Below, piece after piece: positions 1 to 64,000 of a DNA stretch of 64,000 nt. Both the position numbers and the translations under genes were made by a program. Location: the NCBI GenBank assembly GCA_963920525.1, contig OY986439.1, forward strand, positions 43,430,193 through 43,494,192, in the 5' to 3' direction. Source of the DNA: Dichetophora obliterata. Its lineage: Eukaryota > Arthropoda > Insecta > Diptera > Sciomyzidae. How positions within the stretch are numbered: the first letter of the stretch is position 1; each line of letters starts with the position of its first letter. The notes beneath the pieces are model-generated. The model was not told the DNA's origin. It was given only the letters and a program-made list of their open reading frames with translations, and ran no database searches.

Positions 1-1863
1 AACATTAGAGGCCCCACATCCTTCGATTCCCTTCGTACTGTAGATGGTGTGCTGTGCGCCACTTTTCGGGAGGCTTGCCAACGTTTGAATTTGCTCGAAA
101 ACGATTCACATTGGGACTTAACGCTCGCCGATGCAATTGTTTCTGCGCCAGCGAATCAAATTCGTACATTGTTTGCGATCATCATAGCCACATGTCATCC
201 ATCGAACCCAACCGCATTGTTTCACAAATACAAGGACGATATGGCTGACGACATTTTGCACAGAGTTCGCACGGCAACTTTGAATTTCGATCTTGAAATT
301 AACGAAGAGATACGCAACGAAGTTTTAGTTCTGGTCGAAGACATGTGCTTGCTCATGTGCGGCAGTCTGCTGTCGACATTAGGATTGCCAGCGCCCAATC
401 GTTCGATCCACAATGCATTCAATTCAGAATTGCAACGGGAGCAAGCCTATGATCGAAATGAGCTGGCCGAAAGAGTCCGAACAAATGTGGCACTTTTGAA
501 TCCCGAGCAGAAGAACGTGTACGATTCGCTGATGAAGGTTGTTGACGATGAAACGGGAGGCATTTACTTTCTCGATGCTCCCGGTGGGACAGGCAAGACA
601 TTCGTCATTTCGTTAATTCTGGCAACAATTCGGTCAAGATCACAAATTGCGTTGGCTGTTGCATCTTCTGGAGTTGCTGCTACATTGCTGGAAGGCGGTC
701 GAACTGCACATTCCGCTTTGAAGCTGCCGATGAATCTTCTCACAGTTGACAAGCCAACGTGCACAATAACCAAGAATTCGGCGACAGGCAAATTGATGAG
801 AGAATGCAAAATCATCATTTGGGATGAATGCACGATGGCGCATAAACGAGCTTTGGAGGCAGTTGACCGAACAATGAAGGATTTACGAGGTGATTTAAGA
901 CGATTTGGTGGAGCTTTGATATTGCTCTCCGGAGATTTTCGCCAAACACTTCCCGTCATACCGAAATCTTCTGCTGCCGATGAACTAAACGCGTGCTTGA
1001 AATCGTCGTATTTGTGGCGACATGTCCAGAAGTTGCAATTGACCACAAACATGAGAGTCGCGTTGCAGAACGACCCATCGGCTGCTGAATTTTCGAGACA
1101 ACTGCTGGAGGTTGGCAACGGCCAAATTCCTGTTGATGTATCGACTGGATTGATATCGTTCCCTGAAAATTTTTGTGAATTCACATCGTCTAAGGAGGAA
1201 CTCATCAGCAAAGTGTTCCCCGGCATTGCACAAAATTACAAAAATCTCGATTGGATTGGTGAACGGGCAATACTAGCAGCAAAGAATAAGGACGTCGATA
1301 GCTTAAACTTAATTATTCAAAGTCAAATCCCAGGACAACTGCATACCTACAAATCTGTTGATTGTGTGACTGACGAAAATGAAGCGACCAACTACCCGAC
1401 GGAATTTTTGAACTCGCTTGATGTACCAGGAACTCCACCACATAATTTACAGCTGAAGGTGGGATCGGCCATAATCATGTTGCGGAATCTCAATCTTCCA
1501 AAATTGTGCAACGGCACGCGGTTGTCCGTCAAAAAGCTAATGAACAATGTGATTCAGGCGACAATCATCAAGGGCAAATTCAAAGGAGAGGAAGTCCTTA
1601 TCCCACGAATTCCCATTATTCCGACTGACCTTCCATTTCAATTCAAGCGGATTCAGTTCCCCGTTCGATTGGCATTTACGATGACAATTAATAAATCACA
1701 AGGCCAATCACTAGAAGTCTGTGGGATTAATCTCGAATTTCCCTGTTTTTCGCACGGTCAGCTGTACGTTGCATGTTCGCGTGTTGGGAAACCGTCTTCG
1801 TTATTTGTTTTTGCGCCGGAAAAGAAATCAAAAAACATTGTTCATCAAATCGCTCTCTACTGA
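1..1863 (+). CDS. Helitron RepHel protein, C-terminal PIF1-like helicase part (5' end outside window)
   Basis: Helitron rolling-circle transposons encode a Rep nuclease fused to a PIF1-like DNA helicase; only the helicase part lies here. The frame is open from base 1, so the first GTG near base 49 is not a real start; the Rep domain must lie left of the window. Visible motifs, in order: a pre-helicase segment beginning RGPTSF; Walker A GGTGKT at about nt 582-599; DEC Walker B in 'WDECTMAH' near nt 820-840; GDFRQTLPVI near nt 930-960; and the C-terminal helicase motif 'FTMTINKSQGQS' near nt 1675-1710 followed by 'LYVACSR'. There is no stop or frameshift in 620 codons, and it stops at TGA 1861-1863, 240 bp before the Helitron end. 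This is the best-preserved frame in the window, which suggests recent activity. Whether the whole element is intact cannot be judged. Confidence 0.93.
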   Translation, partial: NIRGPTSFDSLRTVDGVLCATFREACQRLNLLENDSHWDLTLADAIVSAPANQIRTLFAIIIATCHPSNPTALFHKYKDDMADDILHRVRTATLNFDLEINEEIRNEVLVLVEDMCLLMCGSLLSTLGLPAPNRSIHNAFNSELQREQAYDRNELAERVRTNVALLNPEQKNVYDSLMKVVDDETGGIYFLDAPGGTGKTFVISLILATIRSRSQIALAVASSGVAATLLEGGRTAHSALKLPMNLLTVDKPTCTITKNSATGKLMRECKIIIWDECTMAHKRALEAVDRTMKDLRGDLRRFGGALILLSGDFRQTLPVIPKSSAADELNACLKSSYLWRHVQKLQLTTNMRVALQNDPSAAEFSRQLLEVGNGQIPVDVSTGLISFPENFCEFTSSKEELISKVFPGIAQNYKNLDWIGERAILAAKNKDVDSLNLIIQSQIPGQLHTYKSVDCVTDENEATNYPTEFLNSLDVPGTPPHNLQLKVGSAIIMLRNLNLPKLCNGTRLSVKKLMNNVIQATIIKGKFKGEEVLIPRIPIIPTDLPFQFKRIQFPVRLAFTMTINKSQGQSLEVCGINLEFPCFSHGQLYVACSRVGKPSSLFVFAPEKKSKNIVHQIALY

Positions 1864-2103
1864 TTCCATTCAAATAAATCACATTGAAAATTAAAATATT
1901 TGTGTTGTTTTATTACTCTAGAGTTTGTCCGAAGGCTTAAAATTGGGGCGAGGCGAAGTGCGCCGGGTCCGCTATTTGGTATATCGGTTCAGTGCACATA
2001 TCATTCTTCTTCAAAATATCCATCCCCCACGACTTTACAGCGAAACCATACTTTCAGTGAAAATAACATTTGAAGGCAAAACAACGTTTGCCGGGTCAGC
2101 TAG
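1..2103 (+). mobile_element. Helitron 3' part with terminal hairpin and CTAG end
   Basis: Downstream of the helicase gene lies a non-coding tail with a short hairpin (GGCAAA 2075-2080 pairing with TTTGCC 2087-2092), then seven bases and CTAG at 2100-2103, followed by T. Hairpin plus CTRR before a T is the canonical Helitron 3' terminus; Helitrons insert between A and T with no target duplication. The phrase 'GCGAAGTGCGCCGGGT' near 1955-1970 has relatives near 54190-54215 and 20120-20135 in shorter Helitron copies. Confidence 0.85.
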
Positions 2104-3572
2104 TATGTTATAAAACTTTAAAATAAAAAAAAAATATAGTACCATCGAAAGAAATATTTCCTTAAGTGTGCAGATGTAATGTGAGCTCAAGTTTGCAGAA
2201 GTTTAATGTATTTGATTTGGGTGTTTGTACTTAATGGATTTGTGTTTTATTGCAATTAATTAATAAAGAAAAATAAAAAAAAAACAATTTCTGATTGCGA
2301 CTGATTTAATGCAACTAGGTCCAATTACGAATGTGATTGTTTCGCGCAACATTAATAATCAAGATGTCTCTTTCATTTCTCTGGCACTGATGTTTCCTTG
2401 TTTAACTACATACATATAAAGTTTTCCTTTAGTAGTAAGCAAAATAAAAAAAATTCCAATCATATAAATAATACAAACTAAAATAAAGAAAAGCCATTTT
2501 TTCAACGTATATGTTTTAGTTTTCTCACAGGATTCTTTTGAGTAGTGACACTAAAAATCTTTACTGAATATATGTTAATTCCAAAACAAAATTGCTCTTA
2601 TTTCTTTAAAACATATAGATGAAAATTGGAACATTTTTGTTAAATGTCTTTTTTTTAATACTTCGTGTGACAATAGACTTTAATGTGTTACGGAATATCT
2701 TAAAGAAAAGCACTATAATCAGTATCGTTTAAACTCAAAAGAATGCAATTCAACTTTTATCTTACTTTAACTCCATTTTTTTCTTAGCAAAAATTGACAT
2801 GACGTTTTACATTACCACTCTACGCTATCCGCGGCCCCAAAATTCTAATTACACAGCTATCGCATTCCACTCACTCGTACTCCAAATCACACAAAAGGAA
2901 CTTATCTTATTATTCCTTACTCTTTTTGTCATTGCCTCTTTTTTGTATCCTCTTCACATTACCAAATTACTTTACATAATTATTATGTTATCCGCCTTCA
3001 CTATGACACTCAGTCACAATAAACACCATTCAGCAAAATAAGTCGTCAAACAAACTCATGAATCAGCTTGAAGTGGTATGGTGTTGGTGCTGGTGTTGGA
3101 AAAGACGGATACAAGATTTTGTTGTGACGATAAGATTTTACGCCATTTTAAAATGTTACTGTGACAATTTTTTGGTATTTTTATGCTACCTACACGCACA
3201 ATATAAAAAAAAAAATAAAATTTGCCGGTGTTTTGAAACGTGAGAAAATTAGTAAAAACCAAAAAAACAGGGGAAACAAAGACATAACAAGATTACGCTG
3301 GTACGTAACGGTAATGTCGTATTTAGTAGCGAGTTGTTTGCTTTGTAATGTGAGTTGACTACATAAAATGCTCGAGGGCTCGTCTAACTCCACAAAATTG
3401 AATTACTTGGGAATGAAATAATATGAAAGCATTACAAAAATTGCATTAAAAACTTGATATGGTTAGTTATAATTAAAAAAAAAACTAAAAATAAGATAAA
3501 TTAAATAACATTCTTACACAAATGATAACAATAATTGTAGTCATCATACCCCTCCCAAAACTCAATGACATA
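2104..3572. other. AT-rich DNA, no gene recognised
   Basis: No conserved protein or RNA was seen. One 80-codon plus-strand open frame (2799-3041) is hydrophobic and matches no family I know. It may be non-coding flanking DNA or an unrecognised old repeat. Confidence 0.5.
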
Positions 3573-4113
3573 TGGGTCATTCTTTTACAAAGCGAACACC
3601 ATTTTGACCGCTACATTTTTGATTTCCATGAATTTTTTTTACTGGTTCTATATCGAAAAAAAGAGACACGTGTTCGAGGATTTTTTTTTTTTTTTTTGTG
3701 AATAAAGGCGTTAAAAGTCTGAGATTTTTGTGATTTTTGCCTTGGAGACTAGTTTTCAAAAATTCATAACTTCGGTTGTGTTTAAGCTAGAGACAATTTT
3801 TTATTTCATTTTGAAGATAACGAATAGCTTCAGAAAAATTTCATATTCTTATACGCAATTTAAATTTTTAAATAAATTTTAACCAATCTTACCCACCACT
3901 TAGCGTGTTTTAAATATAACCATCGTATTCTACGTCAAATTTTACATAGAAAACAATTTTTTATCGATGGAGAAAAGATTATTACTATAGCAAAAAAATT
4001 AAATAAACTCGCGCGGTTCCTGACATCGGCACGCCAGTTGCAAAGTAAACCTCATATTCTCGCCTCATATCGTTGTTCTCTGTATTATAATATAATATAA
4101 ATTATGTAGTGTC

Positions 4114-5362
4114 TAAGGCTACCAATTTCAGGACTCAAAAGCAATTCCGGAATTACTAATTAAAAATTCGGGAATCCCGGAATCAGTACCGGGATTTGAA
4201 ACACAGAAAAAAAGTAATTTATTTAACAAAAAAAGAAATCGTGTGTGAGGTATGAAAGTTAGGATATTTTTTAATAAAAAATTGAACAAAGGAATTAAAA
4301 AAAAAGAGTTAACTTAAATTTTTTATAAAAAGTTAATTTTTTTATTTCTTTCTATCTATTGTATAATTCATAAAATTCATATTTTCTGGCATAATAATAC
4401 TAACATAAAAAAGGTAAATTTTTGAGATCACTGAAGTCTTTGAAAGGTGAATTCTTTGGTAACGAAATTTTCAGCCGAAGAGAAACATCTCTCGAACTCA
4501 ACACTAGTTGGTGGAATTTTTATTAATCATATCAAATGCTTTTTGAAGCAGATTACTGCGAGTGCCACCATCGTAATATATAAAAGGCAAGAACGCTGCT
4601 CCGTGTCCAATATTTCTCAAACTGTTCAGCCTGAAAGTATGCACATCTTAATACATAAAAGGCAAGCATGCTACTCCGCGCACAGTATTTCACAAATTGT
4701 AATTATTTTTTGACATTACAGTACTTTTACAACCAATACTGTTCTCAAAAATGTTCAGCCTGAAAGTATGCACAGAAAATATATTTGATACTTATCATTG
4801 ACAATATTAGGTTTTTATAATAGTACTTTTTTGATCTAACTACCTATTCAACACTGCTTCAATACGTAAAGTGTTATTTAATGTGGTACATTTGTATTTT
4901 TCATAATCAATTGAATAAAAAATCAAGCTTTAAACAGAAAAAAAAGTTCTTTCAGCAAATGGCTCCAAAAAGGAAGTGTGCGGAGGACCTGTCGTAGGAC
5001 AGGCTTTTATACTAGTTTAAGGGCATTAATCTGTATCACGAAGCAGCACACCAACGACAAGCAAGACACGAGAAGCAATAGAATTTCGTATAGAAAAAAG
5101 TATTGCTTCTCGTGTCTTGCTTGTCGTTGGTGTGCTGCTTCGTGATACAGATTAATGCCCTAAATATATTTTTATTTCAGTTTTGAACATTTGAGGTAAA
5201 TTTAAATTTTTTTAAAAGTTTTTACTCGAATGTCAAATTCAAGTGTTGCATTTTTGCAATTTGAAGGCAATATCGGGATCACGAAAATTTCGGGATTTTA
5301 GGCCTTAATTTCCTGGGATTGTCGGGACTGGAAAAAACCGAGATCACGGATTGGAAACCTTA
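4114..5362. mobile_element. hAT-like non-autonomous element, nested
   Basis: The ends TAAGGCTACCAAT (4114-4126) and ATTGGAAACCTTA (5350-5362) are near-perfect inverted repeats. The adjacent 8-mers GTAGTGTC and TTAGTGTG match at six of eight positions, as expected for an old 8-bp hAT target duplication. Subterminal stretches on both sides are rich in 'CGGGAT/ATCCCG'-type words. No transposase was seen. Imperfect imported repeats of about 60 bp ('GTTCAGCCTGAAAGTATGCA') occur at 4622-4641 and 4749-4768. Confidence 0.5.
5020..5161. repeat. Perfect 61-bp inverted repeat with 20-bp loop
   Basis: Bases 5020-5080 are exactly the reverse complement of 5101-5161, with 20 bp between. A 61-of-61 match is striking inside a decayed host element. 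As RNA it would form a long perfect hairpin; as DNA it could extrude a cruciform. A shorter imperfect hairpin (CCTGTCGTAGGACAGG, about 4988-5003) sits just upstream. Confidence 0.9.
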
Positions 5363-5911
5363 TTAGTGTGTAAAAATGCTGTATAATATAGGTATAATTG
5401 AATTATTATTTAATTAGATAATATTGTTTATTAATAAATCCATCTATTCTTTAGTTCAGCTGTTGCAGCAGTTGTGCCCTGTCTTTCACCAATCCATGCC
5501 ACCAATCTCACCATCAGTAAGACGCCGACAAAAAACATAAAACCATGCCTGCAAATTAGTCTAAAAGATCACAAGGCTTTCAATTTAACAAAACATTTAA
5601 GAAAAAAACACTAAAATTGCGAAAAGTTAATGCAAGTCAATTACATGCAATGAAAATACCAGTAGTTAATGAGTTATTGAAAAAAGTCTTTGATTCCTGC
5701 CGCTAAAAGCTATAATGATTAAAGATACCTTAAAATATCATTGAATGATTCCAATCTCACTTCAATAGTTGGAAGCAAATTGCAATTTGCTGAAATAATG
5801 CTATTGTTTATTAAAGGTTGACTCAATTTTCTATAAAGCCTCATTTATAAATAAATAATATTGTTCAATTAAAACTAAAAAACATACTATATATAAACTA
5901 TATTAGACATA

Positions 5912-7296
5912 CTAGCTGACATACCCGGTAAGCTAGTAAATTTAAAATCTCGAATAATGAAAAACATGAAGAATTTTATTTTTAAGCTACCGTTAGAAAG
6001 TTAATGGAACGAACATTTATCCAAAAAAGTTTTGGAATATTTTTGTTGTTGGTGGTTCCATCTCTTGCGGTGAACTAATTAAATTCAAAGAAAGGGTACG
6101 AAAAACATACATATATTAAAAATGAAAAAGAATTTTTATATCTACTTAATCTTAAAGCAAGCACAATTACCTTTTTATCAAAATAAAAATTATGGTGGGA
6201 CTTAAGCGGAGTTATTGGCATTAAAAGTAAAAATTTTGATTTTCATGTAATTTTTTTTCTCATTATAAGCTATCAATGTTTTATGAAAATTAGCAGGGGC
6301 GGGGAGGAGGCGGAGGTGGTGAGGCAAAAAATAAGTAGATTACTATAAGGAAGATTTTATATAATACAAAATGTTCGTAATTACACACAGACACACAACT
6401 GCATTCTTAGAGATAAATGGGAGAATTTTAACACAAAACTAAATTTTATTAATAGTCTGGTATGAAAAAAAAGATTTTAGCCATAACTTTTGATTCGAAA
6501 GAGATATTGGGGTAATTTTTTCACAGAAATTATTTTTGAGACTTGACTTTTTTGTAAAAAATATAAAAACAACATTTTGGAAAAAATAAATTTCGCGAAA
6601 AAAATCAAGGTACCCTTGATGTTTTGATGACAAAAACAGTAAAATAATTTTTGCGCTTAGCTGGAAGAGTTTTTGCAAATAAATGCTATGTCATATGAAA
6701 GGTAGCTAGATGTGCAATTTCTAATTGATTTCATTTTTACAACAACAACAATTTTTGAGTAATTTTTTGAGTAAAAAGTCAATATTTTGGACCTTTCTTG
6801 ACATAATTATAAAACATAGTTTCACTGACTTAACAGTACAGTTCAACCTATTTTGATGAAGTGATTTTATTGAACCTTTGGAACAAAAAAAATTTGAATC
6901 AAATATATTAATGGACAGCGGAGATACTTGCATCGAAAGACCAAACTTTGATTTTCATGTCGTTTTTTTCTCATTCTTAGGTAACGATGTTTTATGAAAA
7001 AGTCATTGTATTGAAAATTTCTCCAATTTTGAAGATATGTGAGTGTTTTTGATGTCAAAATAACAAAAATTTTTAAAATTAAATGCACAAAAATCTCCGA
7101 TACTAAAAAGTTTTATAATAACAAAATTACCATTAGTTGAAAAATTTCAGAGGGGGCGTGGCAAAAACTAAGTATGTTACATTTTAAGTTGGGATAAACT
7201 TAATATGTGTACCTAGTTTGAGCAAAATCCGTTGAGCCGTTTAGATTTGTATAAAGGCCAAACAAACAACCAGAAAATGAGTTTGATTGCTATAGA
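5912..7296 (-). mobile_element. Non-autonomous Helitron, minus strand
   Basis: Read on the minus strand it begins A|TCTATAGCAATCAAA at 7296 and ends '…GGGTATGTCAGCTAG|T' at 5912, so it has the TC 5' end, CTAG 3' end and A/T flanks of a Helitron. The same family occurs on the plus strand at 54917-55891; both share the interior 'GGCCTTT…AAATCTAAACGGC' and a 'CATATGACATAGCATTTATT' block. No coding capacity; it must have been moved by a Helitron protein from elsewhere. Confidence 0.82.
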
Positions 7297-8126
7297 TAAT
7301 ACAGTGAACAACGGTACGAGGCGAGAATATGAGGTGTACTTTGCAACTGGCGCGCCGACGTCAGGTACCGCGCGAGTTTATTTAATTTTTTTGCAATAGT
7401 AATAACTATTTCTCCATAGATAAAGAAATTGTTTTCTATGTAAAATTTGACGTAGAATATTATGGTTATATTTAAAACACCACTAAGCGTGGGTAAGATT
7501 GATTAAAATTTATTTAAAAATTTAAATTGCGTATAATAATATGAAATTTTTCATAAGTTTTTTTGAAACTATTTTTTTCTTACAATTTATTTTGTTATCT
7601 TCAAAATGAAACAAAAAAATTGTCTCTGTCTTAAATAGAACCGAAGTTATGAATTTTTGAAAATTAGTCCCCAAGGCAAGGATCACGAAAATCTCAAACT
7701 TTTAACGCCTTTATTTTCAAAAAAAAAAAAAAAAAAAATCCTCGAACAAGTGTTCATGTTTCGATATAGAACCCGTAAAAAAAATTTCATGCAAATCAAA
7801 AATAGGTCGGTCATTTTTTGTTCAAATCTGTACGGTTTGTAAAAGAATGACCCATATTTAAAAGATTATTATAATTAATCTTCTATATTTAGCTATTAAA
7901 GCTATTTTATCACAAATTTTTAAATTACATACAAATTTAAAATCTAATTTTGTATATATACAGCACCTTATTTTAATTAAATTTAGTTCTAATGTAGGTT
8001 GATAAATCATTTTTAAAAATAAGTAAATTAATTTCATTCTTCAGTCAATTCGGCAAATCGTTATATAATTTAAGTCCCTTAAAATGCAAAATATTTTAAG
8101 ATCTATTATTGGGAAAGTAATTATTC

Positions 8127-8459
8127 CTAAAATTTTATCCATTTTTTAAATAATATGGCTGTACATCTGCAACATAAATTAATTGGTTTCTTAAATAATT
8201 TGTTATTCTTCAATTTAAAAATAAATATTAAAACATTCATAATAGTTTTTTGATTAACAGATAGCCATTTTAATGTATCTAGCATATATCTTATTGAAGT
8301 TAACCAATTGAATTTTAAAATATTTCTCATATCCTTACTTTGCAACTTTTGCAATCTAGATAACATTGCATTTGGACCTAAAAACAAAATTGTTGAACAA
8401 TATTAAAAATGTGGTTTAATTATAGTATTGCATATTTTAATTGCACTAGAAAAAGATAT
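8127..8459 (-). pseudogene. Non-LTR retrotransposon RT, C-terminal third (piece 3 of 3)
   Basis: The minus-strand translation runs from a 'IIKPHF.YCSTILFLG' stretch through 'LSRLQKLQ', the conserved thumb/connection region of non-LTR reverse transcriptases, to 'MLDTLKWLSVNQ'. It continues directly the frame that ends at 12367 on the other side of an inserted hAT element. One in-frame stop occurs after 'KPHF'. The 3' end of the element probably lies somewhere between 7857 and 8100, but no clear tail was seen. Confidence 0.85.
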
Positions 8460-11111
8460 CCTGCATCCAGGCCCGTAGAGAGCCCAGTTTGGGCCCGGGG
8501 GGGTTACAGCATACGGGCCTCTCTGAAAATGTTTTTAACACAAAAAAAAAATAATAAGAAATTAAAACATGGCGAAAATTATTATTTAGTTCTAAGCTAT
8601 TATTTCTTTTCTATAGTTATCTTTAAGCCATGCACCATGACAAGTGAAACATATTCTATTGTCGTTGTTATTGTATTAATTGACTCTATCTAATGGCAAC
8701 TTTTCTATGTGACACTCCAAATAATTTAAATCTACTGATGATTTGTGTTATTATAACAATATTTTTATTCTGCGTTTTTATTCTTTTTATTTATTCAAAT
8801 TTATTTTTCTTGCTTTGGCAGAGGCAAAACAATCAATAATTACATTAAAATTTAATTTTTTTGCTAACTCGGACTCTATACATAAAATTTTCTGTATTTT
8901 TTATAAAATTTTTAAAATTAGTTGATGATCGAATAATTTTACCTTCAAACGATTTAAATTTTTTGTAACGTAAAATATATTTGGTATACTTATAACCAGA
9001 AATTTCTGTTATATGTCCAAAGAAACTGTTTTTTTAATAAAATACAAAATGTATTTTATATATATAATTTGAACTATTTAAATATACTCGTATTGCGGAT
9101 TTTAAGAAACTGCTCTTCTACAGTAATGAAATTACCAAAAAAATCAAACACTTTAAAATGCTACACCTATTTGTCAAAAAATTTAAGAAATTTTAAAAAT
9201 ATGAAAAAATGTAAATTTGGGTAATTATATAGAAACTTGTCACTAAAACAAATGGATTTATTTATTGGAATTTTATTTTTTAAAAAAATGTACATTTGGT
9301 TTCTACGCTATAGAGAATTTAACCATAAAAAGTTATTTTTACAATAGTGTCATTTTTATCATTAACAAATTTCTATGATTATATGCATAAATATCTTCAT
9401 TTCTTTCAAACTACGTAAAATTTTTACGATCAGAAATATTTAAGGAATTTTCTAAAAATTTTATACCATATAGAATACTATGTACTAGACATCTTCAACG
9501 CTTAGAAAAAAACGTAGCTTTTATTATTTCAAAATTAAACTAATGCCAATATTTTTGTCGTATAAATAAAGAAAAAACTTACCTCTAAATAAACGGAAGT
9601 TGGTTTTGTATTGAACTTATTTTTTCGACAAATATTCTTGTCAGCACAGCACGAATAGTAAACTTCTACCAGATTTTCGAGTCGAATAACTCAATTTTTT
9701 AAGCCACTCAAAAATACAATTAACAGCAGTCCTTTTCTCGAACATTTTTGATTTCTGGGATCTGTTTTTTCTTGCATATTGTAATATTCACTCGCAATAT
9801 TACATACCCGGCAGAAACTAAGGCCTTGATGAAATTTAAAGCTAACAACAATAATGAAACATGCAAGACTTGTGTTTTTAGCCAAAAACAAATATGTTTA
9901 TTTTTGATGAGATAGGTAAGAATGACAAGAAATAAGGTAGACATTTTGAAATTAATTTTTTGAAGAGTTTGCTACTTTAATAAGAAATTGTTGCATGAGC
10001 AGTAGATTTGCAAATTTTTTAAGTAAGTTAACAAGGATATAATATTTTTGTATCTTATAATAATTATATAGCTTATCTATCATTGAAATCCTTAATTTAT
10101 TCGTAAGTTAAAGAGGAATATTTTAAATAAAACATGGCAACTCTATTTAAAAATAACTCAACTGATACAATGTTATTTTATTGGATGAGTCGTTTTAAAG
10201 TTAACCTTGAACGCAATATACAGTGTGTCAAACTTGCAGATACTAAAATAAAAGTTCTACGTATAAAATTTATTCATGGTAAAATGTACTCATACGTTTT
10301 CAATGTTTAATTGAATAAGGATACCTTAACAGACACATTTTCATTATTTTCATAACATATCGCAATAGAATATTTTAAATAATTTTTATTTGTAAAAACT
10401 ACGAAGTGGATAGTATTTTTTTTTTCAAATATTAGCTATTTGATATGAATAATTTCTGATAGCTAATATTTTATATTAGTTTAAAATAAACTTTATATTT
10501 TATATAATGGATAACTTTTCAAACTTTCACATAAAAAATATACGCATTTTATTTGTCATATATTCCACTGTGATCAGCTTTGAGCTTTAAGTGTATTAAG
10601 TTCTTATGAATGTTTTCATTACTTTTAACGTTGTGCCCCAATAGGAAATGAAAACATATTTCTAAAATGAAATGAAGCATGCAATTTTGAAATTCGAGCA
10701 AAGGAAGGTGTTCAAGATTAAACAAAAATAAATAAAAAAGTATATATGTTGCCAACTCGCTCGGTAGAAGTAAAACCTTCAGAGAAATTGAGCAATTCAA
10801 CGACGAACTTTTTTTCAAAAAAAGACAAAACTATTGAACTTTTTTAAAAACATTTAAAAAAGATTTAGTTATCTTGATTTTGTGGTAAAAATAAAAACAA
10901 GTAAAAATTGCATTTCTTACTACCATAAATAATTTCCCTAACCTCCTTTGCAAAATTTCTTCCATTTGATTTGCATAAATTGTTAAACTGCTTTTGTCAT
11001 CCAAATATCAAGATGTCTCGGCCAAATATATTTATTACAAAATCTTGTTTATATATTTTTATAAAAAAGCCAAGTCTCAAAAAAAATATATGTGAAAAAA
11101 TTACCCCTATA

Positions 11112-11661
11112 CCCAGCAAAAAAAAAAGTGCTTCCAAAAGAAGCTAAAAAGGAAAGCAAAGTCTTGAATTCCATCCCTTCCACTTTCATACCCAGAAGGC
11201 ATTTTTTTAACATATGCATGTCATTATAAGGAATGCTTTCCTTAGTCTTTTCTAGAAGTGCTTCTAGGACTTTTTCAATGGAAGCTTTCTTTGAGCCCTT
11301 CAATCAAAGGATCCTAGTAGGTGTTTTTCAGGAGAACTTTAAGAAGGCATTCGACAAGAACGCTTTTTGTGGTTTGAGGGTTAAAAAATCCCTTGGAAAA
11401 TATCCCTTTTCCCGACATTCTAGCGATTTTTGTGCTGGAAATGAATAGTGTTTGGGTTTTGTTGGGGATTTAAAAAAATTCCAAGGTAAAATATCCTTTT
11501 TTCTGAACTTCAAATAATTGAATGTCTTCCAGTTTATAAAAATGCCTCTTGAAAGAACTGCTTTATAAGGCTAAGAAAATGCAGAGTTTGATCAATAGAA
11601 TGTCTTCTGGAAGCAGTGCCGCTAACATGCATGTCACATTTGTATCAAAAATTTTGCTGGG
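11112..11661. mobile_element. 550-bp MITE with TA duplication, nested in the hAT
   Basis: The ends CCCAGCAAAAA and …TTTTGCTGGG are inverted repeats flanked by TA (11110-11111 and 11662-11663), which suggests mobilisation by a Tc1/mariner-type transposase. The interior repeats GAAGYRYTTCY-like words ('AAGTGCTTCCA', 'GAAGTGCTTCTAGG', 'CTTCTGGAAGCAGTG'). No conserved protein. Confidence 0.65.
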
Positions 11662-11862
11662 TATCTCTCTCTAATAAAAATGTGTGACTAACATTTATTC
11701 TTTCATATCATCGATTATTCTAGATAGATAGCTGTCTTTATTATATGAATTAAACTCTTTCTTTTTTTGTTTGCTTTGTTTTAATAATGTTTCTAAGAAA
11801 TTTTCGTTATGAAACATACAAAGGAAAGTAAGACATATGAAGAATAAGAAACAAAAACACTT

Positions 11863-12308
11863 CTCTCTTTCAACAACAAATCAGCTTTTTAGTATGTTGT
11901 CTTCTATGTGGGCTATTTTGGTCAAACAGTTTTTTTAAAAAAATATTGTGTAATAATCAAAAATCAGCTTTTTGTTTCTTTACTAATCCACCAATCCGGG
12001 CCCCCTTAAAACTCTCTTCTTTAACAACCAACCAGCTTTTCAGGATGTTGTCATCTATGTGGGCTATTTTGATCAAGCCATTTTTTGAAAAAAAATTTTA
12101 ATAATCAAAAATCAGCTTTTTGTTACTTTACTAGTCCACCAATCCGGGCCCTCTTAAAACTCTCTTCTTTAACAACCAATCAAGCTTTTCAGTATGTAGT
12201 CATCTAAGTAAGCTATTTTGGTCAAACAATTTTTCAAAAAACATTTTTTAATAATAAAAAATCAGCTGTTTGTTGCTTTACTTACCCGCCAATCCGAGCC
12301 CCCTCAAA
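11863..12308. repeat. Three tandem copies of a ~148-bp unit at the hAT right end
   Basis: The unit carries 'TCTCTTCTTTAACAACCA…AGCTTTTCAGTATGTTGTC', then 'AATCAAAAATCAGCTTTTTG', then 'CACCAATCCGGGCCC'. Starts near 11863, 12013 and 12161 give periods of about 150 and 148 bp. The GGGCCC-bearing unit end resembles the element terminus, so these are probably amplified subterminal transposase-binding segments. Confidence 0.85.
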
Positions 12309-12366
12309 ACTCCGGGCCCAGGGGGAAACACCCCGTTCCCCCCCTCTCGGCGGGCCTGCCTGCATC

Positions 12367-12468
12367 TTATCCTTTAAAAATATCCTATTTTTTGGCAATT
12401 TTTTACATGCATAATTTATGTAACACTTAACTCCTTGTTAATAGCAATACCTAAATATTTTATTTCAT
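12367..12468 (-). pseudogene. Non-LTR retrotransposon RT, middle piece (piece 2 of 3)
   Basis: Only about 100 bp, between the hAT and the Harbinger insertion. On the minus strand it reads 'NEIKYLGIAINKELS' then a degenerate 'KNCQKIGYF', which is the KYLGV…D block that follows the catalytic FADD box in non-LTR reverse transcriptases. It joins the flanking pieces in the right order. Confidence 0.85.
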
Positions 12469-12779
12469 TAAGGGCCGTTTTATTCACTCTCAGTTAAATT
12501 CCTTAATGTGGATTAAATCTAACTGGCACTTAAAAATAACTTTGGAATTAAAATCCAAAATTAAAATTTCGTTTTTTTCAACCACAGTTAAATCTAACTG
12601 GCAATTAAAAAACGTCAATTAAATTTTAATTTCTATTAAAAATTACCCAGGGAAATTTGGTTTTATTGTCAACAGAAATGACAGTTTGTCATTGGTTTTG
12701 TTTATTCTGCGTTTTAAACTTGAAAAATTATTCTCTAGTGAGAAAAAAACAGTTTAAAAAAAATTTACTCAAAAAGAAA

Positions 12780-13690
12780 GTGCTTCCAATTGTCAATAAG
12801 TGAAAACATAACCAATGCTAAAAATGTTAAAGTGAAAAAAGCAGCTGCTGATGGATATGGCCGAAATAAAATTAATATTCATTAAAAGTGCTGTCTTTTT
12901 GGAAGACAGTCTCAGAGTCAAAAAATACTGATGCTTTAATGTAGCTGTGAAAGGAAAAAGGAGCTTGGGAAGGTGTTGCAGTTGATTTCAATTCACGATG
13001 CTTAAATATCGTTGTAAGCTCTACAGAAAATTTTCATTTAATATTTTATAACCTTTAATTTTTATAAGGCACGGTCATCAAAAGCTCTGCGTGAAAAATA
13101 TGCCAAAGCTAAGTTACGCAAAACATTTGCTGCGGAAAACCAAGCCGCAAAGCCACTGGCGGAGGCAAAAGAATACCCGAATGGCAGCTTAGCAATGGTG
13201 CAATTCTAGAACTAGCGCAAGCAATTCAAATGTCCATAAGTGGTACTGCTCCAAACTGCGACGATGATGACGACAACGGTGGCTCTTCTCAGATCTAAAA
13301 ATTATTCGGGTATTTAGTCGGGTATGTGCTTTTGTCGAACAACGAGGCGGATTTTGAAGAACCACCGCCAGTTATCGAGGCGGACATTGAGGAACCACCG
13401 CAAGTCAACCCTTCAAGACAAGGCAGTGCAAAGAATAGTGCAGCATCAAATTGGTCCGAGTGATTATGGTCAATGCTGAAAAAGCCCGTGAACACTGCGT
13501 TGAAACGCTAGGCTCCGCGTTTGATTATGCTCAAGAAGGAATCAAGCGAGGATCTCAAAATCAAAGTGATAAGAAGGGAAATGAAGATGCGAGAAGAAGA
13601 ACATGCTGAGCAAGTCCTTCAAAATAAGGCTGACCATAACGCTAAGATAGGAAATTAGTCAGAAGTTAGCGCGAGAAGTCAGAGCTGCGC
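12780..13690 (+). pseudogene. Harbinger Myb/SANT-like DNA-binding partner, broken
   Basis: Harbinger elements need a second, Myb-like protein that binds the element ends and brings in the transposase. A plausible first-exon fragment reads 'GAWEGVAVDFNSRCLNI' near 12960-13010 and a second reads 'RSSKALREKYAKAKLRK' near 13079-13130, matching the two halves of a Myb_DNA-bind_5-type domain. Between them is a GTAAGC…TTTTATAAG stretch that could be an intron (about 13013-13071). Downstream, the frame is lost to several stops, though a basic, charged 3' part can still be glimpsed to about 13690. Assignment to this family rests on short motifs. Confidence 0.6.
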
Positions 13691-13804
13691 AAAAAAATTT
13701 TAATATTAAAAAATAGAAAAATAGATTCCTGATTATGAATCAAAGTTTGAATAAAACATTGTTTATTATTTTATAAATAAATGCTGTTTTATTTTCCATT
13801 AAAA

Positions 13805-14660
13805 TTAAGCTAGGATTAATTTACAAGTGTCTGGAAGTATCTAAGAAGGAATTGTCACGGGCATTATTTGTTGCATTCCGTTCAGCTGTGCTTAAATGTG
13901 GCACTTCATTCATCGATAATATATTATCAAAATTTTCTATGTTTGTGGGCGGTGTTAATTTTACTCTTAAACCAAAAGCTAAAAACGGAAAACGACGCTT
14001 GATTACACCAAACGTGCGCTCGATTGCATTGCGTTTTCGAATATGACTTTCGTTGTAAAGTTGATGTTGATTAAATTCGCAATGATATAATGAAGTGGCC
14101 AAATAATGCGTATTACGACTCATTATCAGAATGAAATTGCCAAAGTCACACCGCTCCAACTGCATTTTTAAATTCAAATTATTGAAAATGGTTTGGTCAT
14201 GCGACGCTCCAGGCCAACGTGCAACGATGTTTGTAACTTTCATATCAGCTCAAAAAACTAAACTTAAAATATGCTCACGCTGGCGAAATCAGCTATAGCA
14301 ACTTGCATGGAACCTAGCGCGTAAAATGATAATTACAAAGCAAAGCAATCAGCAATCGAGCGATGCGACGTGTATATCACGGTTAAGCAAAACAAGGATT
14401 AAACTAATAAAATAAAGTTCAATGAAGACATATTCCTAAGGTAAAAATTTACCTTTTTTGGATATGGATAATCTTTTGCAACTTTTGAACAACCGTTCCT
14501 TTTGACAAACGAAAACGAAAGATGAATTCTTTGTTAACCAACTTGTTCAAATCAATGCGCTCATGCATTTTGTAATGTCTTCGCTCGACTAATAACATCC
14601 AATTTTTTCATCCGGATTCAACACTGAAAGTATCGCAACGTCGGTTCAATTCGAGTAGTT
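13805..14660 (-). pseudogene. Harbinger (HARBI1-like) DDE transposase, broken
   Basis: DDE_Tnp_4 transposase that would cut and join Harbinger ends at TWA sites. The minus strand shows an N-terminal piece 'FIFRFRLSKGTV' near 14490-14530, typical of HARBI1 proteins, a candidate intron or gap, then a 140-codon frame (14243-13821) with 'ARWPGASHDQTIFNN' (second acidic catalytic site) and 'RKRNAIERTFGVIKRRFP' (the E of the triad lies in 'IERTFG'). Family members are about 350-400 aa, so much of the centre is missing or too decayed to see. It runs opposite to the Myb-like gene, the usual arrangement. Confidence 0.85.
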
Positions 14661-14930
14661 CGTTATTAATTTTAGGAAAATTACAAATTTAAAGAAAAAA
14701 TCAAAGTTAAATTACGTTTGGATTTGAACTGAAAAAATCCTCAATTAAAAGTCGCTAACTGTTTGATTTTCCCAAGATAGCTAATTCCGCAATTAAACCG
14801 AACTGCCAGTTAGCTAACTGGAGAAACTTCAAAAAAATTGGCTAACTGAGAGTGAAAAAACACAATTTCATAAATTTCCCTATTTAATTGCAGATTAAAA
14901 TTTAACTGAGAGTGAATAAAACGGCCCTAA

Positions 14931-16918
14931 GTTTTTTAATAATTTCTCCATTAATTACAATATTTTCTTCAGCAAAATCATTGATTAGCATTGCTTTTGA
15001 ATTATTTGTGTTAAGTTTTAACTTATCCATTTTTAAGTACAAATCTACTTTTTTTATTGTAAATCTTCATTAATTTTCTCAATACATTCAACAGCTGTTG
15101 CTCCTGACATATATATCAGCGTATCATCGGCAAATAAGCATATTTTATTATATTTAAGGATTTTTTCGATATCATTTATATAAATAATAAACCATAGAGT
15201 CCCCAACACCGCTCCCTGAGGCGCTCCCAGCTTGACAGGCTTTGGATCCGAAACACATTTAGCAACTCTTGTACGCTGCATTCTGTTGGCCAAGTAGCTT
15301 TTGAAACATTATAGTTCGTAGTATTATACCATACTGCTTCAATTTATGCAACAATATCATTCTGTCAATTGTCTTTAATGCTCTTTGAAAGTCCAGAAAC
15401 ACTGCCACTACGGTTTTTTTGTTTTGCACCTCCGTTTTTCATTGGGATAAAACGAGGTTAAGTGCCGATTCACAACTGTGCTGACGTCTGAAACCGAACT
15501 GATGTTACGTTAACAGTTGATTTATTTCCATGTAATGCTCAAGTTGGCGATGTACCACTTTTTTCTAGGATCTTGCTTTCAGACATAAGCATATTTACAG
15601 GTCGATTGTCGGATGGCATTGAAGGTTTTTCACCTTTTCGATCGACACCACCATAGATTCCTTAAAACTGTTAGAAATAATTCTGACTGCAAAGAGTTCT
15701 TTATTATATTCAATAAATTTGAACCAATTATATCAAAAGCCTATGAAATAATTTTAGTAGTTAAGAAATTGAAATACTTTTGTTGTTAATATTTTTTAAA
15801 ATAACAAAAAGTTTTTGGAGATCCATTAAATCAAATTCAAAACGTATTTTATTTGTACTTTGAATTAGGTTAGTGTATGTAATAATTGGAATTTTTTTGG
15901 GTAAGTATTTCAAACTTCTTATAAACAGTCGTTTAATCGATTCGCTATTTCTTGTTCATATGCAACTATTACCCCGCTGATATTAATTTTGACTATTACA
16001 GATTATTGTCATTTAACACAAAAGATTTAATTTTTTTTTTCCACATAGCTTTTTGAGCTTCATCAATTTTTATTGCTATTAAGTTATTTTTTTGTTATCA
16101 TTATTTGCTTTGCATACTCATTATATGCATACACCGTTTGCACATTGCCCAGTCTGCTACAGTTTTTGACCACACAGCAGTATTGTAGCACCGAATTTTA
16201 TTTTGTTTCATGTTAAATAAATTTTAGTTGAACCACCTGTTGCATATTTTACAATCATTAATAGTTTAATTTATAATCACAGTTTTTCTGTCAGCACACC
16301 CTGTTCTATGTATTTCACTTTAATATTTATTTCGAGTGATTCGTGTTCACTTATTTTTAAATTTCTATTTACTTGAGTTTGTTATTCTTGTTGGCTTCTC
16401 AATAATTTATTTTCCGTAAACACTTGCTCAATATTTATTTTGCTTGTATTTAGAGTACTCTAATTAAAATTAAAATCACCCATTGTCAAAGTGTCTTTTG
16501 ACAAGAGTGATAAATCTTCAATATTCGACTTAACAAAATCTCAAAATATGTTTTCTGCTGAGTTTTTTTTTTTTTTTGTCTGGCGATACATTGCCACAAG
16601 TATCAAATGGTTATTTTTTAAATATATTCTTACTGCTAGCCAACAAAAATGTTTGTCGTTAGCTGCATTGTTTAGAATGTCATTGCTCCATTTTTTTAAT
16701 GTAAAGTATTACTCTACTGTGTGTTTAGAAATACTGTCTCATCCCACTATGTTATATGCATTTAATTTTATTTCGAAGTCTTGAATATCTGTGGTTAAAT
16801 GTGTTTCACTTGCACATATAAAGTCAAAACTGTTTTGTTCGACAACCACTTCTAATTGGGCAAATTTTGTACGCATGCCTCCTATGTTTAAGTACAAGCA
16901 TTTAATATTATTTTTTTA
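14931..16918 (-). pseudogene. Non-LTR retrotransposon ORF2: endonuclease and RT (piece 1 of 3)
   Basis: ORF2 of an APE-type non-LTR retrotransposon, coding for the nicking endonuclease and reverse transcriptase. On the minus strand the endonuclease begins 'LYLNIGGMRTKFAQLE' near 16900, with 'ICASETHL' (the catalytic E of APE nucleases) near 16810 and 'LILVAMYRQ' near 16600. The RT region reads 'AVFLDFQRALKTIDR' near 15400, 'APQGAVLGTLWFIIYINDI' near 15200 and the catalytic box 'FADDT' near 15130, then 'KLKLNTNNSKAML' near 15010. Stops and frameshifts are frequent. The frame continues at 12468 and then 8459 once two DNA transposons are discounted. Clade (Jockey/CR1/I group) is uncertain. Confidence 0.88.
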
Positions 16919-17566
16919 GTTGCTAATATGAAACATGCTCAGATTCCATTTGCAGTTTTCTTTGTAACGAACAGCAGCCTCTATATCTAGTATCATGATC
17001 CGTATTGAAGTCAGGTAAATTTGATCTTTCCTAGATATTAAAAAAAATACGCCCAAAGCACAATCATCCAAACCAGAGATTTTCAGTTTCAGCTTACATG
17101 TACTGATAGTGTACAATTTTTTCTCTCTTCTATTAGTTTTTACTGATGAATTGAAAAATATAGCCCTCACTATACATGAGTAATAGTGAAAATTTTTTAC
17201 TCAAATTCATATAAGAATAGTAGAAAAAAATTTCTACAGCTTAGTGTAGCTGTTCTTTTTTCACTAAATTAATAGTGCAAAAAAAAAAACTTGCACTAAT
17301 AGTAGTAAAACACAGAAAATTTTCACTCAATTGAAAGAAAATGGGAAAAGTTTATTTTTAGTATTGCTTATTCAGAATATTTGTTGCTGTATTCTTCATA
17401 AAAAGTCTGACGTAAATCTCGAAAAATATTTCTCGTTAATTAAAGATTTTTTTAATTCGAGTCTGACTTAAATAGTTTCAAAATCCGTCATATTTGAAAG
17501 TTGAGTGGTAACACTTTCACATGTAGTGACTGCTCAAATTTTGCACTATTTGAGTGTAGTGGACAT
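16919..17566. other. Probable retrotransposon 5' sequence and unassigned AT-rich repeat
   Basis: An 84-codon minus-strand frame (17170-16916) leads into the endonuclease region and may be upstream ORF2 or ORF1 relic. From about 17166 to 17560 the sequence starts 'CACTATACATGAGTAATAGTG' and ends 'GCACTATTTGAGTGTAGTG', a weak inverted pair without a matching target duplication. Confidence 0.4.
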
Positions 17567-17569
17567 TTA

Positions 17570-18539
17570 CGGCCGTATTCATTACATTTGTTATGCACTC
17601 GTTAAAAACTGTTTTAGTTAGAACACAAACTATCCCTTAAAATGCTGTTTATGCATAAACGTATTTTAAGAGCATTTTAAACAATATGGGAATTTTTTAA
17701 AAACAGTAAGCAACACTTCATCAGCTGACAGCTTAACGAAAGAACTTGACGAAAAACAGACTTTTTGTCGCCAGAAAGTGCCCTGTTACGGTGGCGGTCA
17801 TAGGCTCATCATGGTCATGTATTGTTGTTGTTTCAATGTATATTAACAATTTGAGAGCGAGAGCAAGAGAGTAAATTTTCACCACCACGGTCACCAAATG
17901 ATTTGACAAAAATATGAAATCATGGGATCAAACCAGTGTTGCGTTGTGAACTTATTCACAATATTTGTGTTTAGGCACGAAAATAGTACACTTTTAGTAT
18001 AAAATGTTTGAAAGCAGTAATGAAACCTGCTTAATAGCAACACTCGTCGGTTGTAAAAATACTAAAAGTAGCAAAAAGTGTACTGGTGCTTAGGCATCAT
18101 ATGACAGCATAGCATACTTTCGTCACACAGCTCATCAAACGAAAAAAGAGAGTAAAAAGTGTCTTGACCAGGGATCATATGACGACCACCGTAACAACAC
18201 CCATAGCTGATTTTGACAAGTTATGTTAGGCATTAAAAAAGCAAAAAAAGTGAAGTGAAAAGTAAACAAAAATATAAAAGCAATGGACATGTTCAATATT
18301 TTGATTATCTGCACTTTAGTGGAAGAAGAGGATCCTTTTCCAAAGCTCCGAAAAATGTATAGAGCAAGGATTAACACCTTTGAACAAAACAACGACGAGG
18401 AACGAGTAGGAACGACGTTCAGAATGATTTTAACGATCGTTAAAATACTCTTAGAACGTTGATGATAATATACGTTTATGCATAACAAAATGTTTTTCAT
18501 TGTATAACTATCGCTAAAACAGGTTTATGAATACGGGGG
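17570..18539 (+). mobile_element. Harbinger-type MITE, 970 bp, copy 1
   Basis: The element starts CGGCCGTATTCATTACATTT and ends …AACAGGTTTATGAATACGGGGG, so the termini pair through CCGTATTCAT. It is flanked by TTA at 17567-17569 and 18540-18542, the duplication made by Harbinger transposases. The second copy at 20241-21210 has exactly the same length, lies in inverse orientation and differs by only a few visible substitutions. Both carry an identical 121-codon open frame on the right-end-to-left-end strand (here minus, 18500-18135), which has no recognisable domain and probably reflects recency. Confidence 0.85.
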
Positions 18540-18770
18540 TTAGTAACTACCACTCAATTTAGTTATAATGCAGCAATATAATGGCAAGTTATAATGCAGC
18601 AAAAAAAATGTAAAATGAATTGAATTACATTGATAAATATTAGTGCAATGATGTTAAATAAAAAATGTCATTATAATCTGATCCTATTCTCCAGCTGCAG
18701 AAAAATAAAAGATTCTTCAAAATTGTTTTTATCAAAATAAAACAATGAATTAAATAACGCAAAAAACGTA

Positions 18771-19743
18771 CAGTGGCTCACAACGAAAGTCGGGCAGGCA
18801 TTTCTTAGTACTTTAGCTTTGATTTCAGTAATGAAAATGTATGAAGAAAATTGCAATATATATGTTTTTCAAAACGTTATTTTTTGGTGAACTAAATTAG
18901 GCAGAAACATAATCAAAAAATTAGAAAATAACGGTGAAACAAATTTAAATCCAAACGAACCTATAAAAAAAGGGCTAACATTGAATGTCGGGCAAGTAAA
19001 GAAAAAAATGTAAATTGTGGTCCTTGAACCGTTAATCCTGCTTACAACTTTTTACTACTGTTGGAATAACTTCAGTCAAACACAAAACTTAAAAAAATGT
19101 GTACACTCAGAGACAATTTGAAGAGTTTTGAGAAAAATTGTTTAAATTGAGGAGTAGCACGAAAAAAGCACTGTATTAGCAAGAAAAATTTAAAAGAACG
19201 CCCCAATTTCGTGCATGAGCACGATGAGCAAAGATTTGTTCTTGATATTTGTCCAGATTTCATAAAAACAAAATCACAAAGCCCAGATTAAAATGTTATA
19301 GAACATCTATGGGATGCACTTGAACTCAGAGTGCAGTATCAGGGATGGGCAACTAAAGATCCAATAAAAAGTATCATAAGTTAAGAATGGACTCAGATTG
19401 GAGCTAATGTTTGTAAAAATTTAATTCCACTCATTCCAAAAAGACTGCAGGCAGTCATAAATGAAAAAGGATTGACAACAAAATATTAAATTCTTAGTTT
19501 TAGCATTAAATTCCCCATCTGCCCGAATTGCAATGTGAGCTCCCTTTTGAAGCTTTGGTTTGATTTAATTTTGTTTATCGTTATGTTCTAATTTTTCAAC
19601 TATGTTTCTGTTTAATTTTTCTCACCAATAAATAACGTTTCAAAAAAAAAATATTTACTCCAAGTTTCTTCTTACATTTTTAGTTCTGAAACCAATGCGA
19701 AAGTGCTAAGAAATGCCTGCCCGACTTTCGTTGTGAGCCACTG
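18771..19743 (+). mobile_element. Tc1-like element, copy 1, internally deleted
   Basis: Terminal inverted repeats CAGTGGCTCACAACGAAAGT and inverse, at least 38 bp, with TA on both sides (18769-18770, 19744-19745). The plus strand around 19280-19490 reads 'KSPDLNVIEHLWDALEL' and then a decayed tail ending 'IPLIPKRLQAVINEKG', the third catalytic region of Tc1 transposases. Compared with copy 2, about 300 bp coding for the N-terminal helix-turn-helix region is gone (junction near 19090), along with the central catalytic part. Confidence 0.88.
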
Positions 19744-19848
19744 TATATACAAAATTTGATAGCGATTTACAGGCGCGTACCCAGAAAAAATTTCGAGTGG
19801 TTTTTAATTTTTTTTTTTTTACTTATTTTATTTTTTTTTATTACATAA

Positions 19849-20240
19849 CTAGTATTCCCCGGCAGACGTTGTCCTGTACAATATACACAATTACAATTGC
19901 CCTGCCATATACAAATTTTCATGTTAATCGGAAAAAAATTTCCGAAAGTAGCCACATGAACTAAATTAACAAATTTAAGTCTAATTCGACCAAGATATAG
20001 AATCCGTAAAATTTTCGACCGTCTGAAATATAGAATTTTATTTAATATAGAACTCTTTCTCATACCATCTCGTACTCGAAACAAGTTGACTATAAAAATT
20101 TTAGCTTAGCTTATTTTTTATCTGACGCACTTTGCTTCACTCCACGCTTTTTTCCTGAAAAAGGGGCGTAACATAGTGCGACCAGGCCAATTTTTAATAC
20201 AGTTGCCGAAAGTAACCATACAAACCAAATTAAAAATTTA
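19849..20240 (-). mobile_element. Helitron 3' fragment, minus strand
   Basis: On the minus strand it ends 'CAACGTCTGCCGGGGAATACTAG|T' at 19849, with CTAG before T. Further in it carries 'TCAGACGGTCG…ATTAGACTTAAATTTG' and 'GTGAAGCAAAGTGCG', the same body words as the plus-strand Helitron at 53390-54501. The upstream part is cut at 20240 by MITE copy 2; no continuation was recognised beyond 21213. Confidence 0.7.
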
Positions 20241-21210
20241 CCTACGTATTCATAAACCTGTTTTAGCGATGGTTATACAATGAAAAACATTTTGTTATGC
20301 ATAAACGTATATTATCATCAACGTTCTAAGAGTATTTTAACGATCGTTAAAATCATTCTGAACGTCGTTCCTACTCGTTCCTCGTCGTTGTTTTGTTCAA
20401 AGGTGTTAATCCTTGCTCTATACATTTTTCGGAGCTTTGGAAAAGGATCCTCTTCTTCCACTAAAGTGCAGATAATCAAAATATTGAACATGTCCATTGC
20501 TTTTATATTTTTGTTTACTTTTCACTTCACTTTTTTTGCTTTTTTAATGCCTAACATAACTTGTCAAAATCAGCTATGGGTGTTGTTACGGTGGTCGTCA
20601 TATGATCCCTGGTCAAGACACTTTTTACTCTCTTTTTTCGTTTGATGAGCTGTGTGACGAAAGTATGCTATGCTGTCATATGATGCCTAAGCACCAGTAC
20701 ACTTTTTGCTACTTTTAGTATTTTTACAACCGACGAGTGTTGCTATTAAGCAGGTTTCATTACTGCTTTCAAACATTTTATACTAAAAGTGTACTATTTT
20801 CGTGCCTAAACACAAATATTGTGAATAAGTTCACAACGCAACACTGGTTTGATCCCATGATTTCATATTTTTGTCAAATCATTTGGTGACCGTGGTGGTG
20901 AAAATTTACTCTCTTGCTCTCGCTCTCAAATTGTTAATATACATTGAAACAACAACAATACATGACCATGATGAGCCTATGACCGCCACCGTAACAGGGC
21001 ACTTTCTGGCGACAAAAAGTCTGTTTTCCGTCAAGTTCTTTCGTTAAGCTGTCAGCTGATGAAGTGTTGCTTACTGTTTTTAAAAAATTCCCATATTGCT
21101 TAAAATGCTCTTAAAATACGTTTATGCATAAACAGCATTTTAAGGGATAGTTTGTGTTCTAACTAAAACAGTTTTTAACGAGTGCATAACAAATGTAATG
21201 AATACGGCCG
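20241..21210 (-). mobile_element. Harbinger-type MITE, 970 bp, copy 2 (inverted)
   Basis: This is the reverse complement of 17570-18539, the same length, with TTA at 20238-20240 and 21211-21213. I saw single-base differences near the TIR (CCTACG here against CCCCCG in copy 1) and a handful inside. The identical 121-codon frame (20280-20645, plus strand here) shows recent spread. It interrupts a Helitron fragment. Confidence 0.85.
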
Positions 21211-21213
21211 TTA

Positions 21214-21440
21214 AAGTCTTGATTGATTAAGTCATGGGAGATTTATATGACATTCAGTTCCAAAGCTATTCAGTTCCATTCCAAGGAATTGAGGTGTTCA
21301 ATTACCAATTACAATTCCTGTAATGGAAGTAACGATTTTTTTCCAATTACATTCCTGAGGAATTAAGAGGACCACTTACCAATTCCTCATTCCAAAGAAT
21401 TGTTATTGAATTGAAATGATTGCGTTTTGACCCAGCTCTG
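21214..21440. mobile_element. Right end of a hAT-like element
   Basis: It ends '…AAACGCAATC'-type sequence in inverse form, TTTTGACCCAGCTCTG at 21425-21440, so on the minus strand it begins CAGAGCTGGGTCAAAA, a hAT-style terminus. Multiple 'GGAATTG/CAATTCC' words just inside look like subterminal binding sites. No partner end was found to the left. Confidence 0.5.
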
Positions 21441-21449
21441 CCTATGGGA

Positions 21450-22390
21450 CTCTGCATCATCAATTGGCATGATTCACATGTCGTTTTCTGTATTCCAATG
21501 CGGTCGTGCAAGCACAAGTGTCACCAAACGTTCTGGACGCCCAAATGATGTCACCACACAAGAAATGGTCACTTAAATTCACGATATCGTATTGGCCGAT
21601 CGCAGAGTTAAAAATTATCCGCAAGATGGGTGCCGCGTTTACCCACTCTCGACCATAAACGCGATCGTGTGACGTTTCAAAGGCGTATTTGGCAATGTCG
21701 AACAAGGATTAGAATGATTTTTTCCGTCGATTAGTAACCGTGGACGAAACATGGATCCATCACTAAACACCAAGGGCAAAGCAAATGTCGAAACAGTGGA
21801 CTTCACCGAATGAAAGTGCTCCGAAGAAGGCAAAGACGGTGCTATCGGCCGGTAAGGTTATGGTGACAGTATTTTAGGATGAACACGATGTAATCTACAT
21901 CGATTACACTCCACCGAAAAAAACGATCAATGGCAAATACTATGCAGCCGAATTGGAGCATTCCAATGTCGCTTTGAAAAAGAAACGTGCTCATTTGGCG
22001 AAGAAAAAAGTGCACTTCCATCAAGACAATGTGCGCTTTTACACATGTCCAGCTCTCATGGTGAAATTCCATGAATTCAAGTACTAATTGCTTCCTTATC
22101 CAGTATATTCTCCTGATTTGGCCCCCTTTCTTCTATTTTCTGTTTCTAAGCATGAAGAAATGGCTCGACGGAAAGAGATTCACCACCAGAGAGGAGCTCA
22201 TCCCCGAAACAGAGACCTATTTTGAGGATCTTCCGAAAACGTGTTTTTCAAAACGATCAAAAAATGGGTGGATCGTAAGACGAAATGCATCGAGCTACAA
22301 GGACACTTTATTGAGAAGTTGCCTTAGTTTTTGATTTTTTGCCTTAAAAATAATTTTTTGCTTAATTTTTCACTAAATTATAAACGCCCC
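21450..22390 (+). pseudogene. Mariner (irritans-like) transposase relic
   Basis: DD34D mariner transposases cut out and reinsert elements at TA. The plus strand shows 'VTVDETWIHHYTP' near 21730 (first D), 'VHFHQDNVRFYTCPAL' near 22010-22055 (second D) and 'YPVYSPDLAPF' near 22100 (third acidic region, with the usual 'SD' changed). Stops and frameshifts interrupt all parts and the N-terminal helix-turn-helix region is mostly missing. Element ends were not located. Minus-strand open frames here are shadows. Confidence 0.82.
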
Positions 22391-23312
22391 TCGTATCGAC
22401 GTTGTCTCTGGCGCTACTGGGACCACACATCTCTTGTGTGTTGGTACAAGTTTCTCAAAATTATTCCTCAGTGGTCTTACAGCGTCGTGATTAGCACTTC
22501 ATCTTATTCGTACTAGTCTTTTGACTGGCACGCCTTTACTTTTCATTTATATTTCCCATCGACTTGTGGATAATGAAATGGAACGATTAAACTTTTTATA
22601 GTGTTTCCAAAAAAATTTCACTCAAACTACCGCTGCCAAAAGAGGGCACTTCATTGACTTAGTGAATAATTCACACAAGGCATAAACAACGCTATATGAT
22701 TGTGTACTTTGATTTTTTGATGACACACGGTGTAATCATATCCTTGAGAACGGCATAGATGTATGTCCAAGTTGTCACCCTCCAGCTGTGCAAGGATATT
22801 ATAAGAAAGTTTAATTGCAGTCTTTCCAGCTATAGGGAAAAAACCTAGAAATGATTCCCTCACTTTAACTCATCTGATCAACATATGATATGTCTGGAGT
22901 ACTATCAAAATAATTCCGAAATATTTATCTTTTTCTTATGTGGTCCACAATATTTTTTTAACCTCTTTTCTCAAAAACCTGATGAAATTATTTTGAATGT
23001 TCATGAAAAAAAAAAAGAATATACTCGTTTGTGTCTTGTACATGCGTTAGCATGTCCAATATCAGCATAAGTTCTTTTAGCAATGGGTCATTTTTTGACA
23101 AAAGATTAACTAATTCTAAGAAATTCCTCTAGTATCCGATAAAATTTCTTATCTATGCCCTCCAAGAGGAAGATTTTGCCAAGAAAAGTATAACATATAA
23201 AAGGCGATTCAAAATATCACGGAACTTTTTTTTTTAGTCAAAGACCATTTATTGTTAAAGGTCGATGGTTTTTTGAAGCTTCAATCCATTTTCTAAAATT
23301 TTCCATTTTTCA
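22391..23312. other. Unassigned AT-rich DNA
   Basis: No protein or RNA family recognised. A short stretch near 23082-23100 ('TGGGTCATTTTTTGACAAA') resembles the end of the long-inverted-repeat element at 3573 but is too short to call. Confidence 0.4.
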
Positions 23313-23440
23313 AAGCAAAAGAAATGGTTCTCAGAATGCTCGTGTTTAAATACATTCAGATTTGGTGGAAACCTAATTAGGTGGAAACCTAATCTGAATA
23401 TATGTAAACACGAGAATTCTGAGAACCATTTCTTTTGCTT
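23313..23440. repeat. 54-bp inverted repeat with 20-bp spacer
   Basis: 23313-23366 and 23387-23440 are reverse complements with about four mismatches; both outer ends read AAGCAAAAGAAATGGTTCTC. The spacer repeats 'GGAAACCTAATTAGGT'. It may be a small foldback element or the fused ends of a larger one. Confidence 0.85.
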
Positions 23441-25626
23441 AAACCCATCGGTAAAATATTGTTTTTTTTTTTAAATTGTATAATGTATATCCTCTTTTGA
23501 TATTAATCATCTCTTCTAGGTGTCAGGGCATTGAATTGATTTAAGAGTGGATATATTTTTGTTCAATCTTCATCCACTCTCCCATAATGGCATCTCTAAT
23601 AAGTTTTACGGTCAAAACCGGAATGAATTTTTGACCGATTTTTACAAATAATGCCGTATCTGATTTGAAATTAAACCAGTTTAACTAATCTAGTTATATA
23701 ATAATGCAGTTTTTTTTTATTTCATATAGTTTTTGGTTGAATTGAGTTACCGTCATTGCAATCAAAAAGATAAATTTTCTACGTCCGTCATTTTGAAAAG
23801 GGGAATCTCTGAAAAAACAAAAATTCTTTAAATAATTGCAAAATTTGTTCGATTTTATTTAAAAAAAATTCAAGTTTTTCATTTCAATTTTGCTGTGGAA
23901 TAAGATGTCTGACTTCATGCTACCGAACTACCCTCTTTGGTCTGGTAAGAATGCCAATAAAAAAAATCTACAACTTAATTTACCCAGTATTGCCAACTGT
24001 TGGCAAATATAATAATAAAAATAGCTGTTAAGAGGAAAATCAATGCTGTTTTCTGCACCAGAAACGTCGTGAAGTAAATCCCAGAGTGAACTGTCAAAGC
24101 GCATGAAAAAGCATAAAAACAGTAAGCTAAACGAAACAAAAACAAAAAAAAAAAACTCAATAAGAAATAAGAGCAAATATAGATACGGGGGAACTAAGTA
24201 TTTGAAAGGAATGCCAAACATGTGCGAAAAATCAAGCAAATTCAATTGATGTTAAATGTCATTTGACTCAAGTTGTTGGGAGTGGAAATGACAGTCAAAA
24301 GAAATAATGAAATCTATAAAATATGGCGGGGAAAAAACAATGACGGTTGGTGCCTTCTGACCATAAGATAAATCAATAAAATGTTTTTTTATCTTTTTAA
24401 TTGAAAACGAGTTAAAAACTTTGTGGGTTTCCTTAAAACTTTCAAAGTCTTCATAGCTCAAAACTTTATACAAGTTTGTAAAAGTTGCTTAAATTCATTA
24501 TGAGCTTTATTTGTGGCATTCTTTCTACAGAGCACTAAAAATACACCAACACAAATTCATTCACCAACACACTTCTTTATCGCTTTCACCTACACCTGAC
24601 GACTTAAATGCTGCCATTTATAAGAGTGTCCTTTTCCGCTGTTGCCTTCGTTATGCCTGTAATATCTTTCCAGTTGTTCCGTTTCTCTTGTCAACTGCTC
24701 GACTGCAGCTCGTTGCAGCTATAGGTTTGCACACCGTTAACTTCTTCGGGGAATTAAGGTGCCAAACTGCTAGTGTGCTGCTGCATAAAAGTCGTCCTTA
24801 AAGTTTGCTGCTTTTGTTTTGTTTATATCTGTGTTTTCTTTTTTTCCGCTTAGGTTTGTTGTTCTTGTTTTGAGACTATGTTAAATTTGTGGGCACCTTG
24901 AAGGTATTTTCTTTCCCCATGCATTCGCTATCATCCGTCAGCTTGTTTGTTTTTTTGCCTCCGTCAAGTAGAAACAAATTGTTTTAACATTGAAATGTTG
25001 TCGCTTGTTTTGTTTTTCTTTTTGTTTTTCTTGCTTCTTTATCCAAGAATGCTTGTTTGTGTTTATGTGTTCTTTGCACAATTGATTTTATGCTCGTCAT
25101 CGCTGTTTAAACACTCGAATTAAGATATAGTTAAAAATAGATGAACTACTTTGTGCTTATTGTAGAATTCTTAAGGCAGATAAGAAATGCTTAATTTAAT
25201 TGAGTTCTTGTCTTTATCCGGTATTAAAGTTGTTGACAGTATTTTAATTATTTATATTCTTTGGAAAAAAATTTCGAATTTATATGTTTTTTTTTTTAGT
25301 TTTAAAGGTTTTCTTGTTGTTTATGCCCAAGTGAGCTCCTTTAAGTAGCTTCACTAAGAGAAAAAAAATCTTTTATTAAGATTTTATTTCGTTTCATATT
25401 TCAGTGTGTCAAAACAATTCACATTACTTTAATCAAGTATAAACATATAATTATAAGAAAAAAATGCTTATGAGTATATTTTGAACCGTTTATTTCAGAA
25501 ACATCATAAGATTATTTTTTGCAAACATGGTTTTTTATTGCAAATTCTTTCTTAAAGATAGGTCCTTAATCTGAGCTCTTTTTTCTTGACCTTACCCAAG
25601 TCGTTGTATAGATTTATCTTCAAATA
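23441..25626. other. Low-repeat AT-rich DNA, no gene recognised
   Basis: The stretch 24500-25050 has a more mixed composition and pyrimidine-rich runs resembling fly intronic or intergenic DNA. A 96-codon frame at 24511-24801 has no family resemblance. No tRNA, repeat ends or conserved motifs were seen. Confidence 0.4.
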
Positions 25627-26305
25627 CAGTGGCTCACAACGAAATTCAGGCAGATATTTCTTAGCACTTTCGAATTGGTTTCAGAAATGAAAATGTATGA
25701 AGAAAATTACAATATATATTTTTTTTCAAAACGTTATTTTTGGGTGAACATAATTAAACACAAACAAATTTAATAAATTAGAACATAACGGTGAAACAAA
25801 TTTAAATAGAAATAAACCCATAAAAACGAGCTCACATCGAAAGTCGGGCAAATAAAGAAAAAATGCAAATCATGGTCCGTAAGCCGTTATTCCTGCTTTA
25901 CACTTTTCATTACTACTGGAATAACTTCAGTCAAACGCAAAACTTAAAATAAATAAACATTTCTCGAAAAGTGAATTAATCAACACTGGCAGAAAGGCAG
26001 CTCGTGATAGATCATTATTTGGTAAAAAAATCCGAGCGAAAAATTTCACAAATCGTCTTAAAAAGTAAATCAAAAAAGCACTATATAATCAAGCGTTATA
26101 TACAAGATAAGAAAATATGCAATAAGGAACGTACAGTAGCCAAAAATAAGCTTAGCGCCAAAAATGAAAGGAATGTTATAAGAGAAATAATAAAAGATCC
26201 ATTTTTATCTGCACCAAAACTAGAGGTCATGTTAAAACTCAATTGGAAAAAGAGTGTACACTCAGAAACAATTTGAAGAGTTTTGAGAAAAAAATTGATT
26301 AAATA

Positions 26306-27618
26306 AAGGGTGTCCCAACAAGAGCGCAAATTTTAAATTTTAAATAAAACACATATATTTAAAAAAAAAATCGTGAAACTTTATTATATCGTAAAGTAGA
26401 CAGAATGAGGTTATGTATGGAACAATATATCGTGAAGATGGCCGCCGCGGTTTTGCTGGCATACATGCGATCTTTTAATGAAATTTTCAATGACCGTTTT
26501 GCATAAATGCTGCGGTATTTCATTAATGCAGCTTCAAATTTCCTCTTTTAAGGCTTGAGTCGTCGTCAGCTTATTCGCGTAAACCATCGACTTCAAAAAA
26601 CCCCAAAGAAAAAAATCTAATGGTGTTAAATCGCACGATCTAGGCGGCCAATTCTGATCTCCAAAACGCGAAATAACACGACCGGGAAATGACTGATGCA
26701 GCAATTGAATTGTTTTTTTTTTTTGGCTGTATGACATGTGGCGCCGTCTTGTTGGAACCACATGCCCTCCACATTCATTTCTTCAATTCTAGGCAAGAAA
26801 AAACTGGTTATCATTTCACGATACCGAACACCATTGACTGTTTGCGATTGACCTGCCTCATTTTCATAAAAAAAAGGTCCAATGATTCCTCCAGCCCAAA
26901 AACCACACCACACAGTGACACGTTGAGGATGCATTTGCTTCTCGTGAATCACTCGAGGATTTTCCTCACCCCAAATGCGACAATTCTGCCTATTGACGAA
27001 GCCATCAAGATGCAAATGGGCCTCGTCACTGAAGATGATTTTAGCGGCAAAATCAGCATTTTCATGTTGTCACTCCAATACCCAATTAACGAACTCCCTT
27101 CGCTATCCATGCATGGTCAGCTGGCTTCAGATCCTGAGTCAATTGAACTTTGTATGCATGAAGATGCAAATCTTTCGTCAAAATTCGCTGCTTAGTGGAT
27201 GTGGAGACACCAATTTGCTGAGCTCGGTGTCGAATTGAGGTGGATGGAGTTTGAGCGACATCATCTCGTACAGCTGCGACATTTTCGGTCGATCGACCTG
27301 GTCGAAGCCGCGTTGTTGTCTTTACATCACTAAAAGACCCAGTTTCGGCAAATTTATCCATTAATCTCTTTACAGTTGACCCTTTTGGAGCATTATTGTG
27401 ACCCCAAATTGATCGCAATTTGCGAACTGTATCCGCAAAACTTTCACCATTTTGGTAAAACAATTTCACAATGAGAATGCGTTGTTCATTCGTGTAGCGC
27501 TCCATTTTTACTAACCTCGTACCTTCTACTAGCAAACAATAACAATTGTTCAAATGTCAAACAATGACACTTCGAATGGCGCCAAATTTAAAAATTGCGT
27601 TCTTGTTGGGACACCCTT
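26306..27618 (-). mobile_element. rosa/DD41D-like mariner element, 1313 bp, structurally complete
   Basis: Inverted ends AAGGGTGTCCCAACAAGA (about 33 bp with few mismatches), flanked by TA at 26304-26305 and 27619-27620. Copy 1 of the surrounding Tc1 element gives an empty-site comparison ('TTAAATTGAGGAGTAGC' at 19142). The only gene is a minus-strand transposase with two frameshifts. Length and ends are those of a complete element. Confidence 0.93.
26534..27504 (-). pseudogene. Transposase of the rosa/DD41D-like mariner, two frameshifts
   Basis: The product would begin 'MERYTNEQRILIVKLFYQNG' at 27504 (a helix-turn-helix), followed by 'STVKRLMDKFAETG' and the linker 'RPGRS'. The catalytic part has 'LDGFVNRQNCRIWG' after the first D, 'FQQDGATCHTA' with the second D, and 'SCDLTPLDFFLWG' with the third. 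The spacing from second to third D is about 39-43 residues depending on a poly-A tract, compatible with the DD41D rosa family rather than DD34D mariner. Frameshifts are near 27090 and in a run of 12 A (26714-26725 as T on plus), the latter possibly a slippage error. Plus-strand frames here are antisense shadows. Confidence 0.85.
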
Positions 27619-27695
27619 TAGAAGAGTAGCACGAAAAAATGGCGTATTAGCAAGAAAAATATAAAAGAACTCTTCAATTTCGTGCGTAAGCAAAT

Positions 27696-28052
27696 GACGA
27701 TAGACTTTTCATTCTGGAGCAAGGTTAATAGGTTAACAGAATAAATTGGGATATTTAGCACTTTTTCATTATTAACATTTATTTAAGGTTTTGGTTTCCG
27801 ATGAGAGTTCATTTATTTTATTTGGCTCAAATGGAAGGCGAAAACCTACGGTTAAACATACGGTTAAGCATGGTAGATGATGTTGGAAGGATTAATTTTA
27901 TTGATAATTTAGTATAATGGACTAAAATATGTCCCTTGGCATTCTCATGGCACTCGTAAAATAAAGTGCGAGTTAATTAGCAGCACTTAAAATTAATTGC
28001 CAACCATTTCCCACTTCACTTTGAATTTGCTTCGCACTTTACTTGCAATTGA
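27696..28052. other. Unassigned AT-rich DNA
   Basis: No recognisable features; it separates the truncated Tc1 copy from the tRNA-like relic. Confidence 0.35.
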
Positions 28053-28108
28053 TTGAGTGCTATAGACTATCAACTCAGAGGTCCCCGGTTCGAATCCGGG
28101 TTCGGACA
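28053..28108 (+). pseudogene. tRNA-derived fragment (T arm and 3' side), possible SINE head
   Basis: The 18 bases at 28083-28100 form a perfect T arm (CCCGG-TTCGAAT-CCGGG) and contain the Pol III B box GGTTCGAATCC. Upstream 'GACTATCAACTCAGAGGTC' could be a degenerate anticodon arm, but no 5' acceptor strand or proper A box was found, so this is not a functional tRNA. A moderately GC stretch continues to about 28265 and might be the body of a SINE. Confidence 0.55.
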
Positions 28109-30384
28109 TGGTTCTTTTCGCTTTCGGTGTTCTTTCCTACATTTAACAATTATTGCAACAAATAATCTACAGCTAAATTGTGGAAAATGTGGAATTCAAG
28201 CACGGGAACAGTTGAGGGCTGGAAATGCTTGCCGAGGTTAAGACAGAACACTAGCCTCAGTTATAGGCAATTCAAATTGTCTTTCACGTTTGTTCCGCCT
28301 AATCGATAATTTACGTATGGTTCCAATCAATTCTTCCTCTTATAATCTATCCCTTTCTTTTCAGGCCTTGCTTATTTGATATTTAAAAAAAAATATATAT
28401 ATGTATAGGTTTTCGGGGTTGCTGATCACGAATTTGAAGTCAAAAAATTCGAAATTCAAAATTGTAGCTAGGAACTAACTTTTGAGCTAACTCTTCTAAA
28501 ACCCAATGGCGTTTTCGTTTCTCGAAAAAATGCAACATATTTTCTGCCCTTTTTGGTGATTCTGTCCTCTTGAGAATAAAAATAGTGACCTCTAAAATTG
28601 AATCGTGTTTTTTTCGCGAAAATGTTAACTTCAAAAGAAGAAAAAATTCAGATTTCTCAAAGATGGCAGAAAGAGGCCAAAAAAATGCAACATTTTTTCG
28701 AGAAACGAAAACGCCATTAATTTCAATTAATATTAAGATGTTGAAATGTCCATATTACATGAACCAATTGAATTATTATAAGATAAAAATACGTTTTATT
28801 AACTTTTCAATGGCAGTTCATACTTATAACTCGGCTAAGCCATTCGTTTGTTAATAAAAAAATATTTGCGTTTTGATGGAAAAATGGCCACAGATATCTC
28901 ATTAGCCCATTAGTCCCCACCCAAATTTTTATATTGTTTAATTTTTTAATTTGTAAATGATGTTGTTCAAAATCAATAACCTTACCGCAACGGATGGAAC
29001 CCCCAACCACCAAAATTTCCCAAAATTATTTTTAGATTAAAGTTATTTCAATTAGTTATAAAAACTAAACATTTGATATGAAGTGTTTGAGATATGAATT
29101 TTCGAAAAAATCTATTTTCGACTTTTTTTGCTGATTTTTGTCAATTTTGTACACCCTGTTACTCCGCCAAAAATCACGTCAAACTTTTTTCCTCGAAATT
29201 ATTTTTTTTATTTCCATCAGTGATGCTTTGTGAAAAATTTGACCCAAATCGGATATGGTCATTCCGAAATTTTTTTCCTGTACGTTAAAAATGGAATTTT
29301 TGTTAAAAATTATTTTTATTGTTTTTTATTAAAAATTTGGTTAATACATTTTTCTTAAATTTAGTAGCATCTTACTCTAGTTTTTTCGATTAAACACCAT
29401 AAGCTCCTAACAGTTTTTCTTTTTCCATTATTTATAAATTTTAGAGATTATTTATAATTTTTAGAGATTTTTAAATTGGATTTAGAGATCCAAAAAATCC
29501 TTGAAAATTCGTTAATTTTTAAGAAATGTAGCTTTTATTGATTTCTAAAAAACTCAATATTCAGAATTTGTGTTGTTTCTGAAAAAAATAAATCATTCCT
29601 TATAATTAGATTAATCGATAAGAAATTCATTTGCAATTCATATACATTTATTTATTTGAATTACTTACTTTTACAATAAATATGTAGGAAAAAAGAAATT
29701 TTGTATGTATCGCGATCAAAGCAATAATTATATATATATATGAATGGCAGATGACTGAATTCTTTTAAGCCTTCATAATAGAATAAAGTGTTTAAGTTTA
29801 TATTGTGAGAGTAGTGAGAGCTGATTTTAAATTGAATTTGAAAAAAATTGCAAACAACATAATGAACGGCAACAAAAGTTGAAAAATTTTTATGAAAGTA
29901 GGAATTTTATAAGTACAACTAATACTCGTATAATACAAAGCATAATGAAACTTTTTTAGTTTACGATTGTTACGGTCCTGAATAAAACTTCATATGGTCT
30001 TCAAGATCAATTAAATAAATAAAACTATAAAATATTTGCACTTCTTTGAATGGAAAAATCTGTCACATAACGTAGAAACACATCGTATGATTTGTTTAAA
30101 AATAATTAAAAAAGATTTTTCGACGAAACATTTATGAATGTATAGCAACATTATTCCAGCTTATATTAAAGCATTTTTCATAAAAAATTAGTGCACATTT
30201 CGCATATTTTTTGCGTTTATATTGATTCAAACAAGAAGCACTTCTCTTTTCTGATATGTAACGTGTCCTGTTTTGTTGGCTTACATCTTTGAACAATAAA
30301 TTCGATCGCTTCCATCTTTTACACTAAATAGAATACTACTAGAGTGGTATGCAAAAATCAAAACAGGACAACAAAAGATTAATA
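28109..30384. other. Degenerate repeats and AT-rich DNA
   Basis: A unit 'GGGGTTGCTGATCACGAATTTGAAGTC' near 28418 resembles the repeat inside the element at 30948-32394. A 28-bp inverted repeat AATGGCGTTTTCGTTTCTCG… lies at 28505-28532 and 28691-28718. From 29300 to 30380 nothing was recognised. Confidence 0.45.
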
Positions 30385-30947
30385 GCCCTATTAGGGTTCA
30401 CAACACAACAGTAATTGCTGCTTTTAATGTGTAAATTTCTATTACGGTAGACAACAAAGCAACTGAATACATTCCACTGTTGTCTGTCAACAATGCTGTG
30501 TCTTCAATACACTTTGTTGTGCTTTATTGTCTTGTTATCTGCCAAGTTTTGAAGACAGCTTATTTGGTGTTGTGTTGAAGAAACGAAATAGATTAAAAAT
30601 GAAAATTTTATTTAAAATTGCGTTTTTATATATTAAGTATGAAAATTTCAAAGAAAATTTCACAGAATTTAGCAATTGAATTCGAAATTGTTTGTTTGTT
30701 TACTTTTTTATTTTGACAGTGACCAGTTCACAGTTGCATCGAAACGTACTAATTAGATTACGTTTTTATTTTGAGAGTAAGAAAATTTCTGCGATGCTAC
30801 CTTTTTATTATTTTGCAATATTTATTATAGAAAGAAGTGCTATTTTATTTTATTAATTAAGAAATGCCGGGAGAGGGGTTTTAAACTAAAAACAAGATGT
30901 ATTTTAAATTTGCCATAATTCTTAAATTATAGTTATGCTATTGGCAT

Positions 30948-32394
30948 CAGAAAACTGCACAAGCCTACTTGAAGTTTATTTCAAGTACTTGCTTGAAATA
31001 CAAGTTCAAGCTAGCTTGAGCTTGATAATTTTGAATCAAGTATAGCTTGTAATTGAATATAAATAAGCCCACGACAGCTTGCGACTTGCAAGTATGCTAG
31101 CTTACAAGCGAACGGTACGAAGTTTCAAGTAAAGGAAAGCTTGATGCCTTCGGCAAAAAGCTTGAAAAGCTTGAAAATACTATAATTGAAGCAAGTATCC
31201 AAAAAATTCAATGAGCTTGTTTAGAGAGAGCTTAAGCGTAATAGGACTTTTAAGGATTCTATGAACTACGAGGTTGGAAGTTTTAGGGGTAAATGATTTC
31301 GAAAATGATGTCAAACTTTAAAATTTAAGATGGCGGATAGAGTTGCCACCTAGATTTTTTTTATTTTTACGAATTCTTGTAATTTTGAAATTCTGACAAC
31401 GGATTTGATTTCGAATATAATGTCACAGTTTTAAAATTTAAGATAGAGGTTAGGGTTGACACCTAAATTTTTACCACAGTATTGCCACCTAATAAAATGT
31501 ATTTTTAAGAATTTTAAACATCATTTATCAGTGTTAAGGGGTTGCTGATTTCGAATCTAAAGTCAGAATTTTGAAATTCAAGATGGTGGATAGGGTTGCC
31601 ACCTTCATTTTTTGCATTTTTATGAATTCGGGGCTGGCAAAAAAAACCCCAAAAAGGGGTCGCTGAATCCGAATCCGTTGTCAGAATTTCCAAATTATAA
31701 AATTTTTAAATAATAGGGTTGCCACCTAATAATATGTCTTTTCTAGAGTTTTAAACGTCATTTATCAGTGTTAAGGGGTCGCTGATTTCGAATCTAAAGT
31801 CAGAATATTAAAATTCAAGATGGTGGATAGTGTTGCCACCTTAATTTTTTGTAGTTTAATGAATTCGGGGCTGGCAAAAAAAATGGTACACCAAAATGAT
31901 ACACCGTTATCAGAATTTCCAAATTATAAAATTTGAAATAATAGGGTTGCCACCTTATAATATGTCTTTTCAAGAGTTTTAAACGTCATTTATCAGTGTT
32001 AAGGGGTCGCTGATTTCGAATCTAAAGTCAAAATGCTAAAATTGAAGATGGTGGATAGTGTTGCCACCTTAATTTTTTGTAGTTTTATGAATTCGGGGCT
32101 GGCTTAAAAAAATGGTGCACCAAAAATGAGTCGCTGATCCGAATCCGTTGTCAGAATTTCAAAATTATAAAATTTTGAAATAATGGGGCTGCCACCTAAT
32201 AATATGTCTTTTCATATGTCCTTGAATTGAAACTTCGTGCCGTTCGCTTGTAAGCTAGCATACTTGCAAGTCACAAGTTGTCGTGGGCTTATTTATATTC
32301 AATTACAAGCTATACTTGATTCAAAAGCTAGCTTGAACTTGTATTTCAAGCAAGTACTTGAAATAGACTTCAAGTAGGCTTGTGCACTTCTCTG
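30948..32394. mobile_element. hAT-like element with ~170-bp inverted ends and internal tandem repeats
   Basis: The ends CAGAAAACTGCACAAGCC and (inverse) CAGAGAAGTGCACAAGCC begin inverted arms of about 170 bp that are full of 'CAAGCTTGAA'-like words. The CAG start is hAT-like, but the flanking 8-mers (ATTGGCAT, GTTGCTAC) match poorly, so the superfamily is uncertain. The interior is a tandem array. No transposase. Confidence 0.6.
31290..32215. repeat. ~230-bp tandem repeats inside the 30948-32394 element
   Basis: The phrase 'CAGTGTTAAGGGGT' recurs at 31531, 31768 and 31996, giving periods of 237 and 228 bp. Each unit also carries 'GCTGATTTCGAATCTAAAGT', 'AAGATGGTGGATAG' and 'GAATTCGGGGCTGGC'. 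Three good units follow one or more decayed ones from about 31290. Confidence 0.88.
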
Positions 32395-33301
32395 GTTGCT
32401 ACTATAAAAAGTGTCCGTGTTCCCGGCCAAAAGGAGGGGAAGCGGGATTTTTTTCAACACCATTATAATCTTAGTAAAAAAATGCTTCCTTGTACTTAAA
32501 AACATTTTAAGATCCAGCTATTTCATTATACTAGATCTAATCCTATTTTTTAATGCCAGTTGAAATTAACGGATTTAAATATGGGCTCACAATATTTCCT
32601 TTTCATATCGCAAAAAAATTCTTATCAACTACTATTTGCTTTTGCTATTTAAAAAATACTTTTTAAGGAGTACGTTTTTACTTTTCTCCAAAGCAACCCT
32701 GGACCAGTCAAGCAACGAATTCTACATACGTTCCACAATCAAACGTGACAACAACGTATTGGTGTGAACCATAATAGTTCGAAACTGTTGTGTCTTCTTG
32801 ACTGTTGTGTCTACTCGTAAGAAGACACAGCAGTTTATTGCTGTGAACCGTAATAAGCCTATAAACTTTTCTTTGCTTTTTTTAGTTTTTAGCATCATAA
32901 AATAAATACGAACGTTATGTGCGTGACCATAGAAATGTCCATATACAATAACATTTTCGTTCAAAAACTTATTTTACACCTTCTATGGTTTTTACCAGCA
33001 AATTGTTGGAGCCTTTATTGATTGGTTAATAATAAAGAAATAAACAAACTCAACAACAAATATTTGCAACATTCATTCAGTCGTTTTTTCGAACTTTTGC
33101 TTTATAGTAAAAAAAACTTGATTTAGAAGGCAAAAAAGCATTTGTTATTCTTGTTATAATTATACTATTATTGTTATTAGCTTGTCAAAATCGTATCAAT
33201 TCAAAGTGAAAAAAAAAAATAATCTCGTTAAGGTCTTTCGTACTTCAAGCAAATCTCGCACTACAAGCTCTGTAAAAAAGTTTGAAACTTTGTATATATT
33301 A

Positions 33302-34264
33302 GGAGTTGGAATTAATTTTAAAGGTTTTTTTCGGTTTTTGAGCATTTATTTAGAAACAACTGTACAATGTATATTTTTCAAAGTATTGTCCATCGTTAGC
33401 TACAACATTTTCCAATCTTTCTGGCAGCATATGGATTCCGCGCCGGAAGAACGATTCGTCTTTTGAGGCAATCCACGAATCGACCCATTTTTTGGTATCC
33501 TCGTAAGAAGTGAAGCGCTGCTCAGCCAAGCCATGCGTCATCGATCTGAATAGGTGGTAGTCGGAAGGGGCTATGTCTGGGCTATAAGGCGGGTGGGGTA
33601 GCACATCCCAATTCAGCGCCTCCAACGTTTCCTTGACGGTTCTTGCAACATGTGGCCGTGCGTTGTCATGTTGAAAAACCACTTTGTTGAAAAATCATGT
33701 TGAAAAACCACCTCTCGGCTTCAACTGGTACGGCACCCAATTTCCTTGCTTTTGAATCATTCCCATGGCCTTCAAGCGTTTGCCGACCGTTGATAAGTCG
33801 ACTCCCAATGATTCTGACAATTCTTGAAGGGTTTGACACGGGTCTTCATCGAGCAAAGCCTCCAATTCCTCATCTTCAAACTTTTTCGGCTGGCCCGGAC
33901 GCTCTTTGTCTTCCGTATCAAAATCACCACTTTTAAACCGACGGAACCAGTACTTACAAGTAGAAATCGATGGAACATAGTCCCCGTAAGCCTCAGTAAG
34001 CGTGCGTTGTGCTTCAACCGCTTTTTTCTTTAAATGGAAGCACAAAAGTAAACCTTCCCGCAAATTGCGTTTTGTTGGAACGAAAGTCGACATGTTCACA
34101 GAGAAAAAAATATATGTTGTTTACACTTCAGTGGAATGACACATACTGAAAAATGAAGCTTAGACAATGTGCTTTGAAATGAATATAGTCACAGGTGTGC
34201 CCGATGCGATCTATTGATAGTTACGCCATCTCTTAGAAAACCTTTAAAACTAATTCCAATCCCC
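33302..34264 (-). mobile_element. Mariner (mauritiana subfamily), 963 bp, internally deleted
   Basis: Inverted ends of about 28 bp (…TTGGAATTARTTTTAAAGG) with TA at 33300-33301 and 34265-34266. A full element of this group is about 1.28 kb; here roughly 110 codons from the centre of the transposase are missing. At the deletion junction (about 33667-33710) the string 'CATGTTGAAAAACCAC' is present twice, suggesting repair of an aborted excision. Confidence 0.92.
33350..34093 (-). pseudogene. Mauritiana-type mariner transposase with central deletion
   Basis: The N-terminal half begins 'MSTFVPTKRNLREGLLLCFH' at 34093 and holds both helix-turn-helix units and 'LQELSESLGVDLSTVGKRLK', up to 'GNWVPYQLKPR'. 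After the junction the C-terminal half has 'MVFQHDNARPHVARTVKETL' with the second catalytic D and 'YSPDIAPSDYHLF' with the third, spaced as in DD34D, then 'LPERLENVVANDGQYFE'. The first catalytic D and about 110 residues are lost, so the protein cannot be active. Apart from the deletion the two halves are almost free of damage, so it is young. Confidence 0.93.
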
Positions 34265-35363
34265 TAGCTAATAAAGTAAGTACCTTCAAAATTTTATTGA
34301 GGGAGAAAGTTTTTAACCTATTTCTTTTGACGTACAATTACGTTTTATAGCGTGGTTTGCATGGAGGTCATTTTCAAGAAATTTGTTCGAGAACAATAAC
34401 GTTTGTAGTGGACTCTTTGGGTTATATCTATAGCCATTAATATTTATCGTACAAAGATAAAATATATGCCAAAATATAAGTTATGGCTTTTTTTAAAACT
34501 CCAAACACAACATCGTTTCGTTTATTAAAACGAATCGTTTTATATACATATATTTTTCCACGTAACTGCTTGTGTTGTTGTTAGTAATATTAATATGTTT
34601 GTAAAATTAACGTACGGACAAATTCACAGAAAATTATACCGTGATCAAAAAATTCTAACTTATTAAAAAAGTTTTATTTTGTGATATTATCTAATATTAC
34701 CTTATTGATTTAAGCAATTTATGCATAATTTCATTTACCATGATGATCAAATAGTCTGCACTGTTTCATAAATGTAGTTTTTCTTTTTCGTAAATGTTTA
34801 CTAAATGTTTCGTAAATTTGTTTTGTTTTTGAAAAATGGAAGGCATTGGCTTAAGATAATGAAAAAAATGTTGAGGCAAGGAAAGAAAAAAATATTAAAT
34901 CTGTTTCAAAGTACTGAATTACATAATTACTTAAAAACCATATTATCTACTTAATTGCCCAATTGAATTAAAATGTAAAAATGTGTAACGTCCGACACGT
35001 AGCGTCCGAACAAGTAAATTTCTAACTGTGACTTTAAAAATACGATATTTGATATTTAATTTGCAATTTTTTGTTTCTTTAAACTTTCGAGGTGCGATCG
35101 CCTATTTCGCAGAAATATTCTAAGTTCGAGTGTTAGTCTCTCAGGAACTTCCTTTTTTATAAACGTCCAAATACATGAAAAAATAAAAAGAAATTTTAAG
35201 TAAAATGCGGTTAGACGGAGGTTGTTATAATTATTTTAAATTAAACTCATGAGAACCAGATACATCTTAAAGTAAAACCTTTTAGTAAAATTTGCTATAT
35301 ATATGAAAAAATATATCAGAATGTAACGTCTGAACGCTAGGATTTACCCATACATAAGCACCA
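34265..35363. other. AT-rich DNA, nothing recognised
   Basis: No conserved protein, RNA or clear repeat end was seen. Confidence 0.35.
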
Positions 35364-35548
35364 GGCTAGGTCGATTTGTATGGAGGTAAAAATTTATGTT
35401 GCCTGGGCGATTTTCGGATCGGGCATTAAAAGTTTTTTTTTAAAGAGGGACGATAGGGGATCACTTTTATCTATCACATCTTAAATTTTGTGAATTTTTT
35501 CTTTAGGAAATTTTTTCAATAGAAAACTGTTTTTCAATTTGTATATAA

Positions 35549-36629
35549 TAAACCTCTGCACGAGTGCGCTTGAAATGCATTTCAGAACACAGCGTTGGTT
35601 ATGTTAGGCTTTCTTTAATTAGAACAAACGTAAAACTGCAGAGAGCACTCGTGGCGTGAGCAGAACAAGAACAAAAGAAAACCGAATCAATGTTATGCTT
35701 GAGTCGACAGAGAAGAAACCAGCAGAACGAAATGACTTGAAAGTTATGTTATGAACAGCAGAACGCTTGGAGTTATGTGTTGTTTAGGTTTCATAGTTTC
35801 TGCATTTCCTTGTGAAATAAAAATCATCTAAAACGCCAAAAAAAGGGATTTTCTTATTATATATCGAAATTATAATAAGAGACTTTTTTATTTACTATGG
35901 AAATTAATTATTTTTTTTTCATTTTTCACAATATTTAATTCAATAAAAGTTATTAAAGAATTAAAAATAAATATATATTTTAAGTAACAACAAAAAAAAT
36001 TATTTAAATTTTATTGTGTTGTTTATGAGGATATTTTCTTGTTGTTTTACTTTTACTATTGGTGGTGGTTTTTTTTTATTATTGTTTCTTGCATTCTTAT
36101 GATGTTGGATTGTTGTTATTGTTGTTTTTTCTGTTGATGATTATAATGATGATTAATTTGTAAATATGATTACTAGTAATGATGTGATTACGTTTGTTGT
36201 TGGCGTTGTTGTTTATGGTAGTATTGGTGTTGTTTTTGGTCTATTGCGATGCTGTTTATGTTTTTCATTGTTATTATTTTGTGGTATATCTTAGTAAAAC
36301 TGAATGATCTACTAGAAAAATGTGATTTCGGAGGGTATATTCGGAGAAATATTTAAGGTAATTGAAAAAGAACGCCAGTATTTTATGCCAGGGCCTTAGT
36401 CAGTAATTTTTTTTCAAAATTAAAATATAGAAAAAAACATCGTGTTCTGGTAAAGCAAGCGGCGAACAAGTTCTGTTTTGAAGCCGACGAGTGCTCTGCA
36501 CTGCTCGGTTCTTGTCGTTTAATGAATTGGTTATGTTCTGCCTGACTTAACAGAGTTATGTTATGTTCTGAACTCGGCACTGTTGGCTCTACTGTTGTAG
36601 AAAAACGAGTGCATTTGTGCAGAGGTTTA
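35549..36629. mobile_element. hAT-like MITE, 1081 bp, with subterminal CAGAAC repeats
   Basis: Ends TAAACCTCTGCAC and inverse GTGCAGAGGTTTA, flanked by GTATATAA (35541-35548) and CTATATAA (36630-36637), an 8-bp duplication with one mismatch. The left 200 bp has repeated GCAGAAC words and the right 200 bp repeated GTTCTG words, i.e. inverted subterminal sites, as hAT transposases require. The centre is AT- and GTT-rich. No transposase. Confidence 0.8.
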
Positions 36630-36812
36630 CTATATAAACGGTCACAGCTAGAACAAAACTAATGCCAGAAATGAAATACTCGTACCCGATTCAACCTAAT
36701 AGCTCACATTTAATATTTTTTATACAGACATTCATCGTAAAAAATTCCTAAAGGAAAAAGTTCACAATATTCAAGGTATAATCTTAACGTTGGTGTCTAT
36801 GGATTTTTTACT

Positions 36813-37250
36813 ATCACGGCTGAACCACTGAAGCTATCACCCTTATATTCACAACATGTGTTTGTGTGGTCCTCCGAAATTTTTTTGTTTTTTATATTGA
36901 TTTTTTGTTTTTTAAATCCCCTAGGTGGCGCTGTGGTCGATTTTTAGGCACCTAGGGGGATGTTTGTGTGGTCCTCCGAAATTTTTTTGATTTTTCGATC
37001 CCCCTAGGTGGCGCTGTGGTCGATTTTTTAAAAAATTGTTTTTATAAACCGATAAAAATCGACCACAGCGCCACCTAGGGGGATCTAAAAAAACAAAAAA
37101 ATTTCGGAGGACCACACAAACATCCCCCTAGGTGGCGCTGAGGTCGATTTTTATCGGTTTTTAAAAACAATTTTTTTTAAATCGACGACAGTGCCACCTA
37201 GGGGGACCAAAAACAACAAAAAAATTACGGTAGGACCACACAGCCGTGAT
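36813..37250. repeat. Alternating palindromic array with CTCF-like AGGTGGCGCT motifs
   Basis: The block is framed by ATCACGGCTG (36813-36822) and its inverse CAGCCGTGAT (37241-37250). Inside, two modules recur in alternating orientation: 'GTGTGGTCCTCCGAAATTTT' and 'CCCCCTAGGTGGCGCTGTGG' followed by TCGATTTTT. AGGTGGCGCT occurs exactly at 36923-36932 (+), 37006-37015 (+), 37067-37076 (-) and 37130-37139 (+); a one-mismatch copy is at 37190-37199 (-) and a broken one near 36949-36958 (-). AGGTGGCGC is the known core of the Drosophila CTCF site. The structure is seen directly; binding is inference. Confidence 0.85.
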
Positions 37251-37334
37251 GCTCAGAAATACATACACTAAGAAAAAAATTAACAAATTCAAGCTTAAAC
37301 TATGACAAAACATGCTTGAAATATCATCGAGCAC

Positions 37335-37860
37335 GTTTTTGGGTTGTTTTAAGCAATTTCGTGGTTGAATAAACTGATCAAAAAGATTTTTATTTTATGG
37401 CTTTTTTGGGTTGTTTTAAGCAATGTCGTTCTTCATCAAACTGAACAAAAATACTCTTATATCGTGACGTTGTTGGGTTGTTTCAAGCAAATTCGTGCTT
37501 GACTAAACTGAAGAAAAATATTTTTATATCATGACGTTTTTGGGTTTTTTCTAGCAAATTCTTACTTGAATAAACTGAAAAAAAAATTTCTTATTTCGTG
37601 AAGTTTTTGGGTTGTTCAAAACTATTTCGTGCTTGAATAAACTGAACAAAAATATTTTTATTTCGGGAACTGACTTGTTTGAAAAAGTGAAACGAAAATT
37701 TGTTTATGTTGAGAAAGCTTTGTTCCGCTGAAGCACTGCCTTCTTTGAACAAATGAAGCGAAATAGTTTTATTCAAACCATTAATTGTTTGAAATAATAA
37801 TAATAATAAACACAAAAAAATGTAAGCAAGCGTTTGTTTGAAAAAACCGTGCTAGATTTT
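37335..37860. repeat. ~67-bp tandem repeat, about five decayed copies
   Basis: 'TTTTTGGGTTGTTT' recurs at about 37341, 37408, 37475, 37542 and 37609, each followed by 'AAGCAA.TTCGTGCTTGA' and 'TAAACTGAACAAAAAT'. Beyond 37680 the pattern fades ('TTTGAACAAATGAAGCGAAA'). Flanking words ACACTAAGAAAA (37268) and the inverse of ACACGGAGGAAAA (about 37858-37870) might be the ends of a small element. Confidence 0.8.
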
Positions 37861-38135
37861 CCTCCGTGTACGCACAATGCGCTTTTTTTAATTTTAGGAT
37901 GACATTTGGGTTTTTGTTTTGTTAAATCTTATAAAAAATATTTTTTTCGTCAGATTATAAAATATGTATTATAAATGTGGTATAAAAAACTTGATGTATT
38001 CTATGCTTTTTTTATTAAATTCGTCAAAGTTAAAACTTTTTTAACAAAAATAAGCTCAATAAAATCCAAAAAATGAAATCACGTTTAAACAATAATAACT
38101 TCGAGCACAAAGTATATTTCAAAGTTTTGTTTTTT

Positions 38136-38401
38136 ACAGCTCTATTCTGGCAAATTAACAAATTGTTAACCAGTATTTTGAATATTTCTATGTGTTTGTT
38201 GTTTTCAAAACAAAATTTAAAGCTCAAAAATCAAAATTTGTTAACGAAATTGTCAATAACTGAAAAGCAGTTGACAATTTTTACCAAAATTGTTTATTTT
38301 TGAGCTTAAAATTTTGTTTTGAAATCAAAAAATTACAATAAACACGTAAAAATATTCAAAATATTAGTTAACAATTTGTTAATTTGCCAGAATAGGGCTG
38401 T
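38136..38401. repeat. 266-bp near-palindromic foldback
   Basis: The ends ACAGCTCTATTCTGGCAAAT and inverse ACAGCCCTATTCTGGCAAAT start arms of about 120 bp that meet near 38260. The pairing is good in the outer 70 bp and looser inside. No target duplication was convincing. Confidence 0.85.
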
Positions 38402-39625
38402 TAGACTTTTTTATGTCTTAATGTCCAATGAATTTTATATAAAAAACAGTTAAAAATGTTAATAAATAAAAATAGAAAAATCTTTGAAATATGACTAAAT
38501 TTTTCAAGGAATGAAAATTTAAGTAAAATTAAGTAGAAAATATCTAGCTAGTAGTTAAGCATTATTGAAGTCAAAGGCTATGACAATCATAAAAAGCGTA
38601 CCTTCTGTTTCTGTAAAAACTTGCTGTATCTAGCTGCTATTAAGAAAGACCACTTAATATGGAAAAGTCTAAAAAGCAAATTTTGCCCTAAAATGCACTG
38701 ATTTCCAAGACAATTTGTAGGTACTCTTAAATTTAAAGAACAATAAAATAGAATTCACAATTTCAAACAAGTTGTGACCTTATTTTGTATTTGCAATGAT
38801 TTTTAAAAAAAGTTAAATTTCGTTAATTTATTAATATTTCGTTAAAAATATTGTTTTGTAGGAGATAAATCTAAAAATTATACGATTTGAAATATTTTTA
38901 GCATGACGTTTGAGTGAAGTGAAATAAACTAAATTTACTATATAAAGACATAAATAAGCAATTTTATACGGGTTTTTTTTTATTAAAAAAAATATGGTTT
39001 GTATGGGAGGTAGACGATGCAGTTGGCCTAGAATTCTGTGCTGTTACTTAATTTAGGCTTAAACTCAATTATACAAAATTTCATGGCCCTAGCTTTTATA
39101 GTTTCTGAGCTAATGCAAATGGCATCCTAAAATCGAAAAAAGCGCACTGTGCAACGTAAAGATTATACCTTAAATTTTGTGAATTTTTTCTTTAGGAATA
39201 TTTTACGATAAATTTTTGTATAAAAACGTATAAGATATCAATTTTGTTCTAACTGTGCGCATTTATATACAAAAATTTTTGACAAAAATTCCTTAAGAAA
39301 AAATTTACAAAATTGAAGATATGATAAGTAAAGTGCACCCCTATCGCCCTCTTTTTTTAATAACTTTTCATACCCGATCCCAAAATCGCCCAGGCAACAT
39401 AGGTTTGCAAATCGACCCAGCCTAATAAATACATATTATTTTTTTTCGTTTTTTGTCGTTTGTAAATGTTTTTTTGAATCTTAAGAAAATCAAAAATGGA
39501 ATCAAAAATAAATAATCTTACTCTTTACAAGTTGTAAGCATTAATGACACAAGCTCAAGCAATGCATGACCTGAAAAAGCCATGTTTTAATAGTTCCGAT
39601 GCAATGCTCAATAATATCTTCTCAC

Positions 39626-40290
39626 CTGGGCTCTCATCACGTAACTTTTAAAACGACTATCGTTTGAACGATACTATCCGACGATATCGTTTTTAGTTTG
39701 CTTCATATAAGTCCATCGCTATCGTCTCGTCTATCGTTGAGTTTTCTACTGTTTGAAAGAATCTGTAAAACATATATGCAGTGCCAAAAGTGAGATTAGC
39801 TTTATGTTTAATTTGTTTTTGGATTTGTTTGCTTTAAAAGTGAAAATTTGAGGAAAACTGTAAGCATATTTAATTAGTTATTTTGATGATAATGTTTTGA
39901 AAATATATTGTTCGGCAGCGACACCTAAGTTAATGGAAATATTGCAACACTTTATTGATGAACATCCGCAGCTGAGCCACAATTACGTCGCAAACATAGT
40001 GTAGGAACGACATTCCATCTATTTGCTAAGGACCACTTTAACAAACAAGTGCCCAAAACATTATAAAATTATTTTTATTATTTCCAACCAGAAAAATAGC
40101 CAAACGATAACAAATTAGCTATCGCGCCAAGCAATCGTTTCGACGATACTATTTGACAGTTGTTTGCCATACATGAAGCAAGCAAAACGATATCGTTTAG
40201 ACGATACATAAAATTAAAGGTTACGTGATGTTAAAGTATCGTTGAAACGATGTCATCAAACGATTCTCGTCATACGTGATGAGAGCCCTG
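39626..40290. mobile_element. hAT-like MITE rich in ATCGTTTNNACGAT palindromes
   Basis: Left end CTGGGCTCTCATCACGTA and inverse of right end CAGGGCTCTCATCACGTA; the right end keeps the hAT-type CAG. Flanking 8-mers (CTTCTCAC, TTCTTCAT) match only partly. Both halves carry repeated palindromes such as ACGATATCGT and ATCGTTTGAACGAT, probably subterminal sites. No coding sequence. Confidence 0.6.
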
Positions 40291-41596
40291 TTCTTCATCA
40301 ATGCCATTGGGTAGTAGGATGCTCTACAAAGAAAGCTTCGGAAAAGCACTGGAAGGAGTTATTTTAGGCAATATATTTTATGTCTTCTCTACACTTTATC
40401 ATCTTTATTTTCCTGCTCTAACTTTCTTCTCTAATGATTATGTTTTCTTATTTCTTTAATCAATGATTATTTGAATTGAATTGAAATTGAAAAAAGCAAT
40501 GTTATCCTACCAGGCAAATTTGTTAATAAATATTTATATCTCTTTTGTTAATCTCTGCCAGTGTACTAAAAGCTTTTAGTATAATTCGATTGCTAAGACA
40601 CAAACCTTTCAATCAAAAGAAATAGTAGCTCCAGCTGTGTATAAAAGCACAAATTTGTAAGCTAGTTTTGCTTAAAGCTCATACAACCTTCTGAAAAAAA
40701 AGCTTCCTTGGAACTTTGAAAAGCTAAATTGGTGTCCTTTAAAGCTCCGAAAGGATTGACAGTTGTGTTATCTTAACATTTGTTAGCGTAGGTGGTAACC
40801 AACACAATTCGAAAGCTTTCAACTGTAGTTTCTACTTCTACGATAAAGTTTGCTGCATGTGGCATGCGCAATCACCTCCACCTGATAGACAGGCCGTGAA
40901 AATAGATGGCAGTCAAACTGGCTGACAGTTAGACCAACACGACAACTGAATGCACAATGAGTATGTGTTGCCAAGTGTGCCACAGGGCATGGTTTACGGC
41001 AGCTAATGAAGCGAGAAGCTCTACGCCAACGGCATGCAACAACTATTAAATGTGTAACAGCAACGAAAATAAACAGCAGCTTCAACAAAAATAATATCAA
41101 CAAAAAAAATATCAACAACTTTTAAAGTTTAACAAGAATGTGTCAAGCTTCGGTGAGGCGTAAATCAATCGTGCATGGCGCAACGTGGAACTCGTGGTTT
41201 TTATCTTGTGGCTGCGTGCAGTTTCAGGCTTTTCTTATGGTTCTTTGTTGATTTTTTTGTTCATGTTGTTACTGTTATTGTTGTTGTTGTTGTTGTTATT
41301 ATGTGGTTGTCTCTGTGTTCCAGCTTGGTAATTAATGAGCCAATGTTGCCACAACGATGTCAAGTGTGTAATTTTAATGAATGCCACAAGAAAGCTTTTT
41401 TAAATTAAACCCTGACAGAATGTTCTTTCGTTTAAAAATGTTCAGAAAAAGACTCGTTGCAATCAAAATGAATATATGCTGAATGACGTCAAAAGAATTC
41501 ACTATTGGTCACAATAGCAATTTCAATAATTATATTTTAAAATACAATGATGACTTTGAGTTAAAAGATTAAATTTAAATTTTAAAATTTTTTTAT
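40291..41596. other. Mixed-composition DNA, possibly host
   Basis: Contains an 18-bp palindrome TACTAAAAGCTTTTAGTA (near 40564-40581) and a (GTT)n microsatellite (about 41277-41300). The stretch 40800-41170 has higher complexity than its surroundings and no repeat character, so it may be unique host DNA. No coding region recognised. Confidence 0.4.
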
Positions 41597-41610
41597 CAAG
41601 AAGATAATAA

Positions 41611-41944
41611 AAAAAAAAATAAACTGGCCATTTCAGCCCTTGAAAGGACTTTGACCTAGCTTCTATTGATCAATTGTGTTGTGTGTGTTATTAAATGTTT
41701 GATCACAAATGACCGAGAACTGGACCTACGAGTTTTATGCCGTCTCCGAACGGCTTATGTTCTCAAGAAGCTTTACAAGGCAATTTTTACTCTCTGAGAT
41801 TTGCCATTGTCTGCAGAGAGGGGACGACCGAACAGAAAAATTAATTCAATTGAAAAAACTTTCTGTCTGAGCTGGAATTGAACCCGGGCTACCGCGGTTC
41901 TTTAGCTTAGGGGCCACGCACTCTACCCACTAGGCTACGGTCGC
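41611..41944 (-). mobile_element. tRNA-derived SINE with 14-bp target duplication
   Basis: SINEs are Pol III-transcribed non-coding retroelements moved by a LINE's enzymes. On the minus strand the head 'GGCGACCGTAGCCTAGTGGG' carries an A box (41922-41937) and 'GGGTTCAATTCC' is the B box (41874-41885). The acceptor ends do not pair, so it is not a tRNA gene. The body contains 'GTTCGGAGACGGC' and 'GTAGGTCC', words I associate with a widespread fly SINE. The 3' end is a T-rich run as seen on the minus strand next to the duplication CAAGAAGATAATAA at 41597-41610, repeated at 41945-41958. Confidence 0.9.
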
Positions 41945-41958
41945 CAAGAAGATAATAA

Positions 41959-42492
41959 TACACAAAAAAATCAGTCGAAAGAATCGAACAATTTGGTTGT
42001 AAAACACTTAAGAACATGTATTACTTTTTGAGAACAAATTTAACGCTCTCTTAAGTCACATAAGCTACTGGATTGTAGAAATTTTTCGGTGCATCATGAT
42101 GATATAGTTTTTTATTCAATTTTAAAAAAGTGGACTCAAACATCTTTGCTTCAGACAAAAATTGCGTATCAGTTTTTTAATTCGATGCTTTAAGGTGATT
42201 TCTATTAGAATAATTTTTTTGACCTTAAGTCAAGATTTTCTCAAAATCCTTATATTGAGTGGCAGATTCGTAATCAAAAACCTGGAAATAATTGAAAACA
42301 GTTGTCGGTTTCTTACTCATATTGATGAATTGAAGCACGCAGTGCTATCACCATCAAACTGCACTTTTTCAAGATATAGTTTTTTTATCCTTAAAAAAAA
42401 AATTACAGAAATATTTTTTGCAAAAAACTTGAATAAAAGGTATTGAAAAATAGTTGGTTGTAAGTCATTTACTATTTAAATTTAAATAAAAT
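41959..42492. other. AT-rich DNA, nothing recognised
   Basis: No feature could be supported in this stretch between the SINE and the Tc1 relic. Confidence 0.35.
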
Positions 42493-43766
42493 CATTTTTT
42501 GCAACACAGAAAAGTATACATACGAGTGTTTCATTTAACTGTTATTTAAAGAGAAAGCGATCGCATGATGAATTTATATTTTTTTTTAATGGACAGTTTT
42601 GACTTCTAGTCTTATATTAATCACTTTCTGATCAAGTGCTAATTAGTTTTTTTGCAAATGGGTCCAAAAGTTAGAGAAATATGTTTTGACGTGCGAGAAC
42701 TAATTATTAAGCATAAAAAAAATGGAAAACCTTTACGGGAAATCGCAAATATAGTTGGACGTCCAAAGTCAAGTGTACAAACAGTGATTAAAAATTATAA
42801 TGAAACCAAATCACTGAAAAACATACCAGATGTGGACACCCTCCAAAAATTGACACACGTGTAAAAAGACATATACTAACTTAAATCTGAAAAAATAGAA
42901 AAAAAAAACAGCAATGACATAGCTAAAGACATGGAAAATGCCGAAATTGTTCTTGTTCACCCGGAAACAATGCGAAGTGTATTAAAGAAAAGTGGATTTC
43001 ATAGCCGCATTCCACGAAAAACCCGTTTATTTGTGCTATTTATATTAACTTTGCAAAGCTGAATTTTGATATAGATGAAACGTTTTGGAAGAATGTTGTG
43101 TTTAGCGATGAGAGCAAATTCAAGCTATTTGGATGTGATTGTGCAAGCAGAAGGTATGGCGCAAAAAGTACGAGGCACTCCTTCCGAAAAATTTAATTCC
43201 GACAATAAAGCATGGAGGAGGATCGGTATTGGTATGGGGTTGCAGTCGGCAATTGAGGTAGGAAACTTAGTGTTTATTGACATAACCATCGATCGAATCG
43301 TATATTTGAACCTACTACAACAAAGTTTGATGGAATTGGTGCATGAAATGGGTCTTACGGAAAGCTGATACTTCCAACAAGACAACGACACCAAGCACAC
43401 AGCTGTTGTTGCTAAGAAGTAGTTGCTGTACAATGTACCAAAGCAGCTTCATTCTCCTCCCCAGTCGCCGGACTTGAACCCCATCGAAAATTTGTGGGAT
43501 GAGTTGGACCGCCATGTTCGAAAAAGGACAATAAAAAACAAACATGATCTTAAAAATGCACTTATGAAAGAATGGTCGAAAATTACATTACAAACAACAA
43601 CAAAACTAGTATTTTCGATGAAAAACAGATTGAGCGCAGTTTTAGGGAGCAATGCCAGATCAACAAAATACTAAATTTTTCTTTATTTTTGTTTCTATTA
43701 AACATTTTGTAAGATGTATACTTTTGTATACATCTGTATATATACTTTTCTGTGTTGCGAAAAATG
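42493..43766 (+). mobile_element. Tc1-like (DD34E) element, approximate limits
   Basis: CATTTTTTGCAACACAGAAA (42493) and an inverse copy ending at 43766 (…CTGTGTTGCGAAAAATG) form inverted repeats of about 24 bp that extend inward through AAGTATA. A size of about 1.27 kb fits a Tc1 element, but I found no TA exactly at these ends, so the true termini could lie further out. Confidence 0.7.
42652..43674 (+). pseudogene. Tc1-family DD34E transposase, several frameshifts and stops
   Basis: 42658 onward reads 'MGPKVREICFDVRELIIKHK' and 'GKPLREIANIVGRPKSSVQT', a Tc1 N-terminal helix-turn-helix. The catalytic core starts near 43080 after a frameshift; a second frame shows 'QQDNDTKHTA' (second D, about 43380) and 'SPDLNPIENLWDEL' (E, about 43480). 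Exactly 34 positions lie between these D and E, one of them a TAG. The protein ends 'NRLSAVLGSNA' at 43674. At least two frameshifts and three stops make it inactive. Confidence 0.9.
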
Positions 43767-44017
43767 GAAATCTGTTTAATTTTTAATCGTTTTAATTTAT
43801 TTTAAGTACAGATTTATCCTATATAATTTTTTTGTAAGGAAAGCTTATACTTTGGTCAGAAAAAAGTTTTTGAGGGGTGTACGTACTCTGTAATCTGTGT
43901 GACTGAATGTTGTCATTGCAATTCACTATCAGCTGTTTTTGACAAGAGCGGGAAAACATAATTTTATCATTTTGAGAGAGAAGTGTCAAAATCACTAACA
44001 CCTCTATTTTTTACTTC

Positions 44018-44410
44018 ATGGTACGAACAAGAAAACTTAATGACTATAGGAGCGTTTCTCATTCTGCGTTCATAGCTCTTAACGAGAAACACGATCTTAA
44101 GCGGCGGGGGTTGGCAGCCGATGGTAAAGCATAGCTTATTGAACAACTGACAAGTTTCCGTCACTGGGACCCCAAACAGCACAGCATCCGCAGCAACCTC
44201 TTTACGCGCAATATCATCGACAACTTCAACTTCTTTCAATACGACCATCCACTCTCTCAAAGCAGCCACTCCCGTTACTCCAGCATCAGCATCAGAGCCC
44301 GAACAGAACCAAAGCGGATGTCGGATGGCGGGCCTCTCTCGGAGAAATCCACTGAGAACACGTCCAGAATAGGAGCGGTTGTCAGTTGTCGGATCATGGT
44401 TGCATTTCAT
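44018..44410 (+). pseudogene. SAP-domain gag-like protein, one internal stop
   Basis: An ATG at 44018 opens 'MVRTRKLNDYRSVSHSAFIA', then 'HDLKRRGLAADGKA' followed by TAG (44132-44134) and 'LIEQL'. This matches a SAP DNA-binding motif as found at the start of gag-like proteins of some insect retroelements, and in nuclear proteins. After the stop the frame runs on for about 90 codons, rich in S, N and H. The identity as a retroelement gag is inference. The minus-strand 147-codon frame here is a shadow. Confidence 0.5.
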
Positions 44411-44584
44411 ATTGGGAATGATACAAATTATTTTATATTATGCTTTGAATTCACATAAATCCAACACAGGCACAAAAACAGAATGTCAGATCATAGTAAA
44501 AACTAAGAAAGTAACACTGAACGTACCCAATCTTTAGCAAAATATGGCAGCATTTAAGTCACTCAGAGAGATCCACCACTCGTC

Positions 44585-44945
44585 AGAGAAAAATTAGAAT
44601 TCTATTCTGGCGTTTTCCCGTCACGCATTTCTATGGCGATTTCATTTTTGGCGGCTGCATGTAATTTCATGTATTTTGTAGCACTGCGAATCCAATAACC
44701 GACATCCGCTTTGGTTCTGTTCGGGCTCTCACACTCAATATTTTCAAGGCGTACAATGACATCAGCAATTACGGCATCCACACTGTTTATCTTCTCCTTC
44801 CATTTATTCCCGAGCCCTTCTATTTTGTCATTAAACTCATCGCGAAGTTTGCCTAATTCACTTTACATGCTGCTAATGAGCAATTCAGTATGTTGTTCTT
44901 GACGCAAATCCAGCTGGTCGGTTTGTTTATTTAGCCACTCATCCA
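44585..44945 (-). pseudogene. Coiled-coil gag-like fragment, inverted relative to the SAP piece
   Basis: The minus strand reads 'LDLRQEQHTELLISSM' then a stop, 'KLRDEFNDKIEGLGNKWK' and 'IADVIVRLENIE', a charged coiled-coil-like segment, then 'SPNRTKADVGYWIRSATKY'. A ~30-bp segment coding 'SPNRTKADVG' occurs also on the plus strand at 44299-44328, so both pieces may come from one protein gene with an inversion or from two opposed copies. Confidence 0.45.
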
Positions 44946-44960
44946 ATTGATAAACAGTAA

Positions 44961-45630
44961 AGGCCCATTTCCAATAACGCGTGAGATGCGTTTCGTAAAT
45001 TGACGCAAATATTCAATTCATGAAGACACACATCTGCAGCGGCATGCCGGAGTGCCTGACTATATGGGCGAGGAGTTCAAAAATGCATTTAAGAACAGGC
45101 GGTGGTGCAAATGGTCACAGGCACTTAAGACGCGCTCCACATTCACGATATATCTGCAGCGGCATGCCGGAGTGCCTAACTATATGGGTGAGTTCCAAAA
45201 TGCATTTTTACAAAGCATCAGTGTGTTTTATTTTGAATTAGTTAGAAGATTATTAGCCAAAACTGCGCAATTATACTATTTTTAAGAATATCAACAGAGC
45301 TGCGCAGTTTTTGTATTTTAACTTAGCACCAATTCAAAATAAAACACACCGATGCTTTATAAAAATGCATTTTCGAACTCGCCCTATCTGTCCATACTGC
45401 AGCAAAACCTTTTACGGGACCAATACTATGCAGGAAGACAAAACACAAAGCATCAGTGTATTTTATTTTGAATAAACTTCCAAAACTTTTACACATTAAA
45501 ATTATGCTTCGCTAAGCAGAAGACCAGCAACCATATGTTCACGCACACGCACCATTGGAAATTGCTTTTTTTTCCGCAGCTTCCGCAGCGTAAAACGCAA
45601 CGCATCTCACGTGTTATTGGAAATGGGCCT
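44961..45630. mobile_element. Harbinger-type MITE, 670 bp
   Basis: Ends AGGCCCATTTCCAATAACGC and inverse, continuing for about 30 bp (GTGAGATGCGTTKCG), with TAA at 44958-44960 and 45631-45633. Inside, 'CTGCAGCGGCATGCCGGAGT' occurs directly repeated (45031 and 45152), and 'AAAGCATCAGTGTGTTTTAT' recurs in both orientations (about 45213, 45330 and 45447). No coding potential. Confidence 0.88.
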
Positions 45631-45907
45631 TAAGAATTGAGCCGAGTCATCGAAGAGCCAGACTACGTTGGTGTTGAAAGCAGGTTCTTGGAGTGCAATG
45701 TTTTAGCTCTAGTTGTTATTGCGCTTGCTGATGGTGTGCGTGTTTGTTTTGGTGGGAAATTTACTTGGGCTTATATTTTATTTATAATCAGCAATAAAAA
45801 TTGCTTAAATTTAGAGACAGCTTTGATAATAGCTGAGGCACAACAGTAACGATCAATACTATTAGCTTTTTTCAAGTTTGAGTTCAAAGCGGTCTAGTTA
45901 ACACTTA

Positions 45908-46701
45908 GGCTGCGTTCATAGTAAACGCTTTTAGCTTAGCCGAGAGATTTAGCTGAAAAACGCTTTGCGTATAATCATATACAAAAGCTCAAAGTGTTCA
46001 TAGTGCCAGCATAAAGCTAGCCTAAAGTTTAATTTCAAATGCTTTTCAGCGCTTATATCTCCATCTTGCTTGCTCACACAGAAAAATAATTTTGTTTTTT
46101 ATGCTTTGTTGTAGAGCATTTTTAAAATGCTATTTGGCACATGTTTATCTATTTTGCCTGTTAACAATATTTTCGTTGATTTTTTTGTGCTGAAGTTTTA
46201 ACCGTTGTTGTGTTGTTGTTGTGTTGTTCTTGTTGTGTTGTTGTTCTGTTGTTGTTGCGTTATGGTCCTTTTGTGGTGCTTTTCAGTTGTATGCACTTGT
46301 GTATTCTATCTCGTTTGTTTACATAGTTTTCGTTGTTCTTGCTTACTTCTTGGGTACTTTTTGTGTTTAACTTTCCACCGTTGTTATGCTTTCTGTTTTC
46401 AAGTTTCTTTCCTTTGTTATTGGTTTGATCTTTCATTTGTGATCATCGCGAATCTACATACTCATTAAACAAAAACATTTTTTATTTACTTTGCAAAACA
46501 CAATTTCGGGCATTATTTTCCAAAGAAACAAATGAAAAAAGAAAGCATATCAGCCACAAGCATAAAGCGCGCACTATGAACACCAATAAGCTCAATAAGC
46601 TACTTTTGCAGCTTGAATAAGCGTTCAATATGATCAAAAAAAGCTTGACAAAGCAGCTTTATGCATCAGCTTCAGCCAAAGCGTCCACTATGAACGCGGC
46701 C
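45908..46701. mobile_element. Harbinger-type MITE, 794 bp
   Basis: Ends GGCTGCGTTCATAGTAAACG and inverse GGCCGCGTTCATAGTGGACG, flanked by TTA (45905-45907, 46702-46704). Subterminal copies of 'GTTCATAGTG' occur inside both ends (near 45991 and 46571 inverse). The centre contains a GTT/GTG microsatellite (about 46201-46275) that creates a spurious open frame. Confidence 0.88.
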
Positions 46702-48023
46702 TTAGATAAGCTTACTAACGACGAGCGATCAAAAACACGTCTACTCAGTTGAACATATCGAATCGAATGTGTGTAACGCAGCCAAAAAAAAATCTGCATC
46801 GTTCTGTGCAATAAACAGACATCTACGTTGAATATCGAAAGCCGTGCTCGGCACCTCGCGGCAGCGTGGGTAAAGAGCTTTTCTGCCGCCATACGTTTTC
46901 TATGGCTGTAGTAAAAGCTCTCTGCTGGCAGACGGCAGAATGTCGACCACTGCTCTAAGGTACAGATAACCATTTCTGGACTTATCCTTGGCAGTAGAAC
47001 GGTTTTAAAAGGCTGTTTCTATAGTTTTTTAATGTTTTAATAAATGGAGTTTCTGATTATTATACTGGGTGCTTCAATTTATATTTTCGTTGTGTAAAGG
47101 TCCTAACTTAAATATCCTAAACAATTAGTCCCGTAGATAAGTAGTTAGTCCAATATTAATTATGGACATTTTGCCGTAATTTAAAAATTACAGCATTTGT
47201 TGTCTTGGTTTCGAGATCCAAATTTACTCCTCCTTTGTTTTTCTAAAATCACTAGTATCTAAGCTAAGAATACAACTATTTTTTCTAACAATTAATTCAT
47301 TAACCCTCCCGACTATTCTGTTTTAACATTATTTCAACTTTAATATTTTGTTTGATAAGCTAATATTTTATTGGTGTTTGTTTTTCATTCCTTACCTCAT
47401 TGATTCAGTATTTAAAATTATGCTGCGCTTGCACTTGTTTCGTTAATTGGGCTAGCTAACAAGTGAGCGCATTGTTTACATTGGTTGGTGACGCAATGAA
47501 ACCTACTGCACTTGACTGTTTGAAAGAATTAATGAAAGAAAAACAAACACAAAACATATTTTGTTACAAATGTAAAGCGTACCGTTGGCTGGCTGTACTA
47601 TGACACTATAGTTGATTATGGTTCGAACGACTGCCACATTCATAAAGATTCTCCGAATTTGATAAACAGTTTCGGTACCAATTGAACCCTTTGAAGGCTA
47701 AGATCCCTTTGCCCATCCTAAATGGGTTAAATTTTTTTCCAAAACAAGTTGGCCCTAGATTTGCGTAGGAAGTAATTACCTTTCCAACGGTGGTTAAACG
47801 GCTACAATCAGACATAAAATGGCGCAGTCATGGTTATTCAAGTCGAAATCGCATCGAAATGTATCCAAAAAAAGGCAAAAAAAAAATTCAAACAAGCAGA
47901 TTTCTCACAATATTTTACACTGATAGTAACAATGTTTGGAGCCTTATTTTTAGAATATGTTTGATATTAACAATTCACAGAAACAAAAAACCTACCCATA
48001 CCATTATTTAAGTTATCCTTTTA
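46702..48023. other. Unassigned DNA, partly possible retrotransposon 5' relic
   Basis: The stretch 46702-46980 is less AT-rich but has no recognised gene. From about 47790 there may be decayed upstream ORF2 sequence of the non-LTR element that follows, but no endonuclease motif was convincing. Confidence 0.35.
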
Positions 48024-49663
48024 ATATTCAATCTGGGGATATTTATTTCCCAATAATTGACACAAACACAGTCTTATCACTTTTAAAAAAATATTAAAAC
48101 ATCATATAAAAGTGGTCCTGATAACATACCTTCATGTATATTAAAATACTGCTGTGAAGAATTAGTAACTCCAATCTCTGTACTATTTACTTCATTATTA
48201 AAATCCTGCTATTTTCCTGCAGCCTGGAAGCATGCATTTATCATTCCGCTGCATAAATCCGGAAATAGGTCTTTAATTGATAACTACCGTGGCATCGCAA
48301 AATTAAGCGTTTTGCCTAAACTTTTAGAGGCAATTGTTACATCACGACTATCGCATAGCGATAACTCTTTAATGTCTCCTTTCCAACATGGATTCCTTTC
48401 TGGAAAATCCACTGTTACCAACCTTCTCGAATTTGCATCAAAAACTATGGAAAACTTTGGAAAAGGCATGCAGACTGATGTTATTTACACGGATTTTAGC
48501 AAAGCTTTTGACGTTGTAAATCACAAACTATTGATCTTAAAATTACATCTTACTGGATTTCCTATACCGTTGGTAAAGTGGATTGAATCTTACTTAAGTA
48601 ATAGAAGACCGTCTGTTATTTTTAAGCTCAAGAAATCACATGAGTTTCCTGTTACTTCAGGAGTACCTCAAGGAAGTCATCTTGGGCCCCTTCTGTTTCT
48701 ACTTTTTATAAACGACTTGCCATCTGTCATAATGCATTCTAGCATCTTAATGTTTGCTGACGACGTCAAACTCTTCCTTTCTTTTAAAAATGATAATGAC
48801 GCTGTATTTTTGCAAGCCGACATTGATCATCTTCATAACTGGTGCAAAACGAACCGTATGAACCTCAACATGAAGAAATGCAAGCATATGTCTTTCTCGC
48901 GCAAACCACCAATTAAATGTACCTTCAAAATTTGTGGTTATCCATTGGAGTCCTTAGATATTTTCAATGATCTTGGAGTTACAATGGATCCTAAACTACG
49001 CTTTAATATTCATGTAAATAAAATAATAAATAGAGCAAATAGTACTTTAGGATTTATTAAACGTTGGGCAAAAGAGTGTAATGATCCATTCATAACGAAA
49101 ACCTTATTCACTTCTCTAGTGCGGCCTATCTTAGAATACGCTTCAGTTGTTTGGTGCCCACGATACGGTTGTTACATAGACGACATTGAATCAGTGCAGA
49201 AACAATTTCTTTTGTTTTGCTTAAGCTATCTTTATTTTAATACTGATTTTCACTTACCATCTTATGAATATCGATTACAACTCTTAAATCTTCCTTCTTT
49301 AAAAATCGGAGAATTATGATAAATGCTTGTTGGATTACAAAACTTTTACATGGATATGTCAACAGTCCATATTTATTGAGTAAAGTATATTTTAATATTC
49401 CTCTTCGTCCTAGAAGATCTTTTGAGTTACTCCACATGAGCTTTTGTAGAACTAAATATTTGCAAAATGAACCTCTTAGAAGCGCTTGCGGTGATTTTAA
49501 TTTTGTATCTAATGTTATATCCTTAAGTGAATCCATGGACTCAATCAAACATAAAATTATAGATTACCTGCAGTACCGTCGTAGATTATGTAAAGTTCTT
49601 TCAAACATATATCTGATGCATCTGGTGATTAGTAAACACATTATCATTAATATTACAATCTAA
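48024..49663 (+). pseudogene. Non-LTR retrotransposon reverse transcriptase, 5' truncated, frameshifted
   Basis: Reverse transcriptase of the Jockey/CR1 superfamily. Motifs on the plus strand: 'KSGPDNIPSCILKYC' from 48108; 'FIIPLHKSGNRSLIDNYRGI' to about 48297; 'QHGFLSGKSTVTNLLEF' near 48385; 'VIYTDFSKAFDVVNH' near 48480-48525 (first catalytic D); 'TSGVPQGSHLGPLLFLLFI' near 48655; and the catalytic 'FADDVKLF' near 48750. It runs in one frame to TGA at 49317-49319, beyond the usual 'SVQKQFLLFCL' region, then a shifted frame (49316-49663) carries the C-terminal domain 'SKVYFNIPLRPRRSFELL'. A further frameshift lies near 48085. It is only lightly decayed. Confidence 0.92.
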
Positions 49664-50390
49664 ATGGATAAATGGACCTAAGCATAAAATGGAAAATTTT
49701 GGTGTATGAACATCTAAATAATCTGAATAGACCTAAACCTGGGATTTTCAATTGCCTCTTATTTTCATGATGATTGTGACTACATTTGTCGACGGTACCG
49801 TGGTGTCTTGGTGTCTTTTTACCTCTTGAAACACTACGTTAGATAGATTTGTAATATATTAATATGAGTGGCCGATAAGACCTAGTTTGTCTTGGTGCCT
49901 GCGTTCGCAACTGGTTTTCTTTATTTTATGAAAATTGGTTTGGTGAAGTTGACCTAGTTTGTCGAGTAACCACCATGTCAAGCCAGGATCTCACCGGCTT
50001 CAGGAAGACAGAACGATATATATTATATATATACCTATTGGAGTGGTGTTTTGTTGGGTATGAGACCTTGTTTGTCACACGACTCCGCCGTATACAAAAA
50101 TTGTTGCTAGCTTGACCTTGTTTGTCTTGAAAACGCAACCCTGCTTTGCTGTCTGATATCATTCGATTTGACTTAACTTTTTTCTTTGTTATTTTTTATA
50201 CTTTAATAAAATTATATACTTTAAGCAATTTATTAAAACTTTTTAGTTTGTTAATAATACATGATTTCAATCAAAATCATACTTTATATTTTTAAATTGT
50301 TTTAAATATCTTATTTTATAATTTTAAATTTGCTATAAAACCTGTTAAGGTTTAGTAATCAAGTAAATAAATAAATAAAGCTTTCTTCTT
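49664..50390 (+). mobile_element. 3' UTR and TAAA tail of the non-LTR element
   Basis: The coding part is followed by about 700 bp that ends 'AAGTAAATAAATAAATAAA' near 50370-50390, a microsatellite tail typical of this retrotransposon group. A phrase GACCTWGTTTGTC occurs four times (about 49879, 49951, 50063 and 50123). Confidence 0.65.
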
Positions 50391-51873
50391 CACACAAAAA
50401 GTGGTTTTTTGCCCGAAAATGGCACTTTTTTAAAAAATGCCAGCATTTTTGTGGAGGGTACTACAATGAGCCAAGAAAGACTTTAGATCAAATTTATTAA
50501 ACATTTTTCCAATGTGTGCTAAATGCAATTAAATACCATTGTATTTAGAATATCAGATGAACAAATTTCAAATTTAGATAAACAATTGACAGCTGAAAAA
50601 AGTTAATTTGATACATCAATGTGGATTTAGCTATAATAGCTACATTTTAAATTGTATGTTAAATAGGAAAGTGTTTACTATCTAATTTTGCAAATCATTT
50701 TGCAGATACAGCAACAATTTGATTGATTCGGTTTTTTTCTATGCGATTTATTTTTTTTTACTTACGAAAGCTGTCAATGCGATAGTTGAATAAGTTTCTG
50801 CGGAAAATTTTGTGCTTTAAAATAAAGTCGATGGATATTGTAAAAACGTAGTCACATATAACTAATTTAGCATCAAATCCTTTGTTTTTTGTTATTTTCT
50901 GATCTCTGTAAGGTAGACAAATTCTTGAAACATTTTTTTTTCTTATTAATTGAAGATCAGTCAAAAGTGTTTTTATCAAAAATTTGAAAAAGAAATTCAA
51001 ACCCATGAATTTTTTGTTTTTATAAAGTAAACAATGTCAATAATTTAAAAATTTATCCAAACTAATTTGCAAGTACTATCAACTAAAGTACTTGCTTTGC
51101 TAATACAATAATTGAGCTAAAATAAAAAAGTTGCATTCAAATTATCAACAACTTCTGTAGTGTCTCTTATGCGGACAGCTCAATTGAAAGAAACACGTTT
51201 TCATTTCAATTAAAAAAAAAAAAACGCATATGCATATCGAATATTCTGCATATGTATCGAAAAAAAGTAAATTCAACTCCCTAAAAGAAAATTCAAATTC
51301 ATGCAATGACATTTTTATAACCATGCATGCTGCAAAAAAAAATGCAGATAGCATTTCATATGCACAAAAAAAAATGAATTTGGGTAAAATTTTTAAAGAA
51401 AAAACTTTACTGCATACTTTGTGGCTGAATGTGGAAAAGAACTGAAATATGCAAAGTAGAAAATACATTAATTCAGTGGGAAAATAGCTTTCGTTACTAC
51501 TGGAATTTTCAATTTAAGCGTGCGGGTGGAAAATGTTGGGTAGAAGTTATAAAAATGCATGAAAGAAACAACACATTTTTATCACCAACTGCTGCAACTT
51601 CTTTTCGTACACTTTAATCCATTGTTCGTCATTGCACCGTAAATATGCGCAGTATTTCCATATCTACATCAGTTCAATAGCTTGGATGATCATGAAGTTG
51701 TTAATATTAAGCCAGTGAAGATAGCAAGGTAAAAATGTGCAAGAAATCTTAAAATTTTATTTTTTCCTTTTTTAAAACTGGTGCAAATGTTCTTCTGTTT
51801 TAAATCTTAATAGAATTATTTTAGTACTACACAAGTGAAAATAAAATAAAAATGGGCTTGTAAAACTGAGTTA
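50391..51873. other. AT-rich DNA, nothing recognised
   Basis: A short imperfect palindrome GGCACTTTTTTAAAAAATGC lies near 50430. No gene, tRNA or element ends seen. Confidence 0.35.
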
Positions 51874-52809
51874 AGCATGGTTTTCACTAAGTTAATTTCA
51901 ATGACAACAATCACTGATGTCAGTAGGCATCTTGACCATATGATGTCAAATGCGTTTTCATTGAAACCCACAAACTGACATAAAATCGAATGTCAAAGAC
52001 TGACGTTGAATTTATGTATCAATTGATTACCATACTGTTTTTACTTTCCATGTTATTTGTGAAATGCCATCGGTTTGTTCAGTTGTGCTTTTTTCATCAA
52101 CAACAGCTGATGTTTTATATTTGAGATTGTTAGAAAATGTTTCTTTTTGGTGAAATTTATAAAATATGTCAATGAATTTATGTGTCAATTGATTGCCATA
52201 CTGTTTTCACTTTCCATGTTATTTGTGAAATGCCATCGGTTTGTTCAGTTGTGCTTTTTTCATCAACAACAGCTGATGTTTTATATTTGAGATTGTTAGA
52301 AAATGTTTCTTTTTGGTGAAATTTATAAAATACTGTTAATTTTATTAGATTAAAAGGAAAAGTGCACTTAAACAAAGATTATCACAGTGGCCGGTGTTGG
52401 TTCCTGGCAAAGCGACCGCAACAACGTGAATCCCGAAAATGCGTCCTGCAACAAATCCCTTGGAAGCAACACCAGCCACTGCGATAATCCCTGTTTAAGT
52501 GCACTTTTTCTTTTAAACCAATTAAAATAACAATATTTAAAAAACTTTGACAGCAGTGAAACAAAAAAAAATGAAAACAAAATTTTTTTGTAGACAACAA
52601 CTGACACAAAATGCCAACATGTTGGCATTTCGATTTTTCTTGTCATACAACGATATTTTGATTGACAAGCAAAATTCTATCTGTTCCCACTTGTTTGTGA
52701 TTTTATATGACAATTAGTGGTCATATATGACAACAAATGTAAATGACAATACGTTTCCATTAGATTGACAACATTTGTGATTAAAAACTGACCTAGTGAA
52801 AACCAGGCT
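51874..52809. mobile_element. Harbinger-type MITE, 936 bp, with internal duplication and hairpin
   Basis: Ends AGCATGGTTTTCACTAAGT and inverse AGCCTGGTTTTCACTAGGT, flanked by TTA (51871-51873, 52810-52812). Inside is a direct tandem duplication of about 160 bp (52008-52166 and 52173-52332, both starting 'TGAATTTATGTRTCAATTGA'), then an inverted repeat of about 49 bp (52351-52399 and 52467-52515) around a 67-bp GC-richer loop. Long palindromic words (CAACATGTTGGC..) lie near 52615. Confidence 0.85.
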
Positions 52810-52906
52810 TTAATTAAATTATGCGGACATCTGTGCATTGATTGATGCATCATAATATTTACACACAAGCCACTATGATATGCTAAGGAATAAATTTTGA
52901 AAGGAA

Positions 52907-54501
52907 TCTATATATATAAAAATGGATGTATGTATGTGGGTATGTGGGTATGTGGGTATGTGGGTGGGTATGTGGCTATATCACGTATAGACTCCAAAAC
53001 TGCTGAACCGATCTTTATGAAATTTTCAGGGAAAATAAAGCTACATCTTGAGAGTGTTCCTGTGAGGTTTTGTAACGATTGGAGAAGGGGGCGTGGTACC
53101 TCCCATACAAGCCAAATTTGCTCCATCGATCACAAACAAAAAAAAAATATATATCAGACGGTTTCAATCGTAAAAAACTAAGACTTGGTAATTTTATTCA
53201 GATGGTTACTGTCGGTAAGTGGACAAAAAATGGGCGTGGTTGTCATATAAATACGCCCACTTTTTCGAAATCATGGCAATTCCGGAGTTCTACACATTTT
53301 TACAGTTAAACTTGCTGTGTAGGTGCTCCAAGAGGCAAACACTATATATAAATGTTTTCACGCCCACTTTTACCGCCCACAAATCAATATCTATATATAT
53401 AAAAAGCAAAACGATGTGTGTCTGATGCCTATAGCCTCCAAAACTACTGGACCGATTGACCTGAAATTTTGGCAGTCGATTTGTTTCAGGTACGAGATGG
53501 TTGAGGAAAAAATTTTGCCACACCCCCTTTTACCGCCCCCAAATCAATAAAAATGTTATATTTCAGTCGGTTTTGGTCGTATAAGGCTAAAACTTTGTAA
53601 TTTAGTATGTAGGGTTACTATCGACAACTGTACTAAAAATGGGTTTCCACGCCCCCTTTTACCGCCCACAAATAAATGAAAATGGTTTATTTCAGACGGT
53701 TTTGGTCGTATAAGACTTAAATTTGGTACTTTGGTTTGTGTAGTTACTGGCAGTAACTATACAAAAAATTGGTTTCCACGCCCACTTTTTGCGCCCACAT
53801 ATCAGTGTAAATACTATATTTCAAGCAATTTTGGCCGTATGAGACTAACATGTGATACCTAAGTTTGTATGGTTACTTTCGGCAACTGTACTAAAAAGGG
53901 GCGTAATCGCTATATAGCCACACCCACTTTTTGAGAAATCATTAAAATTTACTACTGATCGATTGAGCTTAAATGTTGGCTTAGTTTGTACGGTTACTGT
54001 CAGCAAATGTACTAAAAATTGGTTTCCACGCCCCCTTTTACCGCCCAGAAACCAATGAAAACATTTTATTTCAACGGTTTGGGTTGTATTAGACAAAAAT
54101 GTTGTAATTTAGCTCATATGGTTACTCTCGGCAAGTGCACTAAAAATAGGCCTGTCCCACTTTAGTGAAACTGACTTTTAGGGGGGTCAGCGTAGAGTGA
54201 AGCAAAGTGCGCCAGGCTTTAGCTAAATTGAGATAAAATTTTGGCAGTCGATTTGATTCGTGTACGAGATGGTTTAAGGGAAATAATTTTGCCGCACCCC
54301 ATTTTACCGCTTACAAAACAACAAAAATTCTATATTTCAAACAGTTTTGATTGTATTTGACTAAAATTTGGTAATTTAATTCATATGGTTACTTTCTGCA
54401 GTTATACTGAAAATGGTGAATATTTTTGGCATTTCTTGACATTTTCGTATATGGCATTAAGGCGGTCTGGGGCCGAACAACGTCTGCCGAGGAATACAAG
54501 T
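52907..54501 (+). mobile_element. Two joined or nested non-autonomous Helitron copies
   Basis: Helitron-type 5' ends A|TCTATATATATAAAAA occur at 52907 and again at 53390, each followed by text like 'CCTCCAAAACTACTGGACCG'. The body from about 53500 repeats, every 120-130 bp, 'CACGCCCCCTTTTACCGCCC…TTTCAGACGGTTTTGGTCGTA…GGTTACT.TCGGCAACTGTACTAAAAAT'. The 3' end is likely at 54501, 'CAACGTCTGCCGAGGAATACAAG|T', where CTAG has become CAAG. The 3' fragment at 19849-20240 is the same family. Confidence 0.75.
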
Positions 54502-54916
54502 CTTATGTAACCACTCTTGAAGTAACCACTAACTGCAAAAGCGGGTCGACCGGTTTAAACGGAAATTTTAGGGTACTATGCCTGGCATCATACAATGAAA
54601 TCAATTAAAAATTGCACATCGGCGTACCTTTCATATGACATAGCATTTATTTGCAAAAATTCTTCCAGCTAAGCGCAAAAATTATTTTACTGGTTTTGTC
54701 ATCAAAACAACAAGGGTACCCTTTCTGATTTTTTTCGCGAAATTTATTTGTTCCAAAATGTTGTTTTTATATTTTTTACAAAAAGTCAAAAATAATTTAT
54801 GTGAAAATTACCCCAATATCTCTTTCCAATCAAATTTACAACATTTGCTGCCAAAGCCTATATCTTAAATAATCAAAATTTATGACTAAAAATCTATTTT
54901 TTCATACAATTGACAA
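54502..54916 (+). mobile_element. Helitron fragment of the 54917 family
   Basis: From 54595 the sequence 'ATGAAATCAATTAAAAATTG' onward duplicates 55472 onward and is the inverse of 6720-6440, so it is a partial third copy of that Helitron family (through 'TTCCAGCTAAGCGCAAAAAT'). It stops shortly before the next 5' end at 54917. Confidence 0.6.
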
Positions 54917-55891
54917 TCTATAGTAATAAAAATCATTTTCTGTTTGTTTGTTTGTTTGGCCTTTTTACAAATCTAAACGGCCCAACGGATTTTGCCCAAA
55001 CTAGGTGCACATATTAAATTTATTCTAACTTAAAATGTTACATACTTATTTTTTGCCACGCCCCCTCCGAACTTTTTCAACTAACGGCAATTTTGTTATT
55101 ATAATAATTTTTTATCGGAGTTTTTTTTTAATTTAAAAAATTTCTGTTATTTTGGCATCAAAAACACTCACATACACTCAAAATTGTAGAAATTTTCAGT
55201 ACAACGACTTTTTCATAAAAAATCGTTACCAAAGAATGAGAAAAAACGCCATGAAAATCAAAGTTTGGTCTTTGGATGCAAATATCTCCTCTGTTCATTA
55301 ATATATTTGATTCAAACTTTTTTTGTTCAAAAGTTCAATAAATATACTTTACAAAAATGGGTTGAACTGTACCTTTTAGTCAGTGAAACTATGTTTTATA
55401 ATTATGTCAAGAAAGGTCCAAAATATTGACTTTTTACTCAAAAAATTACTCAAAAAATGTTTTTGTTGTAAAAATGAAATCAATTAAAAATTGCACATCT
55501 GACTAACTTTCATATGACATAGCATTTATTTGCAAAAATTCTTCCAGCTAAGCGCAAAAATTATTTTAATGTTTTTGTCATCAAAACAACAAGGTACACC
55601 CTTTGATTTTTTTCGCGAAATTTTTTTTTTTCAAAATGTTGTTTTTATATCTTTTACAAAAAATTCAAGTCTTAAAAGTAATTTATGTGAAAAAATTACC
55701 CCAATATCTCTTTCCAATCAAAAGTAATGGATTTTATGATTAAGTTACTTTATGATTTATCGAATAGCTTTGGAATTATAGGTAGCACAGATTTAGTATT
55801 TAACCACAATTTAAACATGCTATGTACAATGTTAACATTTGATGGGTGTTTGGAAACGGGGCGGGGCAGCAACGCGCCGGGTTTCAGCTAG
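54917..55891 (+). mobile_element. Non-autonomous Helitron, 975 bp
   Basis: Starts A|TCTATAGTAATAAAAATC and ends 'GCGCCGGGTTTCAGCTAG|T' at 55891. A second member (5912-7296, minus) shows the same start, end and interior. The last 50 bp 'GAAACGGGGCGGGGCAGCAA' resemble the 3' end of the helicase-bearing Helitron at 1-2103 ('GCGCCGGGT…CAGCTAG'), suggesting mobilisation by that lineage. Confidence 0.82.
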
Positions 55892-56482
55892 TAGTTTATA
55901 AATTTTCTTTCATCGCATCGGCTAAAATCAAACAAATTTTACCAAACGTACATCCGAGCTAGATCGAAGCATGGACGAAGAAGTATCCTGCTGTGCGGAT
56001 GCTAATATACAGTTCGAATATGAGTTTATCTAAAAATAAAAAGAGATTTTTTTGTGATCACGGAATTTTTTAACGCTCTGCAACAGACGTCGCACAGTGC
56101 TTTGCGCTCATACAAATTTGGAAATAAATAGAAGAAGTGCTCCTATTATAATGAAACTTTATACACCCAGAAAAAAAATCTGGTTGATTTAACCAAATTT
56201 TAACTAAATTTCAGGTTAAAATTATTTGTGCCATTAAAAAAACAGACCCTTTTTTAATACAGAAGCAACATTGTTTATCGTCATTTCCTCTGTTTGACAT
56301 TATACTCGCATGACTGACAATTTATTTATAGTACCTAGATTAATATACTTTGTTTGATATGTTTTGTCTGAACCCAATAAAGACAATGGTGCAATACGGC
56401 ATCACTAAGTAGGATGTAAGTCACAAAGTAAGTAAAAATTAGCTCCTGTGTGAAAAAATTGTCCTATCTTTAAAGCGCTTAT
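55892..56482. other. Unassigned DNA
   Basis: A stretch starting 'ACACCCAGAAAAAAAATCTG' near 56163 resembles one end of an unidentified MITE, without a partner end. Nothing else recognised. Confidence 0.35.
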
Positions 56483-56645
56483 GCCCCTTTTCCACACGGA
56501 AAGTTTTCTTGACAGCAATTTTGCGGTACAGGCAAGTATGTACCGGCAAGTTCTTCTTCTGTGCTGTTCTTTCTTTGATGCCGTGCTCTTCTTTCCTTTG
56601 TATTTTCAACTTGCTGTCAAGAAAACTTGCCGTGTAGTAAAGGGG
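56483..56645. mobile_element. Small MITE or foldback, ~163 bp
   Basis: Left GCCCCTTTTCCACACGG.AAGTTTTCTTGACAGCAA and the inverse of the right end AACCCCTTTACTACACGGCA share about 38 bp of inverted repeat. TTA lies near both sides (56479-56481 and 56646-56648), so it could be another Harbinger-type MITE, though the left junction is 1-2 bp off. Confidence 0.55.
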
Positions 56646-59600
56646 TTAAAGGAGATTGATAAAAAAACGTCCGTGGCTGCGAACAACAGTGGTCTGCTAA
56701 TACTTTAATAAAGTTCTTGTGTTTTGAAATCCAAAACGCTCCCACCTTGGCTACGGGCCTAAACGGTAACACAAATCTAGTGTAGTTTTGGTTAATGCAG
56801 TCGATTTATGATTTGATACCAATCGGAGAAGCTATTTTGCACGCTATTAAACTGCATCTTTAAAAAACATGCACGCAAAATAAGGCGAATAATGGGTGCC
56901 ATTTTCCTTTTAATATCCAAAAACTTTCTCATAAAATTTAAAAATCAAACCAATTTTGCGTATGCATTTTCATTGATTCATAAAAATCTCTCAAACTGTG
57001 CTTATGTCCCATTAATCAGAATATCCCCTTAAAAGAAAGCAAACGAAGCGAGTCAAAACCGAGGACAAAGTCAACTTTAAATGGCAGGAACATAAAAATT
57101 CAAACAACTCAGAGATGGCGTTCTGTAAATCGCTTTAAACGAAGCGACGAAGCAGAACTCAGAAGTTAAGCCGATTAAGCGAAAAATAACAACAGAAAAA
57201 CCACAACAACAAAAATATACATAAGAAGACGATATAAAAACAAAAAATTAACCAGCAACAACTATGAAAACAGAAACAAAAACAGAGACGTATTCGCTCA
57301 CATTCATTTGAAGTGTGGCAGTTAAATTCCACATAAATTCAGTGTCAGTGGCTTTGTTGTTGTGAACGATGAAGGTGTGGTGATGTGTGGTGGTTTGGTG
57401 TAAGTGTGGATGTAGTAGTGTTGGGCTTACGAGCGTTTATCTAGCACTTTTTTCGGCATTTGCTTTTCGCATCATTTTTCTTGCTGGTTTTGTTTTGCTC
57501 TGGAGCAACGTGCACGTGACAGGCACACTCACTCACACCCACACACACATATACACCAGCAACAGCTTACGTTCCACAAGACACTGACCTGTAAAAGCTT
57601 TGTTAGATAGATGCAGGCCAAACAGCAGGAAGCTACAAACAAAAAAGCTCTGCCCTAGCGAAAAATCCACAAAAAGATGAAAAACGGCTCGTACCAGGAA
57701 AACAACTGCAAAAATAAAACAGAAGCATATTCGCTATCGTTCTGTTGCTGAATTTTCACGACTCGACGGATGCTTCGGCGTTAGCAGCGACCGCAGTTCT
57801 TCGTGAGCTTTGAACGACTGCGTTACGTATCAGCGAGAGCGCGCTTAATTAACGGCTCGTAGGCGTGTCATAATGCGTGTGTGTCTGTGTGCACGTGAGT
57901 GTGTAAATACATAAAAAAAAAATTGTTGAAAAATTTATTTAATAAAATTTAAGTTATATATAAACTATTTCCGATGTGTAGTGTCTGTCACATTGTGTGG
58001 CAAAAAAGTGTTAAAAAATAAAGTGCAAAGCTTAAAGGAATATAAGAAAAAAAAATTTTTTTTGAAAAAGAGCAGTAGTAAGAAAAAATTAAAAAATTGA
58101 AAAAACATTGTTGTGAAAAAAAATTACTATCTTAAGTTCGTAATATGAACTTTACCTTCGTTAACAGCAGCTTTTTAACTTTTGATGTCTTTTCTACGAC
58201 TGAAACTCCTTACCGCCCTTCATTTTCAGTATGACTGAACTAGGTCATTAATAAATCTGCTTTCCCAAGTTGGTTTATTTTGTTTTTTCCCCCCTGAGGA
58301 ATAGTGTGTGCAAAAATTGTAAGCAGTATTCGTTTGGGATTGACCTTTTGCGCCTAAAAGTATGCAAAGCAAAATCTAAAGCCGTGTTAATATTTTATAT
58401 TGCTTCAGCTTGAATTAATGTCTTTGGTTTGTTAAGATGACGAGGCCATTTCTCTATCATTCCTCCATCCAGTTATTTATCCATCCAACCATCCAACCAT
58501 CCAACCATCCATACAACCATACAACCATCCCTTTATCCATCTGCAACTTGATGCTTTAGCATTTTCACTGACTTTTCAGCAACCAAGCACTCGTTGCTGT
58601 TATTTTTTTTTTTGTGTTTATTTATTGTCTTTTCCAATTCGTACCTAATTTGAATTTAAATTTGATTTCAATCGTCACAAGTTCTTACAAAGCCTGCACA
58701 CTAACGTATACCGTGTTTTCTATTTTTATTACGTTTTCTTTTTTATTTTCTCTTACTTTTCCAAACACTTGACACATATTTTTTTCTGTGAATTTTCTTA
58801 GCTTTATCGCGATTGAAAACCGCTAGACGAAATGCTTTTTTGCTTTAAGCTGTTAACTTACCAGCTGCGTTTTCCTGACTTTCAATTTTATTGCTGTTAA
58901 GCCTAGAAATATGATATACTTTTTTACTTTCTTTCTTCTCGAGTTAGTTTATTTTGGGCTGTGTGCCTTGAATTTCGATATTTTATTTTATGTTTCCCAT
59001 TTAATGTTTTATTAGTTTGTTTTGTTCTATTTGTACCACGTTTATGCTTTGGCAGATTCTTTGCTTTGATTTGATTTTTATTACTTTTTACTTGTTTTGT
59101 TTTTTTTTTTTTTTTGCTTTTTTATTCCTCCTGCATTTTTTTTTTGTGTCAGTGTGCGATCTTCTCATACAAATTGGCTTGTTGTGGCAACAGTCAACAT
59201 TTGCATATTCTTTACTTTTTCACTTTGATTCGTACTGCTTTCAAATTATTTTTTTATTTTTTATCTTTTCATTTTTTTTTTCTTCTACTTGTTTCTCTTT
59301 TTTTTTTTTGTTTGAAAAATACACATTAGCATAAGTGCAGAATATAATCTTGCCTGGCATAACATCGGTATTGCGTTTGTAGAGTTCATGTTCATGTAGA
59401 CTGGCTAACATATTTTTTTTTTTTATCTGCAGGATTTACCTTATTTGCCTGTGGTTATTTGCAAAATGCCCTTGAAATGTCCTAAGAGATTTCTCCAAAA
59501 ATATTATGCTCGAAATATTTCAACTCTTAAGCATATATTTATTAGATCTGTTGCTTGTTAGTTGGTACTAATGTTGAGTTTTTTGTGTTTTTTTTTTTAG

Positions 59601-60099
59601 TTAGGAGCTTAGCTTTTGCTTAATATCATACAATTTGTTTTTTCATATTTTATTCCTCTTTATTTACGCTAACTCTAAAATAATTTTTAAAGACCCTTGT
59701 TATTATTTTGTTTTCCAGATATTTTACTTAACATACGCAAATGGTTTTAGCACAGGCTGGTTGACTCTATTTTTTTGGATTCAAGCACCCCACCAAAAAT
59801 TAATAAACCCAAAATTGTTTGTAAAAAAAAATCAAAATCGATACTATTATTAAAATATTCTCAAAAATCGGTCACTTATAAAAAAATTATTTTTTTAATT
59901 TACATTTATTACCAAAATTCGCAACTAGAAATTAAAAAAAACGATTGAGCAATGAAAAATTCTTTCCTATAACATCAAATTTAAACTGAATTTCAAAAGG
60001 TTGTATGCAAAGAATGTAGGCAAAACCGAAGGCAACGAAACCGCCCCATTTAAATAAATTAAAATTTATTTTAAATAATTTAACATGTATGTTCGCTAA
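56646..60099. other. Low-repeat region, possible host 5' UTR and intron
   Basis: No transposon ends were seen for 3.4 kb. The stretch 57000-58150 has fly-like non-coding character: purine-rich CAA/AAC runs, two CACGTG E-boxes (near 57512 and 57891), and after 57900 a string 'AAAAAAGTGTTAAAAAATAA' and 'AAAGTGCAAAGC' of the kind common in fly 5' untranslated leaders. A donor-like TTGTAAGC occurs at 58317. From about 58400 to 59700 it is pyrimidine-rich as in introns. No initiating coding exon was found; this is weak inference. Confidence 0.3.
58470..58545. repeat. (CCAT)n microsatellite
   Basis: Repeats of ATCC/CCAT with CAAC interruptions ('CCATCCAACCATCCAACCAT') across about 75 bp. Confidence 0.9.
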
Positions 60100-60610
60100 A
60101 GGCCGCTTTACATTATCCTACTGTGTGTTAACACATGTCAAAATGCTCATGTGTGATAGAAAGTGAGATGGTGTAAACAACGGAAAGCAATGTGTGTTCT
60201 CATTTTTTTGGCATGTCGTACCACATTTTATTTTTTGGTTTGTTTCTAATTTCATCACACATTCTATTCCACCAGAAATGCATTTCACCATAAACTTACT
60301 TGAAATTTATTATTTAAGTGAGAAAATTTTAAACTCTTAATGTATTTTCAAATGGAATAACAGAAGGAAGCAGTTTTACAGCTTATTGAACTTTGTAGGG
60401 GCTTTAAATCATTAAAAACCGATTCATTACTCAAATTTTCACGTTTTAGTATAGTGTAAAGTATAAAAATGTGGTGCGACTCTATGAGATAGTCTAAAAG
60501 CGAAAAATTAATTTATTCATACAAAAATTAAAAATGACAGCATGATGAAATTCAATAACACTTTCTATCTCACATGTGGTAACACACAGTAGGACAATGT
60601 AAAGCGGCCT
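60100..60610. mobile_element. Harbinger-type MITE, 511 bp
   Basis: Ends AGGCCGCTTTACATTATCCT and inverse (about 36 bp with one or two mismatches), flanked by TAA at 60097-60099 and 60611-60613. No coding sequence. The outer bases AGGCC match the 44961-45630 element, but the rest differs. Confidence 0.9.
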
Positions 60611-60789
60611 TAAGTAAACAGTTATTACGAAATTCTTTATAATGTTAGTCTTAAACCATAAACTTGAGTTGATCTGTATTACCTTGATGTTACTCTCTAT
60701 TTAATAATTAAAGCACAGTTAATTCAGTCTGCCTTTATTTATCTAAATTACTTGCTTATTAATGTGTAGTTTCATTCCAAAATATTTGT

Positions 60790-61370
60790 GTGTAAATATT
60801 ACTTATAACTGCGCCCATTCTACGAATTTTATTCTACCAGTACAGTAGGCTACAGCCACTTTATAATCACACAGTCCTTTATATTCTGTAGTTGATGAAC
60901 AAGCCAGGCTGAACTACCTCGGTTTTAAATTTTGTAAACTCAACTAAAAATTCGTATATTCTACGAATAGTTCATACAGTCAACCTACGAATGAATTTAT
61001 TCTAATTATTTGATTTTTTGTGCGTAAATAGTACAAAAGCATTATAAAATACTACGAATGTAATGGACAAAAGTACGAAATTATTCGTTCGAGAAATTTA
61101 CGAATATTTTTATTTACATTTACACAATCATTTAAGTAAAGATTCATGAGTTAGAATTAGACTATACAATGACTAATACGAATGTTTACGAATATCATAA
61201 GTATAAAAAACGAATATATTCGTAGATACGTCATCAGATATTAGTGACATTTTACGAATAAATTCCTTTAAATATCACAAAACGAATTTTTGTATATTGT
61301 ACGAATATTCGTAGAAAGTACTAATATTTTGTCTACGAATATGATTCGTAGAAATTTTACTAATAAATTG
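60790..61370. repeat. Block dense in TACGAAT/ATTCGTA
   Basis: About twenty copies of TACGAAT or its inverse occur in 580 bp, often as palindromes such as 'ACGAATATATTCGT' (61208) and 'ACGAATATTCGTAGA' (61301), with irregular spacing. There is no fixed repeat unit and no coding frame. Confidence 0.8.
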
Positions 61371-61392
61371 AAATTTTTCTATATGGCCTTAT

Positions 61393-61876
61393 TATTTATT
61401 AATATGTTAATTTTCTATGATTTAAATAAAAATTTTAAATGTTTGATAGTTTAAATCATTCTTGATTTTAAATACAATTACTAGTTGTTTGATAGTTTAA
61501 AATCGTTTATTGAGCCTTAGGCTAGGTTAGAACAATTAACTGCTCTAACGAATTTTTTCCAAAGAAACAACAACATTTTTAATATGAAAATCAACACATC
61601 ACTAGCTGATTTCATTGCAATTTCGGCCCTGCTACAGGCTTCATCAGAAATAGTGATGTTTTCCTTTTTATATTGAAAAAAATTTTTGTTGTTGTTTTCT
61701 TGGAAAAATTTGTTTGAGCAATTAATTTTTCTAACCTGACCTTAAGCTCAATAAACGATTTTAAACTATCAAACAACTAGAATTTGTATTTAAAATCAAG
61801 AATGATTTAAACTCTCAACCATTTAGAATTTGTTTTTAAATCATAGAAAATTAACACAATTTCTAATAAATATTTT
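61393..61876. repeat. Foldback with ~220-bp arms
   Basis: Left arm from 'GTTAATTTTCTATGATTTAA' near 61405 and right arm ending 'TTAAATCATAGAAAATTAAC' near 61856 are reverse complements with scattered differences and pair as far as 'AACAACAACA…' (61568) with 'TTGTTGTTGTT' (61687). The GC-richer loop 'CAATTTCGGCCCTGCTACAG' is at about 61618-61637. No recognisable target duplication. Confidence 0.82.
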
Positions 61877-62649
61877 GAGTGAAAAAACCCTATCTTTACC
61901 CGATCCGACTCATAATTTAGGATACTCATATTTATTTGAGCCTCTACATTGCAGCTTCGTAAAAGTGAGTATGAGTTGGGATGCGTGCGCTAAGGGTTGA
62001 ATAGGCTTTTGTACTTATTTTTTCGTATACACTCTGAGTCGCAAAATGCTATCCGTTGCAGATTACTACTACGTAAGTCCCAAATGTTCTGTTATACTTA
62101 ACAACATTTAACTAGAATATCACGAATGAGTTTTTTCAATATCACTTAAAACTTTTTATAACAAAACTTTTTTGTTTTAAATTTCTTAAAATAATTTGCC
62201 TTATCTTTTAATACCTTTATATATTATTATAAATACATTCCTAAAATCACAAAATTGTGTTAAATTATGGAAAGAAGGAAAGAAAGAAGGAAGATAAAAT
62301 TCTGCATCACCATGTGCACAAATTATTGAAAATTACTAAACCGTTTACCCGCAATACACTTTGAAAGTCGTTTTAATTTTATAGCATAATTTGTTTCTAT
62401 ATAGGTCGTACCTTAATTTTATGGAAGATTTTTTAGTTGATTTAATTTTTTGTCTTAGAACAAAAATAGCTTTGGTTAAGCCTAAAAACATTCCAATCAA
62501 AATTTGGACCCGATTGGAACACGGTAAATTGGCCTGGTGACCACATAAGATCCTAATTGGGTGCGCATACAAAATTAATTGTACAAACAAAATTACATAA
62601 AAAAGGAAATATGACATACCATAACACTTTACAATTGTATGTTTTAGCC
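61877..62649. other. AT-rich DNA, nothing recognised
   Basis: A short GGAAAGAA microsatellite (62268-62295) is present. No gene found. Confidence 0.35.
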
Positions 62650-63245
62650 AGAACGTTTTAGCAAAATTTCTAGAGCGGTAGAATGTTAAATATGGTCTCT
62701 AAAGCCGCAGTCGGTGTTATTCTCAGAGCACCGCTGATGCTAATAGATGCCATTCTATGGACTTTTTAGAACTGGTTCAAATATGTGACTTTTTCCAAGG
62801 CTGGCCCTATACCGTTGCTTCGTATAGAAGTGTAGAACTAATGACCCCTTTATATAGCCAGTGAACGATATGTTGGTACAACTCCATCTTGTCCCTAAAG
62901 ATTTTTTGCAAGCTTACAGCACAACTGTAGCTTTCTTCGTACGCTCAGATCTATTAAGTTTCCAGCTCAGCTTCTTTAGAATGAGTCCTAGATATTTTGC
63001 ACTTTCCGAAAGGGACAGTGCAGACCCATTTAGCATGATTGGTGTGAGAGACGGAGTTTTGTGATTCCTGATGAAAAGGACCAGTTCTGCTCTGGTTGGA
63101 TTTACTCCAAGACCACAGGGCTTGGCCCATCGCTCTTTGCATGACTTCGCGTAGAGTAGAAAAGATTTGCCTCTGACTGCGATTACTCGGTCATTGGTGT
63201 AGGCTGCTACTACACGGCCTCTCCTCTCTAGAGACAGCACACGGA
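62650..63245 (-). pseudogene. Non-LTR retrotransposon RT, C-terminal part (R1/I/LOA-like)
   Basis: The minus strand from 63240 reads 'LGVNPTRAELVLFIRNHKTP', 'LSESAKYLGLILKKLSWKLN', and, after stops and frameshifts, 'WLYKGVISSTLLYEATV', 'GPALEKVTYLNQF' and 'ISGALRITPTAALETIFNIL'. This is the region after the FADD box of R1/I/LOA-type reverse transcriptases. The 5' side is cut at about 63245 and the sequence right of it is unrelated. Confidence 0.87.
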
Positions 63246-63574
63246 GAGCTTGAACTGAGTTAAATAAAATTATTTAAGATTGTAAATTTTCCGACGGAAT
63301 TCCTTTTAACAACTCTTAAGCATCATAAAAAGCTCAAAATTAAAATGATCTGCCGATATCTTTTGGAAAAAAACTAGCTTTTTATTTTTTTTTTAATTGA
63401 GTTTTGTGAGTAATCTGTTTTTAATACATTATTATCATACATAAATAAAATAAGAAAAATGGCGCTTAATGTTGAAAATTCATTAGACATTAAAAAATAG
63501 AAGTAAAAACATAATTACACTGTTGTATAAATATGTAATTTAAGTATTGTACATTATACATATACATATTTATT

Positions 63575-64000
63575 TATTTATTTATTTATTTATTGATTCA
63601 TTCATCAACAGATTAAAGTATCCTTACTGACTACTAGACTTAAAGTATTAACAGTTAACAATAAAATAATAAAAATAGTTAGTTATTCAAAATATTGCTT
63701 ATACTATGCAAATAAGAACGTAAGTGATTTTTGAAAGCATCTCTGCTTAAACCTGGATAGAAATCAACATGTATGCAGACTGAATTCGCCAGTTTTAAAC
63801 AACGTGTTATTGGTTCATTTCAAGTGTAGTTTACTCTGCGATATGGTATATGAAATAAATTCCGTGCTCTAAGATCTCGTGAGGGAATGCGAAAACTAAT
63901 CTGAAGAAGCAATTCAGGACTTTTAATGCTACTACATATAATATCCCTTACAAACTTGACGGCAAAATATTTACGACGCATCTTTAAAGTGAGAATACCG
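63575..64000 (-). pseudogene. Non-LTR retrotransposon 3' end (RT C-terminus and TAAA tail), runs out of window
   Basis: From the window edge the minus strand is open as 'LKMRRKYFAVKFVRDIICSS', 'KSPELLLQISFRIPSRDLRA', a single TGA, then 'SRDAFKNHLRSYLHS' and a stop. It is the C-terminal domain of a Jockey/CR1-group RT, followed by a short 3' UTR and a (TAAA)n tail (63568-63592 on plus as TTTA repeats). The tail type is the same as for the 48024-50390 element but the family differs. Confidence 0.85.

What the first reader, a model, noticed from the sequence alone, without database searches (positions are those of the whole stretch)
36813..37250. Alternating palindromic array of CTCF-like sites carried by a mobile-type repeat
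Four exact AGGTGGCGCT motifs plus one one-mismatch copy lie within 280 bp in mixed orientations, each in a longer conserved CCCCCTAGGTGGCGCTGTGG module that alternates with a second module, GTGTGGTCCTCCGAAA. AGGTGGCGC is the core of the Drosophila CTCF site. The block is bounded by a 10-bp inverted repeat and sits between long inverted arms. If copies exist elsewhere, a repeat may be dispersing ready-made clusters of opposed insulator sites.
Basis: partly seen in the sequence, partly recalled or inferred. Interest (0 to 1): 0.85.

Follow-up and report, generated by a model that had tools for sequence, protein, structure and literature searches.

The report
Palindromic transposon carrying opposed CTCF-type sites
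A short self-complementary transposon, spread through an animal genome, carries at its centre a facing pair of sequences that look like binding sites for the genome-folding protein CTCF; several other repeats in the same genome carry the same kind of site, which could reshape how the genome folds if CTCF really binds them.

Summary
The motifs are real: four exact AGGTGGCGCT plus one with one mismatch in 36923-37199. They sit in a degraded copy (35362-39424) of a dispersed palindromic, apparently non-coding transposon with ends TAGGCTGGGTCGATTTG; of six fetched loci outside the carrier with both ends, four have 8-bp flanking repeats matching at 7-8 of 8 positions, which suggests hAT type. The 20-bp module has 3569 near matches in the 1.31-Gb genome against 0 for the reversed control. 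The usual unit is one facing pair about 44 bp apart (50 of 69 fetched loci); none of the 69 has five modules, so the window's array looks private. In 45 of 69 loci the element has the flanks of a second, ~1.9-kb repeat. The genome has a CTCF gene with largely conserved fingers 3-7. Tests show no module-specific conservation, so selection for CTCF is not shown. Unexpected: the CTCF-type word CCNNYAGRKGGCGCY occurs 6200 times against 22 and 75 in controls, in four, probably five, repeat families with almost nothing else in common. Occupancy and insulator function are untested.

The parts
35362..39424 (.). whole degraded copy of the palindromic element, with later insertions; flanks ATAAGCAC/ATAAATAC match at 6 of 8
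35362..35517 (+). left outer arm with terminal inverted repeat (C)AGGCTAGGTCGATTTG
35543..36631 (.). insertion inside the left arm (limits approximate), ends AAACCTCTGCAC / GTGCAGAGGTTT within a 29-nt, 86% inverted repeat
36631..36946 (+). left inner arm, continuing into first B and A modules
36813..36822 (+). ATCACGGCTG, left half of the 10-bp inverted repeat named in the finding (internal to the arm)
36864..36879 (+). B module 1, GTGTGGTCCTCCGAAA
36917..36936 (+). A module 1, CTCF-type site
36949..37134 (.). inner palindrome that looks like a second copy of the core placed inside the first (arms 36949-36995 and 37088-37134, 98% complementary)
36966..36981 (+). B module 2
37000..37019 (+). 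A module 2, CTCF-type site
37063..37082 (-). A module 3, CTCF-type site facing module 2
37102..37117 (-). B module 3
37124..37143 (+). A module 4, CTCF-type site
37186..37205 (-). A module 5 (one mismatch in the core), facing module 4
37225..37241 (-). B module 4, degraded
37241..37250 (-). CAGCCGTGAT, right half of the 10-bp inverted repeat
37267..39151 (.). stretch of later insertions in the right arm; parts of 37878-39150 recur in L030/L037, L035 and L071
39152..39424 (-). right outer arm with terminal inverted repeat CAAATCGACCCAGCCTA

Best explanation
The block is the centre of a non-autonomous, almost fully palindromic DNA transposon, probably moved in trans by a hAT-type transposase. 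The usual copy carries one facing pair of CTCF-type sites about 44 bp apart, flanked by a second module. It has spread on its own and, in most of the fetched loci, as a passenger inside a second repeat. In the window copy a rearrangement, perhaps between hairpin arms, multiplied the centre to five sites. The host has a CTCF whose core-reading fingers are largely conserved, so these sites can probably bind it; whether they act as insulators in the cell is not known. Shown: dispersal, palindrome, inverted ends with 8-bp flanking repeats in four loci, facing pairs, nesting, CTCF gene, motif match. Inferred: hAT membership, CTCF binding, hairpin-mediated duplication.
For: Module matches 1751+1818 against 0+0 for the reversed control. 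Both inverted ends were found in 6 of 24 fetched loci outside the carrier and in the window; 8-bp flanks match 8/8 in L002, L020, L071, 7/8 in L059, 3/8 in L049, 0/8 in L067, 6/8 in the window. 50 of 69 loci have exactly one facing pair. Carrier flanks in 45 of 69 (carrier seen). No stop-to-stop ORF of 120 aa or more in 35362-39424. Window modules take ranks 1-4 and 6 of the window with a recalled human CTCF matrix. CTCF gene: E 2.8e-75, 55% identity over fingers 1-8, next zinc-finger hit 1.1e-30; alignment.
Against: No transposase-bearing copy was sought, so hAT is a guess from ends and duplication length; P-type elements also make 8-bp duplications. L049 and L067 do not show a matching duplication, and 18 of 24 loci outside the carrier lack one or both recognisable ends. 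CTCF matrix position 6 prefers A and the module has C (an A there would raise the score from 17.54 to 22.22). In 3 of 20 simulated 64-kb controls the best score exceeded 17.8 by chance, so a single score is not decisive. Sampling favoured exact modules on C1-C3, hence young subfamilies. The CTCF row reports one in-frame stop, and fingers 9-11 were not located.
Confidence: 0.72

Rival explanations
1. The module is a recognition or structural sequence of the transposon itself (transposase or helper binding, or simply the hairpin stem), and its likeness to CTCF sites is incidental.
For: The module is no more conserved than the arms around it. It contains GTGGC, once proposed as the Hermes subterminal repeat (passage in PMC10368747).
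Against: It lies near the centre, some 340-450 bp from the ends in L020. The same paper's passage revises the Hermes site to AAGT. The same CTCF-type word recurs in at least three, probably four, other repeat families with other flanks, which a transposase site of one element would not explain.
Confidence: 0.27
2. The copies serve as insulators and are kept by selection on the host.
For: [quoted passage not shown]
Against: Private substitutions in the partner module, which the search did not select, are 0.0104 per site against 0.0115 in carrier DNA and 0.0146 in the rest of the element; 579 of 1504 other 21-bp windows are as low or lower. In 16 partner arms outside the carrier the module core mismatches 0.087 and the arm 0.069. 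In a flank-anchored search the module core is visible in 2 of 28 truncated rows, and both have a changed base in it.
Confidence: 0.1
3. The five-site array in the window is itself a selected amplified insulator.
For: Four exact sites and one weaker site in 280 bp.
Against: 0 of 69 fetched loci have five modules; the best other match to the 651-bp block scores 257 bits against 1175 for itself, with 40 scored of 1282 candidates; the copy is broken by later insertions.
Confidence: 0.04

Closest known systems
SINE B2 and other mammalian SINEs that spread CTCF sites (Schmidt et al. 2012, PMC3368268, passages seen)
   Same: A repeat family multiplies a CTCF-type motif across a genome by the thousand.
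   Different: Those are retrotransposons with binding shown by ChIP; this is a palindromic DNA transposon in another animal, with a facing pair per usual copy and no binding data.
gypsy retrotransposon insulator with Su(Hw) sites (recalled, not looked up)
   Same: A mobile element of flies carries a ready-made cluster of insulator-protein sites.
   Different: Other protein (Su(Hw)), other element class, and proven enhancer blocking (recalled).
Galileo and Foldback-type elements of Drosophila (PMC4168063, passages seen)
   Same: Long inverted arms, structural reshuffling of arms, insertion of other elements within arms.
   Different: Galileo is of the P superfamily with 7-bp, at times 8-bp, duplications; no CTCF-type sites are mentioned in the passages seen.
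Unknown 6 of Calliphora vicina (PMC3630058, passages seen)
   Same: An unclassified fly repeat that is palindromic over nearly its whole length (465 of 488 bp).
   Different: Its letters were not available here, so relatedness is untested.

Membership tests
hAT superfamily, non-autonomous | 8-bp target-site duplication | tested here: met
   8/8 in L002, L020, L071; 7/8 in L059; window 6/8; but 3/8 in L049 and 0/8 in L067
hAT superfamily, non-autonomous | short terminal inverted repeats of the hAT type (YARNG start, recalled) | tested here: inconclusive
   TIR TAGGCTGGGTCGATTTG: YAR fits, the fifth base C does not
hAT superfamily, non-autonomous | shared ends with a copy that encodes a hAT transposase | not tested
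   no search for a coding relative was made
P superfamily (Galileo-like) | 7- to 8-bp duplication and a P-type transposase | tested here: inconclusive
   the 8-bp duplication fits P as well as hAT; no transposase was sought
CTCF binding site | match to the CTCF core CCnnYAGRKGGCGCY (recalled) | tested here: met
   (matrix recalled); a site containing CTAGATGGCGCT is printed as a CTCF site in PMC5739101
CTCF binding site | host encodes CTCF with conserved core-reading fingers | tested here: met
CTCF binding site | occupancy in vivo | not testable with these tools
   no ChIP data held
insulator | enhancer blocking or boundary in Hi-C | not testable with these tools
   no data held

The most novel reading that the evidence does not exclude
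In this animal about five unrelated repeat families (one palindromic transposon, two tandem-unit repeats, an inverted-pair repeat and one further dispersed repeat) have each come to carry the same CTCF consensus, so that nearly all good CTCF sites of the genome are repeat-borne: convergent capture of CTCF sites by selfish DNA, perhaps because CTCF keeps new copies accessible, repositions them or shields them from silencing.
Probability: 0.35. Interest if true: 0.82.

Novelty: new variant of a known kind. Interest (0 to 1): 0.62.

Why it matters
CTCF sites spread by retrotransposons are known in mammals. Here a DNA transposon spreads facing CTCF-type pairs in an animal that looks like an insect (not tested), and other, apparently unrelated repeats carry the same consensus, which genome-wide is about 200 times as common as base composition predicts. 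If CTCF binds them, this genome is a natural test of whether mobile DNA redraws genome folding outside vertebrates, and of why unrelated mobile elements would converge on one host protein's site.

Tried and rejected
Single-copy locus: rejected. Array as the dispersed unit: not supported (0 of 69 fetched loci). Structured RNA: no Rfam family at gathering score in the window, no tRNA. Exact 21-base form of the module in bacterial, archaeal or viral contigs: none. Module letters in print: none of five words in any held paper; six other CTCF-type words gave 8 papers, of which only PMC5739101 was opened. Paper searches for CTCF with flies, insects, mosquitoes or transposable elements listed no paper that, by its title, describes such an element; most listed papers were not opened. 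Holohan et al. 2007 was not held, so a Drosophila CTCF matrix was not seen. An unbiased, flank-anchored sample of modules (pattern) did not complete, anchored further out, gave 14 places but shows only 80 letters a row. Genome-wide counts of families F2 and F5 did not complete (F5; F2); F3 and F4 were not tried.

Full report
What is there. The finding's motifs are as described. Around them, inverted arms reach from 35362 to 39424. Against copies fetched from the same genome, the window locus reads as outer left arm 35362-35517, an inserted repeat of about 1.1 kb, inner left arm 36631-36946, the multiplied centre, a scrap of the right arm at 37241-37266, further insertions, and the outer right arm 39152-39424. 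No stop-to-stop frame of 120 aa or more lies in it.

It is a dispersed element. The 20-bp module with up to three mismatches has 1751 forward and 1818 reverse matches in the 1,312,693,994-base genome, against 0 and 0 for the reversed pattern. A 651-bp query found 1282 candidate places, of which 40 were scored, with 136 matches including the window itself; the best match elsewhere is 83% identical over query positions 4-246. Among 24 fetched loci classed as outside the carrier (below), six have both ends (about TAGGCTGGGTCGATTTG). L002, L020, L059 and L071 are 870-948 bp with 8-bp flanks matching at 8, 8, 7 and 8 of 8 positions; L049 (924 bp) matches at 3 of 8, L067 (1597 bp between ends) at 0 of 8, and the window at 6 of 8. 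The other 18 lack one or both recognisable ends. Eight-base duplications and TAG/CTA ends suggest the hAT superfamily; no coding relative was sought, so this is inference, and a P-type element is not excluded.

The unit is usually a facing pair. One search gave 30 loci, and I fetched 40 more of the listed places; all 70 hold an exact module, on C1, C2 or C3, and the other listed places were not fetched. After dropping L007, which overlaps L006, 69 loci remain: 50 have one + and one - module in facing order, 17 have one module, one has three and one has four as two pairs (up to five mismatches). None has five. In the window an inner palindrome (36949-37134, arms 98% complementary) sits within an outer pair. 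This looks like a duplication of the centre during hairpin repair or template switching, which is inference. As single-stranded DNA the block folds at -163.4 kcal/mol against a shuffled mean of -49.25.

It also travels inside another repeat. In 45 of the 69 loci the element has the outer flanks of a carrier, by a flank-motif test; the other 24 may hold a few missed ones (L015 and L016 look like that subfamily to the eye). Comparison of eight 10-kb loci shows a carrier of about 1.8-1.9 kb; in L033 its ends form a 33-base inverted match (85%) that includes the flank GTTATAAC on both sides. One insertion of the palindrome into the carrier thus seems to have been multiplied by the carrier.

CTCF. 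With a human CTCF matrix that I recalled, the window's modules score 16.90-17.75 bits and take ranks 1-4 and 6 in 64 kb; in 20 simulated 64-kb sequences the best score ranged from 8.36 to 20.75, and 3 of 20 exceeded 17.8. So each match is good, not extraordinary; five in 280 bp is. The genome has a CTCF gene at C4:80390374-80391066: 55% identity to human fingers 1-8, E 2.8e-75, the next zinc-finger hit at 1.1e-30; the row reports one in-frame stop. My own alignment over fingers 1-8 shows no stop, and the helices of fingers 3-7 are largely kept. Fingers 9-11 were not located. PMC5094011 (passages) reports CTCF in almost all arthropod transcript sets studied there.

Is the module under constraint? 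Three small looks say no. In 16 usable of 23 loci outside the carrier, the partner module, not chosen by the search, mismatches the family sequence at a mean of 0.087 over its 12-base core, against 0.069 over the first 60 arm positions (my averages of the columns printed). In the 45 carrier loci (mean depth 41 at the partner module), private substitutions there run at 0.0104 per site, against 0.0115 in carrier DNA and 0.0146 in the rest of the element; 579 of 1504 other windows, and 83 of 312 windows with similar G+C, are as low or lower. Five of 46 rows lack most of the partner module by deletion. A search anchored only on the outer arms gave 14 places, each on both strands, with 80 letters shown per row: the module core is visible in two of the 28 rows, and both have a changed base. 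The first two tests can be biased, because loci were picked for one exact module and palindromes can convert their arms.

An unexpected wider pattern. The general CTCF-type pattern CCNNYAGRKGGCGCY has 3002+3198 matches in the genome, against 10+12 for the reversed pattern. A control with AG swapped to GA, of the same base composition and keeping GGCGC, has 40+35, and its own reversed form 10+5. Markov models of the window expect 26-31 for the CTCF pattern and 41-49 for the GA control. Among 100 words pasted from the list, all from the first 21 Mb of C1, 38 are CCGATAGGTGGCGCT, 7 CCGCTAGATGGCGCT, 7 the finding's CCCCTAGGTGGCGCT, 6 CCTCTAGAGGGCGCC and 6 CCGGTAGGTGGCGCT. Of 20 short loci, chosen by me to cover the word types, 15 fall into families: F2, a unit recurring at about 118 bp (L081-L084, L097); F3 (L080, L085, L086); F4, units of about 120 bp (L088-L091); F5, an inverted pair about 200 bp apart (L092-L094). 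L087 looks like a diverged relative of the finding's element, F1; L095, L096, L098 and L099 had no relative among the 20 apart from a 21-base match of L098 to L097. With the CTCF words masked, members match within families; between families the only matches are two weak F1-F2 ones, the better of 37 bases at 81%, E 9e-5 (which used five F1 loci). So four, probably five, lineages of repeats carry the consensus. A pattern expected about 30 times in 2.6 billion strand positions should rarely hit even one high-copy repeat by chance, so several such hits suggest a common cause. Copy numbers of F2-F5 were not obtained, and a formal test needs a repeat library. I searched for this pattern because of the finding, so F1 must be discounted.

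Judgement. The mechanism beyond anatomy, CTCF binding and insulation, is plausible and untested. The closest precedent is the spread of CTCF sites by SINEs in mammals (PMC3368268, passages). What would be new is a DNA transposon with paired sites, and above all the recurrence of the site in apparently unrelated repeats.

Noticed in passing
whole genome G000; loci L080-L099: The CTCF-type word CCNNYAGRKGGCGCY occurs 6200 times against 22 (reversed) and 75 (AG to GA control), in further repeat families F2-F5.
   Followed up: partly
L033:4326-6257 and 45 of 69 loci: Carrier repeat of about 1.9 kb with ends like TAATGTTACCAACTATACTTAC and flank GTTATAAC in L033, which seems to have multiplied one insertion of the palindromic element.
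   Followed up: partly
window 35543-36631: Repeat inserted in the left arm with a 29-nt, 86% inverted repeat at its ends (AAACCTCTGCAC...GTGCAGAGGTTT) and TATATAA on both sides.
   Followed up: no
window 37333-37665: Tandem array of five 67-bp units, 80% matches.
   Followed up: no
window 38136-38401: 67-nt inverted repeat (91%) inside the right-arm insertions; related sequence in L071.
   Followed up: no
window 39628-40289: Possible further inverted-repeat element, ends near GGGCTCTCATCACGTA / TACGTGATGAGAGCCC, with several ATCGTTT repeats (read by eye).
   Followed up: no
window 33695-34120 (-): Mos1-type mariner transposase remnant, HTH_48 E 1.4e-18.
   Followed up: no
window 13821-14249 (-), 27086-27556 (-), 48087-49319 (+): DDE_Tnp_4 remnant, DUF4817 helix-turn-helix frame, and a reverse-transcriptase frame.
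   Followed up: no
window 31482-32214: Tandem array of about three 228-bp units, 87% matches.
   Followed up: no
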